From contig JAJZKE010000002.1 of the NCBI GenBank assembly GCA_021809645.1, positions 1 through 56,071 on the forward strand: a stretch of DNA of 56,071 nt, given 5' to 3'. This DNA comes from a bacterium. Lineage in GTDB: Bacteria; Patescibacteriota; Saccharimonadia; Saccharimonadales; UBA4665. Below, in pieces: positions 1 through 56,071 of the stretch; the stretch's first letter is position 1; every line of letters starts with the position of its first letter. The position numbers were made by a program, and so were the translations under genes. The notes beneath the pieces are model-generated. The model searched no databases. It saw only the letters and a list, made by a program, of their open reading frames with translations, and was not told where the DNA came from.

Positions 1-152
1 TCGTAACTAACCACAATGTACTACCGTCACTTCCGTGACTCGCTGTATCCTAGCATAGTTATTACCCCTGTCAAAATGTTTCTTTTCTGTTGAGTTGAGA
101 GTAGAAACCTCTTGCGATCTAATATAATCTAATATATACTCTATGTTAGATT

Positions 153-1205
153 ATGGACAATTTAAACAAGCGTATCCAACAACTACCACAGTCAAACTAT
201 CTGCTCATTTCTCGTATTGATGAACTGAAAGGTCGATGGGTTGGCGGTATAAATCTAAGCCCTCAAATCTTAAGCAGATTAAAGCGTTCAGTGTTGGCTT
301 CCTCTGCCGGCGCCTCAACTCGTATAGAGGGATCCAAGTTGTCTGATGAAGAAGTGGAGAATTTAATGCGTGGGTTGACCATGCAGAAAATGGCTGATCG
401 TGATGCTCAGGAAGTTAGGGGCTATTATGAGCTTCTACAAACAGTATTTGATAGCTACGCTGACATACCTTTCTCCGAAAGTAGTATCCTTCATCTCCAC
501 AGCCAACTACTGAAATACTCTGAGAAAGATGAGCGCCACAAAGGACGTTATAAAAATCTTGATAATAATGTCGAGATGAGGGATAAAAGCGGCACACTTT
601 TAAGTGTCCTGTTTGATACAACCCCAGCCTACTTAACTCCTAAAGAAATGCAGGAATTGATTACTTGGGCCCAGGATGCTTTGCAAGCAAAGGAAAACCA
701 TCCGCTAATAGTTATTGCCGCATTTATTGTTGGTTTTCTGAAGATACATCCCTTTGTTGACGGTAACGGCCGATTATCACGAATCCTAACTAACCTGCTT
801 TTGTTGCAGACAGGCTATGCCTATGTGCCTTACGTGTCACACGAGAAGCTGATTGAAGACAGTAAGGGCGACTACTACGTTTCTCTACGCAGGAGCCAAA
901 CGACTTTTAATACTGAGTCCGAGTCGATCACGTCTTGGGTTGAGTATTTTTTGGCTGTTTCATTAGAACAAGCCAAACAAGCTATGGCCTTATTGTCGGC
1001 CGAAAATATCGAAACATTGCTATCGCCTCAGCAACTCAAGGTTTGGGGTTATCTTGGAAAAGTACAAGAAGCCACACCAGGTCAGATTGCTAAACACACA
1101 GACGTAGCACGGCCTACGGTCTCACAAGCTCTGAGTAGATTGATGGAAATGAGTAGAGTTGAGCGGATTGGCAGAGGCAGCGCTACGCGGTACAGAAAGT
1201 TTTAG
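153..1205 (+). CDS. Fic family protein (AMPylase-like) with C-terminal winged HTH
   Basis: Likely a Fic-domain nucleotidyltransferase that moves AMP (or a related group) from a nucleotide onto a hydroxyl of a target protein in the cytoplasm. The Fic motif HPFVDGNGR lies at residues 199-207 with the catalytic His at 199. An inhibitory helix motif of the S/TxxxE(G/N) type is visible at S55-E59-G60, so this is an N-terminally auto-inhibited (class II) Fic protein. Residues about 285-350 look like a MarR-type winged helix (TPGQIAKHTDVARPTVSQAL), the usual Fic/DUF4172-HTH layout. TATACT at 135-140 is a possible -10 box and no clear SD precedes the ATG. The gene is visibly more GC-rich than its neighbours, which suggests acquisition. 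The target is unknown. Confidence 0.9.
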   Translation: MDNLNKRIQQLPQSNYLLISRIDELKGRWVGGINLSPQILSRLKRSVLASSAGASTRIEGSKLSDEEVENLMRGLTMQKMADRDAQEVRGYYELLQTVFDSYADIPFSESSILHLHSQLLKYSEKDERHKGRYKNLDNNVEMRDKSGTLLSVLFDTTPAYLTPKEMQELITWAQDALQAKENHPLIVIAAFIVGFLKIHPFVDGNGRLSRILTNLLLLQTGYAYVPYVSHEKLIEDSKGDYYVSLRRSQTTFNTESESITSWVEYFLAVSLEQAKQAMALLSAENIETLLSPQQLKVWGYLGKVQEATPGQIAKHTDVARPTVSQALSRLMEMSRVERIGRGSATRYRKF

Positions 1206-1213
1206 GTTTAATC

Positions 1214-1430
1214 ATGCAAGCCGGTGATAAGATAAAGCTCTACAGATCACTATTCCGAGGGCGAGACGATGCTTTGACCAGAAGGTGGATAAAACTCTGG
1301 CAGCTATTTTCTTGACTACACCTTCGATTGGAATGAGTTTAACACTCACAAAGCTAGTGGCGGCACCATCAAGAATTTCCAGAACAAGCAGCTAACGCCC
1401 TTGACCACCATGATCTTGCAACCCAAGTAA
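1214..1430 (+). pseudogene. Degraded remnant of a TOTE-type primase/helicase N-terminus
   Basis: An ATG at 1214 opens a frame reading SLFRGRDDA...RRW that ends at TGA 1313-1315. A shifted frame starting at 1314 continues with DYTFDWNEFNTHKASGGT and FQNKQLTPLT, up to TAA at 1430. The two parts together resemble the LFRGRxD...RRW and HKxxGGT...PLT segments that I recall from the archaeo-eukaryotic primase proteins of TOTE conflict systems. The frameshift and the loss of everything after about 70 residues make it a dead fragment. Its base composition matches the preceding Fic gene and not the AT-rich genes to the right. The family assignment is from memory of short motifs and is tentative. Confidence 0.45.
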
Positions 1431-1671
1431 GGAAATTAGTCATGAAACCAGGTCAGTTCTTGAGGTGTCCAGTCATCATAGTAGTAACCGGTCAATTATG
1501 GAACGCCCGTAAGGAGTTAATCTCGCATTTAAGGCAAGCTTGGCGGTTCGAACGTAGCTCTGTCAATTTCGGGTTCTTTTCAATAACTACCATACGATGA
1601 ATGATTTAACACGGGGAAAATTAATAGAGACCGGTCATGGAACACGGTCTCGTATTTTTGGGTGCATGATC
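1431..1671. other. Non-coding or decayed stretch beside tRNA-fMet
   Basis: No convincing gene is visible. A 50-odd-codon frame from ATG 1442 has no recognisable motif. The only structured element is the hairpin at 1627-1651. The stretch lies between the primase remnant and the 3' end of the initiator tRNA, a position often occupied by integrated DNA, and may be decayed island sequence. Confidence 0.4.
1627..1659. terminator. Hairpin terminator candidate downstream of tRNA-fMet
   Basis: GAGACCG at 1627-1633 and CGGTCTC at 1645-1651 form a perfect 7-bp stem with an 11-nt loop. On the plus strand it is followed by GTATTTTT. On the minus strand it is followed by a weaker TATTAATTTT tract and could end the tRNA transcript. 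Either direction is possible. Confidence 0.5.
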
Positions 1672-1746
1672 TGGTTGCGGGGGCAGGACTCGAACCTGCG
1701 ACCTATTGGTTATGAGCCAATCGAGCTGCCGCTGCTCCACCCCGCG
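1672..1746 (-). tRNA. tRNA-fMet (CAU), initiator
   Basis: A full cloverleaf folds on the minus strand: acceptor CGCGGGG/CCCCGCA, D stem GAGC/GCTC, anticodon stem ATTGG/CCAAT with loop CTCATAA, T stem GCAGG/CCTGC, and an encoded ACCA tail, 75 nt in all. The first position is a C1-A72 mismatch and the D stem has A11-U24, both hallmarks of bacterial initiator tRNA. The anticodon stem has only two G-C pairs next to the loop, with U-A in place of the usual third G-C pair, a variant known from some reduced genomes. Confidence 0.93.
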
Positions 1747-1809
1747 ATATTTTATTACTTATAAATATTTTAGCATAATGTGACCGTTTAGCCAACAGGT
1801 AGACATATT

Positions 1810-2256
1810 CTATTGGCTACGATGCAAAAAGAAATCTATCCAGGTAAGATAATTTGATTGGCTTTTTATTGTTGAAGTAGTTAAATTAGGGGGGCTGTAA
1901 TTAGGTGGACTTGAGGTATAGCTTAAAGCAACATTCTTCGGTACCAGTAGTTCTGTTTCCCCAGGTTTAGCTAATCCGAAGTTTTGACGAGCCGACAAAT
2001 CGAGATATTGTTGTGATTTATAGTATTGATTCTGTAAGGCAATAGTTGAGTTTTCCAACTGAGCAACTTGGTTTTCTTGTTGTATTCTTGAGACTTGTTG
2101 CTGAAGACTATAATTTGATTGGATAGCATTTATTCCACTCCAGGTAACCAAAAGTACAATTATTAAAAATACTATTTGGCCGGTAAACTTAATGTCACCA
2201 AATTTTGCTATCTGATCTTTTAATAGTTTATAGTAATTTTGGATCTTTGATTTCAT
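1810..2256 (-). CDS. FtsB/DivIC-like septum formation initiator protein
   Basis: A 148-residue bitopic protein. A short basic cytoplasmic N-terminus is followed by one membrane helix (about residues 27-45) and a Gln-rich coiled coil (about 47-85). Then comes a conserved-looking ARQNFGLAKPGE segment (about 88-99), the pattern of the FtsB/DivIC family in which the coiled coil leads into a small globular motif. Family members bridge the FtsQ and FtsL division proteins and activate septal peptidoglycan synthesis on the outer face of the membrane. The Pro/Ser/Thr-rich tail is an extension. The gene sits alone between two tRNA genes, so assignment rests on topology and the motif only. TATAAT at 2275-2280 on the minus strand is a likely -10 box. 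Confidence 0.75.
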   Translation of the reverse strand: MKSKIQNYYKLLKDQIAKFGDIKFTGQIVFLIIVLLVTWSGINAIQSNYSLQQQVSRIQQENQVAQLENSTIALQNQYYKSQQYLDLSARQNFGLAKPGETELLVPKNVALSYTSSPPNYSPPNLTTSTIKSQSNYLTWIDFFLHRSQ

Positions 2257-2331
2257 ATTAATTAACAGTTATATATTATATAACTTTAGGATAATTCTGT
2301 TATACTTTTTATCTGTTAGGTGTCTAACTAC

Positions 2332-2407
2332 GGGGGCGTAGCTCATCGGTCAGAGCAGGCGGCTCATAACCGCTTGGTAGTAGGTTCGATTCCTACCGCC
2401 CCCACCA
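2332..2407 (+). tRNA. tRNA with CAU anticodon (elongator Met or Ile2)
   Basis: A complete cloverleaf: acceptor GGGGGCG/CGCCCCC, D stem GCTC/GAGC, anticodon stem GGCGG/CCGCT with loop CTCATAA, T stem GTAGG/CCTAC, and an encoded ACCA. The first pair is G-C, so it is not the initiator. The anticodon arm and variable loop (CTCATAACCGCTTGGT) closely resemble the lysidine-modified tRNA-Ile2 of E. coli, but the acceptor lacks the C4-G69/C5-G68 pairs favoured by E. coli TilS. Identity between elongator Met and Ile2 is unresolved. Confidence 0.93.
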
Positions 2408-2413
2408 AAGTAC

Positions 2414-2800
2414 TTATGCTTTATATAAGCAATGCGTTTTTAACCATTTTCCGATATCTGGTATAGACATTTGTTGTACGGCAATTTTTATAGCTATTTT
2501 TTCGACCTCCCCGGGCATAGCCTTAAAATGATAACCGTTCTTCTTTAAAAACATAATGGAGCAAGTAATACCTGTGCGCTTATTTCCATCATAGAAAGGA
2601 TGATCAACTATAAGGTTACGGGCATATACCGCGGCTTTATCAAAAATGATTTTGTACTGTTCTTCTCCGAAGACGTGTTGAGCAGGAGCTACAGAAACTG
2701 ACTTAATACGACCTAGATCACGCGTGCCATGAGCTCCACCGTAACGCTCTATCAATTGGTGATGTATTAGTAGTATTTCTTCAGGATCTAGATATTTCAT
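2414..2800 (-). CDS. doc: Doc-type Fic/Doc toxin
   Basis: A 128-residue compact Fic-fold protein of Doc (death-on-curing) length. The motif HPFYDGNKR is at residues 67-75. As in Doc, a Lys stands where canonical Fic proteins have the second Gly of GNGR. Doc enzymes phosphorylate elongation factor EF-Tu and halt translation, rather than AMPylating. It is the downstream gene of a two-gene operon. Its ATG overlaps the stop of the AbrB-type antitoxin by one base (TAATG), which implies translational coupling, the standard toxin-antitoxin arrangement. Its 3' end lies only a few bases from the 3' end of the convergent CAU tRNA gene. Confidence 0.9.
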   Translation of the reverse strand: MKYLDPEEILLIHHQLIERYGGAHGTRDLGRIKSVSVAPAQHVFGEEQYKIIFDKAAVYARNLIVDHPFYDGNKRTGITCSIMFLKKNGYHFKAMPGEVEKIAIKIAVQQMSIPDIGKWLKTHCLYKA

Positions 2801-3012
2801 TATTTTTTAGATAGTTGTCGAAGGTCTTTATCGTAAGTATTCATGAAACTCTCTAAACTTTTTAGTAATTGCTCGTGTTTTGCCAAACGAGTGATCTTTT
2901 TTTGAACGGTAATATCTACTTCATCACCAGGAATAATATGAAGTTTAGCAATTTCATTCTTAGGAATAGTCACACCTAAAGAACTACCTATTTTTATAAC
3001 TTTTTGGCTCAT
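2800..3012 (-). CDS. AbrB/MazE-type antitoxin
   Basis: A 70-residue protein whose first about 40 residues form the swapped-hairpin AbrB/SpoVT DNA-binding pattern: KVIKIGSSLGVTIPKNEIAKL followed by GDEVDITV, here read as separate segments. The remaining 30 residues are charged and probably form the helix that neutralises the Doc toxin encoded immediately downstream. Such antitoxins bind their own promoter, alone and together with the toxin. The start is preceded by an AGAAAGGAGCTG stretch, a strong Shine-Dalgarno, on the minus strand. The AbrB-Doc pairing is known but less common than Phd-Doc. Confidence 0.88.
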   Translation of the reverse strand: MSQKVIKIGSSLGVTIPKNEIAKLHIIPGDEVDITVQKKITRLAKHEQLLKSLESFMNTYDKDLRQLSKK

Positions 3013-3115
3013 TATACAGCTCCTTTCTCTGTTATATTATAACAAAGTTAGAATTACGTGTATATAGCTGTTTCAAGCGCCTTTATCTTATACTTATAAC
3101 TGTCTAAAACTCAGT

Positions 3116-4288
3116 TTATGTCTTTTTTTTCATATACCCAAACCAAAATATTGGTAAAGATATTAACTCTAAAGCTATCGAAAAGTAGACTAGACTATAT
3201 ATCGATTTAGTGTATAGGATACCCATTAACGAACTACCAATAAACCAAGCAAAGCCAAAACCAGTATCAAAGAGTCCGAAGGCAGTTGCTCTTTTGGTAG
3301 CAGATATGACACCAGTAACCAATGGTTTTATAAGTGACTCTTGAGCAGCTAATCCTATACCCCATAAGATCATGCCAATAAAAATTACAATACCATGACC
3401 AAGAAAAACCATAGGCGCAAAAAAGGCAGCGGCTAGAAAACTGATTATTACTGTTGCGATATTATTTTTATCGAATAACTTACCGAGGGTTAAAGCACCG
3501 ATAGCACCAACAGCCATTGCTACAGAATAATAGACCGGTATCAGACTGGTTGAAACTACACCTTTTTGCTGAAAGTGATAACCAATTAAAGCAAAGTCAG
3601 CAAACCCAGCGGCAACACAAGCAGCGGCTAACATATATAACCAATAAGATTTTTGAAAACCGTCAGTATTTAACCTTTTAGTTTTCTCGAAAGAGCTCGG
3701 ATTCTTATGTATGTAACGAGAAATTAAAACAGTGATTAAAGATAGTAAGGCTGGAATTAATAGTAGAGTATAGCCGGCTTTATAGCCGTCTTTTAAGAAT
3801 AGCCCTAAAGCCATCATTAGTGGGCCTAATGTTGCCCCGGTTTGGTCAAGTGTTTCATGCAAACCAAAAGCCCAGCCCTGTCCTGTCTGAGTCCCGGCAT
3901 GCGACAACATTGACTCAATGGCCGGTTTACGTATTGCCCTACCCGTTCTTTCAGCAATAATTAAAAGAGCAGCAATTTGCCAACTTCCGGCTAGAGCTAA
4001 AGCAGGTACAGCTAATAGATTAAGTGTGTAGCCGGCAATGGCATTAAGCCAATAACGTTTTGTCTTGTCAGCAATATATCCAAAAACGTAGCGTAGCGCA
4101 TAGCCAATAAGCTCACCGAATCCAGCTATAAAGCCGACAGCAGCAGCTGAAGCACCAAGTGTCTCTAAAAACTGTCCATTGACACTTCTAGCACCTTCGT
4201 AGGTAAAGTCAGCAAATAGGCTGACGATACCAATTAATATAACGAAATGGAGTGCTGATTTAGATAAGTTATTTTGTTTTTTTATCAT
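3116..4288 (-). CDS. MFS transporter
   Basis: A 390-residue polytopic membrane protein with about 11-12 hydrophobic helices and the Major Facilitator Superfamily loop signature between early helices (GYALRYVFGYIADKTKRY, the G-x-L-x-D-R/K-x-G-R-R/K type). The second half begins near residue 215 after a charged cytoplasmic loop. The substrate cannot be read from the sequence, and drug/proton antiport is only one option. The gene is monocistronic and divergent from the VIT1-like gene, with about 60 bp between their starts, so promoters overlap there. GATAAT six bases upstream of the ATG may be a -10 box. Confidence 0.85.
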   Translation of the reverse strand: MIKKQNNLSKSALHFVILIGIVSLFADFTYEGARSVNGQFLETLGASAAAVGFIAGFGELIGYALRYVFGYIADKTKRYWLNAIAGYTLNLLAVPALALAGSWQIAALLIIAERTGRAIRKPAIESMLSHAGTQTGQGWAFGLHETLDQTGATLGPLMMALGLFLKDGYKAGYTLLLIPALLSLITVLISRYIHKNPSSFEKTKRLNTDGFQKSYWLYMLAAACVAAGFADFALIGYHFQQKGVVSTSLIPVYYSVAMAVGAIGALTLGKLFDKNNIATVIISFLAAAFFAPMVFLGHGIVIFIGMILWGIGLAAQESLIKPLVTGVISATKRATAFGLFDTGFGFAWFIGSSLMGILYTKSIYSLVYFSIALELISLPIFWFGYMKKKT

Positions 4289-4347
4289 AAATATATTATC
4301 TCATAATCATCTCGACTGGATCTTATGATAAAGTATTAAGCTCTGAT

Positions 4348-5043
4348 ATGATGGAATTAATGGAAGGTCATGAACCACATAAGAAAGCCAATAAATTATC
4401 AGATGTTATTTTAGGTGGTCAAGATGGCCTAGTCAGTATTTTAGGATTAATACTTGGTTTATCGGCCGCTACTAGGTCAACTAGAATTGTAATAGCCGGT
4501 GGATTAGCAACAATTATTGCTGAAACATTATCAATGGCAGCTGTAGCCTACACTTCTAAAATGGCTGACCGAGATCATTATGCAGCTGAAAGAGCTAGAG
4601 AAGTACAAGAAGTTAAAGATATGCCAGAAGTAGAAAAACAAGAAATAGTTGAAATATATAAAGAAAAAGGTTTTAGCGGCAAACTGTTAAATGACATTGT
4701 TAATCATATTACCTCTAATCATGAACTTTGGATTAATACAATGATGAAAGAAGAGTTAGATTTATTGCCTGTCATAAAACGTGATGTCTACATTTATAGC
4801 TTAACCGTTGGTCTCTCTACTCTAGCAGGTGCTTTACTGCCATTAATTCCCTATTTTGTAATGCCTGTGCATTATGCATTAATTTCATCGTTGATTTTAT
4901 CAGTCGTTATTTTAGCTACAGTTGGTGTCTATAAAGCGATAACAACTCTTGGCAATCCGTTAAAGAGTGCCCTGCAAATGGTTATTATTGGTATGGGAGC
5001 TGCTGTTGCCGGTTATCTAATTGGATTAGTTTTTAAAGCTTAA
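4348..5043 (+). CDS. VIT1/CCC1 family metal transporter
   Basis: A 231-residue membrane protein of the VIT1/CCC1 (vacuolar iron transporter) family, which moves Fe2+ or Mn2+ across membranes in exchange for protons. The N-terminal helix carries the family pattern DVILGGQDGLVSILGL. It is followed by a charged cytoplasmic segment (about residues 75-140) rich in Glu (EVQEVKDMPEVEKQEIVE), where the family binds metal, and then three C-terminal helices. Direction and metal are not determinable. ATG codons at 4348, 4351 and 4361 compete as start. TATGAT at 4324-4329 is a likely -10 box, and no clear SD is present. Confidence 0.88.
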   Translation: MMELMEGHEPHKKANKLSDVILGGQDGLVSILGLILGLSAATRSTRIVIAGGLATIIAETLSMAAVAYTSKMADRDHYAAERAREVQEVKDMPEVEKQEIVEIYKEKGFSGKLLNDIVNHITSNHELWINTMMKEELDLLPVIKRDVYIYSLTVGLSTLAGALLPLIPYFVMPVHYALISSLILSVVILATVGVYKAITTLGNPLKSALQMVIIGMGAAVAGYLIGLVFKA

Positions 5044-5300
5044 GGATTACTATTTTTAGGATTTAAGGCTTCTCGAGATGCTTTAAGAATTTTAACAACA
5101 TGTTCTGGCGTGGCTCCTCTTGCATTATCAGCATGATGATTCATCTTGTACTGATAATTAACTTCATCAAATGGTATATAGCCTATTTCTCTACCAATCT
5201 CTGTAGATACACCATCGCTATCATTGCCTATTTGATTGGTTGTTCTATTGTCTCGATCTACTTGCCATAATACTCTTTGAGAAACGTGGGATTCTGGCAT
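5040..5300 (-). CDS. Hypothetical 86-residue protein
   Basis: A small soluble, polar protein with no motif I recognise. Its 3' end overlaps the stop of the convergent VIT1-like gene by four bases, and it lies upstream of the ABC exporter genes but on the same strand as them. The ORF is supported by normal codon usage and a clean start at 5300 preceded by an AT-rich promoter-like stretch (TATAATA on the minus strand). It could be a real orphan gene or a chance ORF. Confidence 0.5.
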   Translation of the reverse strand: MPESHVSQRVLWQVDRDNRTTNQIGNDSDGVSTEIGREIGYIPFDEVNYQYKMNHHADNARGATPEHVVKILKASREALNPKNSNP

Positions 5301-5335
5301 AATAAGTATATTATATCATGCTTATATATCTATGT

Positions 5336-6568
5336 CTACTCCCACTTAAATACTCTAAAAGCAATAGCATAAATAATTACTAACCAGATAGCTACTAAAC
5401 CAAGCTGAGGTCCAATGTTTATAAGAGTCTTACCTTCTGTAGTTAGCATCCTAAGACCGTCTATAACTGGTGTTAGTGGCAAGTAATTAGTTACTGATTG
5501 CAGCCATGATGGCATTAGATATCTTGGAAAAAATGTACCTGACAAAAAAAGCATTGGAAAAACAACAATATTAGCAAGGGGGGCTGCTTGCCTTTCATTC
5601 TTTGCCCAGCCTCCAATTGCTAGACCTATACCAAGTATCATAAATATTGATAGGATTAGATAAATTAAGATATCAAAGTAATTACCGTCAACATTCAAAT
5701 GAAAGACTGTGATGGCAACAGCAAACTGTACGGCAACAGCTACCGATCCAGTAATGGCCTGACTAAACATAGTTGATAAAAAATACTGCCAGACTTTAAT
5801 TGGGGTTGTGTGGAGTCTTCTTAAGATCCCTTGTTTTTTAAGTTCAGGAAATACATTCACTGGACCGAAGATACCAATACCAATTACGGTAAATCCTAAT
5901 AGACCGGCAAATGTGTAATCAAATGAGGTTAATGTCTTTTTAACTAATTGTTTACCTTCAACTGTAAAGGGCATATTAACTGGAACAAATCGAGCATTAA
6001 TAAACTTTAAATTATTCGGGAGTAAGGAAGTTAAGGTTTGACCGGCTGACTGTTGACTAACATTATATACAACCTCTAGTTTGCCGGTTGGTTGGTGTTG
6101 GCCAGGCTGAATTTGTCCAAAACTTGGTGGTATGACTAAAGCAGCATCAAGTTGATTCTTATCCATTTTAGCTTTAGCTTGAGCTAATGTCTTAACAGTC
6201 TCATCTATCTTATATGTTTTATCATTCTTAATATTAGCCACTACGTATTTAGCATAAGAAGATTTTGATTGATTGATTAAAGCAACATTAAAAGAAACAT
6301 TGCCTGTATTAGATAATGCGCCGAAGACTATTAAAAATATTAGCGGGAATAAAATACCGAAAAACAAAGCTAATTTATCTCTGAAAAAACGTTTTGTGGA
6401 AATCTTTGTAAAAACAGCTACTGTAAATATTTTCTTCTGCCATTCGCTCATAGGCTTTATGTTATTTGTTATTGGCATCGTTGTTGTTCTTTTAAAACTA
6501 TGTTTCCCTTTAATTAATCTTCCGATAATTAAAGCTGCAATTATGGCAATAATAATATATGACAACAT
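5336..6568 (-). CDS. ABC-2 type permease (DrrB/YhgE-like exporter subunit)
   Basis: A 410-residue membrane subunit of an ABC exporter. After a first helix at the N-terminus and a basic linker, a second helix (about residues 66-88) leads into a large extracytoplasmic domain of about 130 residues. Five to six C-terminal helices follow, with the ABC-2 signature region GIFGPVNVFPELKKQGILRR. This layout matches ABC-2 permeases of the daunorubicin or antibiotic export type. It starts one base after the stop of the ATPase gene (TAGATG), so the two are one operon. An internal Met at residue 40 (MSEWQKK) matches the usual family start, and the upstream extension with an extra helix is unusual. Substrate unknown. 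Confidence 0.88.
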   Translation of the reverse strand: MLSYIIIAIIAALIIGRLIKGKHSFKRTTTMPITNNIKPMSEWQKKIFTVAVFTKISTKRFFRDKLALFFGILFPLIFLIVFGALSNTGNVSFNVALINQSKSSYAKYVVANIKNDKTYKIDETVKTLAQAKAKMDKNQLDAALVIPPSFGQIQPGQHQPTGKLEVVYNVSQQSAGQTLTSLLPNNLKFINARFVPVNMPFTVEGKQLVKKTLTSFDYTFAGLLGFTVIGIGIFGPVNVFPELKKQGILRRLHTTPIKVWQYFLSTMFSQAITGSVAVAVQFAVAITVFHLNVDGNYFDILIYLILSIFMILGIGLAIGGWAKNERQAAPLANIVVFPMLFLSGTFFPRYLMPSWLQSVTNYLPLTPVIDGLRMLTTEGKTLINIGPQLGLVAIWLVIIYAIAFRVFKWE

Positions 6569-7327
6569 CTAATCCCTCAGTGCTTTGCCAGTTAGGTCAA
6601 TAAAAACATCCTCTAGGTTAGCTTGTTCGATACGTTGTTCTTTTTTAAAACCTCGATCAAGAAGTTTTCTAATTAAATTATGAGGACTATCCAGAGCAAT
6701 AATCTTGCCTTTATCCATGATAGCCACCCGATCGCAAAGAAGCTCGGCCTCATCTAAATAATGGGTTGTCATAATAACAGTTACACCCCGATCACGAACC
6801 ATCCTCACTAGATCCCATAGATTACGTCTAGCTTGAGGATCAAGCCCTGTTGTTGGTTCGTCTAAAAAAAATACTTTAGGACTATGAACTAAAGCAGTAG
6901 CAATACTTAATCGTTGTTTTTGACCTCCACTTAATTGTTCAGCATAACTATTAGTTTTTTCTGCCAACTTAACATCTTCAAGAAATTCTTGAGTGTTTAC
7001 CTTTTCGCCGTAAGCAGCAGCAAACATTTCAATAATTTCATATAGTTTTTGTTTATCTTGAAAAGCTGGTGTTTGGGGTTGAACACCTATTATTTTTTTT
7101 ACTTCATTAGGCTGAGAAGCAACATCGAGACCATCAATAGTAATTTTGCCTTTATCGATGGACCTCATAGTTTCAATCATTTCAAGAGTCGTAGTCTTAC
7201 CGGCACCATTAGGACCAAGAATGCCGAAAATTTCTCCTTTTTTAACGTCCAACGATATATTATCAACGGCCGGTTTACCACTATAATTTTTAGTTAAATT
7301 ACGAATCTTTAATATCGCTGTAGTCAT
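6569..7327 (-). CDS. ABC transporter ATPase (DrrA/CcmA-like)
   Basis: A 252-residue nucleotide-binding subunit. Walker A GPNGAGKT is at residues 38-45, signature LSGGQKQR at 132-139, and Walker B VFFLDEP at 152-158, followed by the D-loop and a switch His (TTHYLDEAE). The C-terminal 30 residues match the short tail of DrrA-type exporter ATPases. It drives the ABC-2 permease encoded immediately downstream. On the minus strand TATAGT (7336-7341) stands eight bases before the ATG and no Shine-Dalgarno is present, so the mRNA is probably leaderless. Confidence 0.93.
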   Translation of the reverse strand: MTTAILKIRNLTKNYSGKPAVDNISLDVKKGEIFGILGPNGAGKTTTLEMIETMRSIDKGKITIDGLDVASQPNEVKKIIGVQPQTPAFQDKQKLYEIIEMFAAAYGEKVNTQEFLEDVKLAEKTNSYAEQLSGGQKQRLSIATALVHSPKVFFLDEPTTGLDPQARRNLWDLVRMVRDRGVTVIMTTHYLDEAELLCDRVAIMDKGKIIALDSPHNLIRKLLDRGFKKEQRIEQANLEDVFIDLTGKALRD

Positions 7328-7335
7328 GTTTTAGT

Positions 7336-7341
7336 ACTATA
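7336..7341 (-). promoter_or_regulatory. -10 box of the ABC exporter operon (leaderless type)
   Basis: TATAGT on the minus strand ends eight bases before the ATG at 7327. Transcription starts 6-8 nt past a -10 box, which would place it at or next to the start codon. Confidence 0.55.
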
Positions 7342-7352
7342 TCAGGCCATTT

Positions 7353-7385
7353 AAAAAGAGCCTACTTTAAATAGGCTCTTTTTTT
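7353..7385. terminator. Rho-independent terminator, bidirectional
   Basis: AAAAAGAGCCTA (7353-7364) pairs perfectly with TAGGCTCTTTTT (7372-7383) around a 7-nt loop. Runs of T follow in both directions. It ends the 64-residue-protein transcript coming from the right and insulates the ABC operon that starts just to its left. Confidence 0.88.
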
Positions 7386-7400
7386 AGATTACTGTTTTTG

Positions 7401-7595
7401 TTATTTTCTTTTAACAGTTAGAAAGCCGTTTCGAGGGTTTTCGTTAACTTCATAACCTGATGGTAAATCAGTGGCTTCAGGTCTTTCATCCTTAGAAAAG
7501 TAGTAAATAGTTTGTTTTTTGCCGCCGCGTAGAGTAACGTCCTTAGAGTTTAAGTAATATGTTACGCCTTTTGAGTTAGTGTGCTTATAAGCCAT
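7401..7595 (-). CDS. Small conserved protein (64 residues)
   Basis: A soluble, strongly beta-predicted small protein with patterns TYYLNSKDVTLRGGKKQTIYYF and GYEVNENPRNGFLTVKR (given here in parts). I recall similar short proteins as hypothetical ORFs in several CPR and other genomes, but no function is known to me. It has a good Shine-Dalgarno (GGGAG), its own sigma70-like promoter with a palindrome over the -10 box, and its own terminator. It is therefore a monocistronic, probably regulated gene. Possible roles in nucleic-acid binding are guesswork. Confidence 0.8.
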   Translation of the reverse strand: MAYKHTNSKGVTYYLNSKDVTLRGGKKQTIYYFSKDERPEATDLPSGYEVNENPRNGFLTVKRK

Positions 7596-7626
7596 TATTT
7601 TTCTCTCCCTCTATAATATTAGTAGT

Positions 7627-7662
7627 ACCCCTAACATACTCTGGGGTGTTTTTGTTTGTCAA
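7627..7662 (-). promoter_or_regulatory. Promoter with palindromic operator for the 64-residue protein
   Basis: On the minus strand TTGACA (7657-7662) is separated by 18 bases from TATGTT (7633-7638). The inverted repeat ACCCC-N11-GGGGT spans 7627-7647 and encloses the -10 box exactly, which is the geometry of a repressor operator. The same repeat on the plus strand resembles a weak terminator, but no plus-strand transcript reaches it. Confidence 0.6.
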
Positions 7663-7770
7663 CCCCTTTTAATGATATTTTCAGGATAGCTTAAAGAAAA
7701 CAGTTAATAATTCTCTTGCTTAGTGCTTATGTCTATAATAAACTAGCAAGGTAAGAATAAAAGATTAAAG

Positions 7771-8532
7771 GTGGGAAGGAAAACTAAAAGTATGGATTTC
7801 TCAAAACATGAGGCCAATCCTGGTTTCCCCGGCAGTAAAGATATCGACTTTAACCGATCGGTGAACCAAAATCAATTGCCACAAAATCAGTCAGCTAATA
7901 AAGATTTTAAAAATAATAACTGGAAAAAACCAACATCACAAAACAAAGTCCTAAGATCTATGCAGGCTATCTTGAGCCTGTGTGTTTTAATCGTTATTAT
8001 TGGGCTATTAGTCTTCCTAGCTTTTAATGATTTTAACAGTAACAATAATACCGAGAGTAACTATGTTCAAACAAACAAATTACAGGCTGTCTTCCTCAAT
8101 ACAAATCAAGTATATTTTGGAAACATTAAAGCGTTAAATAATAATTATCTTGTTCTAACTAATATCTTTTATTTAAGATCTAACTCGACTTCAAATAGTT
8201 CCAATACTTCGTCTTCAAGCTCTAGTTCGTCTAACTCTAGCAATCTTTCATTGGTAAAGTTGGGCTGCGAGATTGACGCCCCCTTAAACCAAATGATAAT
8301 CAATCGTTCAGCAGTTACTTTCTGGGAAAATCTATCACCTAATGGTCAAGTAGCTAAAGCAGTTAGCAATTGGGAAAAACAGCACCCTAACGGTCTTCAA
8401 CAATGCTCTACTCAAAGTTCTGCTGCCCAACAAAGTACTACTTCTCCTCAAAAAGCCGGCAATACTGCTACTCCGACAACCAGTCCAACTACAAATACAA
8501 CTACTACTGGGTCAACACCAACCAAAAAATAA
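7771..8532 (+). CDS. Single-pass membrane protein with Ser/Thr/Asn-rich exterior
   Basis: About 250 residues: a polar cytoplasmic N-terminus, one membrane helix near residues 64-86 (AILSLCVLIVIIGLLVFLAF), then an outside domain containing a low-complexity Ser/Asn run and a Thr-rich C-terminal tail. GTG at 7771 is the longest start. ATG at 7792, placed 11 bases after GGAAGGA (7774-7780), is the better one and gives 246 residues. It opens a run of three membrane protein genes with almost no spacing. Function unknown; surface exposure is inferred from topology. Confidence 0.75.
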   Translation: MGRKTKSMDFSKHEANPGFPGSKDIDFNRSVNQNQLPQNQSANKDFKNNNWKKPTSQNKVLRSMQAILSLCVLIVIIGLLVFLAFNDFNSNNNTESNYVQTNKLQAVFLNTNQVYFGNIKALNNNYLVLTNIFYLRSNSTSNSSNTSSSSSSSSNSSNLSLVKLGCEIDAPLNQMIINRSAVTFWENLSPNGQVAKAVSNWEKQHPNGLQQCSTQSSAAQQSTTSPQKAGNTATPTTSPTTNTTTTGSTPTKK

Positions 8533-8769
8533 ATGGCAACGAAAGCCAATAAGAATAAGTATTGGTTTAAACCTCTTCGCAAGAGTTATATAGCAGCGAA
8601 TTACAAAGGTGCTTTAAGCTACCTGCCATATATAGCATATCTGACAATCAGTTTTATAGTCCCTCTTCATTACTTGAAATCTAAGTTAGTTGCTTTTGGA
8701 CTAGTAATCATTAACTGGTCATTGGCAACCTTGGTGATGACGGCATTCGCAAAATCAAAATCAAGCTAA
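8533..8769 (+). CDS. Small two-helix membrane protein
   Basis: A 78-residue basic protein with two hydrophobic helices (about residues 28-46 and 50-71). Its ATG follows the preceding stop codon with no intervening base, so it is translated by coupling or re-initiation and belongs to the same operon. No family recognised. The preserved position between two other one-helix proteins suggests a small membrane assembly, which is inference. Confidence 0.7.
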   Translation: MATKANKNKYWFKPLRKSYIAANYKGALSYLPYIAYLTISFIVPLHYLKSKLVAFGLVIINWSLATLVMTAFAKSKSS

Positions 8770-8776
8770 ATCATGT

Positions 8777-8782
8777 TACAAT
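8777..8782 (+). promoter_or_regulatory. -10 box, leaderless type
   Basis: TACAAT ends nine bases before the ATG at 8792 and no Shine-Dalgarno is visible, so the downstream gene may also be expressed from its own leaderless transcript. Confidence 0.5.
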
Positions 8783-8791
8783 TTAGATACC

Positions 8792-9058
8792 ATGCATCCT
8801 AAACAGAACGTCGTCGATGGAATCACTAAACCGAACGATTCTGTTAATAATTTTTTGAAGGAACAAAATAATTACAAAGATAAAAAAGCCTCACCATTAA
8901 GCACTGTTGATCCCCAATCATTATTACCAAAAGTTAATAAATTTAAGACTGCTAAAAAAAATAGTAATGATCGAACTTTATTCACTGTTATCGTCACAGC
9001 CGTTGTGATGATAGTTCTAGTCGAACTAGCTTATCTAGCCTATACAAAAAGTAAATAG
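8792..9058 (+). CDS. Small tail-anchored-like membrane protein
   Basis: An 88-residue protein with a polar N-terminal two thirds and one membrane helix near the C-terminus (about residues 63-84), ending in a short basic tail. No motif is recognised. It lies 22 bases after the preceding gene and 17 bases before the Sua5-like gene, so all may be cotranscribed, although a local -10 box also stands in front of it. Confidence 0.7.
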   Translation: MHPKQNVVDGITKPNDSVNNFLKEQNNYKDKKASPLSTVDPQSLLPKVNKFKTAKKNSNDRTLFTVIVTAVVMIVLVELAYLAYTKSK

Positions 9059-9075
9059 TGTATTTTAATAGGTAA

Positions 9076-9642
9076 ATGTCATCAGATTTAAGTGATGCTA
9101 TTGAATGGTTTCAAAAAGAAGCGGCAGTTGGAGTTATACCAACTGATACAGTTTATGGTTTAGCTGCATTGGCCAAAGATAAAGAGGCAGTTAAAAGACT
9201 CTACTCTCTTAAGAATAGGGACAATAAGCCTGGAACATTAATTGCAGCTAATATCGAACAGCTTATTGATCTTGGCCTAAAGAAACGTTATTTGTCAGCC
9301 GTTGATCATTATTGGCCAGGGGCTATTAGCGTTATTATACCTTGTGATAATAAGTTAAATTATCTACATTTAGGCAAATTTGGTATAGCTACTAGAGTAC
9401 CCGACAATGAAAAGTTAAGAAATCTTTTAATAAAAGTTGGTCCTCTTTTAACTTCCAGCGCCAATCGTCCCGGAAAAATACCAGCTACTAATATAAGAAT
9501 GGCCCAACAATATTTTAGAAACCAGGTTGATTTTTATATTGATGGTGGTGATATGAACAATAATCTACCCTCCACAATTATTAGAGTAATAGATGACGTA
9601 GTTGAAGTAATACGTCAAGGTGCTGTTAGGATTAATTCCTAA
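9076..9642 (+). CDS. Sua5/YrdC/YciO family, threonylcarbamoyl-AMP synthase
   Basis: A 188-residue YrdC-fold protein. The N-terminal GVIPTDTVYGLAALA segment and the KNRDNKPGT loop bind ATP, bicarbonate and threonine in TsaC/Sua5 enzymes. The family makes threonylcarbamoyl-AMP, the first intermediate of the t6A modification at position 37 of ANN-decoding tRNAs. SSANRPGKIPATN near residue 130 is the second conserved block. The length is that of the short TsaC form, without the C-terminal Sua5 domain. YciO paralogs share the fold, so the exact role is inferred. The 3' end overlaps the convergent Mur ligase gene by 11 bases. Confidence 0.88.
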   Translation: MSSDLSDAIEWFQKEAAVGVIPTDTVYGLAALAKDKEAVKRLYSLKNRDNKPGTLIAANIEQLIDLGLKKRYLSAVDHYWPGAISVIIPCDNKLNYLHLGKFGIATRVPDNEKLRNLLIKVGPLLTSSANRPGKIPATNIRMAQQYFRNQVDFYIDGGDMNNNLPSTIIRVIDDVVEVIRQGAVRINS

Positions 9643-10924
9643 ACTTATCTCTAAGCCAATCATCTAGACTATTGCCACCCCCACCAGCAATGGCTACAAC
9701 CATATGTCCTTCTCTTAGGTGATGACGAATAATTTCTTCAAGCTTCTTATCTCTAAGTGCAGGCTCAGCAATTGTCGGATCCTTTAAATGATTGATTAAT
9801 TCCTGAGGTTCAATGATGCGTTCTTGAGGATCTTCTCTGGCTAAATAGCTAGGCAACCAATATAGATGCGAAGCGCCGTTAAAACAATCTTGGTATTCGT
9901 TAATTATATACTTCTGCCGTCGATTAGTTAAAGGTTCATATATAACAACTAAAGGCTTATCTTTGGCCACCGCTATCTCGTTTGCCACACTCATCGCACC
10001 TCTAATTTTTTCGGGCGTATGAGCATAATCACTGTATAGATTTGGAACTATTTCCTCCATTCTTCGGGATAATCCAGGAAAATGGTTAATGTGGTTGATG
10101 AGAATATCAATTGGTACACCTTTTAGTTGGTGAACAGCATAAATCGCTAGCCAAGCATCACGACGGTTGTATAGCCCAGCTAAATTAATATCCTTTATTC
10201 TAGGTTCATGGTCATTTTGACTAAAAATATTGCCTTCTTTTAATCCAAGATATTTTTGATCAGAGTCCCAAATAATAGTCTGCTGACTTTGATTAATAAA
10301 ATCGTGAAAAGCATTAATATATTCTTGTCTAGTTGGATATATCTCATGATGATCCCAGCTTACTCCGCTAATCAAACTAAGCCGCGGATGAAAAGATAAA
10401 AAATTACGATCAAATTCATCAGCTTCGTAAATAAAGTACTTACTCTCTTTGATAAATGATCCCATGGCACCAAAATTAACCTTGGCGGGAATTAAATAAC
10501 TAATTGGTTCGTTTAATTTTAGAAATAGCCAGGTAATCATAGCTGTAGTTGTTGTCTTACCGTGAGTACCAGCTATAGCGATCATTTTGAGATTATTTTT
10601 GTCTAGTAGGTAAGAAATAAACTGATCTCTTTTAGTACATTTAATACCTAGTTTTTGGGCGTATGCTACTTGTTTCTTACCCAATTCTTCAATATCGACT
10701 GCCGAACTGTAGACGAGCCAATCAATAGGTGATTGTTGTTTAGTTTGATTAACAATGTCTTCAGCTTGGCTTATAGATATATCATCTATTCCATGTTTCT
10801 TTAAATATCTTATGTAGTCGGATCCTTGTTTGTCGGAGCCACTGACTATATAACCAGCTTGATGAGCGATTTCGGCAAGTGGGCCGATACCTGCTCCGCC
10901 GATACCAAGAAAATATATATGCAC
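9632..10924 (-). CDS. Mur ligase, MurC/Mpl type
   Basis: A 430-residue ATP-dependent ligase that joins an amino acid or peptide to UDP-N-acetylmuramic acid in the cytoplasm, for peptidoglycan precursor synthesis or recycling. The N-terminal nucleotide-binding pattern FLGIGGAGIGPLAEIA and GSDKQGSD is of the MurC class. The ATP loop GTHGKTTTT is at residues 119-127, the central EADEFDRN and DHHEIYP blocks follow, and DYAHTPEKI is in the C-terminal domain. MurC (L-Ala adding) is the likelier choice and Mpl the alternative. The length is slightly short for MurC. Confidence 0.85.
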   Translation of the reverse strand: MHIYFLGIGGAGIGPLAEIAHQAGYIVSGSDKQGSDYIRYLKKHGIDDISISQAEDIVNQTKQQSPIDWLVYSSAVDIEELGKKQVAYAQKLGIKCTKRDQFISYLLDKNNLKMIAIAGTHGKTTTTAMITWLFLKLNEPISYLIPAKVNFGAMGSFIKESKYFIYEADEFDRNFLSFHPRLSLISGVSWDHHEIYPTRQEYINAFHDFINQSQQTIIWDSDQKYLGLKEGNIFSQNDHEPRIKDINLAGLYNRRDAWLAIYAVHQLKGVPIDILINHINHFPGLSRRMEEIVPNLYSDYAHTPEKIRGAMSVANEIAVAKDKPLVVIYEPLTNRRQKYIINEYQDCFNGASHLYWLPSYLAREDPQERIIEPQELINHLKDPTIAEPALRDKKLEEIIRHHLREGHMVVAIAGGGGNSLDDWLRDKFRN

Positions 10925-10979
10925 CCCCTTAGTATTAATGAGATATCTACCTTTAGCAATATTAAAACTGTTGTCGAGG

Positions 10980-10985
10980 TATAAT
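10980..10985 (+). promoter_or_regulatory. -10 box, leaderless type
   Basis: A perfect TATAAT ends nine bases before the ATG at 10995, with no Shine-Dalgarno in the intervening TGAGCTGTA. No good -35 hexamer is seen at the expected distance. Confidence 0.6.
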
Positions 10986-10994
10986 TGAGCTGTA

Positions 10995-11603
10995 ATGAAA
11001 GTTAATAAGAAAAAAGTTATATCAGTTTTAAGATTAGTTAGACCTTGGTATCTATTAGTTTTAACTATTATTTCGGCAGCTATTTGTATTTATGCTTTAA
11101 GGTCTAATAACGAACATATGAATCAACTTCGTAGTCAAGTTTATGCCGCTGATAAAAATGGTGGTGATGTCCAACAGGCTTTAGAAAATCTTCAAAAATA
11201 TGTTACTTCTAATATGAATACTTCTCTTAGTACTGGTCCAAACGGAGCTTATCCACCAATTCAATTAACTTATAGCTACCAAAAGGCAACAAAAGCCCAA
11301 ACACAAATGCTCGCCCAACAAAATTCTTCGCTATATAATCAAGCTCAGACATATTGTCAGTCAAAGATACCAAATGGTTTTTCAGGACGTTACCGCGTGC
11401 CTTGTATCGAACAGTACGTTAGCAGTCATGGTTTAAAATTAGCTAATACGCCAACCGCTCTTTATGAATTTGACTTTATCTCTCCTACCTGGTCACCTGA
11501 TTTAGCAGGTTGGTCGTTACTAACTACAATATTTCTTGCTGTTATAACAATTGCCAGTTTTATTTTTAACTGGCAATACAACAAGAATTATAACAATATC
11601 TAA
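10995..11603 (+). CDS. Two-helix membrane protein of unknown function
   Basis: A 202-residue protein with a membrane helix near residues 18-37, an outside domain of about 130 residues containing two Cys (in TYCQSKIP and RVPCIEQYV) that could form a disulfide, and a second helix near 176-195 followed by a short tail. I recall no named family. Topology suggests an extracytoplasmic sensor or scaffold. It overlaps the convergent 606-residue gene by four bases. The predicted mRNA is leaderless. Confidence 0.75.
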   Translation: MKVNKKKVISVLRLVRPWYLLVLTIISAAICIYALRSNNEHMNQLRSQVYAADKNGGDVQQALENLQKYVTSNMNTSLSTGPNGAYPPIQLTYSYQKATKAQTQMLAQQNSSLYNQAQTYCQSKIPNGFSGRYRVPCIEQYVSSHGLKLANTPTALYEFDFISPTWSPDLAGWSLLTTIFLAVITIASFIFNWQYNKNYNNI

Positions 11604-13420
11604 CTAGAAGGCAGGTATTGACCAATTAAAGTGGGGCTTTTTGAGATTGATGAGGGAGCAATATATAGCTGGTTATTTTTGTCTATTAAAATATAGGTAT
11701 CGTTATACCAACCGTGAGCGTTATATCCTGTAAGTAAAGGTAACTCTTTACTGTTTTGGCCAGATTGGTCTGCTATATATACTACTAGCTGGCCGTTGCT
11801 ATTATCTATCGACCATAAGGACTGATTACCAGATGGAGACAAATAATATTTTGGAAAGACGGTGTTTTCGGCATTAGCAGCACTCAAAGAACTACCGTTA
11901 AATTGATAGTAACTGTTTTGGTTGGTACTTGTATTGCTGACCGTAAGGTAAAGATTATTTGGTCGATTTTTTACCGCTTCAATGATACCGGTAGTGGCGG
12001 CGTTGAAGGTTCCATATACTGTTCCATTAAGAGTACTCAAGTTAATGCCGCTAATATTATCGACTTGACTTGATAAATTATATGATCCAACTTGATTCCA
12101 ACTACTGCTATACACTAAATTACCGGACATTATCTCAAAACTAGAAAAGCTCTGATAAGCATAGTTTGGAGAGGTACCTACTGTCTGGTTTTGAGCGAGT
12201 ATAGTTTGCTGACCATTTACTGCATTGTATGCGACAAGCTGTTCCCTCCCGGCCGTTGTCGTACTGTCTGATGTAGCTATCCGATCATATATAAACTGAT
12301 CACCATTCCAACCTATTAGGCTAAAGCTATCTAAAGAACTATCAAATTCTTTAACCTTATTCGTTGAAGTATTGATTAGATAAAGTTCAGGTTGACTACC
12401 AGACCTTTGAGCTTCAAGTACTAGATACTTCCAGTCAGGCGAAGGTTTAAGAATGGATGTAGAAGCTGACTCTAGTCCGGTACCGGCAAGTTCTACTGAA
12501 GGATTACTGCCGTCAAGATTGGATTTAATGACATTTATGGTACCGTTAGCATCGTTAAGATAATAGATATGACCACTGGGTACCATTTGGATAATATAAT
12601 TCTTCGCTGAACTATTGGCATCAATTAAGGTAGTTAAAGTATTGAAGCCATTGTCGTTGAAAGTCGCTTGATAGGGTTTTCTTTGGGTGGGCAGAACTAT
12701 ATCTGCTTGGCCATTGCTATTCGTAATCGCCGAAGTATTGGTAACAGAAATATGAACATTCGATAATTTACTACCATTTAGTTTGTTGATCACTGTTATT
12801 GAAACTGGTCGGCCGGTAGCTCTAAGCTCTATTTTTTTCATTGGATTCTTTAAAAGGCCAACAAAGATGTAGCCTATAGATGGTCTATAGTACTTTTTAA
12901 TAATTTGATATTTGTATTTGCCCACTGGTAAGTTCATGGTAACTTGTCCACTAGCATCAGTTGATGCTAATTGACCATCAATTTTAACCTCTGCCTGGCT
13001 AACGGGTTGATTGGTAACACTGTCAATAATGGTTATCGGGTACTTTTCCTTAATAACTAGACCAAGAATTGAATAACGACTATAGGGAATTATAAAAATG
13101 GCAAATATAATTATTGCAAGGACAATATAAAACCATTTATTTTTAAATATTTTAGATATTGATCGTCTCTTCTTTTTTGTTCTTTCTCTTGATGAATTAA
13201 ACATATCCTCAACAGCTAGGATTTCGTTACTTTCAGAAACAACAATATCGTCTATTGCTTTATTTATTTTGGGATCATCGGCAATTGGTGGTATGTAATC
13301 AGCTACTTTTTGATTTGATAAATCTTCGGTTAATGAACCTTTTTCAATACTTATGTTTTTGATAATATCATCACTAGTTTTGACATTAATGTGTTTAATT
13401 GATTTGGCTTTTTTATCCAT
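11600..13420 (-). CDS. Membrane-anchored protein with Ig-like repeats and a beta-propeller
   Basis: A 606-residue protein. About 90 polar cytoplasmic residues are followed by a basic patch and one membrane helix (about 94-120). Outside are two carboxypeptidase-regulatory/PEGA-like beta-sandwich modules (PITIIDSVTNQPVSQAEVKI and the following PVSITVINKLNGSKLSNVHI). The remainder, from about residue 285, repeats the pattern of TolB/WD-like propellers (KPSPDWKYLVLEAQ, LYLINTSTNKVKEF, LSPSGNQSLWSID). This is likely a surface-binding or scaffold protein, function unknown. Its first 38 codons and 5' leader are duplicated exactly at 25436-25593. Confidence 0.8.
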   Translation of the reverse strand: MDKKAKSIKHINVKTSDDIIKNISIEKGSLTEDLSNQKVADYIPPIADDPKINKAIDDIVVSESNEILAVEDMFNSSRERTKKKRRSISKIFKNKWFYIVLAIIIFAIFIIPYSRYSILGLVIKEKYPITIIDSVTNQPVSQAEVKIDGQLASTDASGQVTMNLPVGKYKYQIIKKYYRPSIGYIFVGLLKNPMKKIELRATGRPVSITVINKLNGSKLSNVHISVTNTSAITNSNGQADIVLPTQRKPYQATFNDNGFNTLTTLIDANSSAKNYIIQMVPSGHIYYLNDANGTINVIKSNLDGSNPSVELAGTGLESASTSILKPSPDWKYLVLEAQRSGSQPELYLINTSTNKVKEFDSSLDSFSLIGWNGDQFIYDRIATSDSTTTAGREQLVAYNAVNGQQTILAQNQTVGTSPNYAYQSFSSFEIMSGNLVYSSSWNQVGSYNLSSQVDNISGINLSTLNGTVYGTFNAATTGIIEAVKNRPNNLYLTVSNTSTNQNSYYQFNGSSLSAANAENTVFPKYYLSPSGNQSLWSIDNSNGQLVVYIADQSGQNSKELPLLTGYNAHGWYNDTYILIDKNNQLYIAPSSISKSPTLIGQYLPSS

Positions 13421-13462
13421 AAAGCTGAGAGAGACTTTGTTTATCCTTAAAACGAATATTTG
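13305..13462 (-). repeat. 158-bp perfect repeat, copy 1
   Basis: Identical, in the same orientation, to 25436-25593 (offset 12131). It contains codons 1-38 of the 606-residue membrane protein plus about 42 bp upstream of its ATG at 13420. This copy is in its natural context, because the reading frame continues into the full gene. Confidence 0.95.
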
Positions 13463-13690
13463 TTTTAGGGTAATACTTTAATTTTAGCAAATTATTATCA
13501 AAGAAATATTATCAACGAGGTACTAACGATGGAGTAAATGGAGTGCCCATACCTGGATCATCTTTTTGGTCATTACAACAGGTGTTCTCATATTAAATAT
13601 TTCCTATCTTTTTATTCAAAAAAACTCTATTAATTAGTTGTAGTCCTTTAGTAAATAACTGTCAAATTATTTATGCTTAATTGTTTAAAA
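13463..13690. other. Intergenic stretch with a coding-like remnant
   Basis: Mostly AT-rich leader DNA. On the minus strand at 13512-13592 a frame reads NDQKDDPGMGTPFTPSLV and ends in two stops, but it has an in-frame TAA upstream and no start codon. It may be the 3' scrap of a lost gene. An ATG in another frame (13589-13591), preceded by AGGAAAT, gives only 22 codons. No RNA structure is recognised. Confidence 0.4.
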
Positions 13691-14515
13691 CTATGAAAAA
13701 GAAAACGATTCAATAATGGCAAGAATGGGTGTTTTAAATGATGACTGATTCCACATTGATGACGATATCGTCAGATTGGAAAGACTGCTACAATTTGAAT
13801 TTTGGCATTGTTCGAAAGTTACGTAAATCAAAGGTGATACTTGATCAATATTGGCAACTGGAATATTTTGATCTTTTATGTAACCATTATTGCCTGTTAC
13901 ATAGATACCGTCTAAACCACCAATAATTGTTGTCGACGGATATTGGATAAAACTAATATATGTCTGTGCGGCTTGATAAGGAGTGGGCTTAGAGAAAGCT
14001 ATATCCTGGGAATTCAATACGGCAACTGAAGTAGTGCCAAACGCTGTAGGAACTTGTTTTTGCTGAACAACATTAACAACTATTTTACCTTCAACTGTCT
14101 TGCCATTATCGGCAGTCAATGCCATTTCTGGTGAGATAATGTTCATTGATGTACTACCTTGAGCACTAACCGACCATCCAGATGGATAACCGACTGTTAA
14201 GCTAAACGGGGTCGAAGTGTACGTCGTTAACGGAATATTTGGTTGGCTGTTAACTGGTTTAGCTGGCACAGTCTTCTTGGTAGTCTTTTGGACTACAACG
14301 CTTTTAGTAGTTTTTGCTTTATGATTATTACTAGAATGAGATTTACTATAAAAGAATAATCCGACAGCGGCTAAAACAATTATTACGCCTGAAACTAACC
14401 AGAGCCAACGGTTATGAGACTTTTTAGGTATTTGATGTTGAGTATTAATGTAGCTGAAGTCTTTAACCGGAGTTTCTTGGTATGGATCCCTAGTGGGCCT
14501 GGTGGGCATATCCAT
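13691..14515 (-). CDS. Membrane-anchored extracytoplasmic protein (PsbP-like domain possible)
   Basis: A 274-residue protein: a Pro-rich cytoplasmic N-terminus, one membrane helix near residues 38-58, a Lys/Thr-rich linker (about 62-92), then a globular outside domain. FSLTVGYPSGWSVS at the domain start resembles the opening of PsbP/DUF1795-type domains. Two Cys near the end (EQCQNSNCSS) may pair. Linker composition and anchor type match the 606-residue neighbour, suggesting a shared surface role. ATG at 14515 or 14509 could be the start. Function unknown. Confidence 0.75.
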   Translation of the reverse strand: MDMPTRPTRDPYQETPVKDFSYINTQHQIPKKSHNRWLWLVSGVIIVLAAVGLFFYSKSHSSNNHKAKTTKSVVVQKTTKKTVPAKPVNSQPNIPLTTYTSTPFSLTVGYPSGWSVSAQGSTSMNIISPEMALTADNGKTVEGKIVVNVVQQKQVPTAFGTTSVAVLNSQDIAFSKPTPYQAAQTYISFIQYPSTTIIGGLDGIYVTGNNGYIKDQNIPVANIDQVSPLIYVTFEQCQNSNCSSLSNLTISSSMWNQSSFKTPILAIIESFSFS

Positions 14516-14562
14516 GCTTATAATTTTACGCCTTAAGCCAAGAAAATGCTTAAAATAAATAG

Positions 14563-16338
14563 TTAATTATTGATTCTGATACCAATTTCTTTAAGTTGAT
14601 CCGGATCAACAATAGTTGGTGAATTCATCATTAAATCAATGCCAGAACCGTTTTTCGGAAATGCTAAAATTTCACGAATATTATCTTCGTTGGTTAAGAC
14701 CATAAACATCCGATCAAGACCAAAAGCACAACCAGCATGAGGTGGAGCTCCGAATTTAAAAGCATTAATCATAGCTCCAAATTTGTTGTTAACATACTCC
14801 TTGTCATAGCCAAGTACTTCAAAAACTTTATACATAACTTCCGGTTTGTAATTTCTAACTGCCCCGGAACAAACTTCATATCCGTTCATAACTAGATCAT
14901 ATTGATCAGCTTTAACAGCTAGTTTATCTTCTTGATCTAATGATTCGAGACCACCTATTGGCATAGAAAAAGGATTATGTCCAAAGTCTAACTTATTATT
15001 CTTTTCGTCCCATTCATAAAATGGAAAATCGACAATCCAATAAGTAGCTACCACATTTGGATCTTTAAGACCCAATAGTTCACCAAAATGATCTCTGAGT
15101 TTAGAAAGTACTTTATGAACAATTTGTTTTTTATCAGCTCCAAAGAAAACAATATCTCCCTCTTGAAGATTTGTTTTGTTTTTAATGGCTTCAATCTCTT
15201 CATTATTTAAAAATTTAATAATTGGTGATTTAAGCTCATTATTTGAGTAAGAAATATATGCTAAGCCTTTTGCCCCTTCGCTAGTGGCAATGCTAGTGAA
15301 AGTTTCAATTTCGTTACGGCTAAACTTAGCTCCGCCTGGAACTTTAATTGCTTTAATAATGCCGCCAGATAAAACTTCAGATTTAAAAACACTAAATTCG
15401 CTGTTGGATAAATCTTTTGTCAAATCAACTAACGGTAAGTCAAAACGTAGATCTGGTTTATCGCTACCGTATTTTTCTATTATTTCCTGATATTGGAAAC
15501 GTTCAATCTTGTCGTTTAATATTTTCTTACCACCAAAATCGATAATCAGTTTTCTTATTAAGGGGTCCATGGTTGACCTTATTTCTTCGCCTTTTTCAAC
15601 GAATGAAACTTCAAGATCTAATTGATAAAAATCGCCGTAAAGTCGATCCGCTCTAGGGTCTTCGTCTCTAAAACAAGTAGCTATTTGATAGTACTTATTA
15701 AAGCCAGCAACCATCAATAGTTGTTTAAATTGTTGGGGTGCTTGTGGTAGAGCATAAAATTTACCCTGATGAACTCTTGATGGAACCAGAAAATCACGAG
15801 CTCCTTCCGGACTAGAGTTGGCCAAAATTGGGGTAGCAATCTCGGTAAAATCATTAGTTACCATATATTCTCTAATTAACCGATAGTATTCAGCTCGTTT
15901 TTTAAGCATTTGTTGAAGTTCTGGTCTTCTCAAATCTAGAAAACGATATTTAAAACGAAGCTCTTCGTTGGCTAGTGTTTCTTGATTGAATAACTGAAAT
16001 GGTAATACTTCAGATGTATTGATAATGGTTAATTCGTTAACTACTATTTCTATAGTTCCGCTTTTTAATTTTGGGTTGATCAAATCTTTGTCTCGTTCTT
16101 TAACTTCACCGTTAATCGAAATAACGTATTCGTCTTTTAATTTTTCAGCCAGTTTAAAAGCTTCTTGTTTATCAGGATGAAAAACTAACTGGACTAAACC
16201 GCTGTGATCTCTTAAATCAATAAATATTAAACCACCATGATCACGTCTTGACTGTACCCAGCCTTTTACTGTTACTTGTTGGTTGATTTTGCTCGATGTT
16301 TCTACTGCCAATGTTCTCATTAAGTTGCCATCTTTCAC
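14563..16338 (-). CDS. aspS: Aspartyl-tRNA synthetase
   Basis: A class II aminoacyl-tRNA synthetase of bacterial length (about 590 residues) that charges tRNA-Asp in the cytoplasm. It has an N-terminal OB-fold anticodon-binding domain (VTVKGWVQSRRDHGGLIFIDLRD, given in part), motif 2 around FRDEDPRADR, the bacterial GAD insertion in the middle, and motif 3 GCAFGLDRM near the C-terminus. After motif 2 it reads RLYGDFYQLDLE where most bacteria have RQPEFTQIDxE. GTG at 16338 follows a TAGAAT box by 11 bases and may be a leaderless start. ATG at 16320 (MRTLAVE) is the family-typical start. Confidence 0.96.
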   Translation of the reverse strand: MKDGNLMRTLAVETSSKINQQVTVKGWVQSRRDHGGLIFIDLRDHSGLVQLVFHPDKQEAFKLAEKLKDEYVISINGEVKERDKDLINPKLKSGTIEIVVNELTIINTSEVLPFQLFNQETLANEELRFKYRFLDLRRPELQQMLKKRAEYYRLIREYMVTNDFTEIATPILANSSPEGARDFLVPSRVHQGKFYALPQAPQQFKQLLMVAGFNKYYQIATCFRDEDPRADRLYGDFYQLDLEVSFVEKGEEIRSTMDPLIRKLIIDFGGKKILNDKIERFQYQEIIEKYGSDKPDLRFDLPLVDLTKDLSNSEFSVFKSEVLSGGIIKAIKVPGGAKFSRNEIETFTSIATSEGAKGLAYISYSNNELKSPIIKFLNNEEIEAIKNKTNLQEGDIVFFGADKKQIVHKVLSKLRDHFGELLGLKDPNVVATYWIVDFPFYEWDEKNNKLDFGHNPFSMPIGGLESLDQEDKLAVKADQYDLVMNGYEVCSGAVRNYKPEVMYKVFEVLGYDKEYVNNKFGAMINAFKFGAPPHAGCAFGLDRMFMVLTNEDNIREILAFPKNGSGIDLMMNSPTIVDPDQLKEIGIRINN

Positions 16339-16359
16339 ACTTTTAGATAATTCTACACT

Positions 16360-17385
16360 CTATGTCGTTTTTAGGCTATCATCGGTTATATTATCGGCTT
16401 GAGTTAAAGTATTATCGTTAGATATGTTTGCTAAATCAAGCTTTGTATTTTTTTCTATAGTGCCCGAAGTAAAGAGTTCGTTTACAATGTTATTAAACGT
16501 AATAAGCCCAAAAACTCTTTGTTTCTTATCAAGAACAATAAATACTTGATATCCAGTTAACGATATTTTTTTTAAGGCATCCTCTAGATTATCATCTTCA
16601 TTAAGATATTCAATATTTGTATCCATAAGATCGCTAATATGCCTAGCAGATGATATATCAATCGTACTTAAATTAATCATGCCTACTACTTCTTGATCTT
16701 CATTTTCATTAACAACCGGTATAAACAACTGTTTAGATTTATGTAACTCATCCAGAAGAATTGGCCCTATTGTGTCGTTGGCTAAAACAGTTTTGATTTT
16801 GGACCAATTCTTAGCATATTGGCCAACAGTTTTATCTTTCAGCTTTAGAATGTTTTTGACAAGGTCAAGCTCGATATGGTTAATACGGTTATCCGGTTGT
16901 CTTTTTTGTTTGTTAATTAAGCTGATTAGTTCTCTTTTACTATATATGCCTGTATGAGCTTCGCTATCTCGTTTTTTATCGTGGTGGATTTTTCGTAGAA
17001 CTGGATAAATTATATTGAGTACAAAGAGTATAGCGGGAGTTAGATAATGGACTAGCTTCCAGCTAAAGCTATTAACTTTTGTCTTAGGTAACCAGGCAAA
17101 AGTAATTGATAAGAAAAAAACAATAGCTATAAAGTCTAGCCAAAAAGGAGCAATGCTATTTAAGATTATTAGGCTTAAAGAAAAGCATAGAATAACGACA
17201 GCCCACAACAATATCTCGAGACTTTCTTCATAAGATACCGCTTGATAAATTCTTTTAGCTAACTGGTCGCCATGCCTGGCTAAATACCTGAGTTCATTCC
17301 TAGGAACTTGATGATATGTTTTTCTAAGTTCTATAGCCCCTAAGGCAATTATCAATAAGATGATTGAAGATATGTAGTCAGCCAC
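16360..17385 (-). CDS. CNNM-like membrane protein with CBS pair (CorC/HlyC family)
   Basis: A 341-residue protein. The N-terminal 140 residues carry four hydrophobic helices in the pattern of the CNNM (DUF21) domain. A short helical linker (SKRELISLINKQ) leads into two CBS motifs at about residues 185-310 (LLDELHKSKQLFIPVVNE, ALKKISLTGYQVFIVLD). A polar tail follows and the C-terminal CorC/HlyC transporter-associated domain is missing. The family is linked to Mg2+/Co2+ efflux, with CBS domains sensing Mg-ATP. It is next to aspS on the same strand with a 21-base gap. Confidence 0.82.
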   Translation of the reverse strand: MADYISSIILLIIALGAIELRKTYHQVPRNELRYLARHGDQLAKRIYQAVSYEESLEILLWAVVILCFSLSLIILNSIAPFWLDFIAIVFFLSITFAWLPKTKVNSFSWKLVHYLTPAILFVLNIIYPVLRKIHHDKKRDSEAHTGIYSKRELISLINKQKRQPDNRINHIELDLVKNILKLKDKTVGQYAKNWSKIKTVLANDTIGPILLDELHKSKQLFIPVVNENEDQEVVGMINLSTIDISSARHISDLMDTNIEYLNEDDNLEDALKKISLTGYQVFIVLDKKQRVFGLITFNNIVNELFTSGTIEKNTKLDLANISNDNTLTQADNITDDSLKTT

Positions 17386-17488
17386 TGTATATTTAAGCTT
17401 ATACTTTTAGGTGATAATTTTAAAGCGTAGTATTTTATTCCTTTAAAATGTATACTAAGTTACTGAATTATGGGAGAAATAGATTAAG

Positions 17489-18199
17489 ATGTCTAAGAAC
17501 TTTTGGCTTGTTATCGTCGCTATCATAGTCGTTTTAATTGGTATATTTGCGATTACTTCGCATGGCAGTAATACATCAACAAATTTAAAGCCAACAAATC
17601 ATGTTGAAGGTCTTGGTAAAGATGGAGTTAAACTAGTTGAATGGGGTGATTATCAGTGTCCTTACTGTGGTGAATATTATTCAACCGTTAAGCAAGTCGT
17701 CGCCCAGTATTATAATCAGATTACTTTTCAGTTTAGAAACTTTCCATTAACATCTATCCACCCGAATGCTTTTGCTGGCGCTAGAGCAGCTGAGGCAGCT
17801 GGCTTAATGGGTAAATACTGGCAAATGCATGACCTTCTTTATCAGCAGAACCAAGAATATTATGCTTCCAATGGTTCTTTCTCTACCTGGATTGGAGCAT
17901 CAAACCCAGAACCGTTCTTCGTTAAAGATGCTGAAAGCTTAGGATTAAACGGAACTAAATTTCAACAGTTATATTCATCAGATAAAGTTAATAACTTAGT
18001 TTTAGCAGATGAAAATGTTGGTAATTCTTTAGGAATTAACGCAACACCGACTTTTTTTCTAGACGGTAAACAAATTCAAGTCGCTGATTCAGTTTCCGCA
18101 TTTGATAAATTAATTAATGCTGCCATTGCTCAAAAAACAGGTAAAACTAACAAAACAGCACCTACATCGGCCGGGACAACTCAACAGACTAAGAAATAG
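17489..18199 (+). CDS. DsbA-like thiol-disulfide oxidoreductase (Thioredoxin_4)
   Basis: A 236-residue extracytoplasmic protein anchored by one N-terminal helix (about residues 5-23). The thioredoxin-fold domain has the active site CPYC in WGDYQCPYCGEYY (about residues 56-59), the helical insertion typical of DsbA proteins, and the cis-Pro loop NATPTFFLDG near residue 190. It probably introduces or reshuffles disulfides in exported proteins such as the Cys-bearing surface proteins of this window. The partner membrane oxidase is not in the window. ATG 17489 is preceded by GGGAG, and TATACT upstream serves as -10. Confidence 0.9.
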   Translation: MSKNFWLVIVAIIVVLIGIFAITSHGSNTSTNLKPTNHVEGLGKDGVKLVEWGDYQCPYCGEYYSTVKQVVAQYYNQITFQFRNFPLTSIHPNAFAGARAAEAAGLMGKYWQMHDLLYQQNQEYYASNGSFSTWIGASNPEPFFVKDAESLGLNGTKFQQLYSSDKVNNLVLADENVGNSLGINATPTFFLDGKQIQVADSVSAFDKLINAAIAQKTGKTNKTAPTSAGTTQQTKK

Positions 18200-18204
18200 C
18201 TTAA

Positions 18205-18288
18205 CTAAAAGTTATGCCATGAAGGCTGTTCAACTGCTATCGGTACTCTCTCACAATAACTTTTAATAATTTTTACTCTGATTGGCAT
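18205..18288 (-). CDS. Candidate 27-residue small protein or leader peptide
   Basis: ATG at 18288 on the minus strand opens MPIRVKIIKSYCERVPIAVE and seven further residues, stopping at TAG 18205-18207. AGAGGG stands five bases before the ATG, a stronger Shine-Dalgarno than most genes here have, and a complete promoter lies upstream at 18345-18374. The message can fold in two mutually exclusive ways: the start region GTTATGCCA pairs with TGGCATAAC just before the stop, or the same 3' segment (ATAACTTTT) pairs with AAAAGTTAT at codons 9-11. No family recognised. It could be a small protein, or an RNA whose translation is self-controlled. Confidence 0.5.
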   Translation of the reverse strand: MPIRVKIIKSYCERVPIAVEQPSWHNF

Positions 18289-18344
18289 AACGCCCTCTTT
18301 CCTTTTTTTGTATTTTTATTTTAGGAATAACCTAGAATACTTAA

Positions 18345-18374
18345 ATTCTATGGTAATACCCAGGATACTGTCAA
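18345..18374 (-). promoter_or_regulatory. Sigma70-like promoter for the 27-residue ORF
   Basis: On the minus strand TTGACA (18369-18374) and TAGAAT (18345-18350) are 18 bases apart, 11 of 12 consensus positions. It lies just after the nadD stop codon and points at the small ORF only. Confidence 0.65.
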
Positions 18375-18392
18375 CTACCTTGCACTTACTCA

Positions 18393-19004
18393 CTACCTAA
18401 GTGAGACATACAACCAATTCTTTTTAATATATGATGCAACACTTTTACTAAGTCCGTTAGCTGCCTCACCTTTTTGCAATGAACGTCGTATTTCAGTTGA
18501 TAAAACAGCCGGCCAATAACTAATAATTACTTTCAGTGGTGGTTTAGGCCAAGACAATGTATTGATGGTAATATCGTTAATATCAGAACCTTGACGTAGC
18601 GCAATAATTATTTCAGACGAGTTTAATAGTTTTTCAGCACCAGGCCATTGGATAATATCTTTAACTTTATCTGAGCCAAAAAGAAAAACTAAATCTTGAT
18701 CTTTAAATATTTTTTCAAGTTTTGGTAATGTTCTTTTGACAGTTAAATATTTATCGTCTAGTTCTAAGATATCAAGTTTCTTGTGCGGCTTGATGGCTCT
18801 CTTGATCATTGCTACCCGATGGCCAAAAAGCTCATGAATATTGCGATTGTTTGGTAATCTTTCGGGTAGAAAATATACCTTCTTGAGGCCAGCTTCTTCA
18901 ATGGCTTGAAGGGCAAAGGTAATATGCCCTAAATGTATAGGATCGAATGCACCGCTATAAATACCGACTTTATTTTTTTTATTCATCAATTTTAGCTCTT
19001 CCAC
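18393..19004 (-). CDS. nadD: Nicotinate-nucleotide adenylyltransferase
   Basis: A nucleotidyltransferase-fold enzyme that adenylates nicotinate mononucleotide to deamido-NAD in NAD synthesis. GIYSGAFDPIHLGH near the N-terminus contains the HxGH ATP-binding signature. LVFLFGSDKVKDIIQW is the family's substrate loop, and the C-terminal STEIRRSLQKG is the ISSTxIR motif. GTG at 19004 is the longest start. ATG at 18986 (MNKKNKVG), about ten bases after GGAAGAG, is more likely and gives 197 residues. The motif set fits NadD best among the nucleotidyltransferases. Confidence 0.9.
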   Translation of the reverse strand: MEELKLMNKKNKVGIYSGAFDPIHLGHITFALQAIEEAGLKKVYFLPERLPNNRNIHELFGHRVAMIKRAIKPHKKLDILELDDKYLTVKRTLPKLEKIFKDQDLVFLFGSDKVKDIIQWPGAEKLLNSSEIIIALRQGSDINDITINTLSWPKPPLKVIISYWPAVLSTEIRRSLQKGEAANGLSKSVASYIKKNWLYVSLR

Positions 19005-19123
19005 AACACCTTAATTCCAAGGTAGCGACAGAAGCCACTTTGATAGAAGTTGTAAATATCACTAAATGAATAAAGAGATCGACTTTTTGCCGTCTCAGTA
19101 TATAGCTCCGCTTCTTTAATCAT
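18992..19123 (-). CDS. Possible 43-residue ORF upstream of nadD
   Basis: ATG at 19123 opens MIKEAELYTETAKSRSLYSF and 23 more residues, ending at TAA 18992-18994, five bases before the preferred nadD ATG. TATAAT stands five bases and AAAAGG directly before the ATG, so if real it would be made from an almost leaderless transcript and could couple translation to nadD. No family recognised. It may be a chance ORF in the nadD leader. Confidence 0.3.
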   Translation of the reverse strand: MIKEAELYTETAKSRSLYSFSDIYNFYQSGFCRYLGIKVLWKS

Positions 19124-19145
19124 CCTTTTATTATACTCTGATAAC

Positions 19146-20540
19146 TTAATATATCTTGGAGCATCCGCAAGAACCGATGATAACTTTTCTGTTTCTGCCC
19201 AAAGAAGATACCTTTGTTTTTACTTTTTTGGCATGACATATTGGACATTCATTAGAAATATATTCACAATCTTTAGGACTATTATCTTGATCCTCGCTTG
19301 ATTGCCATTTTTCAGCTCTTGAACTTATTCCACCAGGACAAGAATGTGATATAGCAGTTTTTTGGCCAATTAAGATTTCCTTTTGAGCTTGTTTAATATT
19401 ACCTTCGTCTAAATGCCATCTGGCCATTTCTATATGGAAAGCTGCTTCGTTACCAAAAACTCGAGGATTAATACTTTTATCAACGACAGAAAAGACAACC
19501 ATTTCTTTTTCTGACAATCGATGAAGTTCTTTTGCTGCGTCAGCAGGATTTTTGAAATCTATTGCATGATTAATTAATTCGCTAGAAATTCGATCAACTA
19601 TCGTATCAAAATGGGATAAACGATTTTGACAAGTTAATTTAAATAGCTGGTAATCTTGTTTTCCGGTTGATTCTCCAAAGAATGTATCGTCAGTAGCAGT
19701 AATTTGATCAGTGGCCTGATCGTACATTTTAACAATGTCTACCACACCATTGGGAATTAAACTATTGTGGATAATGATTGGTTGGGCTAAGACTTGAGTA
19801 GCTGAACCAGACAGATCAACTCCCAACTTTTGGCCGACTAACTCTATGGCCTGACTGTCATGTCGCAGGCCATCAAGTTCTTTAAGGCCTGACACAAAAG
19901 CTGATTCGGTTGTTATTTTTCTATTTTTAGCCGAAGTTAGCTGTATTGAACAGCTCATTGTATCAGTAAAAAATCCAGCGTTAGCCATTTCCTCTTTAGT
20001 CATATTGTCAGCCGCTTTAGAAAAGACCAAAAAACTATATTCTTCTAGATAACCGAGACTAACTAACTGTTGAAGTATCAAAGCATTTCTCACTTCAGCT
20101 TCAACTCGTTCTCTTATTGGATTATTTGGTTCTGTATTTTGTAAAGAATTGGCTTGAATTGTTTCCAAGTTCTGACCATGTTGGATGATTTTACCCTGAT
20201 CATCAACAATCATATCGACACTTACCACAAAGCCAGATTTAATAGTTCTTTCTACGATATCACAAGCAACATTAGTTTTAACCATATCGTATGCTTCAGG
20301 ATCACCTTTGGCCGCCGCTTTAGTTGCGTCTGTCAGATTTTGTAGTCGACTTTTTGTTATGGGTGATTCGACTGTATTTTTAACTAAAATTGAACCAAAA
20401 TATTGGATAATTTGATCAGCTCTTAAAAGCTCTTGTTGATAATCACTTAAGATATCTGCAGCTTTAAATACTAAACGTGGGTTAGCTAAGTATTCATCGT
20501 TTAAAAATGGTGGTTGATCTTTAATTAATGTTTCTGTCAT
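19146..20540 (-). CDS. Unknown 464-residue protein with C-terminal zinc ribbon
   Basis: A soluble protein of unrecognised family. The first about 400 residues are largely helical with mixed stretches such as FVVSVDMIVDDQGKIIQHGQ (about 124-143). Cys residues cluster near the C-terminus: a degenerate group near residue 400 (SHSCPGG...DCEY) and then ECPICHAKK followed about 20 residues later by GSCGCS, a likely four-Cys zinc ribbon. It is the only gene directly downstream of the cobalamin-type riboswitch at 20553-20690, so expression should respond to a corrinoid. It follows a LexA-type regulator gene on the same strand. A link to B12-dependent nucleotide reduction or B12 uptake is possible but not shown by the protein sequence. 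Confidence 0.8.
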   Translation of the reverse strand: MTETLIKDQPPFLNDEYLANPRLVFKAADILSDYQQELLRADQIIQYFGSILVKNTVESPITKSRLQNLTDATKAAAKGDPEAYDMVKTNVACDIVERTIKSGFVVSVDMIVDDQGKIIQHGQNLETIQANSLQNTEPNNPIRERVEAEVRNALILQQLVSLGYLEEYSFLVFSKAADNMTKEEMANAGFFTDTMSCSIQLTSAKNRKITTESAFVSGLKELDGLRHDSQAIELVGQKLGVDLSGSATQVLAQPIIIHNSLIPNGVVDIVKMYDQATDQITATDDTFFGESTGKQDYQLFKLTCQNRLSHFDTIVDRISSELINHAIDFKNPADAAKELHRLSEKEMVVFSVVDKSINPRVFGNEAAFHIEMARWHLDEGNIKQAQKEILIGQKTAISHSCPGGISSRAEKWQSSEDQDNSPKDCEYISNECPICHAKKVKTKVSSLGRNRKVIIGSCGCSKIY

Positions 20541-20552
20541 AAGCTCTTTTAG

Positions 20553-20690
20553 AGTCTTTCAAAAAGGGCTAATAACAGCTGCTTTTGCTCGAAAGACTTC
20601 TAGCTAGATCGGACTTAACGTTTTTTCAACGATTACCGTTGCGGCACAGCGTGGGAATCTCACCCAACTTCCAGCTTCTTTATTTATTAA
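20553..20690 (-). promoter_or_regulatory. Cobalamin-type riboswitch
   Basis: On the minus strand the leader of the 464-residue gene contains GGTGAGATTCCC (20653-20664), ACGCTGTGCC, and GCCGCAACGGTAA (20633-20645). These are the core junction sequences of the cobalamin aptamer (GGTGAxAxTCC...GCTGxxCCGCAACxGTAA). A B12-box-like AAGTCCGATCTAGC follows at 20603-20616. Downstream, AGTCTTTC (20591-20598) can pair with GAAAGACT (20553-20560), immediately before AAAAGAG and the ATG at 20540. That gives a possible expression platform acting on translation start. The exact fold and ligand form (adenosyl- or aquo-cobalamin) are not determined. Confidence 0.85.
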
Positions 20691-20748
20691 GGCTATTTAG
20701 TAGTTTATCACTAACAATAAACACTAGATATGGTATTTTTGACTATAA

Positions 20749-21207
20749 CTAGTTTTCTTGTTTTTGTTTAATGGCCGTCAGCCGTGGAATAAAGCTTTGA
20801 GCAGCACCGCTAAGATCTAATACTTTAAGCGCGCCGACTAAGACATAAAGATGATCAATGCTAGTTGTTTTTATTTCATCGCCCAATTTCTCTATTTCAG
20901 AAAAAGCATGCTCAACTTTTTCAACCAACCATTTCTCCTCGGCTGGAGAAATATAGTTTGTTAATATTTTAGATTCATCTTGGTTATTAACTAATTCAAG
21001 ACTTCTGGCTGAACGATCTCTTTTTATTAAGTGTCCTCTTTTCATTAAACTATTAACGTGTAAGGCGACCGTAGCAACTGAATTATAGTTAAGCCCAGTC
21101 ATTATTTCTCGATAACTGGGACTATAGCCATGCTCATTGATAAACTTTTCAATAAAACTTAAAAGTTCTTTTTGTTTTTTGGTTGGTCTGATTGTGTCGT
21201 TCGTCAT
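20749..21207 (-). CDS. LexA-type DNA-binding regulator lacking the peptidase domain
   Basis: A 152-residue protein whose first about 70 residues match the LexA winged helix (KKQKELLSFIEKFINEHGYSPSYREI, given in part, then VATVALHVNSLMKRGHL and RDRSARSLELV). The remainder is a helical region with no Ala-Gly cleavage site and no Ser-Lys peptidase residues, so RecA-triggered self-cleavage is not possible. It probably represses transcription by dimerising through the C-terminal helices. Target genes are unknown. The riboswitch-controlled gene immediately downstream and the gene itself are candidates. ATG 21207 lies in an AT-rich leader with no SD. Confidence 0.85.
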   Translation of the reverse strand: MTNDTIRPTKKQKELLSFIEKFINEHGYSPSYREIMTGLNYNSVATVALHVNSLMKRGHLIKRDRSARSLELVNNQDESKILTNYISPAEEKWLVEKVEHAFSEIEKLGDEIKTTSIDHLYVLVGALKVLDLSGAAQSFIPRLTAIKQKQEN

Positions 21208-21274
21208 TTGTCTATTACCATAAGTATTGTGACACGATCGATAGCTAAAAACAACCTGATTATACTTATAAAAA

Positions 21275-22606
21275 CTAGATTATCCAGAAGCTCTTTTTTT
21301 CTGATGTCTTATATGATCTAGGTTGAACGGCTATAGCTATACCAGCCAACCCCCACCATAAGTAAGACAGAGTATCATCGGTCCATGATTCGAGCAACAT
21401 ATTACAAATAAATAGGCCGATAAAACTAGTTAGTAATGCCAGGCTTAAGGCGTCTCTTCGCCTAACCCATAAAGAAAAGGCTACTAATATATTAATGGCT
21501 AGAAAAACAAGCATACCCAACCAACCGGTTTCAAGACCTATTTGCAGATAATAATTCTCTGGAATTCTAGCTGGAAGGTCTTTGTTATAAACTGACGCTG
21601 GTCCAGCTGTACCGGGACCCTTTCCTAGAGGTTCGGTAGCTAATTGTTTGAAGGAGTCTTTTAGAGCTGTTAAATGGTTTTGATCAGAGGTTGTTGCAAC
21701 AGCGGAGTTATTCTGGGTATGAAATACTATGTTTTGAATCCTAGTATTATTCCTTTCAGCTATAAAACCACCGACTAGAACAACTGCAAGAACGACTGCT
21801 ATATATAGTAGCCTTTTCTTTATTACTTTAGATTTTAATCCCCAGTAAACAGATAGAGCTAAGGCAACCGCTAAACCTAGCCACGCACTTCGTGAGAAAC
21901 TAAAGAACATAACAATTGCTCCGCCAATCAAAAAGATAATATTTTGCCAAACTTTACGTTTTCGAATTAGTAAAACAGCCGCTAAGCTTAACGGAATTAA
22001 TAGGTAAGCACCTAGAGGATCAGAACCCCTTAAGGTTGACAGTATTCTAACGTAGTGTTTATTACTATTAATCGTTTGATAAGGCATGATGGTATGAGGG
22101 CCGTAACCGAAATGAGTTAAAAAGTTACGAGGTAAAACAAAAACTTCTAATAAGCCGAATAAGATGACAACAGTTGCCGGCCATAAGACTAATTTAATCG
22201 ATTTGTTTTTAAGGAGCGATACTTTTTTGGCAATAATTAAGGTTATTAAGAAGAATATTAGATAGCGAGTATCACTTAGCCAACCATAAAATAGAGCTTT
22301 AGTGCTAACATTGTGGTGATCTTTGGCAATTACTCCCCAAGCTAGCTCAATGACAAAAAACACAATAATTAACTGCACTAGTCTTGAGTAATAAAATATC
22401 TCCCTGATTTTTTTATCAGTAAAAAAGATATACAGAGTTAAGATAAAACAGATTGCTAGTAAATATTCTTTCCATAATCTAAGCAGTGTGTAGTGGCCGA
22501 TTAATGAATTACCCCAAACTGTTAAGAAAGCATGAAACGGTACAAGAGCTATAATTATTAGTATTAAGGTGGCTGATGTCTTAATTGCTAGCTCTTTGAT
22601 TTTCAT
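21275..22606 (-). CDS. O-antigen ligase/polymerase-like membrane protein (Wzy_C)
   Basis: A 443-residue integral membrane protein with about 11-12 helices and a larger extracytoplasmic loop (about residues 285-345) before the last helices. FSRSAWLGLAVALALSVYWG is the Wzy_C/WaaL signature region with its conserved Arg. Members either polymerise lipid-linked repeat units or ligate glycan to an acceptor on the outer face of the membrane. It stands at the left end of the glycan locus, divergent from the initiating transferase gene. A CPR cell without LPS would use it for a surface glycan or protein glycosylation, which is inference. Confidence 0.88.
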   Translation of the reverse strand: MKIKELAIKTSATLILIIIALVPFHAFLTVWGNSLIGHYTLLRLWKEYLLAICFILTLYIFFTDKKIREIFYYSRLVQLIIVFFVIELAWGVIAKDHHNVSTKALFYGWLSDTRYLIFFLITLIIAKKVSLLKNKSIKLVLWPATVVILFGLLEVFVLPRNFLTHFGYGPHTIMPYQTINSNKHYVRILSTLRGSDPLGAYLLIPLSLAAVLLIRKRKVWQNIIFLIGGAIVMFFSFSRSAWLGLAVALALSVYWGLKSKVIKKRLLYIAVVLAVVLVGGFIAERNNTRIQNIVFHTQNNSAVATTSDQNHLTALKDSFKQLATEPLGKGPGTAGPASVYNKDLPARIPENYYLQIGLETGWLGMLVFLAINILVAFSLWVRRRDALSLALLTSFIGLFICNMLLESWTDDTLSYLWWGLAGIAIAVQPRSYKTSEKKSFWII

Positions 22607-22678
22607 CTAGTCTTTGTCCTCTTTATCGACTATTATACAGCTTTGGCTATCCGCGTTATACTTAATCATATCTAAATA

Positions 22679-24118
22679 ATGAAAAATAACACTTCTATTA
22701 TATACAGTATCTGCTTAATTATAGGTGACGCCATTGCCTTAATTGGCGGACTTAGTATCGCCTATATCTTGCGTGTTTCTATATCCCACCAAATCTTAAG
22801 TGCTCAAGTTCCGGCTATTACCTACCTTAAATTTTTACTCATCCTAATTCCTTTTTGGTTGTTTACTTTTGCTATTTTAGGTCTTTATACCGAAAGATAT
22901 TATCAAAATAGATTTAGTGAGTTAGGTAGATTAACAATTGGAGCTTTTATTGGCATTATGTTCGTTGTCAGCTATAGCTACATGATTAATGAGCCTATTT
23001 TCCCGGCTCGTTTAGTAGTTGTTTATGGTTTTATTTTTGCTCTTGCAGCTGTCTTAATATTTAGAACTCTGGCTCGCGCCATTAAAAGAGAGCTATTTAG
23101 CTATGGTATTGGCCTTAATAATGTTTTAATTGTCGGTGATACTAAAAGCACTAAGGATTTAATAAACTCTCTGCCAACTGATATTACAGGCTATAAGTTT
23201 ATTGGTCTTGTAGGTGGTAAAAAATATCCATTAGCAAAAGATCTGAAGATAAAAAGATATGCCACCTTCAAGGAAGCAATTAGTTCAATTCATCATAAAC
23301 AGATTCATACTATTATCCAAACTGAGCTTTATCCAAGTTTTAAAGATAATGATGAGATTTTAAATTATGCTCAAAGCCATCATATATCTTACCGTTTTGT
23401 GCCTGGTAATAGCGAACTGTTTGTCGGTAATATTCAAGTTGATCTTCTGCAGTCAATGCCGATTATTGCCGTTCATCAGACTGCCCTAGTTGGCTGGGGA
23501 CGAGTTGTTAAAAGATTAACAGATATTATTTTAAGCACAATTTTAATAATAATCAGTTCACCTCTTTGGCTGATAATTATGATTGCTCAGAAAATATCAA
23601 GTCCTAGAGGACAAATATTTTATCGGGTTAATCGATATTCTAGGTACGGTCAAGTTGTTAAAATATATAAGTTTAGAACTATGAAACAAGCCTATACTAA
23701 TATGAGTCCAGAAGAGGGATTTAAGAAAATGGGTCGACCAGATTTAATAAAGGAATATCGTTCTCATGGTGATAAGTTAACTTACGATCCAAGAATAAGT
23801 CACTGGGGATATTTTCTAAGAAAATCTAGTTTAGATGAGATACCTCAATTATTTAATGTTTTTAAAGGTGATATTAGTTTGGTTGGACCACGAGCATTAG
23901 ATACTTTTGAGCTAGAACAGTACTCTAAGAAAAACCTAATTTTAGCTGTTAAGTCAGGCCTTACGGGGCTAGCTCAAATATCAGGCAGAAGAGATATTCC
24001 TTTTGAAGAACGAAGACGAATTGATCTATATTATGTTCAGAATTGGAGCTTTTGGGGAGATATCGTTATCATCCTTAAGACTATTTGGGTAGTCTTATTT
24101 CATCGAGGAGCAGCATGA
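22679..24118 (+). CDS. Initiating phosphoglycosyltransferase (WbaP/WcaJ type)
   Basis: A 479-residue polyprenyl-phosphate sugar-1-phosphate transferase that starts glycan assembly on undecaprenyl phosphate at the inner face of the membrane. Four N-terminal helices are followed by a Rossmann-like domain (about residues 135-260), then the re-entrant helix and catalytic domain from about 275: KFRTM, RKSSLDEIPQLFNV (with the catalytic Asp-Glu pair) and GDISLVGPRALD. The full-length long form is intact. TATACT at 22657-22662 is a likely -10 box. The stop overlaps the start of the next gene (ATGA). Confidence 0.93.
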   Translation: MKNNTSIIYSICLIIGDAIALIGGLSIAYILRVSISHQILSAQVPAITYLKFLLILIPFWLFTFAILGLYTERYYQNRFSELGRLTIGAFIGIMFVVSYSYMINEPIFPARLVVVYGFIFALAAVLIFRTLARAIKRELFSYGIGLNNVLIVGDTKSTKDLINSLPTDITGYKFIGLVGGKKYPLAKDLKIKRYATFKEAISSIHHKQIHTIIQTELYPSFKDNDEILNYAQSHHISYRFVPGNSELFVGNIQVDLLQSMPIIAVHQTALVGWGRVVKRLTDIILSTILIIISSPLWLIIMIAQKISSPRGQIFYRVNRYSRYGQVVKIYKFRTMKQAYTNMSPEEGFKKMGRPDLIKEYRSHGDKLTYDPRISHWGYFLRKSSLDEIPQLFNVFKGDISLVGPRALDTFELEQYSKKNLILAVKSGLTGLAQISGRRDIPFEERRRIDLYYVQNWSFWGDIVIILKTIWVVLFHRGAA

Positions 24119-25218
24119 AAGTTGCTATTGTATGTGATTGGTTAACGGGTATCGGAGGAGCTGAAAGAGTCGTTTTCAATATTCATCAACTTTATCCCAA
24201 AGCTCCAATTTACACCTCTCAGTATGATGAGAGCTCTTTGCCTTGGTTTAAAGATGCCGATATCAGAACTACCTGGCTTCAAAAACTACCTTCAGGTCTA
24301 AAGAAATTCCTACCGTTGTTTAGAGCATATACTTTCGGAAAATTAGATTTAAGTGCTTATGATTTAGTATTTTCTATTAGCGGAGCTGAGGCCAAAGGAG
24401 TAAAAACTGGACCGAAAACTATCCACATTTGTTATTGTCATTCACCTACACAATATTATTGGATTAGAAGAAATGAGTATCTAAAATATCCTGGTTTTCC
24501 ATTTGGCCTTAATTGGCTCGCACGCCTCGGTCTTAGACTATTGGAGACCCCTCTTAAGCGATGGGATAAACATGCTGCCAAACAGCCAGATTATTACATA
24601 ACAAACTCTAACTATTCCAAAAATAATATTAATAAAATTTATAAAAGAGAAGCGATCGTTATTCATCCGCCGGTTGACGTTGATCGATTTAGACTTAGGT
24701 CAAATAAGCCTACGAGACATGGATTAGTTATTGCAGGGAGACAAACGCCATATAAAAGAATTGATCTAGCAATTGAAGCTTGCAATAAATTAAAAATACC
24801 GTTAATTGTTATTGGTAACGGTCCAGACCATAAAAGGTTAGAAAAAATAGCTGATCGAACAATAACTTTTTTAACTAATGTTAACGACCTATCGATCGTT
24901 GAACATTTCCAGTCTTCTCTCGCCTTTATTTTTCCAAATGCCGATGATTTTGGTATTGTAGCCGTTGAAGCATTAGCAGCAGGAACACCAGTTATAGCCT
25001 ATAAAAAAGGTGGTGCTTTAGATTATATAAAAAATGGTAAAAATGGTGTTTTTTTTGAAAGACAAACTACAGCTAGTTTAATTAATGCTATTAATATTAT
25101 CCTAAGTAAAAATTTCAATTACGAAAATATATCTAAATCAGCTAATCAATTTTCTACCAACAGGTTCAAGAATGAAATAAGAGAATTTGTTGATCAGATT
25201 ATATCAAAGAACAAATAA
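24115..25218 (+). CDS. GT4 family glycosyltransferase
   Basis: A 367-residue GT-B glycosyltransferase that retains anomeric configuration. The N-terminal GIGGAERVVFNIHQLYP acceptor loop and the C-terminal DFGIVAVEALAAGTPVIAYK block with the E-x7-E pair are diagnostic of family GT4 (mannosyl-, glucosyl- or galactosyltransferases). It probably adds the second sugar of the lipid-linked glycan. The ATG at 24115 overlaps the previous stop and follows GAGGAG by four bases, which decides the start over the in-frame ATG at 24085. Its 3' end overlaps the truncated HAD gene by 15 bases. Confidence 0.92.
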   Translation: MKVAIVCDWLTGIGGAERVVFNIHQLYPKAPIYTSQYDESSLPWFKDADIRTTWLQKLPSGLKKFLPLFRAYTFGKLDLSAYDLVFSISGAEAKGVKTGPKTIHICYCHSPTQYYWIRRNEYLKYPGFPFGLNWLARLGLRLLETPLKRWDKHAAKQPDYYITNSNYSKNNINKIYKREAIVIHPPVDVDRFRLRSNKPTRHGLVIAGRQTPYKRIDLAIEACNKLKIPLIVIGNGPDHKRLEKIADRTITFLTNVNDLSIVEHFQSSLAFIFPNADDFGIVAVEALAAGTPVIAYKKGGALDYIKNGKNGVFFERQTTASLINAINIILSKNFNYENISKSANQFSTNRFKNEIREFVDQIISKNK

Positions 25219-25551
25219 AATTGTTTCAATGACCAGTGCTGTTTCTTGCCAAGAACTTATTTCAATACCTTCTATACCAAAAGCAACAACCGGATAATCA
25301 TTACCGCCCTCCTGTAAACGATCACCAATAAATAAAATATCTTGTTTGTTAGTTTTAGTAATCTCCATCAGCTTTTTCATGCCGTAGGCTTTGTCGATGC
25401 CCGGTTTGGTAACATCAACCGAACTAAGACCACCAACTTTTTGATTTGATAAATCTTCGGTTAATGAACCTTTTTCAATACTTATGTTTTTGATAATATC
25501 ATCACTAGTTTTGACATTAATGTGTTTAATTGATTTGGCTTTTTTATCCAT
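25204..25551 (-). pseudogene. Chimeric ORF: 5' of the 606-residue gene fused to a HAD phosphatase 3' end
   Basis: Codons 1-38 from ATG 25551 are identical to the start of the 606-residue membrane protein. From 25435 downward the frame changes to the C-terminal part of a HAD-superfamily (IIB-like) phosphatase: GIDKAYGMKKLMEITK and the motif IV loop FIGDRLQEGGNDYPV. Roughly the N-terminal two thirds of the HAD enzyme, including the nucleophile Asp motif, are missing, so phosphatase activity is not expected. The fusion is in frame and could be expressed from the copied 5' leader. It is either a real rearrangement or an assembly chimera. Confidence 0.8.
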
Positions 25552-25593
25552 AAAGCTGAGAGAGACTTTGTTTATCCTTAAAACGAATATTTG
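25436..25593 (-). repeat. 158-bp perfect repeat, copy 2
   Basis: Exact copy of 13305-13462 in the same orientation. Its right end lies two bases from the IS30-type left inverted repeat and its left end is the HAD fragment. It is out of its natural context here. Confidence 0.95.
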
Positions 25594-25595
25594 CG

Positions 25596-26075
25596 TAGGT
25601 TCTAGTTCCAAATGCAACCGTTAGAATAACATCATCAATAACTTAGGAGGTTAAGATGAAGCACCTAACGGCTGCAAACAGGGGCAGTATTGAAACACTG
25701 CTCCAGGAAAAGTATACAAACAAACAGATAGCAGAGCGAATCGGTAGGGATCCGTCAACCATTAGTTGGGAGATTAAGAAGGGATTGGATGGATCGGGTA
25801 ACTACCGAGCCTGGGTTGCTCAGGTAGCCTACGAAACCAACCGGACTCGCTGCAAACAGATACCCAAGCTAGACCATCGGTACTGTCAATTTACCGAAAC
25901 GATCTGACATCCGAGATATTACCCAGAAAGAACTGGATAACATCGCCTGGGAACTAAAATACAAGCCATGGCGCCGGCTTAACTGGCATACCCCGCAGGA
26001 AGTTTACGACTGGCTTGTGACCAACCCGGGAAAAGAGCTAGACTTAACACAGGTTGCGTTTGGTTCTAGAATTTA
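25596..26075 (+). mobile_element. Internally deleted IS30-family element
   Basis: About 480 bp bounded by imperfect inverted repeats of 24 bp. The left end at 25596-25619 begins TAGGTTCTAG and ends ATGCAACC. The right end at 26052-26075, read inward, begins TAAATTCTAG and ends ACGCAACC. They match at 19 of 24 positions. Between them are only the 5' and 3' parts of an IS30 transposase gene. Its GC-rich composition differs from the surroundings. No clear target duplication is seen. It could move only with a transposase supplied from elsewhere. Confidence 0.85.
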
Positions 26076-26076
26076 G
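25656..26076 (+). pseudogene. IS30 transposase remnant, catalytic core deleted
   Basis: A strong AGGAGG precedes ATG 25656. The first about 75 codons give the IS30 N-terminal helix-turn-helix (NKQIAERIGRDPSTISWEI), ending at TGA 25905-25907. In a shifted frame from about 25888 the C-terminus appears: LPKRSDIRDITQKELDNI, then WRRLNWHTPQEV, up to TAG 26074-26076. The roughly 200-residue DDE catalytic region is absent, so the protein cannot catalyse transposition. The N-terminal DNA-binding piece could still be made. Confidence 0.88.
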
Positions 26077-26104
26077 GTGAGGTATTTTAGTAATTTATCT
26101 TTGA

Positions 26105-26110
26105 TATAAT
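26105..26110 (+). promoter_or_regulatory. -10 box upstream of the phosphohexomutase gene
   Basis: TATAAT lies 23 bases before the preferred ATG at 26134 and just outside the IS30 right end. The short leader has no Shine-Dalgarno. It would drive the mutase-glmS pair. Confidence 0.55.
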
Positions 26111-26133
26111 TACAAAGCTTATTGTCAATTAAT

Positions 26134-27480
26134 ATGTCTAATATATCAAACATTTTTAAAGCTTATGACATTAGAGGAAAAGTTAATTCTGAATTGACTC
26201 CTGATGTTAGTTTATTAATTGGCCGCTCTTTTGGTGATTGGTTAAACAATGATGCCCCAGTAGTAGTTGGTTATGATATGAGACCAGACTCTAGAAACTT
26301 AGCACTGGCTATAATTAAAGGGCTTAATATGCAAGGAAAAGATGTTTGGGATATTGGTGAAGTAACAAGCGATATAGTTTATTTCACAACAGGATTTTTT
26401 AAACTGGGAGGTGGCGTAATGATCACTGCTAGCCATAACCCAGGTGAATATAACGGTATTAAATTATGTAAAGAACAGGTTATGCCAGTTGGTGAAGAGT
26501 CTGGATTACTTGATATAAAAAATCTAGCTATTAGTAAAAGTTTCAAAAAGAGTAAAAAAACCGGTATGGTAATAAAAAAAGATATTACTGGAGATTGGAT
26601 TAGCCATGTTTTTTCTTTTATTGATATATCCGAGTTAAACGAATTGAAAATAGTTGTTGATGCTGGCAATGGTATGGCGGGTAAAATATTTCCTGAAGTT
26701 GAACCATACTTACCTTTTGACGTTAGAGAACTGTATTTTGATCTGGATGGTACGTTTCCTAATCATATAGCTAATCCGCTAGACCCTAAGAACCTTATTG
26801 ATATTCAAGCTTTAATAAAAAAATACAAAGCAGATCTAGGCATAGCTTTTGATGGTGATGGTGATCGTGCGGTATTAATTGATGAAAAAGGTGAACCATT
26901 GTCGGGAACTACAATGACAGCTTTGCTAGCGGAATATTTTCTAAATAAATATCCTGGATCAAACATACTTTGTAATGCAATATGTGGTCAGGCTGCTTTC
27001 GATGCTATTGAATCCCATGGAGGTAAAGCAATTAGAACAAAGGTTGGTCACTCATTTATAAAGTCTGATATGCGAAAATATAAGGCGATTTTTGCTGGTG
27101 AACATAGTGGTCATTACTATTTCAAAGACAATTATATGGCTGATAGCGGACTGATAGCGGCTATTGTTGCTATATCTATTCTATGTAAAAGTAATAAGAG
27201 TTTATCTGAACTTGTTAAACCATACCGTAAGGCTTATATACAAATTCCTGAAACAAATTTTGAAGTTGTTAATAAGCAAGAAGTTATAGAAAAAATTGCT
27301 ACTGAATTTAGGCAAGATAAGCAAGATAGACTTGATGGCTTAACTGTATATTTTAAAGATGGCTGGTTTAATGTTAGGCCTAGTAATACAGAGCCATTAA
27401 TGAGATTAAACGCTGAGGCTAAGTCTAAGGATAAATTAATGTCAATTGTTAATAAAGTATCAGGTATTATTAATTCATAA
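26134..27480 (+). CDS. Phosphomannomutase/phosphoglucomutase
   Basis: A 448-residue alpha-D-phosphohexomutase that interconverts hexose-6-phosphate and hexose-1-phosphate to feed sugar-nucleotide synthesis. The catalytic phosphoserine loop is MITASHNPGEYNGIK, the Mg2+ loop is DGDGDR, the sugar loop GEHSGHYYF (residues near 325) is of the ManB/AlgC type, and the phosphate-binding RPSNTEP is near the C-terminus. ATG at 26134 (MSNISNIFKAYDIRG) is preferred over an upstream TTG at 26122. It is one base upstream of glmS, so they are cotranscribed, and it supplies the glycan locus. Confidence 0.94.
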   Translation: MSNISNIFKAYDIRGKVNSELTPDVSLLIGRSFGDWLNNDAPVVVGYDMRPDSRNLALAIIKGLNMQGKDVWDIGEVTSDIVYFTTGFFKLGGGVMITASHNPGEYNGIKLCKEQVMPVGEESGLLDIKNLAISKSFKKSKKTGMVIKKDITGDWISHVFSFIDISELNELKIVVDAGNGMAGKIFPEVEPYLPFDVRELYFDLDGTFPNHIANPLDPKNLIDIQALIKKYKADLGIAFDGDGDRAVLIDEKGEPLSGTTMTALLAEYFLNKYPGSNILCNAICGQAAFDAIESHGGKAIRTKVGHSFIKSDMRKYKAIFAGEHSGHYYFKDNYMADSGLIAAIVAISILCKSNKSLSELVKPYRKAYIQIPETNFEVVNKQEVIEKIATEFRQDKQDRLDGLTVYFKDGWFNVRPSNTEPLMRLNAEAKSKDKLMSIVNKVSGIINS

Positions 27481-27481
27481 T

Positions 27482-29308
27482 ATGTGCGGTATCGTTGGGT
27501 ATATTGGTCATAGAAAAGCTGATAAATTAATATTAGACGGCCTTAAATCGCTTGAATACAGGGGCTATGATTCTTCTGGAGCTGCTTTTATTGAGTCGGG
27601 TTCAAGCAAGATCTTTAAGCAAATAGGGAAAGTTGACGGTTTAGAAAATATTATGTCTAAACAAAAAATTAATTCTGGTCTAGGAATAGGTCATACTAGA
27701 TGGGCGACTCATGGTTCTCCTTCTATGGTAAATGCCCATCCCCACAGTAATGAAGATCAATCAATTATTGTTGTCCATAACGGTATTATTGAAAATCACC
27801 TAGAATTAAAGTATGAGTTAGAGTCTAAGGGATATATTTTTAAATCAGAGACAGATACCGAAGTTATACCTTTTTTAATCGATTATTATTTTAATCAAGA
27901 TCTTAGTTTTGAAAATTCCTTTAAAGCTGCGCTAAAAGACCTGAAGGGTGCTTACGCTATTGCTGCAATATCAACTCTTAACCCTGAGATAATTTTAGCA
28001 GCTAAGTTATCAAGTCCTTTGGTAATTGGTGTGGGTAAAAATGAGCATTTTCTTGCTTCAGACCCTAGTGCACTATCTGGATACACTAAGAAGGTGATCT
28101 ATTTACAAGATCTTGATGTAGCCAAGATAACAAAAACAAAAGTAACAATAAATAATTTAGGTCATAATCATCGAGTTAAACCCAAGATAGAGTTAATCGA
28201 CTATGATAATGAAAAGGCACAACTAGGAAGTTTTGATCATTTTATGATTAAAGAAATTTTTGAAAGTCCGGCAACTATTAATAACGCTATCCTTGGAAGA
28301 GTTTTAGCAAACAAGGGTATTATCAAACTTGGCGGTCTTGAATCAGTTAGTGAACAGTTAAAATACATCGAGAGAATTGTCATAGTTGCTTGTGGTAGTT
28401 CATTTTATGCAGGATTAGTTGGAGAGTACCTTATCGAGGAATTAGCTGGTATTCCAGTAGAAGTTCAACTGGCTTCTGAGTTTAAATATCGTGAAGAACC
28501 ATTCTCTAGAAGTACGGCGCTGCTAGCCATATCTCAATCAGGAGAAACTGCAGACACTATAGCGGCTCTTAAAAAAGTATCAGATTATGGTATTTTAAGA
28601 CTTGGTATAGTTAATTCCATCGGAAGTACTATTGCCCGCATGACCGATGCCGGTGTTTATTGTCATGCCGGTCCAGAACAAGCTGTTGCTAGCACAAAAG
28701 CTTTTATCGCTCAGGTTACAGTACTTACCTTAATAGCTTTATATTTAAGTAACGGACAAACTAAGCTATACCGACCCATATTAAAAGAGCTTGATTCTTT
28801 ACCTGAAAAAGCACAGACCATACTCAATCAGACAGATGAAATTAAAAAAGTTGCTGAAAAGTATAAGGGTTATAAGGATTTCTTATATATTGGCCGTCAT
28901 TTTTCATATCCAGTAGCTCTTGAAGGAGCGTTAAAATTAAAAGAGGTATCCTATATACATGCCGAGGGTTATGCAGCAGGAGAGATGAAACATGGACCAC
29001 TAGCTATGATTGATAAGGAGTTCCCTACTTTTGCTTTAGCTTCAAATTCATTAACACTAGAAAAAACTTACTCTAATATTGAAGAAATACGTGCTAGACA
29101 AGGCAAAATCATAGCTGTTTCAACAATCGGCAATAAGAAAATATTAAAATTAGCAAACGATGTTATTTATATACCTGACACACTAGAACAGCTACAGCCC
29201 GTACTTCAATCAATAGTGATTCAATTATTCTCATACTATATGGCTGTAGCTAAAGGCTTCAATGTTGATCGACCTAGAAATTTAGCCAAGTCAGTCACAG
29301 TTGAATAA
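27482..29308 (+). CDS. glmS: Glutamine-fructose-6-phosphate aminotransferase (isomerising)
   Basis: A 608-residue enzyme that makes glucosamine-6-phosphate from fructose-6-phosphate and glutamine, the entry to UDP-GlcNAc for peptidoglycan and surface glycan. ATG 27482 gives MCGIVGYIG, where Cys2 becomes the N-terminal nucleophile of the glutaminase domain. This decides the start over the longer upstream frame. Two SIS domains follow (ACGSSFYAG and SQSGETADT in the first, GRHFSYPVALEGALKLKEVS in the second), and the C-terminus ends with DRPRNLAKSVTVE. No glmS ribozyme is possible because the leader is two bases long. Confidence 0.97.
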   Translation: MCGIVGYIGHRKADKLILDGLKSLEYRGYDSSGAAFIESGSSKIFKQIGKVDGLENIMSKQKINSGLGIGHTRWATHGSPSMVNAHPHSNEDQSIIVVHNGIIENHLELKYELESKGYIFKSETDTEVIPFLIDYYFNQDLSFENSFKAALKDLKGAYAIAAISTLNPEIILAAKLSSPLVIGVGKNEHFLASDPSALSGYTKKVIYLQDLDVAKITKTKVTINNLGHNHRVKPKIELIDYDNEKAQLGSFDHFMIKEIFESPATINNAILGRVLANKGIIKLGGLESVSEQLKYIERIVIVACGSSFYAGLVGEYLIEELAGIPVEVQLASEFKYREEPFSRSTALLAISQSGETADTIAALKKVSDYGILRLGIVNSIGSTIARMTDAGVYCHAGPEQAVASTKAFIAQVTVLTLIALYLSNGQTKLYRPILKELDSLPEKAQTILNQTDEIKKVAEKYKGYKDFLYIGRHFSYPVALEGALKLKEVSYIHAEGYAAGEMKHGPLAMIDKEFPTFALASNSLTLEKTYSNIEEIRARQGKIIAVSTIGNKKILKLANDVIYIPDTLEQLQPVLQSIVIQLFSYYMAVAKGFNVDRPRNLAKSVTVE

Positions 29309-29408
29309 AAGGATTAATGATAAATATATAGTCATTGGATGATACAATTAATCAAGTGTCGATTAGAAAATCATTAGGGTAATTATCTAGGAGATCAAGC
29401 AAAACAAT

Positions 29409-30263
29409 ATGAAAGGCATTGTATTGGCTGGAGGATCCGGCACAAGACTATACCCTATCACCTTAGCTATCAGCAAGCAGCTAATGCCGATATATGATAA
29501 GCCAATGATTTATTATCCTTTAAGTACATTAATTAGTGCTGGTATAAATGATATTCTTATCATTACCACCCCCCATGATCTTCCTCGATTTGAAAACCTT
29601 TTAGGAGACGGCTCACATATTGGATGCAATTTTTCTTATAAGGTTCAAGATGAGCCAAAAGGTGTTGCTGAAGCTTTTATAATTGGCGGTGACTTTATAG
29701 GCAATGATAAAGTAGCAATGATATTAGGTGATAATATTTTTTATGGATCTAATATTAATGATAAATTACAGCAATATACTAATCCTGATGGTGGCGTTAT
29801 ATTTGGTTACGAAGTATCCGATCCTGAAAGATACGGAGTTGTTGAATTTGATGACAACAAAAACGTATTATCAATAGAAGAAAAACCAAAGCAACCAAAG
29901 TCAAACTATGCTATTCCTGGACTATATTTCTTTGATAACAATGTTATTGAAATAGCTAAACATGTCAAACCTAGCGACCGTGGAGAAATAGAAATAACAG
30001 ATATACAAAAAAAATACCTTGATGCAGGTAAACTAAAGGTAGCCCTGCTAGACAGAGGTACCGCCTGGCTAGATACTGGAACTTTTAGCTCTATGAATCA
30101 AGCATCTCAATTTGTTGAGGTAATTGAAGCTAGACAGGGTTTTAAAATTGGCTGCATCGAAGAAGTTGCTTACCGACAAGGCTTGATTGGGAAAAAGGAG
30201 TTACGTCTAATAGCTGATCGGCTGAAAAAATCAGGTTATGGTGAATATCTTTTAAATTTATAG
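29409..30263 (+). CDS. rmlA: Glucose-1-phosphate thymidylyltransferase
   Basis: A 284-residue nucleotidyltransferase that makes dTDP-glucose (or a related NDP-sugar) from glucose-1-phosphate, the first step toward dTDP-rhamnose and deoxysugars. It carries the N-terminal GGSGTRLYPIT signature, LGDNIFYG with the metal Asp, EEKPKQPKSNYA with the catalytic Lys, and DRGTAWLDTGT, all matching short RmlA. The other rml genes are not in this window, so the later steps must be elsewhere or absent. AGGAG (29391-29395) precedes the ATG at 29409, a rather long distance. Confidence 0.93.
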   Translation: MKGIVLAGGSGTRLYPITLAISKQLMPIYDKPMIYYPLSTLISAGINDILIITTPHDLPRFENLLGDGSHIGCNFSYKVQDEPKGVAEAFIIGGDFIGNDKVAMILGDNIFYGSNINDKLQQYTNPDGGVIFGYEVSDPERYGVVEFDDNKNVLSIEEKPKQPKSNYAIPGLYFFDNNVIEIAKHVKPSDRGEIEITDIQKKYLDAGKLKVALLDRGTAWLDTGTFSSMNQASQFVEVIEARQGFKIGCIEEVAYRQGLIGKKELRLIADRLKKSGYGEYLLNL

Positions 30264-30267
30264 AAAA

Positions 30268-30714
30268 ATGGAAAGGATTAAGAATCTAGTTTCTAAAAGT
30301 TTTTCAAAATTTTTGATAATTGGCTCTTTTAATACCCTCGTAGATATAATACTATACTCAATCCTGACTGATTTGGTAGGTTTAAATATTATCTATTCGA
30401 ATATTATATCTACTTCCCTAACATTAATAATGAGTTTTTATTTGAATCATTATTTTGTATTCAATTCTGAAAAGAAAAAATTATCTACAGCTTGGAAATT
30501 TGTTATTATCACTCTGTTTAATGTCTGGGGAATACAATCACTAATAATATATATATCAAACCATGAATTATTAAAAGCAAACTTGTTAATCAATCATAGA
30601 TGGACAATTAATCTATTAGCCAAGTTATGCGGTGTTACAGTATCATTTATGTTAAACTACCTCGGATATAAATATGTATTTCGTTTGTCTAAAGAAAAGC
30701 TCTTTATAGGATGA
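30268..30714 (+). CDS. GtrA family membrane protein
   Basis: A 148-residue protein with four membrane helices and the GtrA pattern (FLIIGSFNTLVDIILYSILT near the N-terminus, FYLNHYFVF after helix 2, NYLGYKYVF at the end). GtrA proteins are thought to flip lipid-linked sugars or partner with GT2 transferases that make polyprenyl-phosphate sugars. This fits the next gene, a GT2 protein whose ATG overlaps this stop (ATGA). The two almost certainly work together. Confidence 0.9.
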   Translation: MERIKNLVSKSFSKFLIIGSFNTLVDIILYSILTDLVGLNIIYSNIISTSLTLIMSFYLNHYFVFNSEKKKLSTAWKFVIITLFNVWGIQSLIIYISNHELLKANLLINHRWTINLLAKLCGVTVSFMLNYLGYKYVFRLSKEKLFIG

Positions 30715-33251
30715 TCAAAAATAAAAAAATCACACTCTGTATACCCTGCCGAGACGAGGCAGCTCATTTAAGAAAAATTATTAATAAAGTTCCTGACTAC
30801 GTTGATGAGATATTAATAATAAGTAATCGATCTGCCGATAATACTTATGAAATAGCCAAGTCTATAGAGGGGAGAGTAAGGGCTCTTAAGGATGATCGAG
30901 TAAGTAAGGGTGTCGGTTATGGATATGCTCATATGAAGGGCATAAAAGAAGCTTCTGGGGACATTATCGTTGGCTTAGATGGTGATGGAACATATCCTCT
31001 AAATGATATAAAAAAGATTGTTAATTTTCTAATTGATAATGACAAAGATTTTATATCTTGTAATCGTTATCCTTTAAAAGATAAAACAAGGATATCCTTG
31101 AAATTAAGATTGGGTGTTAAATTACTTAATTTTGAAACTAAGATGTTATACGGCATTAACATTAAGGACATATTGTCTGGAATGTGGGTATTTAGAAAAA
31201 GAATTAAATCTAAACTGGAACTTTCTGAGGGTGATTGGAATCTAAGTCCTCAAATAAAAATTAATGCAGTAACAAATGATGATATAAATTTTTCAGAATT
31301 CCGTATAAAACAATATGAAAGAATGGGTAAAACTAAACAGAAATATTTAAGAACTGGCTGGCAACATACATATTTTCTATTAAAAAATAGGTTTTCTATA
31401 AAAACTGCTGGAAGTAAAAAAGATCTGATGATTATTTTCTTGGTCTTAGCACTATTGGTAGGGTCTTATTTTATACCTATTTTGGGGGTAATAGGCTTTT
31501 TAATCGTTAGCTATTTTGGTTTGTTGGGAGTTGGTATATTCTCTGTTATTGAGAGTTTCTTTCTTGGTTTTATATTATTTTGGATATCTAACATAGTTAT
31601 TTATTCATTTAGTACATTAGCTGGTTTTGATTTCAATGTGCATAATGCACCTCTTGTAGATCTAATTGTCGTTATCTTAATATTTCTAATTAACCATAAA
31701 CGTATCAAAAAGAGATCTTATAAGTATGAAAAGAATGGAGACATCACGGCTGTTATATCTTTTATAGTTACTTTTGTTGTGATGCTAATTCCTGTTTACA
31801 GTATGGCCGGTTCACAAGTAGCTCAATTTTTATCTTATGGTGAAGATAATGCCTCTCACTATGCATTGACTAATTACATTTATAAACACGGGGCATATGC
31901 TTATGGACAGAACCCTAAAAATGATGGCTTGTTGCTAAGTTTAGAAACCTATCCCGAGGGATTCCATGTAAATGCTGCCGTATTTTTGGGATTAGTTAAA
32001 CCACATAAGATTACTACTGGAGGTCAGGTTAAAGTTTACTACATATTTATAGCTTTGGATTATTCTTTGTTTATATTTATCTTTGTTAAAATTTGTATTG
32101 GTTTTATAAAACGAAAAAATAAACTAATTTCTATTGCTGCTGTACCTTCTCTAATTCTTTTGTGTTCATTAAGTCTTTATTTACTGCTTCTGTGGCGAGG
32201 TTTTCAACCTCAAATTTTTGGTTACTTATTTCTTTTAGCATCAATATACGTGCTTAATATGATCAAAAAAAATGTGAATAAAGATCAGATCATTTGGTTA
32301 CTCATTTTATCACTTACTTTATCAGTAGGGGTCGCTTCTAGCTGGTGGCTGCTTATGCCAGTATTAGCAATTTTATTGGTAATTTGGGGAATTATGTATT
32401 TGGGATTAGGTGATACGCTAAAAGCCATAAAGAAACATATCTTGTGGGTGTTAACTGTTGTCTTTGCAGGATCTTACCCAATACTAATTAATCTTCTTTT
32501 CTCTACAAAAGTAAATCCATTAGACGAGCCAGGTGGAATAAATATATTAAGTTGGTCTATCTTTTACTATCTATTACCTGTTATCTTGATAGCTCTTCCT
32601 TTAACTATCAAAAGTATTAAAAGTTATGGAATACTATATATGTCATTTGCTTTGACTTCTATCCTAACAATAGGGATTGGAATATATCAGATAAGTACAG
32701 TCGGTCACCTGGAGTATTACTTTTATAAATGTGTTTATTCTGTACTATTGTTCTATCTTGCAATATTTTTTGTATCTGGCTTCGAGGTAGCTCAATACTT
32801 ATATAAAAAACTTGGTAAGATACGGGTTTCAATGCCATTCGCAATACTTGCAGCTTGCATAGCAATATCAATTTCAACCAATCTAGTCTACGCCCAAGTA
32901 TATGTACATAACTGGTATCCAAATGTTGTTGGAGTAAATGACTTTAATATATTATTTTCTAAAAAAATATCTGGTTATCAGGATGTTTATTACATAGGGT
33001 CTTGTAATAATGGCAGAGATTACTTAGACAACAGGTGGAGTGGAGCTAGGCTATTATCAGAGAATGAACTTCATACTAAAGTTGAGATGTCTTACATATA
33101 CAACAATTACAGAGGAGTGAGTATAGGTTTACAGAGGTCACTATTAACTAAAAGGATTTTATTAGTAACTTATCCTGGTTGTTTAAATAAAATTCCAAAT
33201 ATAAATAAGATATTAAGCTCCCCTAATGCCACAATATATAAAAGCAACTAA
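30711..33251 (+). CDS. GT2 (DPM-like) glycosyltransferase fused to a large membrane domain
   Basis: An 846-residue protein. Residues 1-230 form a GT-A/GT2 domain of dolichol-phosphate-mannose-synthase type (ITLCIPCRDEAAHLRKII, DGDGTYPL as the DxD-bearing loop, GMWVFRKRI). Two helix pairs follow (about 238-320), then a polytopic region of about ten helices with an extracytoplasmic loop near residue 375 (SYGEDNASHYALTNYIYKHG) and a C-terminal globular outside domain of about 110 residues. The second half resembles GT-C type transferases in topology. One polypeptide may thus make a polyprenyl-phosphate sugar inside and use it outside, which is inference. Confidence 0.82.
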   Translation: MIKNKKITLCIPCRDEAAHLRKIINKVPDYVDEILIISNRSADNTYEIAKSIEGRVRALKDDRVSKGVGYGYAHMKGIKEASGDIIVGLDGDGTYPLNDIKKIVNFLIDNDKDFISCNRYPLKDKTRISLKLRLGVKLLNFETKMLYGINIKDILSGMWVFRKRIKSKLELSEGDWNLSPQIKINAVTNDDINFSEFRIKQYERMGKTKQKYLRTGWQHTYFLLKNRFSIKTAGSKKDLMIIFLVLALLVGSYFIPILGVIGFLIVSYFGLLGVGIFSVIESFFLGFILFWISNIVIYSFSTLAGFDFNVHNAPLVDLIVVILIFLINHKRIKKRSYKYEKNGDITAVISFIVTFVVMLIPVYSMAGSQVAQFLSYGEDNASHYALTNYIYKHGAYAYGQNPKNDGLLLSLETYPEGFHVNAAVFLGLVKPHKITTGGQVKVYYIFIALDYSLFIFIFVKICIGFIKRKNKLISIAAVPSLILLCSLSLYLLLLWRGFQPQIFGYLFLLASIYVLNMIKKNVNKDQIIWLLILSLTLSVGVASSWWLLMPVLAILLVIWGIMYLGLGDTLKAIKKHILWVLTVVFAGSYPILINLLFSTKVNPLDEPGGINILSWSIFYYLLPVILIALPLTIKSIKSYGILYMSFALTSILTIGIGIYQISTVGHLEYYFYKCVYSVLLFYLAIFFVSGFEVAQYLYKKLGKIRVSMPFAILAACIAISISTNLVYAQVYVHNWYPNVVGVNDFNILFSKKISGYQDVYYIGSCNNGRDYLDNRWSGARLLSENELHTKVEMSYIYNNYRGVSIGLQRSLLTKRILLVTYPGCLNKIPNINKILSSPNATIYKSN

Positions 33252-33261
33252 GTAATGTTTA

Positions 33262-34956
33262 TTAGTCAGAGCAAGTAAATAAACTACCTACTGTTGATGG
33301 CAAATCTGATGGCAGAATTGAATATGCATTACTAAGGCTGTAATGTAGTCTGTTTGAAAAACAGTCCCAGGGTCCTAGAGGTTGAATAAACACATTGTTA
33401 TTTGAATCATAATTAACCACATATAAATTTCCAGAGGATAATAATATTTGACCCTGTTTCAATCCAACGGTCGTACCATCTGGAAGAGATATATCTGCTG
33501 AAGTAGCAGGTACTACGTTTGACCACTGATAACCATTTGTGTTAAAAGCGTTAGGACCTAATATCCAATGTTTGGTAGTCTGCCCTATTCTATATACTTT
33601 ACCATTACTGTTATCAACCACTAAAGTTCCGGCTGGGTGTTGATTAGAGAAATCTACTGTTGGTGCAGTAGTGGCTGGTACAAAATTAGGTGGTACGTAA
33701 AGAACACTACTCCAGTTATATCCTAAACTTTGATACGAACTATAAGACAGTTGTTGTTTTTCTAATGTTCCGTTAATGTAAGTCATTATATAAACTGGGG
33801 TATTGTTAGAATAGAATACCGTACCTGGAGCCAAATTACCGATGTTGGCTCCAGTGGACAAGTTAGTGTCTCCGATTGTCCCCTGCAAAACATTACTCCA
33901 CTGGTATCCATAGCTAGCAAAAACAGAGGGATTAGTAATCCAGTCAAGTTGACCGTTTTGAACTAGGTAAGTCTTACCTCCAAAAGTTACTAAAGATCCG
34001 TTAGGATGAGCGGTAAAGGTATTATTAGAGAAAACGCTACCAAATCCTAGGTCACCACTAGATATCGTTCCTTCGAATAAGTAATCAAAATTTTGATTGC
34101 CGCTTATAAAAGGGGTGTAATAATAAAGGCTAGCCGTAGAGCCATTATCTATAGTAACGGTTGTGCCATCTGAGGTTGTATAGGTACCGTCATAATAAAC
34201 CGAAGAACCACCTGCTACCCTTTGTCTATATCCTTGGGTCATAGGTCCATTATAGGTATAATTTTGGTCGCCACTATCGAAGCCGGGATAGCCAGAAAGT
34301 ATTCCATAAGCCCTTTCTTGACCGAACCGCAACAACCAAGCACCAAGTTCTAATTGAAGTGAGAATCCTTCATCTTGGGCATTACAATAACCAGGACATC
34401 CGTAACTCATTGCAATATTCATACAACCTCCACTATAAACACAAGCATATGTGCAAGTCGTTGAAACACCGCCTATAGTACAAGTAAATGTATTATTAGC
34501 ACTTGGAGTACTAGAGAAAGGTGCTGACGGATTGGGAGTAGAATAATAGCAACCTGCATTACCAGAAACAATGCTTTGTTCTTTTTGAATGGTAGTTAAT
34601 ATAACTTCTGGATTAATATCATATTCATTAGATACATTAGCTATTGCCTGACCTACAGATACATTACTTCCAAAATTATATTGGTTTTGGGTCGAAGACC
34701 ATCCTTCCGGATTAGGTGTCGAAAATCCCGGATTACCATTAGAATTTGAGTTCGGACTTATACAACTATTTGGAAAATTACTATTTAACCATGAGTTGAT
34801 TGATGATGCTGACATCGAAGACGTATTATTAAACGTTATATCATCGATTAAATTATTAGGGTTAAAAGGTAATGATGAAGCATGCACCGGAACCCAAAGA
34901 AATATTGGTGATATTAATATTGCTAAAGCTGATATAGCCGTTATTATTCTCTTCAT
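33262..34956 (-). CDS. Secreted cell-wall-associated protein with lytic-transglycosylase-like domain and repeats
   Basis: A 564-residue exported protein with a Sec signal peptide (residues 1-26, cleavage after VHAS likely). The first domain contains NPEVILTTIQKEQS (about residues 116-129), the Glu-containing helix of goose-type/SLT lysozyme folds, followed by a Cys-rich stretch (CTIGGVSTTCTYACVYSGGC and SYGCPGYCNAQ) that likely forms disulfides. From about residue 310 onward three similar modules recur, each with a Y-x-V segment followed by an aromatic GYQWSNV-type motif, probably wall- or glycan-binding. It is likely a muralytic or glycan-binding surface protein. It shares a 4-bp overlap with the upstream 199-residue gene. 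Confidence 0.75.
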   Translation of the reverse strand: MKRIITAISALAILISPIFLWVPVHASSLPFNPNNLIDDITFNNTSSMSASSINSWLNSNFPNSCISPNSNSNGNPGFSTPNPEGWSSTQNQYNFGSNVSVGQAIANVSNEYDINPEVILTTIQKEQSIVSGNAGCYYSTPNPSAPFSSTPSANNTFTCTIGGVSTTCTYACVYSGGCMNIAMSYGCPGYCNAQDEGFSLQLELGAWLLRFGQERAYGILSGYPGFDSGDQNYTYNGPMTQGYRQRVAGGSSVYYDGTYTTSDGTTVTIDNGSTASLYYYTPFISGNQNFDYLFEGTISSGDLGFGSVFSNNTFTAHPNGSLVTFGGKTYLVQNGQLDWITNPSVFASYGYQWSNVLQGTIGDTNLSTGANIGNLAPGTVFYSNNTPVYIMTYINGTLEKQQLSYSSYQSLGYNWSSVLYVPPNFVPATTAPTVDFSNQHPAGTLVVDNSNGKVYRIGQTTKHWILGPNAFNTNGYQWSNVVPATSADISLPDGTTVGLKQGQILLSSGNLYVVNYDSNNNVFIQPLGPWDCFSNRLHYSLSNAYSILPSDLPSTVGSLFTCSD

Positions 34957-35552
34957 TCTTGTATGTCTAATTTTATAGGATCTGTGGTAGTTTTAGTACT
35001 ACCATTAAGGCTAGCTACAGCTGTAATTTGCCATTTACCAACAGTAAATCCTGCACTGTTAATATTCCACTCCCATAGTGTTGATCCATTATTACCAGTA
35101 TTTTGCAGTGGTAAACTTTTTACTTGACCGTTTGGTCCGATAAACTTTATATAACATGATGCTCCCGGTGTGGTGTTGCAAGTTGACTCTTCAGTAGCTG
35201 GATATGGTTTACCGCTTAAATCGGGATAGTGGTTACTAACAAATGTACCACTTGGTGATACTAATGGCATATTGCTTTTTGTACTTGTACTATTTGAGGT
35301 TGAATTGGTATATGAGTTTAATTGATTAGTGGTCGTGGATTTTGATGAATTATTATTAGCTTTTGCAGTAGATCCATTCGGAGATGAATTATTGTTTGAT
35401 GTTTTTTGTGACATTACAGGTATTGTTTTTGAGCTTATTTTAGCTTGATTATCATTATGTACTTTTAATATAGCTCCGACAATAACCAGAGCAACTATTA
35501 TCACTCCTACGGTTATATATATATACTTATTTTTATAAAGTCGTTTCTTCAT
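34953..35552 (-). CDS. Membrane-anchored extracytoplasmic protein, 199 residues
   Basis: One N-terminal membrane helix (about residues 10-28) is followed by a low-complexity Ser/Asn/Thr linker (about 45-95) and a small outside domain of about 100 residues with two Cys (ESTCNTTPGASCYIKF), probably an Ig-like beta fold. No family recognised. Its stop overlaps the start of the secreted 564-residue gene by four bases, so the two are translationally coupled and likely act together at the cell surface. Confidence 0.72.
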   Translation of the reverse strand: MKKRLYKNKYIYITVGVIIVALVIVGAILKVHNDNQAKISSKTIPVMSQKTSNNNSSPNGSTAKANNNSSKSTTTNQLNSYTNSTSNSTSTKSNMPLVSPSGTFVSNHYPDLSGKPYPATEESTCNTTPGASCYIKFIGPNGQVKSLPLQNTGNNGSTLWEWNINSAGFTVGKWQITAVASLNGSTKTTTDPIKLDIQE

Positions 35553-35652
35553 TGCTCTTAGTAAATAGCTGACATATTCTAAATGTTTTTATTACGCTAT
35601 TCTATGATATATTTTACATCTTTTATGTAATGCAATCTATGCTGTTTTTTGC

Positions 35653-35658
35653 TACAAT
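35653..35658 (+). promoter_or_regulatory. -10 box, leaderless type
   Basis: TACAAT ends eight bases before the GTG start at 35667, and no Shine-Dalgarno is present. Confidence 0.5.
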
Positions 35659-35666
35659 AAGCAATT

Positions 35667-37016
35667 GTGAAGGCCGGAAAAACTAAAAAAAGAATACTTA
35701 TCATATCACACGATAAAATAGGCACGAGTATGGCGGGCCCTGGTATTCGTTATCACTATATGGCTCAAGTTCTTTCTGATGATTTTGATGTAACTGTAGG
35801 ATTTTTTGATCCTAATTATTTACCAGATCAAAAACTAACCAGAGACTACTCTATTGAGCATATTGATGCCCATAATTTTCATGGGGGTTTCGAGAATTTT
35901 GATATCATAATAGCTTTATGGTTAAGCCCAAGAATGATTTCATTCTGCAATTCAAAAGGCATATTTATTGTATTTGATTTATATGCTCCTGTTCCAATTG
36001 AAAACCTCGCAGGTAATATATTTGGAAAGAAGAGGCTAAAACCTTCTGATGATTTTGAATTTTCTAGATCTCTCGTTATGTATCGTCTTTTTTTTGAAAA
36101 TGGAGATTTGTTCCTGTGCTCAAACCGTCGACAACTCGACTTTTGGCTTGGATATGTCTTTGGCTCTGATCAAATAAGACCTACTGATTATTTAACTAGG
36201 CCAATGTTTGATCGATTTATATTTGCACCCATGGGTATTGATGCTAAAAGCAAGTTGGAACATAAAAAAAATGTAATCAAAGGTGTTATTCCTGGAATTA
36301 AGAAGACCGATAAAATCATCCTTTGGACCGGGGGTATATGGGAGCATTTCGATGCTCAAGTTCTTATAAGGGCAATGTCGAAATTGTCAAAAAGAAAAGA
36401 AATCAAGTTATTGTTTTTTGGAACAAGACACCCTAATCCAACCGTGCCAGACATGCGTGAATCAATTGAAACAAGAAAACTTGCAGAAGAAATGGGTCTT
36501 TTGGGTAAAAACGTTTTTTTTCAAGATGGATGGGTTGACTATGTAGACAGAATTGATTATTTACTTGAAGCAGACATTGCAATTAGTACTCATAAACCGT
36601 CTATTGAAGCGGAATTCTCTCATCGCACAAGAATACTTGATCATTTACTAGCTGAGTTGCCTACTATTGCAACTAGTGGGGACTATTTTTCCGATGATGT
36701 AATTAAGAGATACGGACTTGGTGTAGTAGTGCCGCCAAATGATGAACTGGTAATTGAAAAATCTATTTTAGAAATTTTTGATGAAAATAATTACAATAAA
36801 GTAAGATCTAATATCAAAAAGGTTAGAAAAGATTTTGATTGGGAAGTATCTTTGAGGCCGTTAAAAGATTTTCTTTTATCTAACCCTGATAAATTAACTA
36901 GGACAAAAAGATCACATAACCTTAGAGATGATAAAGGAATAGTGCTTGTTGCAAAACGAATTTTGCCACCCACTGCTAAGAAAATAATAGTTAAGGCATT
37001 AAGATTATCCAATTAA
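35667..37016 (+). CDS. GT4-like glycosyltransferase
   Basis: A 449-residue GT-B glycosyltransferase. The N-terminal half begins RILIISHDKIGTSMAGPGIRY, the acceptor-binding strand-loop with the Gly-rich turn, and has a central NDP-sugar site with GGIWEHFDAQVLI. The C-terminal catalytic region is more diverged than typical GT4: HKPSIEAEFSHRTRILDHLLAELPTI takes the place of the EALAxGxPV block. The start is a GTG with no Shine-Dalgarno behind a -10 box. It begins a run of two transferase genes and ends two bases before the next ATG. Confidence 0.82.
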   Translation: MKAGKTKKRILIISHDKIGTSMAGPGIRYHYMAQVLSDDFDVTVGFFDPNYLPDQKLTRDYSIEHIDAHNFHGGFENFDIIIALWLSPRMISFCNSKGIFIVFDLYAPVPIENLAGNIFGKKRLKPSDDFEFSRSLVMYRLFFENGDLFLCSNRRQLDFWLGYVFGSDQIRPTDYLTRPMFDRFIFAPMGIDAKSKLEHKKNVIKGVIPGIKKTDKIILWTGGIWEHFDAQVLIRAMSKLSKRKEIKLLFFGTRHPNPTVPDMRESIETRKLAEEMGLLGKNVFFQDGWVDYVDRIDYLLEADIAISTHKPSIEAEFSHRTRILDHLLAELPTIATSGDYFSDDVIKRYGLGVVVPPNDELVIEKSILEIFDENNYNKVRSNIKKVRKDFDWEVSLRPLKDFLLSNPDKLTRTKRSHNLRDDKGIVLVAKRILPPTAKKIIVKALRLSN

Positions 37017-37018
37017 TC

Positions 37019-39532
37019 ATGTCTAGCAATAAAAACCCCCTAGTATCTATAGTAATAGTAAACTGGAATGGTTTAGAAGATACGAAATTATGTCTAAAAC
37101 ATACTAGTAAACAAACTTATAAAAATATCGAGATCATTGTAGTTGATAATGGTTCTGATGATGGTTCCAAGCAATATTTAAGTGATCTTAAAGATATTAT
37201 TTACGTTAATAATGAAAAGAATCTTGGTTTTACCGGAGGTCATATAGCAGGATATAGATCAAGTAGTGGTGAGTATATTCTTTTGTTAAATAATGATGCT
37301 GTTATGGATTATGACTATATTAATAAGTCAGTAAAATTAATGATGAAAGATGTTCAGATTGGTGCTATTGGTGGAAAGTCGTATTTTTGGAATGATAAGT
37401 ACCGTTTGCTGGACACTAATAATCCTTTTTATACATTTCAGAATATCAATGCAATAACAGCAGAGGCAATTTTTGAAAATAAAGAAAGAGGAATTTTAAG
37501 AGAAGTTAATAACCTATCCGGATCATGTGTTATGGTCAGAAGGTCTGTGATTGAAGAAATTGGTTATTTACACAACCCGTTTTTTACTTATTATGAAGAG
37601 TCTGATCTCTTTGCGCGCATGAAGAGAGGTGGATATAAAGTTATATACTCTCCAGATCTAGCAATATGGCATCTTAATGGAAAGAGCTCACAAAAAAAAG
37701 GTTCGTCTTTCACTTTTTATATGTTGATGAAAAACAGGTATCGTTTTGCGGTCAGGAACTTTGATAACTGGTCGCTGAGACGATTTTTAAAGTTTTATTT
37801 TATCAACGGTTTAATATGTAGTTTCAAATGCTTATTACCTTTAAATAATAATGGTATTAATAAAGCTTACGCTAAAGCTTTTTGGGTAAACTTTTTATTT
37901 GGTTGGAGGGCATATATAGAAAGAGTTGGTCTTAAAAAAAAATTCGGAAAATCTAATTACAACGAGCTTATAGCCAGGGAGCAAAAAGTTGTTAGTTTAA
38001 TTTCAGTATGTAATAGTTTAAACGATTTTAATAATCTAAAAAAAATAACCAAAGACATGAAATCATGGGATGATATAGTCGCAGTTGTTAGTCCTTCTTT
38101 AGCCGAAAAAATAGATAATCGATTATCAGTAAACTCTAATCCTATTAGGCTGTGTATAAATAGAGGGCTTATTGACTGCTCTGCTGAAAATCTAGGTATT
38201 GCTTCCTCTAACGGTAACTGGCTAGTGCTCGGTGGTGGAATATCTAATAATTTTATCTGGGATAATTTAAATAAAGCACTCTATAAGGCTGATAAAGAAA
38301 GAAAGAAGTTGATTTATTTTCTATCACCAAATAATAGTAAATGTTCACCTTTTATATTAATTGACAGTCTGGTATGTAAGGAGGTTGGAGGAATAAAGCC
38401 AAAAGAACATATAAACATATTTATATGTTCTACCATCAAGGCTTTTAATATTAAAGATTCCTTGGCTATTTTAGAAAAACAAAATAAAAACAATTTTATT
38501 ACTATAAAAGGAAGTGATAAAAGAATACTTGAGATTAGGTCTTATATTTATAAGAATGGAAGAAAATATACCTTTATTGACAGGTTGATGGGTCATCATC
38601 GTCGTTTACAACAATTGCATGTTTTTATAAATTGGTTGTCATCTCCAGATATTACAACATACTTAAAAGCTGCGCGTATTAAAAATCTAATTTTTTCCCT
38701 AGTAACTTTAAATAGAAAATCTTTTGCTCAAGAACTACATCATATTAGAAATGAAGATCTTTGCGCTAGACGATTTTTTATAGATCTAAAAGAAATGAAG
38801 CTTGAAGAAAAGAAAAGATTAGATTTTCTAATAAAAAACCCTAAAGAAACAACAATATACATTATAAATAGAGATAGAATATCAACCTTAAAGCAGCTTT
38901 TGAGATGGTTTGAAAAACAGGGTTTATATAAAATTGTATTGATTGATAACGACTCAAAGTATCCACCTCTAATAAAATACCTAAATTCTACTGATTATCA
39001 AGTTATCGAGACAATGAATAATGTTGGTCATACCGTACCATGGAATTCTCAAATCATAAGGCTTCTAAGTCCTAATGACTTTTATGTAGTTACAGATCCA
39101 GATGTTGTACCTGTACTTGATTCCATTGATGTCATCAGTAAACTTTATGAGGTTCACAGTAAATTTCCTAATCACTTAAAAGTTGGACTGGGACTAAATA
39201 TAGATGATTTGCCTGACGAATATATTCTAAAAAAAGAAGTTATTGAATGGGAAAGTCAATTCTGGAAAAGAATATTAGATAAAGGTGTTTATGAAGCAAG
39301 TGTTGATACCACCTTCGCTTTATATAAACCTTATACTTACAACTATTTCTTGTCGCCTAGCTTGCGTACTGGGCATCCTTACACAGCCAGACATCTACCT
39401 TGGTATATTACAAGCTCTAAGCCAACAATTGAGGATGTTTTCTATCAATCAAGGTTGGACAAAAACGTTAATACTTGGAATGGCGATTCTTTACCAGAAA
39501 GATATATCAAAGAACTATCAAAGAAAAAATAA
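37019..39532 (+). CDS. Double GT2 glycosyltransferase
   Basis: An 837-residue protein with two GT-A domains. Residues 1-300 are a rhamnosyltransferase-like GT2 module (VSIVIVNWNGLEDTKLCL, VDNGSDDGS, LLLNNDAVMD, FTYYEESDLFARMKRGGY). The middle (about 320-600) contains a diverged module (ISVCNSLNDFNNLKKITKDM) that may be a third, inactive GT2-like fold. The C-terminal 235 residues carry IYIINRDRISTLKQLLRWFE, LIDNDSKYP and VVTDPDVVP, a second GT2-type site. Such fusions add two sugars in sequence. The acceptor is unknown. Confidence 0.82.
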   Translation: MSSNKNPLVSIVIVNWNGLEDTKLCLKHTSKQTYKNIEIIVVDNGSDDGSKQYLSDLKDIIYVNNEKNLGFTGGHIAGYRSSSGEYILLLNNDAVMDYDYINKSVKLMMKDVQIGAIGGKSYFWNDKYRLLDTNNPFYTFQNINAITAEAIFENKERGILREVNNLSGSCVMVRRSVIEEIGYLHNPFFTYYEESDLFARMKRGGYKVIYSPDLAIWHLNGKSSQKKGSSFTFYMLMKNRYRFAVRNFDNWSLRRFLKFYFINGLICSFKCLLPLNNNGINKAYAKAFWVNFLFGWRAYIERVGLKKKFGKSNYNELIAREQKVVSLISVCNSLNDFNNLKKITKDMKSWDDIVAVVSPSLAEKIDNRLSVNSNPIRLCINRGLIDCSAENLGIASSNGNWLVLGGGISNNFIWDNLNKALYKADKERKKLIYFLSPNNSKCSPFILIDSLVCKEVGGIKPKEHINIFICSTIKAFNIKDSLAILEKQNKNNFITIKGSDKRILEIRSYIYKNGRKYTFIDRLMGHHRRLQQLHVFINWLSSPDITTYLKAARIKNLIFSLVTLNRKSFAQELHHIRNEDLCARRFFIDLKEMKLEEKKRLDFLIKNPKETTIYIINRDRISTLKQLLRWFEKQGLYKIVLIDNDSKYPPLIKYLNSTDYQVIETMNNVGHTVPWNSQIIRLLSPNDFYVVTDPDVVPVLDSIDVISKLYEVHSKFPNHLKVGLGLNIDDLPDEYILKKEVIEWESQFWKRILDKGVYEASVDTTFALYKPYTYNYFLSPSLRTGHPYTARHLPWYITSSKPTIEDVFYQSRLDKNVNTWNGDSLPERYIKELSKKK

Positions 39533-39548
39533 CATTTTAAATATTATT

Positions 39549-40436
39549 TTATTTTTTTAATTTTGATTTAATTGTTTTTATAAAAAATTTATATGGGTTT
39601 TTGTTTATTTCTTCTATCCTTTGTTGAAGGATTTTAATTTGGTCAGATTGTTTTTTTATCTTGTTCTCGTAATCTTTCTTGGTATTAATATAAAATTCTT
39701 CAAACATATCTATTGGTCCAAAATCCTTAAGTTTATGGCTATTTATATTTGAAGAATAAGCTTTACCTACAAATTGAAAAGCACTAGCAGAAGTATCAGC
39801 CATTAATTCATAGAATTTGGTGTTAGCATTTAGTCCTATATTTTTTAATACATTCTTGATTAAATCTTTGGGGTAATCTTTTTTTACAAAATCTAGATTA
39901 GTTATATTGAATCCAGATTCATTAAAGATCCTAAAAATTTCATTTTGTGTGTAAAAATGTAGATGAGTTTTATCAAGTAGGCCAGTTTCAGTGTATTCAA
40001 ATTCACCCCTTAATAAATCTAGCCTTACCTCTAGATAACCCATGTTAGGTATGCTAAATAAGATAAATCCTTTTTTTGAAAGATATTTTTTTATATTTTT
40101 TAACACACTTATTGGATCTACCAGATGCTCTATGACATCACCGAGATATATTACATCATATTTATCATTTAAGTAGTCGAGTTTATCCTTCTCTATATCT
40201 TTTACCCAAACTTTTCTTAATATTTTTGATGCGCGTTTAGCATCTGTAGTATTTATTTCTATACCATCGACAATACATTTCTTGTCATTGATTAATACCT
40301 TACCAAAATTACCGCTACTGCAACCTATATCAAGCACTAGAGATTGGTTTGGTATAAAATTATACGCTTTATACCATGAGGTGTTTTCATTATTTTTATC
40401 AAATTTACTGGCACTGTAGTTAGACATTATTCCCAA
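39549..40436 (-). CDS. SAM-dependent methyltransferase (class I)
   Basis: A 295-residue protein with a class I methyltransferase domain in the first about 210 residues: SLVLDIGCSSGNFG is the SAM-binding motif I, IYLGDVIEHLVDP is motif IV, and GFILFSIPN follows. The C-terminal 55 residues are a charged coiled coil (KDYENKIKKQSDQIKILQQ). It overlaps the end of the Wzt-like gene by ten bases and is cotranscribed with the ABC exporter. In ABC-dependent O-antigen systems a methyltransferase often caps the chain end and a coiled coil measures chain length, so a capping role is plausible. Confidence 0.88.
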   Translation of the reverse strand: MGIMSNYSASKFDKNNENTSWYKAYNFIPNQSLVLDIGCSSGNFGKVLINDKKCIVDGIEINTTDAKRASKILRKVWVKDIEKDKLDYLNDKYDVIYLGDVIEHLVDPISVLKNIKKYLSKKGFILFSIPNMGYLEVRLDLLRGEFEYTETGLLDKTHLHFYTQNEIFRIFNESGFNITNLDFVKKDYPKDLIKNVLKNIGLNANTKFYELMADTSASAFQFVGKAYSSNINSHKLKDFGPIDMFEEFYINTKKDYENKIKKQSDQIKILQQRIEEINKNPYKFFIKTIKSKLKK

Positions 40437-41602
40437 TTATACTCGAGATGAGCTAATCCACCCCACTTATTCTTTCGTTTTGGTTCTTCAACATTAAAAC
40501 TCGGTCCTTCATCAACAAACTCTAATACATTAGTATCTTTCGCCCCAAATAATCCTGCTTTAACAAAGTATTCTCCTGGTCCAATGTCCAAATCTACCAA
40601 ATAATTTATTTCTTTGCCTGATATTTTAAATTTATCTCGATAAGTGTTTGGCCCAAATATGTATTCACCGCTTTGCTTCATTATAGCAACACCGGCATTT
40701 TTAACCCCTTCTCTCTTCCAACTTAATTTTACTCTCATTTTTTCACCCTGGACAAATCTATTTTTTTCGTTCTTAGTCTTATAGTCTAGAAGTTCAATTT
40801 TAATGTTGCCAGTGTAGGTTCTTTTCTTTTCAATTCTTCTTCTTTGTTTACTATATGCGTCTTTATTTAAATCGCTGTACATCTGGGCTATAAGTCTTGG
40901 TTTTCCCATTTCTACCATTGATCCATCTTTGATAAGAAGAGCCTTATTACAAAAGCGTTCAACAACACTCATATCATGGGTAACTAGAACGATAGTTTGG
41001 TTGTTTGATTTATATTTTTCAAAGACATTGACACATTTTCTTTGAAAAGCTTCATCACCAACTGCCAACACTTCATCAAGAATTAAGATGTCTCCCTTTG
41101 CTTGAATTGCTATTGAAAAAGCCAGCCTAACCTGCATACCTGATGAGTAATTCTTTAGTTTTTGATCCATAAATTTTTCTATTTCAGCAAACTCTACAAT
41201 ATCATTATATTTTTGCATCATTTCTTTTCGATTAAATCCTAAGAGTGATCCGTTTAAAAAAACGTTTTCTCTTCCGGTAAGCTCCGGATTAAAACCAACC
41301 CCCAGCTCTATAAAGGGTGTTAGGCTGCCTTTTACGTGTATACCACCTTGTGTTGGCGTATATATACCAGCGATTAATTTAAGAAGTGTGCTTTTACCAG
41401 AACCATTCCTACCAACAATGCCAAAGAAGTCTCCTTTTTTTACATCAAAAGTTATATCGTCAAGTGCTTTTTGTATCTCATATCCTTTTTCCCTTCTCCA
41501 AAAATTAACAACTGCACTTTTTATTGAATTGTTCTTTTCGTGAGGTAACTTAAACTCTTTTGATAGATGATCTACCCTAATTACATAATCGTCTACATCC
41601 AT
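40427..41602 (-). CDS. Wzt-like polysaccharide ABC exporter ATPase with carbohydrate-binding tail
   Basis: A 391-residue ATPase. Walker A GRNGSGKST is near residue 59, signature YSSGMQVRLAFS near 148, and Walker B ILILDEVLAVGDEAF near 170, as in Wzt/TagH exporters. After about residue 250, a beta-rich domain of about 140 residues (IKIELLDYKTKNEKNRFVQG, GPGEYFVKAGLF) is of the Wzt_C class. In E. coli O8/O9a that domain recognises the modified end of the finished chain before export. Here the linked methyltransferase would make that end group. It is cotranscribed with the permease (two bases apart). Confidence 0.92.
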   Translation of the reverse strand: MDVDDYVIRVDHLSKEFKLPHEKNNSIKSAVVNFWRREKGYEIQKALDDITFDVKKGDFFGIVGRNGSGKSTLLKLIAGIYTPTQGGIHVKGSLTPFIELGVGFNPELTGRENVFLNGSLLGFNRKEMMQKYNDIVEFAEIEKFMDQKLKNYSSGMQVRLAFSIAIQAKGDILILDEVLAVGDEAFQRKCVNVFEKYKSNNQTIVLVTHDMSVVERFCNKALLIKDGSMVEMGKPRLIAQMYSDLNKDAYSKQRRRIEKKRTYTGNIKIELLDYKTKNEKNRFVQGEKMRVKLSWKREGVKNAGVAIMKQSGEYIFGPNTYRDKFKISGKEINYLVDLDIGPGEYFVKAGLFGAKDTNVLEFVDEGPSFNVEEPKRKNKWGGLAHLEYNWE

Positions 41603-41604
41603 CT

Positions 41605-42408
41605 TTAAATATTCTCCGCAAAATACTTTGATTCACGCTTGAAATAAAATAAACCTATTAACACCGTAACAATAACTACGGCAAATGGTAAAAAGATATA
41701 TGGTCCTCCATTAAATAGCTGGTATGTTGTTGTAGCTTGATGTGTTATTGCGGTATATCTTGCATCTTGCATTGCTTGACCCATTGGATTCATAAGAATA
41801 ATCTTCTGTAGTGTTAATCCTGGTATACGAGATAGGGGATAAAGCACTGGTGTTATATAGAACCCAGCTTGTAATAAAACCTCCCATATGTAACTAACGT
41901 CCCTAAACCTAACAAATAAAGCTGCCAGAAAAAATGATACCCCTAAAGCAAATATATATATTTCGATTAAAGGAAGTATTGTAAGAGGTAGGGTTGATAG
42001 AACTCCTACCCCATTAATTATCATAAAAACAACCACAACAACAAGATTTAATCCCAAGTTTATTAATGCAGAAAGGCTAGTACTAAAAACAATCATCCAT
42101 CTTGGTATTCTTATTTTTCTTATTAGGTCACCTCTTCCAACTATTGAGCCTATGCTTTGCATGGTCATTTCAACGAAAAAATTCCACATAACAATACCAA
42201 ATAATAAATACACTGGATAATGTGGGACCCCATTACCTAGTTTAAGGAACTTTACAAAAACAAGATAAAGAATTATGAAAATTAATAGTGGTCTTAATAA
42301 AGACCAGGCATAGCCCAATACTGAACCCTGGTATCTAAGCTTAAAATCTGTACGAACCAATTCAGATAATAGAGCTCGATTTTTCTTCGAGAACAAGCGC
42401 TTTAACAT
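41605..42408 (-). CDS. Wzm/TagG-like polysaccharide ABC exporter permease
   Basis: A 267-residue ABC-2 permease with six helices. It has the N-terminal amphipathic stretch LVRTDFKLRYQGSVLGYAWSLLRPL characteristic of Wzm/TagG/KpsM proteins (given across the domain) and the C-terminal MNPMGQAMQDARYT segment. With the ATPase encoded next, it exports undecaprenyl-linked polysaccharide across the cytoplasmic membrane. It is divergent from the GT2 gene at 42443, with a 34-bp shared promoter region. Confidence 0.92.
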   Translation of the reverse strand: MLKRLFSKKNRALLSELVRTDFKLRYQGSVLGYAWSLLRPLLIFIILYLVFVKFLKLGNGVPHYPVYLLFGIVMWNFFVEMTMQSIGSIVGRGDLIRKIRIPRWMIVFSTSLSALINLGLNLVVVVVFMIINGVGVLSTLPLTILPLIEIYIFALGVSFFLAALFVRFRDVSYIWEVLLQAGFYITPVLYPLSRIPGLTLQKIILMNPMGQAMQDARYTAITHQATTTYQLFNGGPYIFLPFAVVIVTVLIGLFYFKRESKYFAENI

Positions 42409-42442
42409 AAGATATGAGGTATTATAGAGTAATAGTTAATTA

Positions 42443-43453
42443 ATGTCGATGTCAAATATATCTATTGTAATACCTAATTGGAATGGTGATAAATTAATTT
42501 CAGATTGCTTAAAATCATTAGAAAAACAGACTTTGCCGGTGAATATTATTGTTGTTGACAATGGCTCTACTGACAATTCTATACCTTTAATTGAAAAAGA
42601 TTTTCCTGGTGTACAACTTATTAAGTTAGGAATAAATAAAGGATTTGCTGGTGGTGTTAATGTTGGTATTAAGGAATCAATTGATAAGGGATATGAGTAT
42701 ATAGCTTTATTTAATAATGATGCTATAGCAGATAGTCATTGGGTTGAAAAATTAGTTAAAACTGCAAAAAACCATCCAAAAGCAGGTATTGTTACTGGGA
42801 AATTGATGGCTCTTGATAAAAAACATTTTGATAGCACTGGTGAGTTTTTTCATATATGGGGCGTTCCTAGCCCGCGTGGTAGGCTTGAGGTAGATAAAGG
42901 TCAATATAATCAACCTAGTTCAGTTTTTGGAGCTACAGGAGGAGCAAGTTTATATAAAGCTAGCCTGTTTAAAGACATTGGTTTTTTTGATGAATCTTTC
43001 TTTATGTATTACGAGGATACTGATATTAGTTTTAGGGCACAATTAGCGGGCTGGACCGTTTACTATAATCCTAAAGCTGTAGCATACCATTACATTGGAG
43101 CTAGCACTGAAAAAGTTAAGGGGTTACATGCTTATAACACATTAAAAAACCAACCATTACTAATATTAAAAAACGTACCGATAAAAATGTTGTGTGGTTT
43201 TTTATTACGTTTTTGTTTGATATATACATTAACTTTTTTAGTAATGGTTAGGTCAGGAAATTTTTTACCAGCATTACATGGGGTAATCTCTTCCGTGTTA
43301 ATTACTCCACATGCTTTAGTTGAAAGACATAAAATACAGTCTAAGCGTAAGGTTAGTGATAGTTATATACGTTCTATAATGTCATCAAATCTTCCACCAG
43401 GAATGAATAAAATTGATTTATTAATAAAAAGACTGGGCTTTAATAATGTCTAA
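42443..43453 (+). CDS. GT2 rhamnosyltransferase-like glycosyltransferase
   Basis: A 336-residue GT-A transferase of the WsaF/RfbF-like GT2 group: IVIPNWNGDKLISDCLKSLE, VDNGSTDNS, ALFNNDAIAD as the DxD-type loop, GGASLYKASLFKDIGFFDE, and YYEDTDISFRAQLAGW with the catalytic Asp. A helical hydrophobic segment near residues 245-275 anchors it to the membrane. Its 3' end overlaps the next gene by eight bases. The donor, perhaps dTDP-rhamnose made from the RmlA product, is not proven. Confidence 0.92.
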   Translation: MSMSNISIVIPNWNGDKLISDCLKSLEKQTLPVNIIVVDNGSTDNSIPLIEKDFPGVQLIKLGINKGFAGGVNVGIKESIDKGYEYIALFNNDAIADSHWVEKLVKTAKNHPKAGIVTGKLMALDKKHFDSTGEFFHIWGVPSPRGRLEVDKGQYNQPSSVFGATGGASLYKASLFKDIGFFDESFFMYYEDTDISFRAQLAGWTVYYNPKAVAYHYIGASTEKVKGLHAYNTLKNQPLLILKNVPIKMLCGFLLRFCLIYTLTFLVMVRSGNFLPALHGVISSVLITPHALVERHKIQSKRKVSDSYIRSIMSSNLPPGMNKIDLLIKRLGFNNV

Positions 43454-44591
43454 AATACGTATACTTTTTGATGCTGGCGTCTTAACTCGTCAGAAAACTG
43501 GTGTAGGTTTTTATGTTGAACAACTGATAAGTACGGTTGCTAAAAATTATGGTGAAGAAATTGAATTTGTTGGTTATTATTTTCATTCTATTGGCAAGAC
43601 TACTAAGCCACCAGGGATTAAAAACGTTAATTTCTTACCTATTAGGTGGCTACCTAGGCAAGTTTTACTTGGATTTCGCTTAATTGGCTTCCAAGTACCT
43701 CTAAGTGTAGTGATACCAAAATGGAGAAAGTTTGATGTTGTCTTATACCCTAATTTTATCGGACTACCTACACCAAAAAGTTTGCCAAGTTTAGTGATTG
43801 TGTATGATCTTAGTTTTGTTGACCATCCTGAATATGTTGATAATTTAAATGCTAGAATTTTAAAAAAATTTACACCTAAAAGTATTGCTAGATCCAATGT
43901 AGTTATAACCGATTCACAATTTATTAAAGATCGTATTGAAAAAAAATACATGATAAAAAATTCAAAAGTCAGAATTTTATATCCAGGTTCAGTAGTTAAT
44001 ATTAAGCCATATAATCAAAGATCGTTAAAAATTAAGCCGATAGTATACATAGGTACAATTGAACCACGAAAAAATATTAAGAACTTAATGCTTGCTTACA
44101 GTAAACTTCCAACCAATTTACAACAAAAACATCCGTTAATATTATGTGGTAGCAGGGGTTGGAAGAATGACGATATCTTTTATACCTACGAAAAGCTTAA
44201 AAATGAAGGTGTTCCTGTCGAATATAGAGGATATATATCAGAAAAAGAAAAAATTGAACTTTATTATAGTGCTTCTTTAGTGGCTGTACTTTCTCATTAC
44301 GAGGGCTTCGGTTTACAGATACTAGAAGCTATGAAGTTTAATGTTCCTATATTGTTAAGCGACATTCCTGTTTTTCACGAAATTGCAAAAAAAGCAGCAT
44401 ACTATTGTGATAAAGATGATACCAACTCTATTAGTCAAGCTATCATTAATATTCTTAACAATAAAGGAAAAAAGGATAAGTTGTTGTTATATAATAAAAT
44501 ATTAAGTAATTATACTTGGAACAATACTGCAAAAGAATTTGTTGACATAATAAATAATATTCTAAGGAGATTACATGTTGATAGCCATTGA
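43446..44591 (+). CDS. GT4 glycosyltransferase
   Basis: A 381-residue GT-B enzyme. The N-terminal acceptor loop is DAGVLTRQKTGVGFYVEQL and the NDP-sugar domain begins at YIGTIEPRKNIKNLMLAY. The catalytic YEGFGLQILEAMKFNVPILLS block carries the Glu pair of family GT4. It is the second of three overlapping transferase genes (start inside the previous stop, end overlapping the next start by 17 bases), so the three are one translation unit acting successively on the glycan. Confidence 0.92.
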   Translation: MSKIRILFDAGVLTRQKTGVGFYVEQLISTVAKNYGEEIEFVGYYFHSIGKTTKPPGIKNVNFLPIRWLPRQVLLGFRLIGFQVPLSVVIPKWRKFDVVLYPNFIGLPTPKSLPSLVIVYDLSFVDHPEYVDNLNARILKKFTPKSIARSNVVITDSQFIKDRIEKKYMIKNSKVRILYPGSVVNIKPYNQRSLKIKPIVYIGTIEPRKNIKNLMLAYSKLPTNLQQKHPLILCGSRGWKNDDIFYTYEKLKNEGVPVEYRGYISEKEKIELYYSASLVAVLSHYEGFGLQILEAMKFNVPILLSDIPVFHEIAKKAAYYCDKDDTNSISQAIINILNNKGKKDKLLLYNKILSNYTWNNTAKEFVDIINNILRRLHVDSH

Positions 44592-45666
44592 TGCTAGAGA
44601 ATCTGGCACTAGTACTGGGCGATATATAGATAAATTAATAGAAAATATCGCTAAGATAAACACTGATTACGACTTTAATATAATTACTAAGCCTGATAGA
44701 GTTGAATATTTTAAAAAGATTGCTCCAAAATTTTATGTCTATGAAACTAATATAAAAGAATTCACTTTTTCAGAGCAATTAAACTTTCTGAAGTTATTAA
44801 AGCAAGTTGACGCTGATCTAGTACATTTTGGCATGGTTCAACAGCCAGTACTGTATAAGGGCAAGGTTGTAACGACAATACATGACTTAACCACCATTAG
44901 ATTTAATAACCCTTCAAAGAATTTGATCGTTTTTAAGGCTAAACAACAAATATATAAATGGGTGATCAAAAAAGCGGCAATTAAGTCTAGGGCTATTATC
45001 ACTCCTTCTGAGTTTGTTAAAAATGATGTTATGAAGTTTACTAATCAACCCGCTAATAAGTTTTTTGTCACCTATGAAGCTGCGGATAAAATAAAAGAGA
45101 AAGCTGAAGTAATTAAAAAATTAACTGATAAAAGGTTTTTGATGTACGTCGGTCGACCAACTACTCACAAAAATCTTGAGCGTTTAATAGAATCTTTTGA
45201 ATTACTTAAAATAAAATATCCAGATCTTTATCTGGTTTTAGCTGGCAAGAAAGATTTTAACTATCAACAAATTGAAAATAAAGTTAAACAAAAAGGTATT
45301 AAAAATGTCTACTTTACGGGCTATATAACAGAAAGCCAACTTAGATGGCTATATGAGAATTGCTTAGTCTATGTATTCCCTTCTCTTAGTGAGGGATTTG
45401 GTCTTCCAGGCATAGAGGCAATGATTCATGGAGCGCCGGTTGCTTCTAGTAAAGCAACTTGTTTACCAGAGATATATGGCGATGCTGCTGAATATTTTAA
45501 TCCTTTAGATATTGATGATATGGCTAACAATATTATTAAAATAATTGAAGATAGAAAATTAAAGGATGAGCTGATTAAGAAAGGGTATGTTCAAGCCAAG
45601 AGATATTCTTGGCAAAAAATGGCTGAACAAACCTTATCAATTTATGATAAGGTCTTGAAGGGCTAG
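44575..45666 (+). CDS. GT4 glycosyltransferase
   Basis: A 363-residue GT-B enzyme with N-terminal IDARESGTSTGRYIDKLIEN, TIHDLTTIRF, the nucleotide-sugar domain opening MYVGRPTTHKNLERLI, and LSEGFGLPGIEAMIHGAPVASS with the E-x7-E pair. This is the mannosyltransferase-like GT4 type. AAGGAG lies about seven bases before the ATG at 44575. It is the last gene of the glycan locus, and its stop overlaps the convergent khpB stop by four bases. Confidence 0.93.
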   Translation: MLIAIDARESGTSTGRYIDKLIENIAKINTDYDFNIITKPDRVEYFKKIAPKFYVYETNIKEFTFSEQLNFLKLLKQVDADLVHFGMVQQPVLYKGKVVTTIHDLTTIRFNNPSKNLIVFKAKQQIYKWVIKKAAIKSRAIITPSEFVKNDVMKFTNQPANKFFVTYEAADKIKEKAEVIKKLTDKRFLMYVGRPTTHKNLERLIESFELLKIKYPDLYLVLAGKKDFNYQQIENKVKQKGIKNVYFTGYITESQLRWLYENCLVYVFPSLSEGFGLPGIEAMIHGAPVASSKATCLPEIYGDAAEYFNPLDIDDMANNIIKIIEDRKLKDELIKKGYVQAKRYSWQKMAEQTLSIYDKVLKG

Positions 45667-46133
45667 TCTTCGTCTGACTTTAAAACTATATGTCTTTCTC
45701 TGCCCTCGCCAACTGATTCGCTAATAATGTTATACTCAGCTGCTAATTTGTGAACAATTCGTCTATCGGCAGCATTCATTGGATTAAGCTCGATTGGTTT
45801 TTTAGTATCTCTAACTTGCCTTAGCCATTCTTCAGCTTTTTCTTTTAACCTATCTGCTCTTTGACGTTTATAGTCTGCTACATCAACGTTAACTCTAGTG
45901 TATTGATAGTTATTGTTTTTAAGTGCTGTTGAGGTTAAATATTGCATTGAACGCATGTTCTCTCCTCTTTGGCCTATTAAAAAACCATTCAAGTGAGTAC
46001 TTGGGACACTCAGTTGAATTACCTCATCCTCGCTAGTTGCATAAACATCGGTATTTAAACCAAAGAAAGAAAGTAAGTCTTCGAGATATTTCTTAGCAAA
46101 AATGATTGCTTCTTCGATAGAGTCATTGATCAT
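45663..46133 (-). CDS. khpB: Jag/KhpB RNA-binding protein (KH and R3H domains)
   Basis: A 156-residue RNA-binding protein. The KH-II domain covers about residues 30-95 (GFLIGQRGENMRSMQYL is the GxxG loop) and the C-terminal R3H domain contains AADRRIVHKLAAEY. The N-terminal Jag-N domain of Firmicutes is absent. KhpB with KhpA binds many small RNAs and mRNAs and affects cell size in streptococci. It follows yidC with an overlapping stop/start and sits in the usual rpmH-rnpA-yidC-khpB order. Confidence 0.9.
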   Translation of the reverse strand: MINDSIEEAIIFAKKYLEDLLSFFGLNTDVYATSEDEVIQLSVPSTHLNGFLIGQRGENMRSMQYLTSTALKNNNYQYTRVNVDVADYKRQRADRLKEKAEEWLRQVRDTKKPIELNPMNAADRRIVHKLAAEYNIISESVGEGRERHIVLKSDED

Positions 46134-47098
46134 TTTTTTCTCCCTTTGTTTTTATTTTTGCTCTTTGATTTTTGATTCGAGTTTTGCTTGTTCTTCAAGG
46201 AAACATCAGTTTTTGGTTTATCGATTAATTTAGCTTCTTGAACATTACTAATGTCTCTCCTCTTCTTTGTTGGCTTATCAGCCATTTTTTCCATTTCTTC
46301 TTCGTCTTCACGAAGGGCAATACTTTGTTGAATATATGCTACAAAACCACTTGTAAACCAGTAAAGGCTCAAGGCTGAGGCAAGTTCAACGGTGAATAAG
46401 AAAATCATAATTGGTAATAAATATTGGGTACTTTTACCAACCGCTGCGCTAACCTCACTCTGGTCGGCTTGTTTACCTGATCCAGCGTCTTTCATAATTT
46501 GTCTTAAACCTTTTTGATCTTTAGAGGTGGGCATTAGTTGTTTTGATTGATAATATTGACTGATAGCACTTAGAACAACTATGATCATGGCCGGCCAATA
46601 TATACCGCTAGCTGAAAAAGCACTTCTGCCAAGGTTTACAATCCCAAATAAAGTATTATCAAAAAGGTGAATATTCGTTGTTAAGTGTTTCATCCAAGGC
46701 AAATTCCTAACCCAGGAATATGAAAAATTTATGACTGCGTGTTTATTGGCAATAATCTTATCTAGTCCGCTATAAAGACCGAAAAGAATTAATATTTGGA
46801 TAGCAAATACCGGAAGAGTTCCAAGTGGACTAACTCCTTCTTCCTTGTATAGTTCCATTATCATTTGACCTTCTTTTTGTTTGTCTCCTTTAGTTTCTTT
46901 TTTAATCTTAGCCAGTTGGGGTTGCAGCTTTCTCATGGCCTTTGCTTGGTGGAGTTGTTTTTTTACCAATGGCCAGAGAGCTAATCTAAAAAGCACAGTA
47001 AAGATAATTAAAGCAAGACCAAAATTGTGGCCTGGCAAAATAGCATAGATTAGTACTAATAAATTAAATAGTGGTTTAACTATAAAAGTCGTATACAT
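46130..47098 (-). CDS. yidC: Membrane protein insertase YidC/Oxa1
   Basis: A 322-residue insertase with five helices in the Gram-positive/Oxa1-type layout, without the large periplasmic domain of proteobacteria. Helix 2 is followed by the cytoplasmic hairpin MRKLQPQLAKIKKETKGDKQ, and GVSPLGTLPVFAIQILI is the conserved core. An extra cytoplasmic loop (about residues 195-225) and a highly basic tail (KNKQNSNQKSKSKNKNKGRKK in part), which may bind ribosomes, are visible. It inserts membrane proteins co- and post-translationally. Confidence 0.95.
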   Translation of the reverse strand: MYTTFIVKPLFNLLVLIYAILPGHNFGLALIIFTVLFRLALWPLVKKQLHQAKAMRKLQPQLAKIKKETKGDKQKEGQMIMELYKEEGVSPLGTLPVFAIQILILFGLYSGLDKIIANKHAVINFSYSWVRNLPWMKHLTTNIHLFDNTLFGIVNLGRSAFSASGIYWPAMIIVVLSAISQYYQSKQLMPTSKDQKGLRQIMKDAGSGKQADQSEVSAAVGKSTQYLLPIMIFLFTVELASALSLYWFTSGFVAYIQQSIALREDEEEMEKMADKPTKKRRDISNVQEAKLIDKPKTDVSLKNKQNSNQKSKSKNKNKGRKK

Positions 47099-47143
47099 TA
47101 ATAGCAGTCCTTTTCGTCTGTTTACTATACCACGCTCTGTTAA

Positions 47144-47494
47144 TTACTGCTCAAGAAGCGATGATTTAATGAGTAGTTGTTGAATTAAATCATCTAATTC
47201 ACTAGTTTTCATGGTAGCTAGCTGCCTGTTATGAACAGTTATAATAATGTTAGCATTTTGCTTGAATTTAGGATATTTTTGTCTAATAGACTCGTATAAT
47301 CGTCTTCTGATTCTGTTTCTAACGACTGCTGACTTGTCGACCTTGCGACTAACAACAACAGCTAATTTGTATTTTTTGTCTGATTTAATAGGTATGTATT
47401 TCAAACTAATCTGTGATAAAGACACAGATTGTCCTTTGCGATATACGCTACTTAAACTATTGTGTCCATGAAAACGATTAATCTTTGCTAACAC
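47144..47494 (-). CDS. rnpA: Ribonuclease P protein component
   Basis: A 116-residue protein that binds the RNase P RNA and helps trim the 5' ends of tRNAs. The RNR signature appears as VVRNRIRRRLYESIR, with a preceding VVSRKVDKSAV. The start is a GTG at 47494. It is 13 bases downstream of rpmH in the conserved order, and the stop precedes yidC by 45 bases. Confidence 0.95.
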   Translation of the reverse strand: MLAKINRFHGHNSLSSVYRKGQSVSLSQISLKYIPIKSDKKYKLAVVVSRKVDKSAVVRNRIRRRLYESIRQKYPKFKQNANIIITVHNRQLATMKTSELDDLIQQLLIKSSLLEQ

Positions 47495-47507
47495 TCTTTT
47501 TGCTCTT

Positions 47508-47645
47508 TTAAGCAGTTATGTCTTTGCGACCTTTTGCTCTTCTTCGGGCTATTACATTCCTTCCAGCTTTGGAAGACATTCTCTTCATAAAGCCGTGTTC
47601 TTTAGCTCTTTGACGTTTTTTAGGTTGATAAGTTCTTTTTGGCAT
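47508..47645 (-). CDS. rpmH: Ribosomal protein bL34
   Basis: A 45-residue strongly basic protein. [19 protein letters not shown] opens it and [12 protein letters not shown] ends it, the universal bL34 pattern. It is part of the large ribosomal subunit. It begins the leftward rpmH-rnpA-yidC-khpB operon, opposite dnaA. Confidence 0.97.
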
Positions 47646-47917
47646 AGGTATTATTGTACCTAAAAAGTCTTCTAGAGAAAAATTATTGTTCTAAAAGCAA
47701 TAAAAAAGTCTTTTTAACAATGTTTATTGTATTAAATTTTTTTATTTATCCACTTATTAGGTTCTTGTTTCCACAGTTCTATAGATTGATTGATGTGATG
47801 TGTAAAACTTTACTCTATAGCTATGGTTTTTAAGTTAGTTTTAAGTTTGGCTTGCCAAAGGGGTGTGGAAAAGTTTTATAATGTAGGGTATATTGTTGAG
47901 AGAAAAAGGGTAATTAA
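47646..47917. other. Candidate replication origin (rpmH-dnaA intergenic region)
   Basis: 272 AT-rich bases between the divergent rpmH and dnaA genes. DnaA-box-like sites are TTATCCACT at 47746-47754, TTTCCACAG at 47768-47776, and TGTGGAAAA (reverse) at 47864-47872. A TATAAT near 47877 is the dnaA promoter and AAAAGGG is its SD. The number of good boxes is small, so the dnaA-dnaN gap (49283-49527) remains an alternative. Confidence 0.5.
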
Positions 47918-49282
47918 ATGCAAAAAGATAGCCTGTGGCAAGCTGTTTTAGGAGAGATTGAGCTGTCAATATCAAGAGGAAATTTTCTTACTTGGTTTAA
48001 AAACACAGAGCTACTTAATGCAGACGATTCGACGATTATTATTGGTGTGCCTAACGTTTTTATTAAGCAACAGCTTGAGAGAAAATATAATCCTTTAATA
48101 AGTAGTCTTCTAGAAAAAAACGGTCTTAGTCCTAAATCAATAGAATATAAGATTCGATCGATGAATATTAAACCTTCTTACGATGATCCGGTAGTTTTTG
48201 GTAAAGCAGCTTCTTTAGAAGAAGAAGTCCCTAAGCTTTCTGGCAGTAGTTTGGCCCATTCTTACAGGCAGGGTTTAAATGAAAGATACACTTTTGATAA
48301 CTTTGTTGTTGGCGCGAGCAATGAATTGGCTTTTGCCGCTTGTCAGGCCATAACTCAAACTCCAGGAAAAAAATATAACCCGCTTTTTCTGTATGGCGGT
48401 GTAGGTATTGGTAAAACCCACCTTATTCAAGCTGTTGGAAACTCTTTAAATGAAGAAAAAAAGGGTTTAAGGATTTTATATATTTCAACAGAACAATTTG
48501 TTCAAGAGTTTGTTGATGCTTTAAGATTTAGAAAAACTGCAGATTTTGCTGGTTTTTATCGCTCTGCTGATGTTTTGATTGTTGATGATATTCAATTTAT
48601 TGCTGGTAAAGAAAAAATACAGGAAGAGTTCTTTCATACATTTAATGCCCTGCATCAGGCCAATAAACAAATTATTATTAGTTCGGATAAACCACCAAAA
48701 GATATACCTACTTTAGAAGAACGATTACGAAGTCGTTTTAATTGGGGGATGAGCATTGATATGCAAGCTCCGGATTTTGAAACAAGGTGTGCAATTATTC
48801 AAGCCAAGGCTTTAGGACATGAAGTTACCTTGTCGACAGATGTAATTGAATACCTTTCAAACAATATACCGACAAATATACGGGAGCTGGAAGGCGCTCT
48901 AAATCAATTGCTTGCTTTTTGTGAAATGCGTTCCTTAGAGCCTTCACTTGCTGTCGCTACAAGTCTTTTAGGGACAACAAAATCTAGACCTAAACATTTG
49001 AGCGCACGTCAAATAATTGAGAGAACGTCGAGACATTTTCAAGTGCCGATGGATGATATTTTAGGTCCAAAAAGAGATAAAGACATTGTTTTTCCTAGGC
49101 AAATAGCAATGTATATGCTTAGGAGTGAACTTCATTTAAGTTTTCCTAAAATTGCAAGAGAGCTAGGCAGAAAAGATCATACCACCGCAATACATTCAGT
49201 CGAAAAAATTGATAAACAATCGCGTCTCGATCCCAGCTTAAGACAAACTATAGCAGACATTAAGGAGCGCCTTTATGCTTAA
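47918..49282 (+). CDS. dnaA: Chromosomal replication initiator DnaA
   Basis: A 454-residue initiator that binds DnaA boxes at oriC and opens the duplex. Domain I covers residues 1-80. The AAA+ domain has Walker A GGVGIGKTH and Walker B VLIVDDIQF, then sensor RLRSRF. Domain IV ends with the box-recognition helix ARELGRKDHTTAIHSVEKI. It is full length, with a strong AAAAGGG ribosome-binding site and a TATAAT -10 box. It heads the dnaA-dnaN-recF cluster. Confidence 0.98.
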   Translation: MQKDSLWQAVLGEIELSISRGNFLTWFKNTELLNADDSTIIIGVPNVFIKQQLERKYNPLISSLLEKNGLSPKSIEYKIRSMNIKPSYDDPVVFGKAASLEEEVPKLSGSSLAHSYRQGLNERYTFDNFVVGASNELAFAACQAITQTPGKKYNPLFLYGGVGIGKTHLIQAVGNSLNEEKKGLRILYISTEQFVQEFVDALRFRKTADFAGFYRSADVLIVDDIQFIAGKEKIQEEFFHTFNALHQANKQIIISSDKPPKDIPTLEERLRSRFNWGMSIDMQAPDFETRCAIIQAKALGHEVTLSTDVIEYLSNNIPTNIRELEGALNQLLAFCEMRSLEPSLAVATSLLGTTKSRPKHLSARQIIERTSRHFQVPMDDILGPKRDKDIVFPRQIAMYMLRSELHLSFPKIARELGRKDHTTAIHSVEKIDKQSRLDPSLRQTIADIKERLYA

Positions 49283-49527
49283 GGGGGTGTTTAAAAACTG
49301 TGCAGATAGTGTTCTTTTAACGTTTAAAAGTCGGGCATTTTTTAAACAAGTAGAATTAGAAGAATTCGAGTTAGTGGAAAAAAGGACTTTTTATACAACT
49401 TCAATAACCAGTTTATTAACAGTTTTTAATCAACTAAAAAACTTGCTTTTAAGGAGGAAAAGGTTAGTTTTTTCACACAATCCACATAACCAATAACAAT
49501 AAGTATTAAATTAATTAAGTAATTATT
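49283..49527. other. dnaA-dnaN intergenic region
   Basis: 245 bases. A 73-codon ORF (49275-49496) overlaps the dnaA end, but its product is unlike any protein I know and is probably spurious. TTTTTCACACAATCCACATAACC-like sequence near 49470-49492 contains relaxed DnaA boxes, so origin or dnaN promoter function is possible. Confidence 0.4.
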
Positions 49528-50613
49528 ATGAAACTACAAGTAACACAAGAAAATTTAAACAAAGCTTTAGGATCAGTAGCTAGAATTGCAGATACTCACG
49601 GTACCTTGCCTGTTCTGGCTAACGTTTTGATTAAGGCAGTAAAAAACCGTTTGAGTATCGCTGCTACAAATTTGAACATTGGTATAACCCATTTCATAGG
49701 TGCCAAGATAGAGCAAGAGGGATTAATTACTGTACCCGCCAACTTGCTGGCTAGTTTTGTGGCAAGCTTACCTTCTGGAGTGATTAATATGGAGCTTGAA
49801 GGAAAAAAACTAAAAATATCGACTGAACAATATAACTCAACGATTAATGGCATATCAGCAGAAGAATTTCCTGTTATGCCAGCTATTGAAAAAGGCGATA
49901 CTTTTACAGTTAAAGCTTCTGATCTAAAAAAAGGACTTCAACAAGTTGTTTTTACAGCTTCTTCAACAGACAGCCGTCCAGTACTTAGCGGTGTATTTTT
50001 TCATTCAGATGGTACTAAGTTATATATTGCAGCTACAGACAGCTCTAGATTAGCGGAAAAAAGTCTTGATTACAAAATAGCTAATCTTCAAACTCTAGTT
50101 CCAGCATCTGCAATGAATGATCTATTGAGAATTTTAGATGACGAAGTTGAAAAAGTTAAAATTATAAAAGATGAGCAACAAGCATTATTTAGTTTTGGTG
50201 ATGTAGAATTAGTAACAAGGCTAATAGACAGCAACTTTCCTAATTATCAACCCCTAATACCAACTAAAAGTTCTGTAAAAGCGACTTTAAAAAGACAGGA
50301 ATTTCTAAATATCGTTAAGGTATCAAGTCTTTTTGCTCGCGAGTCTGCAGGCAGTATTACGGTAGAAATTAAAGAAAAAAGCGTCGAAATTAAATCTTTA
50401 GCCTCACAGTTAGGAGAAAACACGGCGACAGCTGAAGCAATAGTTGAAGGAAGTGGCAATATAACAATAAACTCCAAATTTTTAATAGAAGCTCTTAATG
50501 CTTTTGATGGAGAAGAAATAACTTTTTCATTCAACGGTAAGCTTGAACCAGTGTTATTAAAAGATCCTAAAAACTCTGATTATGTTCACGTTATAATGCC
50601 CCTCAAGTCCTAA
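49528..50613 (+). CDS. dnaN: DNA polymerase III sliding clamp (beta)
   Basis: A 361-residue ring-forming processivity factor. Three beta-clamp folds are visible: residues 1-120 (MKLQVTQENLNKALGSVARI), 125-245 (FTASSTDSRPVLSGVFFHSD, AATDSSRLAEKSL), and 250-361 ending in YVHVIMPLKS, the typical C-terminus that is also the partner-binding edge. It is followed by recF after eight bases. Confidence 0.97.
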   Translation: MKLQVTQENLNKALGSVARIADTHGTLPVLANVLIKAVKNRLSIAATNLNIGITHFIGAKIEQEGLITVPANLLASFVASLPSGVINMELEGKKLKISTEQYNSTINGISAEEFPVMPAIEKGDTFTVKASDLKKGLQQVVFTASSTDSRPVLSGVFFHSDGTKLYIAATDSSRLAEKSLDYKIANLQTLVPASAMNDLLRILDDEVEKVKIIKDEQQALFSFGDVELVTRLIDSNFPNYQPLIPTKSSVKATLKRQEFLNIVKVSSLFARESAGSITVEIKEKSVEIKSLASQLGENTATAEAIVEGSGNITINSKFLIEALNAFDGEEITFSFNGKLEPVLLKDPKNSDYVHVIMPLKS

Positions 50614-50621
50614 AAAGGTTC

Positions 50622-51671
50622 ATGATAAAAAAGATAAGGCTTCAAAACTTCCGATCATACAAAGACAAAACTCTTATCTTTGGCTCTGGTATAAATGTTA
50701 TCGTAGGTCCTAATGCTGCTGGAAAAACAAACATTCTAGAAGCTATTTTAGTCTCTAGAAAAGGAGGATCTTATCGAGCTAAAGATATTGATTTAATTTC
50801 TTTTAATAAAGAATGGTCAAGAATAGAATACTTTGAAGAGAACAACCAACGAACAATTAAAATTGAAAAAAATAAACTACCGACAAAAATTATAGAAATT
50901 GGCTCTAAAAAATATAAAAGAATACCGCCTAGCCTAAGAACCCCAACAGTTATATTTGAACCAAACCACCTACAATTACTAAGTGGTTCACCTGAGAAAA
51001 GAAGATCTTATCTTGATAGTTTATTAGAGCAAACAAATTATGAATATGGCGCTCTAATTAATAAATATATAAGAACTTTAGCTCAAAGAAATAAGCTTTT
51101 AAAAAGTCAAAACTTTGCTCTAAAAGAATATTTTTTTCCTTGGAATATCAGACTTAGCCAACTAGGTGGACAGATAGTAAAGCTACGTCAAGAAATGGTA
51201 GATAAAATAAACACTAAAATACCAAGAATATATATAAATATATCAGGAGGAGGCATCGAAACGTCAATAAGATATATAAGTCAGTTGCCACAGGAAGAAT
51301 ACGAGAGCAATTTATTAAAAAAATTAGAAATAAATCTAAATAATGACAAAAAAATAGGTTTTACTTATTATGGACCTCATCGTGATGACATAGTTTTTTT
51401 ATTTAATGGCCATTCCTCAAACACCTATGCTTCAAGGGGTGAGTTACGATCAGCAGTACTTTCTTTGAAAGTTTCAGAATTTGAGATTATCAAAGACAAA
51501 ATAAATGTTAGTCCGGTGATGCTGTTAGATGATGTTTACAGCGAACTTGACAACAAAAGACGTGAATCTTTAACAAAATACCTAGAAAACCAACAAACTT
51601 TTATAACGACAACAGACGCAGATTTAATAAAAAAACATCAAAACAAAATGATTAAAATAATAAATCTTTAA
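50622..51671 (+). CDS. recF: DNA replication and repair protein RecF
   Basis: A 349-residue ABC-type ATPase that loads RecA at gaps. Walker A GPNAAGKTN is near residue 31, the signature region has YASRGELRSAVLSLK, and Walker B PVMLLDDVYSELD is followed by the D-loop Asp. The start is ATG 50622. The stop overlaps the convergent VirB4-like gene by four bases. The gene is slightly short for the family but complete. Confidence 0.95.
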   Translation: MIKKIRLQNFRSYKDKTLIFGSGINVIVGPNAAGKTNILEAILVSRKGGSYRAKDIDLISFNKEWSRIEYFEENNQRTIKIEKNKLPTKIIEIGSKKYKRIPPSLRTPTVIFEPNHLQLLSGSPEKRRSYLDSLLEQTNYEYGALINKYIRTLAQRNKLLKSQNFALKEYFFPWNIRLSQLGGQIVKLRQEMVDKINTKIPRIYINISGGGIETSIRYISQLPQEEYESNLLKKLEINLNNDKKIGFTYYGPHRDDIVFLFNGHSSNTYASRGELRSAVLSLKVSEFEIIKDKINVSPVMLLDDVYSELDNKRRESLTKYLENQQTFITTTDADLIKKHQNKMIKIINL

Positions 51672-53617
51672 ATAGGTGGTTGTTGTAAAGACTGGCTATT
51701 GCCGAGATCGATTGTTTGCTGAAAATTTCCAGAAGACTGATCCCTTTCATAAAGAGGTTGAGTCTTTGAAGGTTCAAGATTTTGGTTTTCTCCAGGGTTA
51801 GTAGTTATTAAGCTCGTTTCCGTCGGGCTAGCCACTATTTGAACATGGACATGATTTTGCCCGGCAAAGAATAGACCTTGTCCTACTGGGAATTGACTTA
51901 ATCTTTTCTTTTCTTCTGAAGTTAACTTAAAGACATCTGCTAATATGTCAACTGCTGAAGGAGACTGTTTCAGTAGAAATTGCATAGATGCATTAGCAAC
52001 AACCGCTCTTCCCATCCTTGAGCCTATGAAGTCTTCAACATCTTGAGAAATAGTAGTTATTCCTAAATTATATTTTCTAGCTCTTTTAGCGATACTGAAG
52101 ATGAAGTTAGCAGAATCTTCAAAACGCATTAGTTGCCAAGCCTCATCAATAATTAAAATACGCCTTTTTTGATCTATTTTTGTCTTATTCCAGATGTAGT
52201 TTAAAACTATATACATCGCCACCGGTCTTAATTCATCTTCTAGGTCTCTGATATTAAAAACAGCTAAAGAATTGTTAATATTAATATTAGATTGTTGAGA
52301 AAAAATACCAGAAAAAGTACCGGTAGTGTACTTTCTTAGTCTCTGCGCTAGTTGCGGACCGCTGCCACCCATATGCAGCAGAGTGTCATAAAGGTCAGAT
52401 ATTGTTGGTGGCGGAGAGCGGTGTGTTAGAGGATCGTTAGTAATTCCAGCTCTGGCGTAAGTTTCAATTAAAGCTGCGTCAAGATCAGCCTCTTCACTCG
52501 GAGCAAGTACCGGTATTGGCACAGCTGCACCACCCAATAATTGAGCTTGGGCACCACCCATCATCAATCTGAGCAAGCCGTGTAATGTAATTAAATTGCT
52601 CCGCAGGGCGTTGTCAGCCTCTTCAGAGTCGACTACTTCCGGTAAATCAAAAGGATTTATCCTAGTCGAAGAATTTAGGCTTAGTCTTACGTAAGCTCCA
52701 CCTACAGCATCACACATCCTTTGATATTCATTTTCAGGGTCGATAATGAATATCTCAGTACCAAACATCATACTTCTCAGAGCCTCTAATTTAACCAGAA
52801 ATGATTTACCAGCTCCAGATTTGGCAAAAACAACTGAATTACCGTTTTCCAACGAAAAACGATCAAAAATTACCAACCCGGAATTATGCATATTAACGCC
52901 GTATAAGATGCCAGAGTCTTGACTTAGATCAGCACTTGTAAAAGGAAAACTGGTACTAAGTGCTCCGGTACTCATATTGCGACGGATTTGAAGCTGATCG
53001 GTCATTTGAGGAATGGTACTAGTGAAAGCCTGTTCTTGCTGAGAGGTCGCTGGCTTAGAATAAATTAATTGTTGGCCGAGCATAGACTCTACCTTATGAC
53101 TAACAAATTCTAATTCTTCCATGTCTCCTGCGTATATAGTAAAGTAGAGACCAAAGCGGAAAAATCTTTCTTCACCAACCTGAAGTTTATCTCGCATTTC
53201 TTCGGCATCAGAAATTGCGGCTTGTTTTGCAGGGTCCCTAACTTTTCCCTTTTCCTCGTCAATTTGAATACCAGCCTCTAGACGTGTTACTTTCTTGCGG
53301 AGGTTATCTAATACTATTCTGCTTTCAACAGGATAAACATATAAACTTAGATCCATTACTTCATCAAGGTTGACCATTCCAGAAAGCCAACCGGTATATA
53401 AATTTCTAGGATATCCGTATACATAAAAAGTTCTAGCGAATCTAGTGCCCAATTGAAAGAATGTCGAGCTAAACTCTAAGGAGCTTGGTGCAATAAAATC
53501 CCTAAGAGCCGTAATACCTTTTCGAAAAGCCGCTTGTACTTCTTGTTGCTCTTGTTGTTGATGCTGCTGAGCAATTACCACCGGGTCAACGGCCGGTTTT
53601 TTCTTAAAAAGCGCCAT
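51668..53617 (-). CDS. virB4: VirB4/TraC-like type IV secretion ATPase
   Basis: A 649-residue ATPase that energises type IV secretion or pilus assembly at the membrane. The N-terminal 230 residues are the CagE/TrbE-like domain. Walker A AKSGAGKSFLVK is near residue 270, Walker B RRILIIDEAWQLM near 490, then AKRARKYNLGITTISQDVEDF. The C-terminal 50 residues are Gln/Ser-rich. The start overlaps the preceding gene by 14 bases, so the two are coupled. A chromosomal VirB4 beside recF is typical of the Saccharibacteria-like layout I infer. Confidence 0.93.
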   Translation of the reverse strand: MALFKKKPAVDPVVIAQQHQQQEQQEVQAAFRKGITALRDFIAPSSLEFSSTFFQLGTRFARTFYVYGYPRNLYTGWLSGMVNLDEVMDLSLYVYPVESRIVLDNLRKKVTRLEAGIQIDEEKGKVRDPAKQAAISDAEEMRDKLQVGEERFFRFGLYFTIYAGDMEELEFVSHKVESMLGQQLIYSKPATSQQEQAFTSTIPQMTDQLQIRRNMSTGALSTSFPFTSADLSQDSGILYGVNMHNSGLVIFDRFSLENGNSVVFAKSGAGKSFLVKLEALRSMMFGTEIFIIDPENEYQRMCDAVGGAYVRLSLNSSTRINPFDLPEVVDSEEADNALRSNLITLHGLLRLMMGGAQAQLLGGAAVPIPVLAPSEEADLDAALIETYARAGITNDPLTHRSPPPTISDLYDTLLHMGGSGPQLAQRLRKYTTGTFSGIFSQQSNININNSLAVFNIRDLEDELRPVAMYIVLNYIWNKTKIDQKRRILIIDEAWQLMRFEDSANFIFSIAKRARKYNLGITTISQDVEDFIGSRMGRAVVANASMQFLLKQSPSAVDILADVFKLTSEEKKRLSQFPVGQGLFFAGQNHVHVQIVASPTETSLITTNPGENQNLEPSKTQPLYERDQSSGNFQQTIDLGNSQSLQQPPI

Positions 53618-54515
53618 CTTCTAGCTCCCTTTGTAAATGACTTTGAACGGCATTGCCCTGACCTTTAGTAATGACATCAGCTGACAAATCATCAAAGTTC
53701 TTTAATTGTTGCCTGGTTGCCGTGTCTGGATTATAGGTATCGTAAAACAACTCGATTAGTTCCTGAGTATCTAAAGGTAGCCCTTGAATATTACACTGTC
53801 CTAAACCAGCTAAAATTGCTTGAACTCTGTTTCTTAGCTCTGTCTTCGCTCTTTCAAGGTCATCTTCGTTAATTACTACATGCTGTTCTTTGTTGCTAAA
53901 TATACCAGCTAGTCCTGTTATGAAGTTTTTACTTTCAGTTAAAGCTTTTTCAACCTCATCATGGGGGAAGAAGGGTATAATAATGTAAAACTTTTTATCC
54001 ATTATGTTAGTTTGTTGGCTTAGATTATCAATATATGTAATATAATCGTCCATCAACAAAGCTAGTAACATATTGTCGTGTTCGGTCCGTATTTTATCTA
54101 ACTTTTCGATATAAGGTTGCAGATCAACTCTTTGTGAACGAACAGATATTTGGATTGGAAAATATAAAGAATTTAAGAATCCTTGGTATGAAAACTCAAC
54201 AGCTTCTTGTTCTTGGGGACTCATTAAATCAAAGTTAATGCTTTTTACCATCACAACCGAACGATAAGAACCGTCATTCATGATGACAATCCCATCTCGT
54301 ATTTCGGCTATCTGCAGAGAATTCTGAGTACTATTTGGGTTGGTCTTTGGCTTTTGAGATGGCCCAGACGGAGGTATAACTCCCGGTGCCCCACCGTTAT
54401 TAGTTGAATATTGCACAGAAGGTGGCACAGACGGAGCTAGTCCGGCTTGGGGACTAACCATATTTGGTTGAGTGACATCATTAATGTTTTGACCTGGGTT
54501 GTTTGCTGGATTCAT
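53604..54515 (-). CDS. TraC-like conjugation protein, N-terminal partner of VirB4
   Basis: A 303-residue protein. A Pro/Asn-rich disordered N-terminus of about 75 residues is followed by a domain beginning LQIAEIRDGIVIMNDGSYRS and containing FSYQGFLNSLYFPIQISVRS. This resembles the N-terminal domain found in front of TraC/VirB4 ATPases, here encoded separately. No Walker motifs are present. It is translated together with VirB4 (14-base overlap) and lies next to the PrgI-like gene, so a role in assembling the secretion ATPase is likely. Confidence 0.78.
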   Translation of the reverse strand: MNPANNPGQNINDVTQPNMVSPQAGLAPSVPPSVQYSTNNGGAPGVIPPSGPSQKPKTNPNSTQNSLQIAEIRDGIVIMNDGSYRSVVMVKSINFDLMSPQEQEAVEFSYQGFLNSLYFPIQISVRSQRVDLQPYIEKLDKIRTEHDNMLLALLMDDYITYIDNLSQQTNIMDKKFYIIIPFFPHDEVEKALTESKNFITGLAGIFSNKEQHVVINEDDLERAKTELRNRVQAILAGLGQCNIQGLPLDTQELIELFYDTYNPDTATRQQLKNFDDLSADVITKGQGNAVQSHLQRELEDGAF

Positions 54516-54523
54516 TTCCCACC

Positions 54524-55549
54524 TTAATGTAACGATATAGATACTTCGTCAGGACCACTCTTTGTGTTAGAGGATTTATTTATCTCGTGAGATATTACAC
54601 TGACCTTTAGATCATCACGTTTAGACATATTAATTATAGCAGGATCTGGAGTTTTGCTAGTAGTTGGCGATAGTGTTGTTTTTATTGTTTGCACCACAGT
54701 CGAGGCGGTAGACTGGGTTTGTTGAGGCTGGGTTTTTATTACTTTAGTCCTTAAAGAATGCATGTTATTTAATGAAGCTTCACTATTTTTACGAGCCTTG
54801 AGTAGCTGTTGATCTATTTCTTCTTCGGATGGAAGATTATTGACCACAGAATTAGTCACTTTTCCAACTATTTGTGGTTGATTATTGATTCTTGTATTCC
54901 CTCGTATATTATTTAAGTTCTCGATTAACTGTTGGCGACGTTGAGCTGTATCTGCGTTCAGCATCATATTAACTTGCTGGGCGATTGGATTAGCTTTTTC
55001 ATCAAACAAATCTTGTGCTTCAGGAATGTCGTAGTCAGGAACATCGCTAGGTAGTGATGAAGCGCTGATTAACCTATCTGAATCTTGATTATTGATAATT
55101 GGGTTTTGAAAGACATTGTTGACATTTTTAATTGCCCACCCCCTACTATCAATAGTATTAGCCAAAGCTTGTAGTCTAGACTTAACTTCTATCTGACTTA
55201 AGCCATTAGTACGAGAAATCTCAACTTTTTTTGGGACCGTTATAGTAACCAATTCTTTTACACCACTTTGTGCCCATATTCTTCTTCTTGGTTTGATAAA
55301 AAACTTTAGCTTGGCTAGAGCCCAAACTTCTGTTGGCTGATCTTTACCAAAAGGATAGGCCAAAAAACCAGCGAATAAGGCTATCGGAACAGTAAAAATA
55401 TCTAATAATTCTGCATGATGACTATATAGAAAATAACTTAAATAAAGAACAATTACTGCTACCAAGGCATATATGAATTGTCTAAAGCTTAAGGGGCCTA
55501 AAAGCTTATCTTCAGCCTCTACATCTTGAATAAGTTTGTATGTTGCCAT
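54524..55549 (-). CDS. PrgI family protein with long C-terminal tail
   Basis: A 341-residue protein. The first about 105 residues match PrgI: two membrane helices (about 24-42 and 50-68) flanked by DKLLGPLSFRQFIY and FIKPRRRIWAQSG. PrgI is the small membrane component (VirB3-like) found next to VirB4 in Gram-positive type IV systems. The remaining about 235 residues are a polar, Gln/Asn/Thr-rich cytoplasmic tail with no known fold. It is the first gene of the PrgI-TraC-VirB4 operon. Confidence 0.87.
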   Translation of the reverse strand: MATYKLIQDVEAEDKLLGPLSFRQFIYALVAVIVLYLSYFLYSHHAELLDIFTVPIALFAGFLAYPFGKDQPTEVWALAKLKFFIKPRRRIWAQSGVKELVTITVPKKVEISRTNGLSQIEVKSRLQALANTIDSRGWAIKNVNNVFQNPIINNQDSDRLISASSLPSDVPDYDIPEAQDLFDEKANPIAQQVNMMLNADTAQRRQQLIENLNNIRGNTRINNQPQIVGKVTNSVVNNLPSEEEIDQQLLKARKNSEASLNNMHSLRTKVIKTQPQQTQSTASTVVQTIKTTLSPTTSKTPDPAIINMSKRDDLKVSVISHEINKSSNTKSGPDEVSISLH

Positions 55550-55591
55550 ATAGCATTAGTATAACACCTTGTATAAGAGCTAATATAAAGA

Positions 55592-55597
55592 TATAAT
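55592..55597 (+). promoter_or_regulatory. -10 box, leaderless type
   Basis: A perfect TATAAT ends nine bases before the ATG at 55607. The intervening TTGATCAAA has no Shine-Dalgarno. Confidence 0.6.
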
Positions 55598-55606
55598 TTG
55601 ATCAAA

Positions 55607-56071
55607 ATGAAAGGTTTAAAACTAAAAAAACTACCAAAAATATTTTTTACATTAGCGCCATTTATATTTATTGGTCTAGTTCTTTCTTTCTCAATAATCA
55701 CAGCTAACTATAAGAGCCAAAGTTTAACTTTTTGCCAAAACAGTTCTGAATGCCAAGTATCAAATATTAGATTGACTAATGGTTGTGGTTCGGGCTCGGG
55801 TCATGTTCAAACCAGTATAAACTTTGGCTGTAATGGCAATCCTTGTCCGCCCGCCCCTCAAACAACAAACAATCCGCCATATTGTTCAACTAACCATAAC
55901 GGTATCATCGATCTAATGTTTGCGATTATTAGGTTTCTGTCTGACGGTGTTGGTTTAGTGGTAATCGCTTCAATAGTTATTGGCGGCGTGCAATATATTG
56001 TCTCTAGAGGAGAGCCAAATGAAACTCAGAAAGCGATAAAAAGATTAACCAGCGCTTTATTGGCCTTAGTT
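55607..56071 (+). CDS. VirB2/TrbC-like pilin subunit, partial (runs off the window)
   Basis: 155 codons are present and the frame stays open at the window edge. An N-terminal signal-type helix (about residues 12-33) is followed by a Cys-rich outside segment (six or more Cys, about 42-95) and a hydrophobic helix (about 105-130: DLMFAIIRFLSDGVGLVVIA). Next comes GGVQYIVSRGEPNETQKAIK, the loop pattern of VirB2/TrbC-like pilins of Gram-positive and CPR systems. It is divergent from the PrgI operon with a 57-bp gap. It probably forms the pilus or channel of the same secretion system. Confidence 0.75.
   Translation, partial: MKGLKLKKLPKIFFTLAPFIFIGLVLSFSIITANYKSQSLTFCQNSSECQVSNIRLTNGCGSGSGHVQTSINFGCNGNPCPPAPQTTNNPPYCSTNHNGIIDLMFAIIRFLSDGVGLVVIASIVIGGVQYIVSRGEPNETQKAIKRLTSALLALV

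Follow-up and report, generated by a model that had tools for sequence, protein, structure and literature searches.

A predicted adenosylcobalamin-class riboswitch precedes an orphan zinc-ribbon protein family in Saccharibacteria

Introduction

The known cobalamin regulons comprise genes for biosynthesis, for the transport of B12 and cobalt, and for isozymes (PMC3766115). In cobalamin riboswitches, kissing of loop L5 with loop L13 is the established sensing step of the class (PMC9600662). One domain that is of importance for the systems compared here is DUF4430, which transcobalamins carry in their C-terminal region (PMC4350170). A literature search, in which subscription journals were thinly covered, retrieved no earlier report of a cobalamin riboswitch in Saccharibacteria or the candidate phyla radiation (CPR), and nothing on cobalamin together with ribonucleotide reductase (RNR) in Saccharibacteria or Patescibacteria.

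Here, we describe a minus-strand leader in a DNA stretch of 56,071 nucleotides (contig JAJZKE010000002.1, assembly GCA_021809645.1, order Saccharimonadales), which is referred to as the window. An initial annotation, made from the letters only, had proposed a cobalamin-type riboswitch between a LexA-like gene (20749-21207) and the gene of an unrecognised 464-residue protein (19146-20540), and this placement holds. We consider it very probable that the element is a cis-acting AdoCbl-class riboswitch that serves the 464-aa gene as an OFF switch, and that the protein family is a core member of the lineage's corrinoid regulon. The features are listed in Table 1.

Table 1. Features of the riboswitch locus (window coordinates)
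Feature	Position	Strand	Basis
nadD-like gene, commonly next in order, possibly in the same transcript	18393..19004	-	NCBIfam TIGR00482, 106.9 bits
464-aa orphan protein with C-terminal zinc ribbon (Cys432, 435, 458, 460)	19146..20540	-	family comparison, AlphaFold
Predicted OFF hairpin CTGTTAT...ATGACAG, burying the start codon	20534..20578	-	folding energy
Predicted ON anti-sequestor, AGTCTTTC (20598-20591) pairing with GAAAGACT (20560-20553)	20553..20598	-	folding energy
AdoCbl (B12) riboswitch aptamer with 3' hairpin	20571..20693	-	RF01482 match
P13 hairpin CTTT-CGAGCA-AAAG, L13 complementary to L5	20582..20595	-	97% paired in relatives
P3 closing helix, GCTG (20675-20672) with TAGC (20606-20603), enclosing the core junction	20603..20675	-	covariation
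P5/L5 TGTGCCGCA, followed by P6 strand CGG	20636..20648	-	invariant core; P5 and P6 pair swaps
P4 hairpin TGGG / CCCA, loop TGAGATT	20652..20666	-	98% paired in relatives
Extended -10 promoter-like element TGATAAACT	20702..20710	-	TGnTAn[AC]nT motif, recurrent in relatives

Results

The leader matches the AdoCbl riboswitch family

The junction motifs on which the initial annotation was based are all present on the minus strand and in the order given there: GGTGAGATTCCC (20664-20653), ACGCTGTGCC (20652-20643), GCCGCAACGGTAA (20644-20632) and AAGTCCGATCTAGC (20616-20603). The search with the Rfam cobalamin models that had been suggested as a check resulted in a significant match to the AdoCbl family RF01482 (46.1 bits, E 1.4e-7), which spans model positions 1-149 of 149 and was the sole significant family in the focused leader scan, with a score below the gathering score of 50 bits. 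Hits of the same scan to RsaD and to miRNA families were dismissed as chance. Run in gathering mode over the whole window, Rfam reported two tRNAs only and no cobalamin family. In the complete 733-kb genome, RF01482 matched a single time (E 7.5e-8), and RF00174 was matched as well (22.9 bits, E 2.5e-4). As RF01482 falls short of the curated cut-off by 4 bits, the case rests on the comparison with relatives.

Among 149 related genomes, 104 contain an RF01482 match (E <= 0.1), mostly in single copy; the curated cut-off is exceeded in four of them, and most relatives score below it, as the window does. A covariance model built from the related aptamers, termed R1, gave 78.0 bits (E 5.4e-17) for the window aptamer, which is itself part of the training set. 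R1 also matched 110 genomes in a phylum-wide sample of 380, which would place a B12-sensing RNA of RF01482-like type in more than a quarter of them.

Altogether, 107 distinct related aptamers were gathered, all with the GTGCCGCNACNG core. For 27 pairs in 61 aligned aptamers, 95.4% of cells were paired, compared to 76% in shuffled and 26-44% in slid alignments. Compensatory double changes amounted to 347 (111 in shuffles, 52-86 when slid), and the covariation score was 0.530 against 0.173. P3 is complete with all four pairs in 83 of 95 related aptamers, and compensatory changes in it are numerous; P4 carries such changes at four of five pairs, and in P13 each of the four pairs has changes on both sides. 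A P5 pair swaps from U-A to A-U, a P6 pair is G-C in 32 and U-A in 29 of the 61 aptamers, a long-range pair between columns 29 and 78 switches between A-U and G-C, and pair 42-80 covaries. The L5 sequence TGCCG is the kissing partner of L13, and the UGC/GCA complementarity is present in 99.5% of cells; as these pairs are nearly invariant, they carry no covariation support.

The covariance match, the covariation in relatives and the genes found behind the same aptamer elsewhere bear out the cobalamin class proposed initially. At the level of sequence, this comparison establishes the aptamer and its covariation, together with the family association and the regulon context described below.

Predicted expression platform and switch mechanism

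The promoter-like motif TGnTAn[AC]nT precedes 54 of 103 related aptamers and occurs in 2.8% of shuffles. A consensus scan upstream of the window aptamer revealed no convincing -35/-10 pair. The neighbouring 152-aa protein (20749-21207, minus strand) matches LexA in the DNA-binding domain but not in the peptidase part. Among 53 aptamers, 18 are preceded by a LexA-like motif.

Terminators were searched with a strict scan, after an earlier lax version, which shuffled leaders passed half the time, had been dropped. In 61 of 100 leaders (4.2% of shuffles), the start codon is preceded by an intrinsic terminator. Its 5' arm can form at least six contiguous pairs with L13 and the P13 3' arm in 38% of cases, compared to 8% when shuffled, and the same-genus leader L003 has a terminator complementary to the L13/P13 3' arm.

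In the window leader, the strict scan found no terminator. Here, a 45-nt hairpin over the start codon has a folding energy of -14.1 kcal/mol (shuffled mean -5.1, sd 2.3), and two of 1000 shuffles were as stable. The anti-sequestor pairing excludes both P13 and this hairpin, and the two leader folds are nearly balanced with -17.3 kcal/mol for the anti-sequestor and -17.8 kcal/mol for the OFF state. Mutually exclusive folds are predicted in both settings, with terminators in the relatives and with the start-codon hairpin against the anti-sequestor in the window. The 8-bp hairpin noted initially just before the start is real, and is better read as the pairing of AGTCTTTC with GAAAGACT, one of the two alternative folds.

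Because the alternative structure buries the start codon, control of the window gene is probably translational, off in the presence and on in the absence of B12; this platform is predicted from the folding energies of a single sequence. With AdoCbl bound, L5 would kiss L13 and P13 would form. The RNA downstream would then adopt the hairpin that buries the AUG or, in the majority of relatives, an intrinsic terminator. In the absence of AdoCbl, GAAAGACT would be engaged by the P13 5' arm; the hairpin would open, allowing synthesis of the protein. We infer the identity of the ligand, the window switch and the regulatory sign, the latter from regulon logic and from the shape of the platform. One study reports an activating corrinoid riboswitch (PMC10653944), which counts against the OFF sign.

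A chance motif or a degenerate relic, functionless in the window genome, would agree with the sub-threshold RF01482 score and with the loss of the terminator in the window. We regard this as highly improbable: P3-P6 and P13 are intact, the alternative folds are nearly balanced, and the aptamer is conserved with a terminator in a genome of the same genus (G001). That the aptamer senses methyl- or hydroxocobalamin instead, or several corrinoids, is unlikely, too. Cobalamin riboswitches often respond to a broad range of corrinoids (PMC9600662); against this, RF01482, the AdoCbl family, gives the best match, and the genome encodes both the AdoCbl-producing BtuR and the AdoCbl-using NrdJ.

Genes behind the aptamer

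The family that contains the 464-aa protein is located in the operon downstream of 94 of the 107 distinct aptamers, either as the first gene or, behind DUF4430-DUF6580, as the third. The family evolves fast, and its distant members could be linked only via iterated profiles. A nadD motif comes next in 55 of the 94 family loci, some of which are partial. The remaining aptamers mostly precede recognised B12-regulon genes, namely DUF4430 with DUF6580 or, in one genome (G028), NrdA-NrdB, the class I B12-independent reductase. Elsewhere in the phylum, the aptamer is positioned before operons that combine DUF4430 with DUF6580 and a secreted protein. DUF4430 was detected in 13 of the 149 related genomes, and the only PDB matches of the DUF4430 protein, all weak, are transcobalamin-1 and -2.

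Three gene orders tie the orphan protein to B12: NrdJ-BtuR-aptamer-orphan (L204), aptamer-DUF4430-DUF6580-orphan-nadD (L205) and aptamer-DUF4430-DUF6580-orphan (L206). The assignment of the unrecognised protein to the corrinoid regulon, put forward in the initial annotation, is well supported as far as genomic sequence can tell, and the scan for homologs with the same leader showed that the aptamer-family pair recurs across most relatives. The family does not recognisably fit any of the known classes of cobalamin regulon genes.

DUF4430-DUF6580 and the orphan fill the same slot between aptamer and nadD in different genomes, and the window genome has neither DUF4430 nor DUF6580. A direct role in B12 uptake, with the orphan protein standing in where these two are absent, is nevertheless rather improbable. 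All three genes occur together in the operons L205, L206, L113 and L122, which argues against a simple substitute, and no signal peptide or membrane helix is visible in the 464-aa sequence.

Two further arrangements were observed. Genome G002 has two aptamers (C1:149781 and L207), one before DUF4430-DUF6580 and the other before the orphan and nadD. In other lineages of the phylum (L142, L144, L149, L159, L167, L169), a different orphan protein is encoded behind the aptamer and a Clp-like double AAA+ ATPase behind that (tested with Pfam in L142 and L149), possibly another B12-controlled system; this orphan ends in AA in five of the six loci and in QA in L167.

The 464-aa orphan protein

Members of the family were found in 120 of the 149 relatives, nearly always in one copy, and outside the order a sample of 380 genomes gave few, weak and partial matches. 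A contig search with the single window sequence retrieved no homologs, and a profile of the closer subset led to named Saccharibacteria. These named relatives are Candidatus Saccharibacteria MAGs, in line with the CPR-like genome suggested initially.

The zinc ribbon proposed for the protein is confirmed by four C-terminal cysteines. C432, C458 and C460 are conserved in 99-100% and C435 in 93% of the members with a residue at the position, and Glu97, Cys401, Cys432 and Cys460 are invariant where aligned. Such a four-cysteine ribbon is generic and carries no functional information. The AlphaFold model has a pLDDT of 86.7 and a pTM of 0.79 with a beta-rich C-terminus, and a second family member was modelled with a pLDDT of 88.9; with a threshold of E <= 0.001, no PDB fold was matched by either model. 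The 464-aa protein has no Pfam or NCBIfam match. PHROGs, PADLOC, PDB sequences and PDB or BFVD folds yielded nothing convincing, with scattered and weak hits of single members, and a tblastn comparison of a short family member with phages gave no match.

Two specific identities were rejected. An RNR is not supported by Pfam or NCBIfam, and no RNR is among the PDB fold matches listed. A PduO- or CobA/BtuR-type adenosyltransferase is not supported by Pfam, and PF02572 hits another gene of the genome (G000:C20). Inspection of the sequence by eye revealed no signal peptide or membrane segment, which speaks against the transport function considered in the initial annotation. The salvage or nucleotide-reduction accessory role named beside it would fit the NrdJ-BtuR adjacency in L204.

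With regard to the C-termini, 18 of 83 complete family members end in AA (often LAA or VAA), compared to one of 76 neighbouring control ORFs. These ends resemble an ssrA-type degradation signal; the window protein ends in KIY.

B12 economy of the genome and the lineage

The window genome encodes the B12-dependent reductase NrdJ and the adenosyltransferase BtuR, and NrdB, DUF4430 and DUF6580 were not detected in it. Among 60 relatives, the NrdJ model TIGR02504 matches 58, a few weaker matches being class I NrdA, as in G028. NrdB is present in only three of the 60, all with weaker NrdJ-model hits, and the candidate L085 was rejected as NrdJ, as it is a class I NrdA accompanied by NrdB. BtuR was found in 57 of the 60 and the PduO-type adenosyltransferase (PF01923) in none. 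The visible B12 economy of the lineage would consist of BtuR feeding NrdJ.

A bypass is the main rival for the function of the orphan protein, which would then replace or circumvent a B12-dependent step, by a B12-independent dNTP route or as a replication brake when NrdJ starves. Genes for isozymes of B12-dependent enzymes form one of the standard classes in cobalamin regulons (PMC3766115), NrdA-NrdB follows the same aptamer in one relative, and NrdJ, the only such enzyme looked for, is the only B12-dependent enzyme identified in the genome. Neither protein model matches an RNR fold, and the family co-occurs with NrdJ instead of replacing it, which makes a bypass a doubtful explanation.

Two observations concern the genomic background. 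In family f35 of the order (e.g. G122, G142, G266), 18 genomes among those listed have neither aptamer nor orphan, and G320 and G451 of the same family carry both, so that gain and loss go together. The window further contains polysaccharide genes at 21275-25218 and 30711-39532, encoding an O-antigen ligase-like Wzy_C protein, an EPS glycosylphosphotransferase and several glycosyltransferases.

Discussion

We infer the biochemical role of the 464-aa protein, with corrinoid handling or support of NrdJ as a first guess ahead of the bypass. The protein might handle or conserve scarce corrinoid, or support NrdJ, during B12 shortage, a proposal that we make tentatively. It is likewise conceivable, with odds short of even, that the family has a new fold and a new activity, which would serve corrinoid metabolism or the maintenance of class II RNR, be induced by B12 shortage and be confined largely to Saccharibacteria.

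The riboswitch provides a regulatory handle on a widespread orphan family of host-dependent CPR bacteria, the function of which can now be approached via B12 limitation. The recurrent pair of switch and gene marks the orphan protein as a likely core component in coping with B12 shortage in these bacteria, and predicts that Saccharibacteria monitor B12 and thereby protect B12-dependent DNA-precursor synthesis.

In comparison with known systems, the window aptamer resembles RF01482, a family of clan CL00101, in the P3-P6 core, the L5-L13 kissing partners, the 3' hairpin and the coverage of all 149 model positions. It differs in a score under the gathering cut-off and in a very regular L13 (CGAGCA). 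The B12-riboswitch-controlled NrdA-NrdB pair lies behind the same aptamer in G028; in contrast, NrdB was not found in the window genome, and the window gene resembles no RNR in sequence or fold. DUF4430, which is similar to the C-terminal domain of transcobalamins, and the membrane protein DUF6580 share the aptamer and, in some relatives, the operon of the orphan. Both are extracytoplasmic or membrane genes of the uptake type, whereas the window gene is unrelated to either in sequence. The main target of the aptamer in this lineage is an orphan protein and not a recognised uptake, synthesis or isozyme gene.
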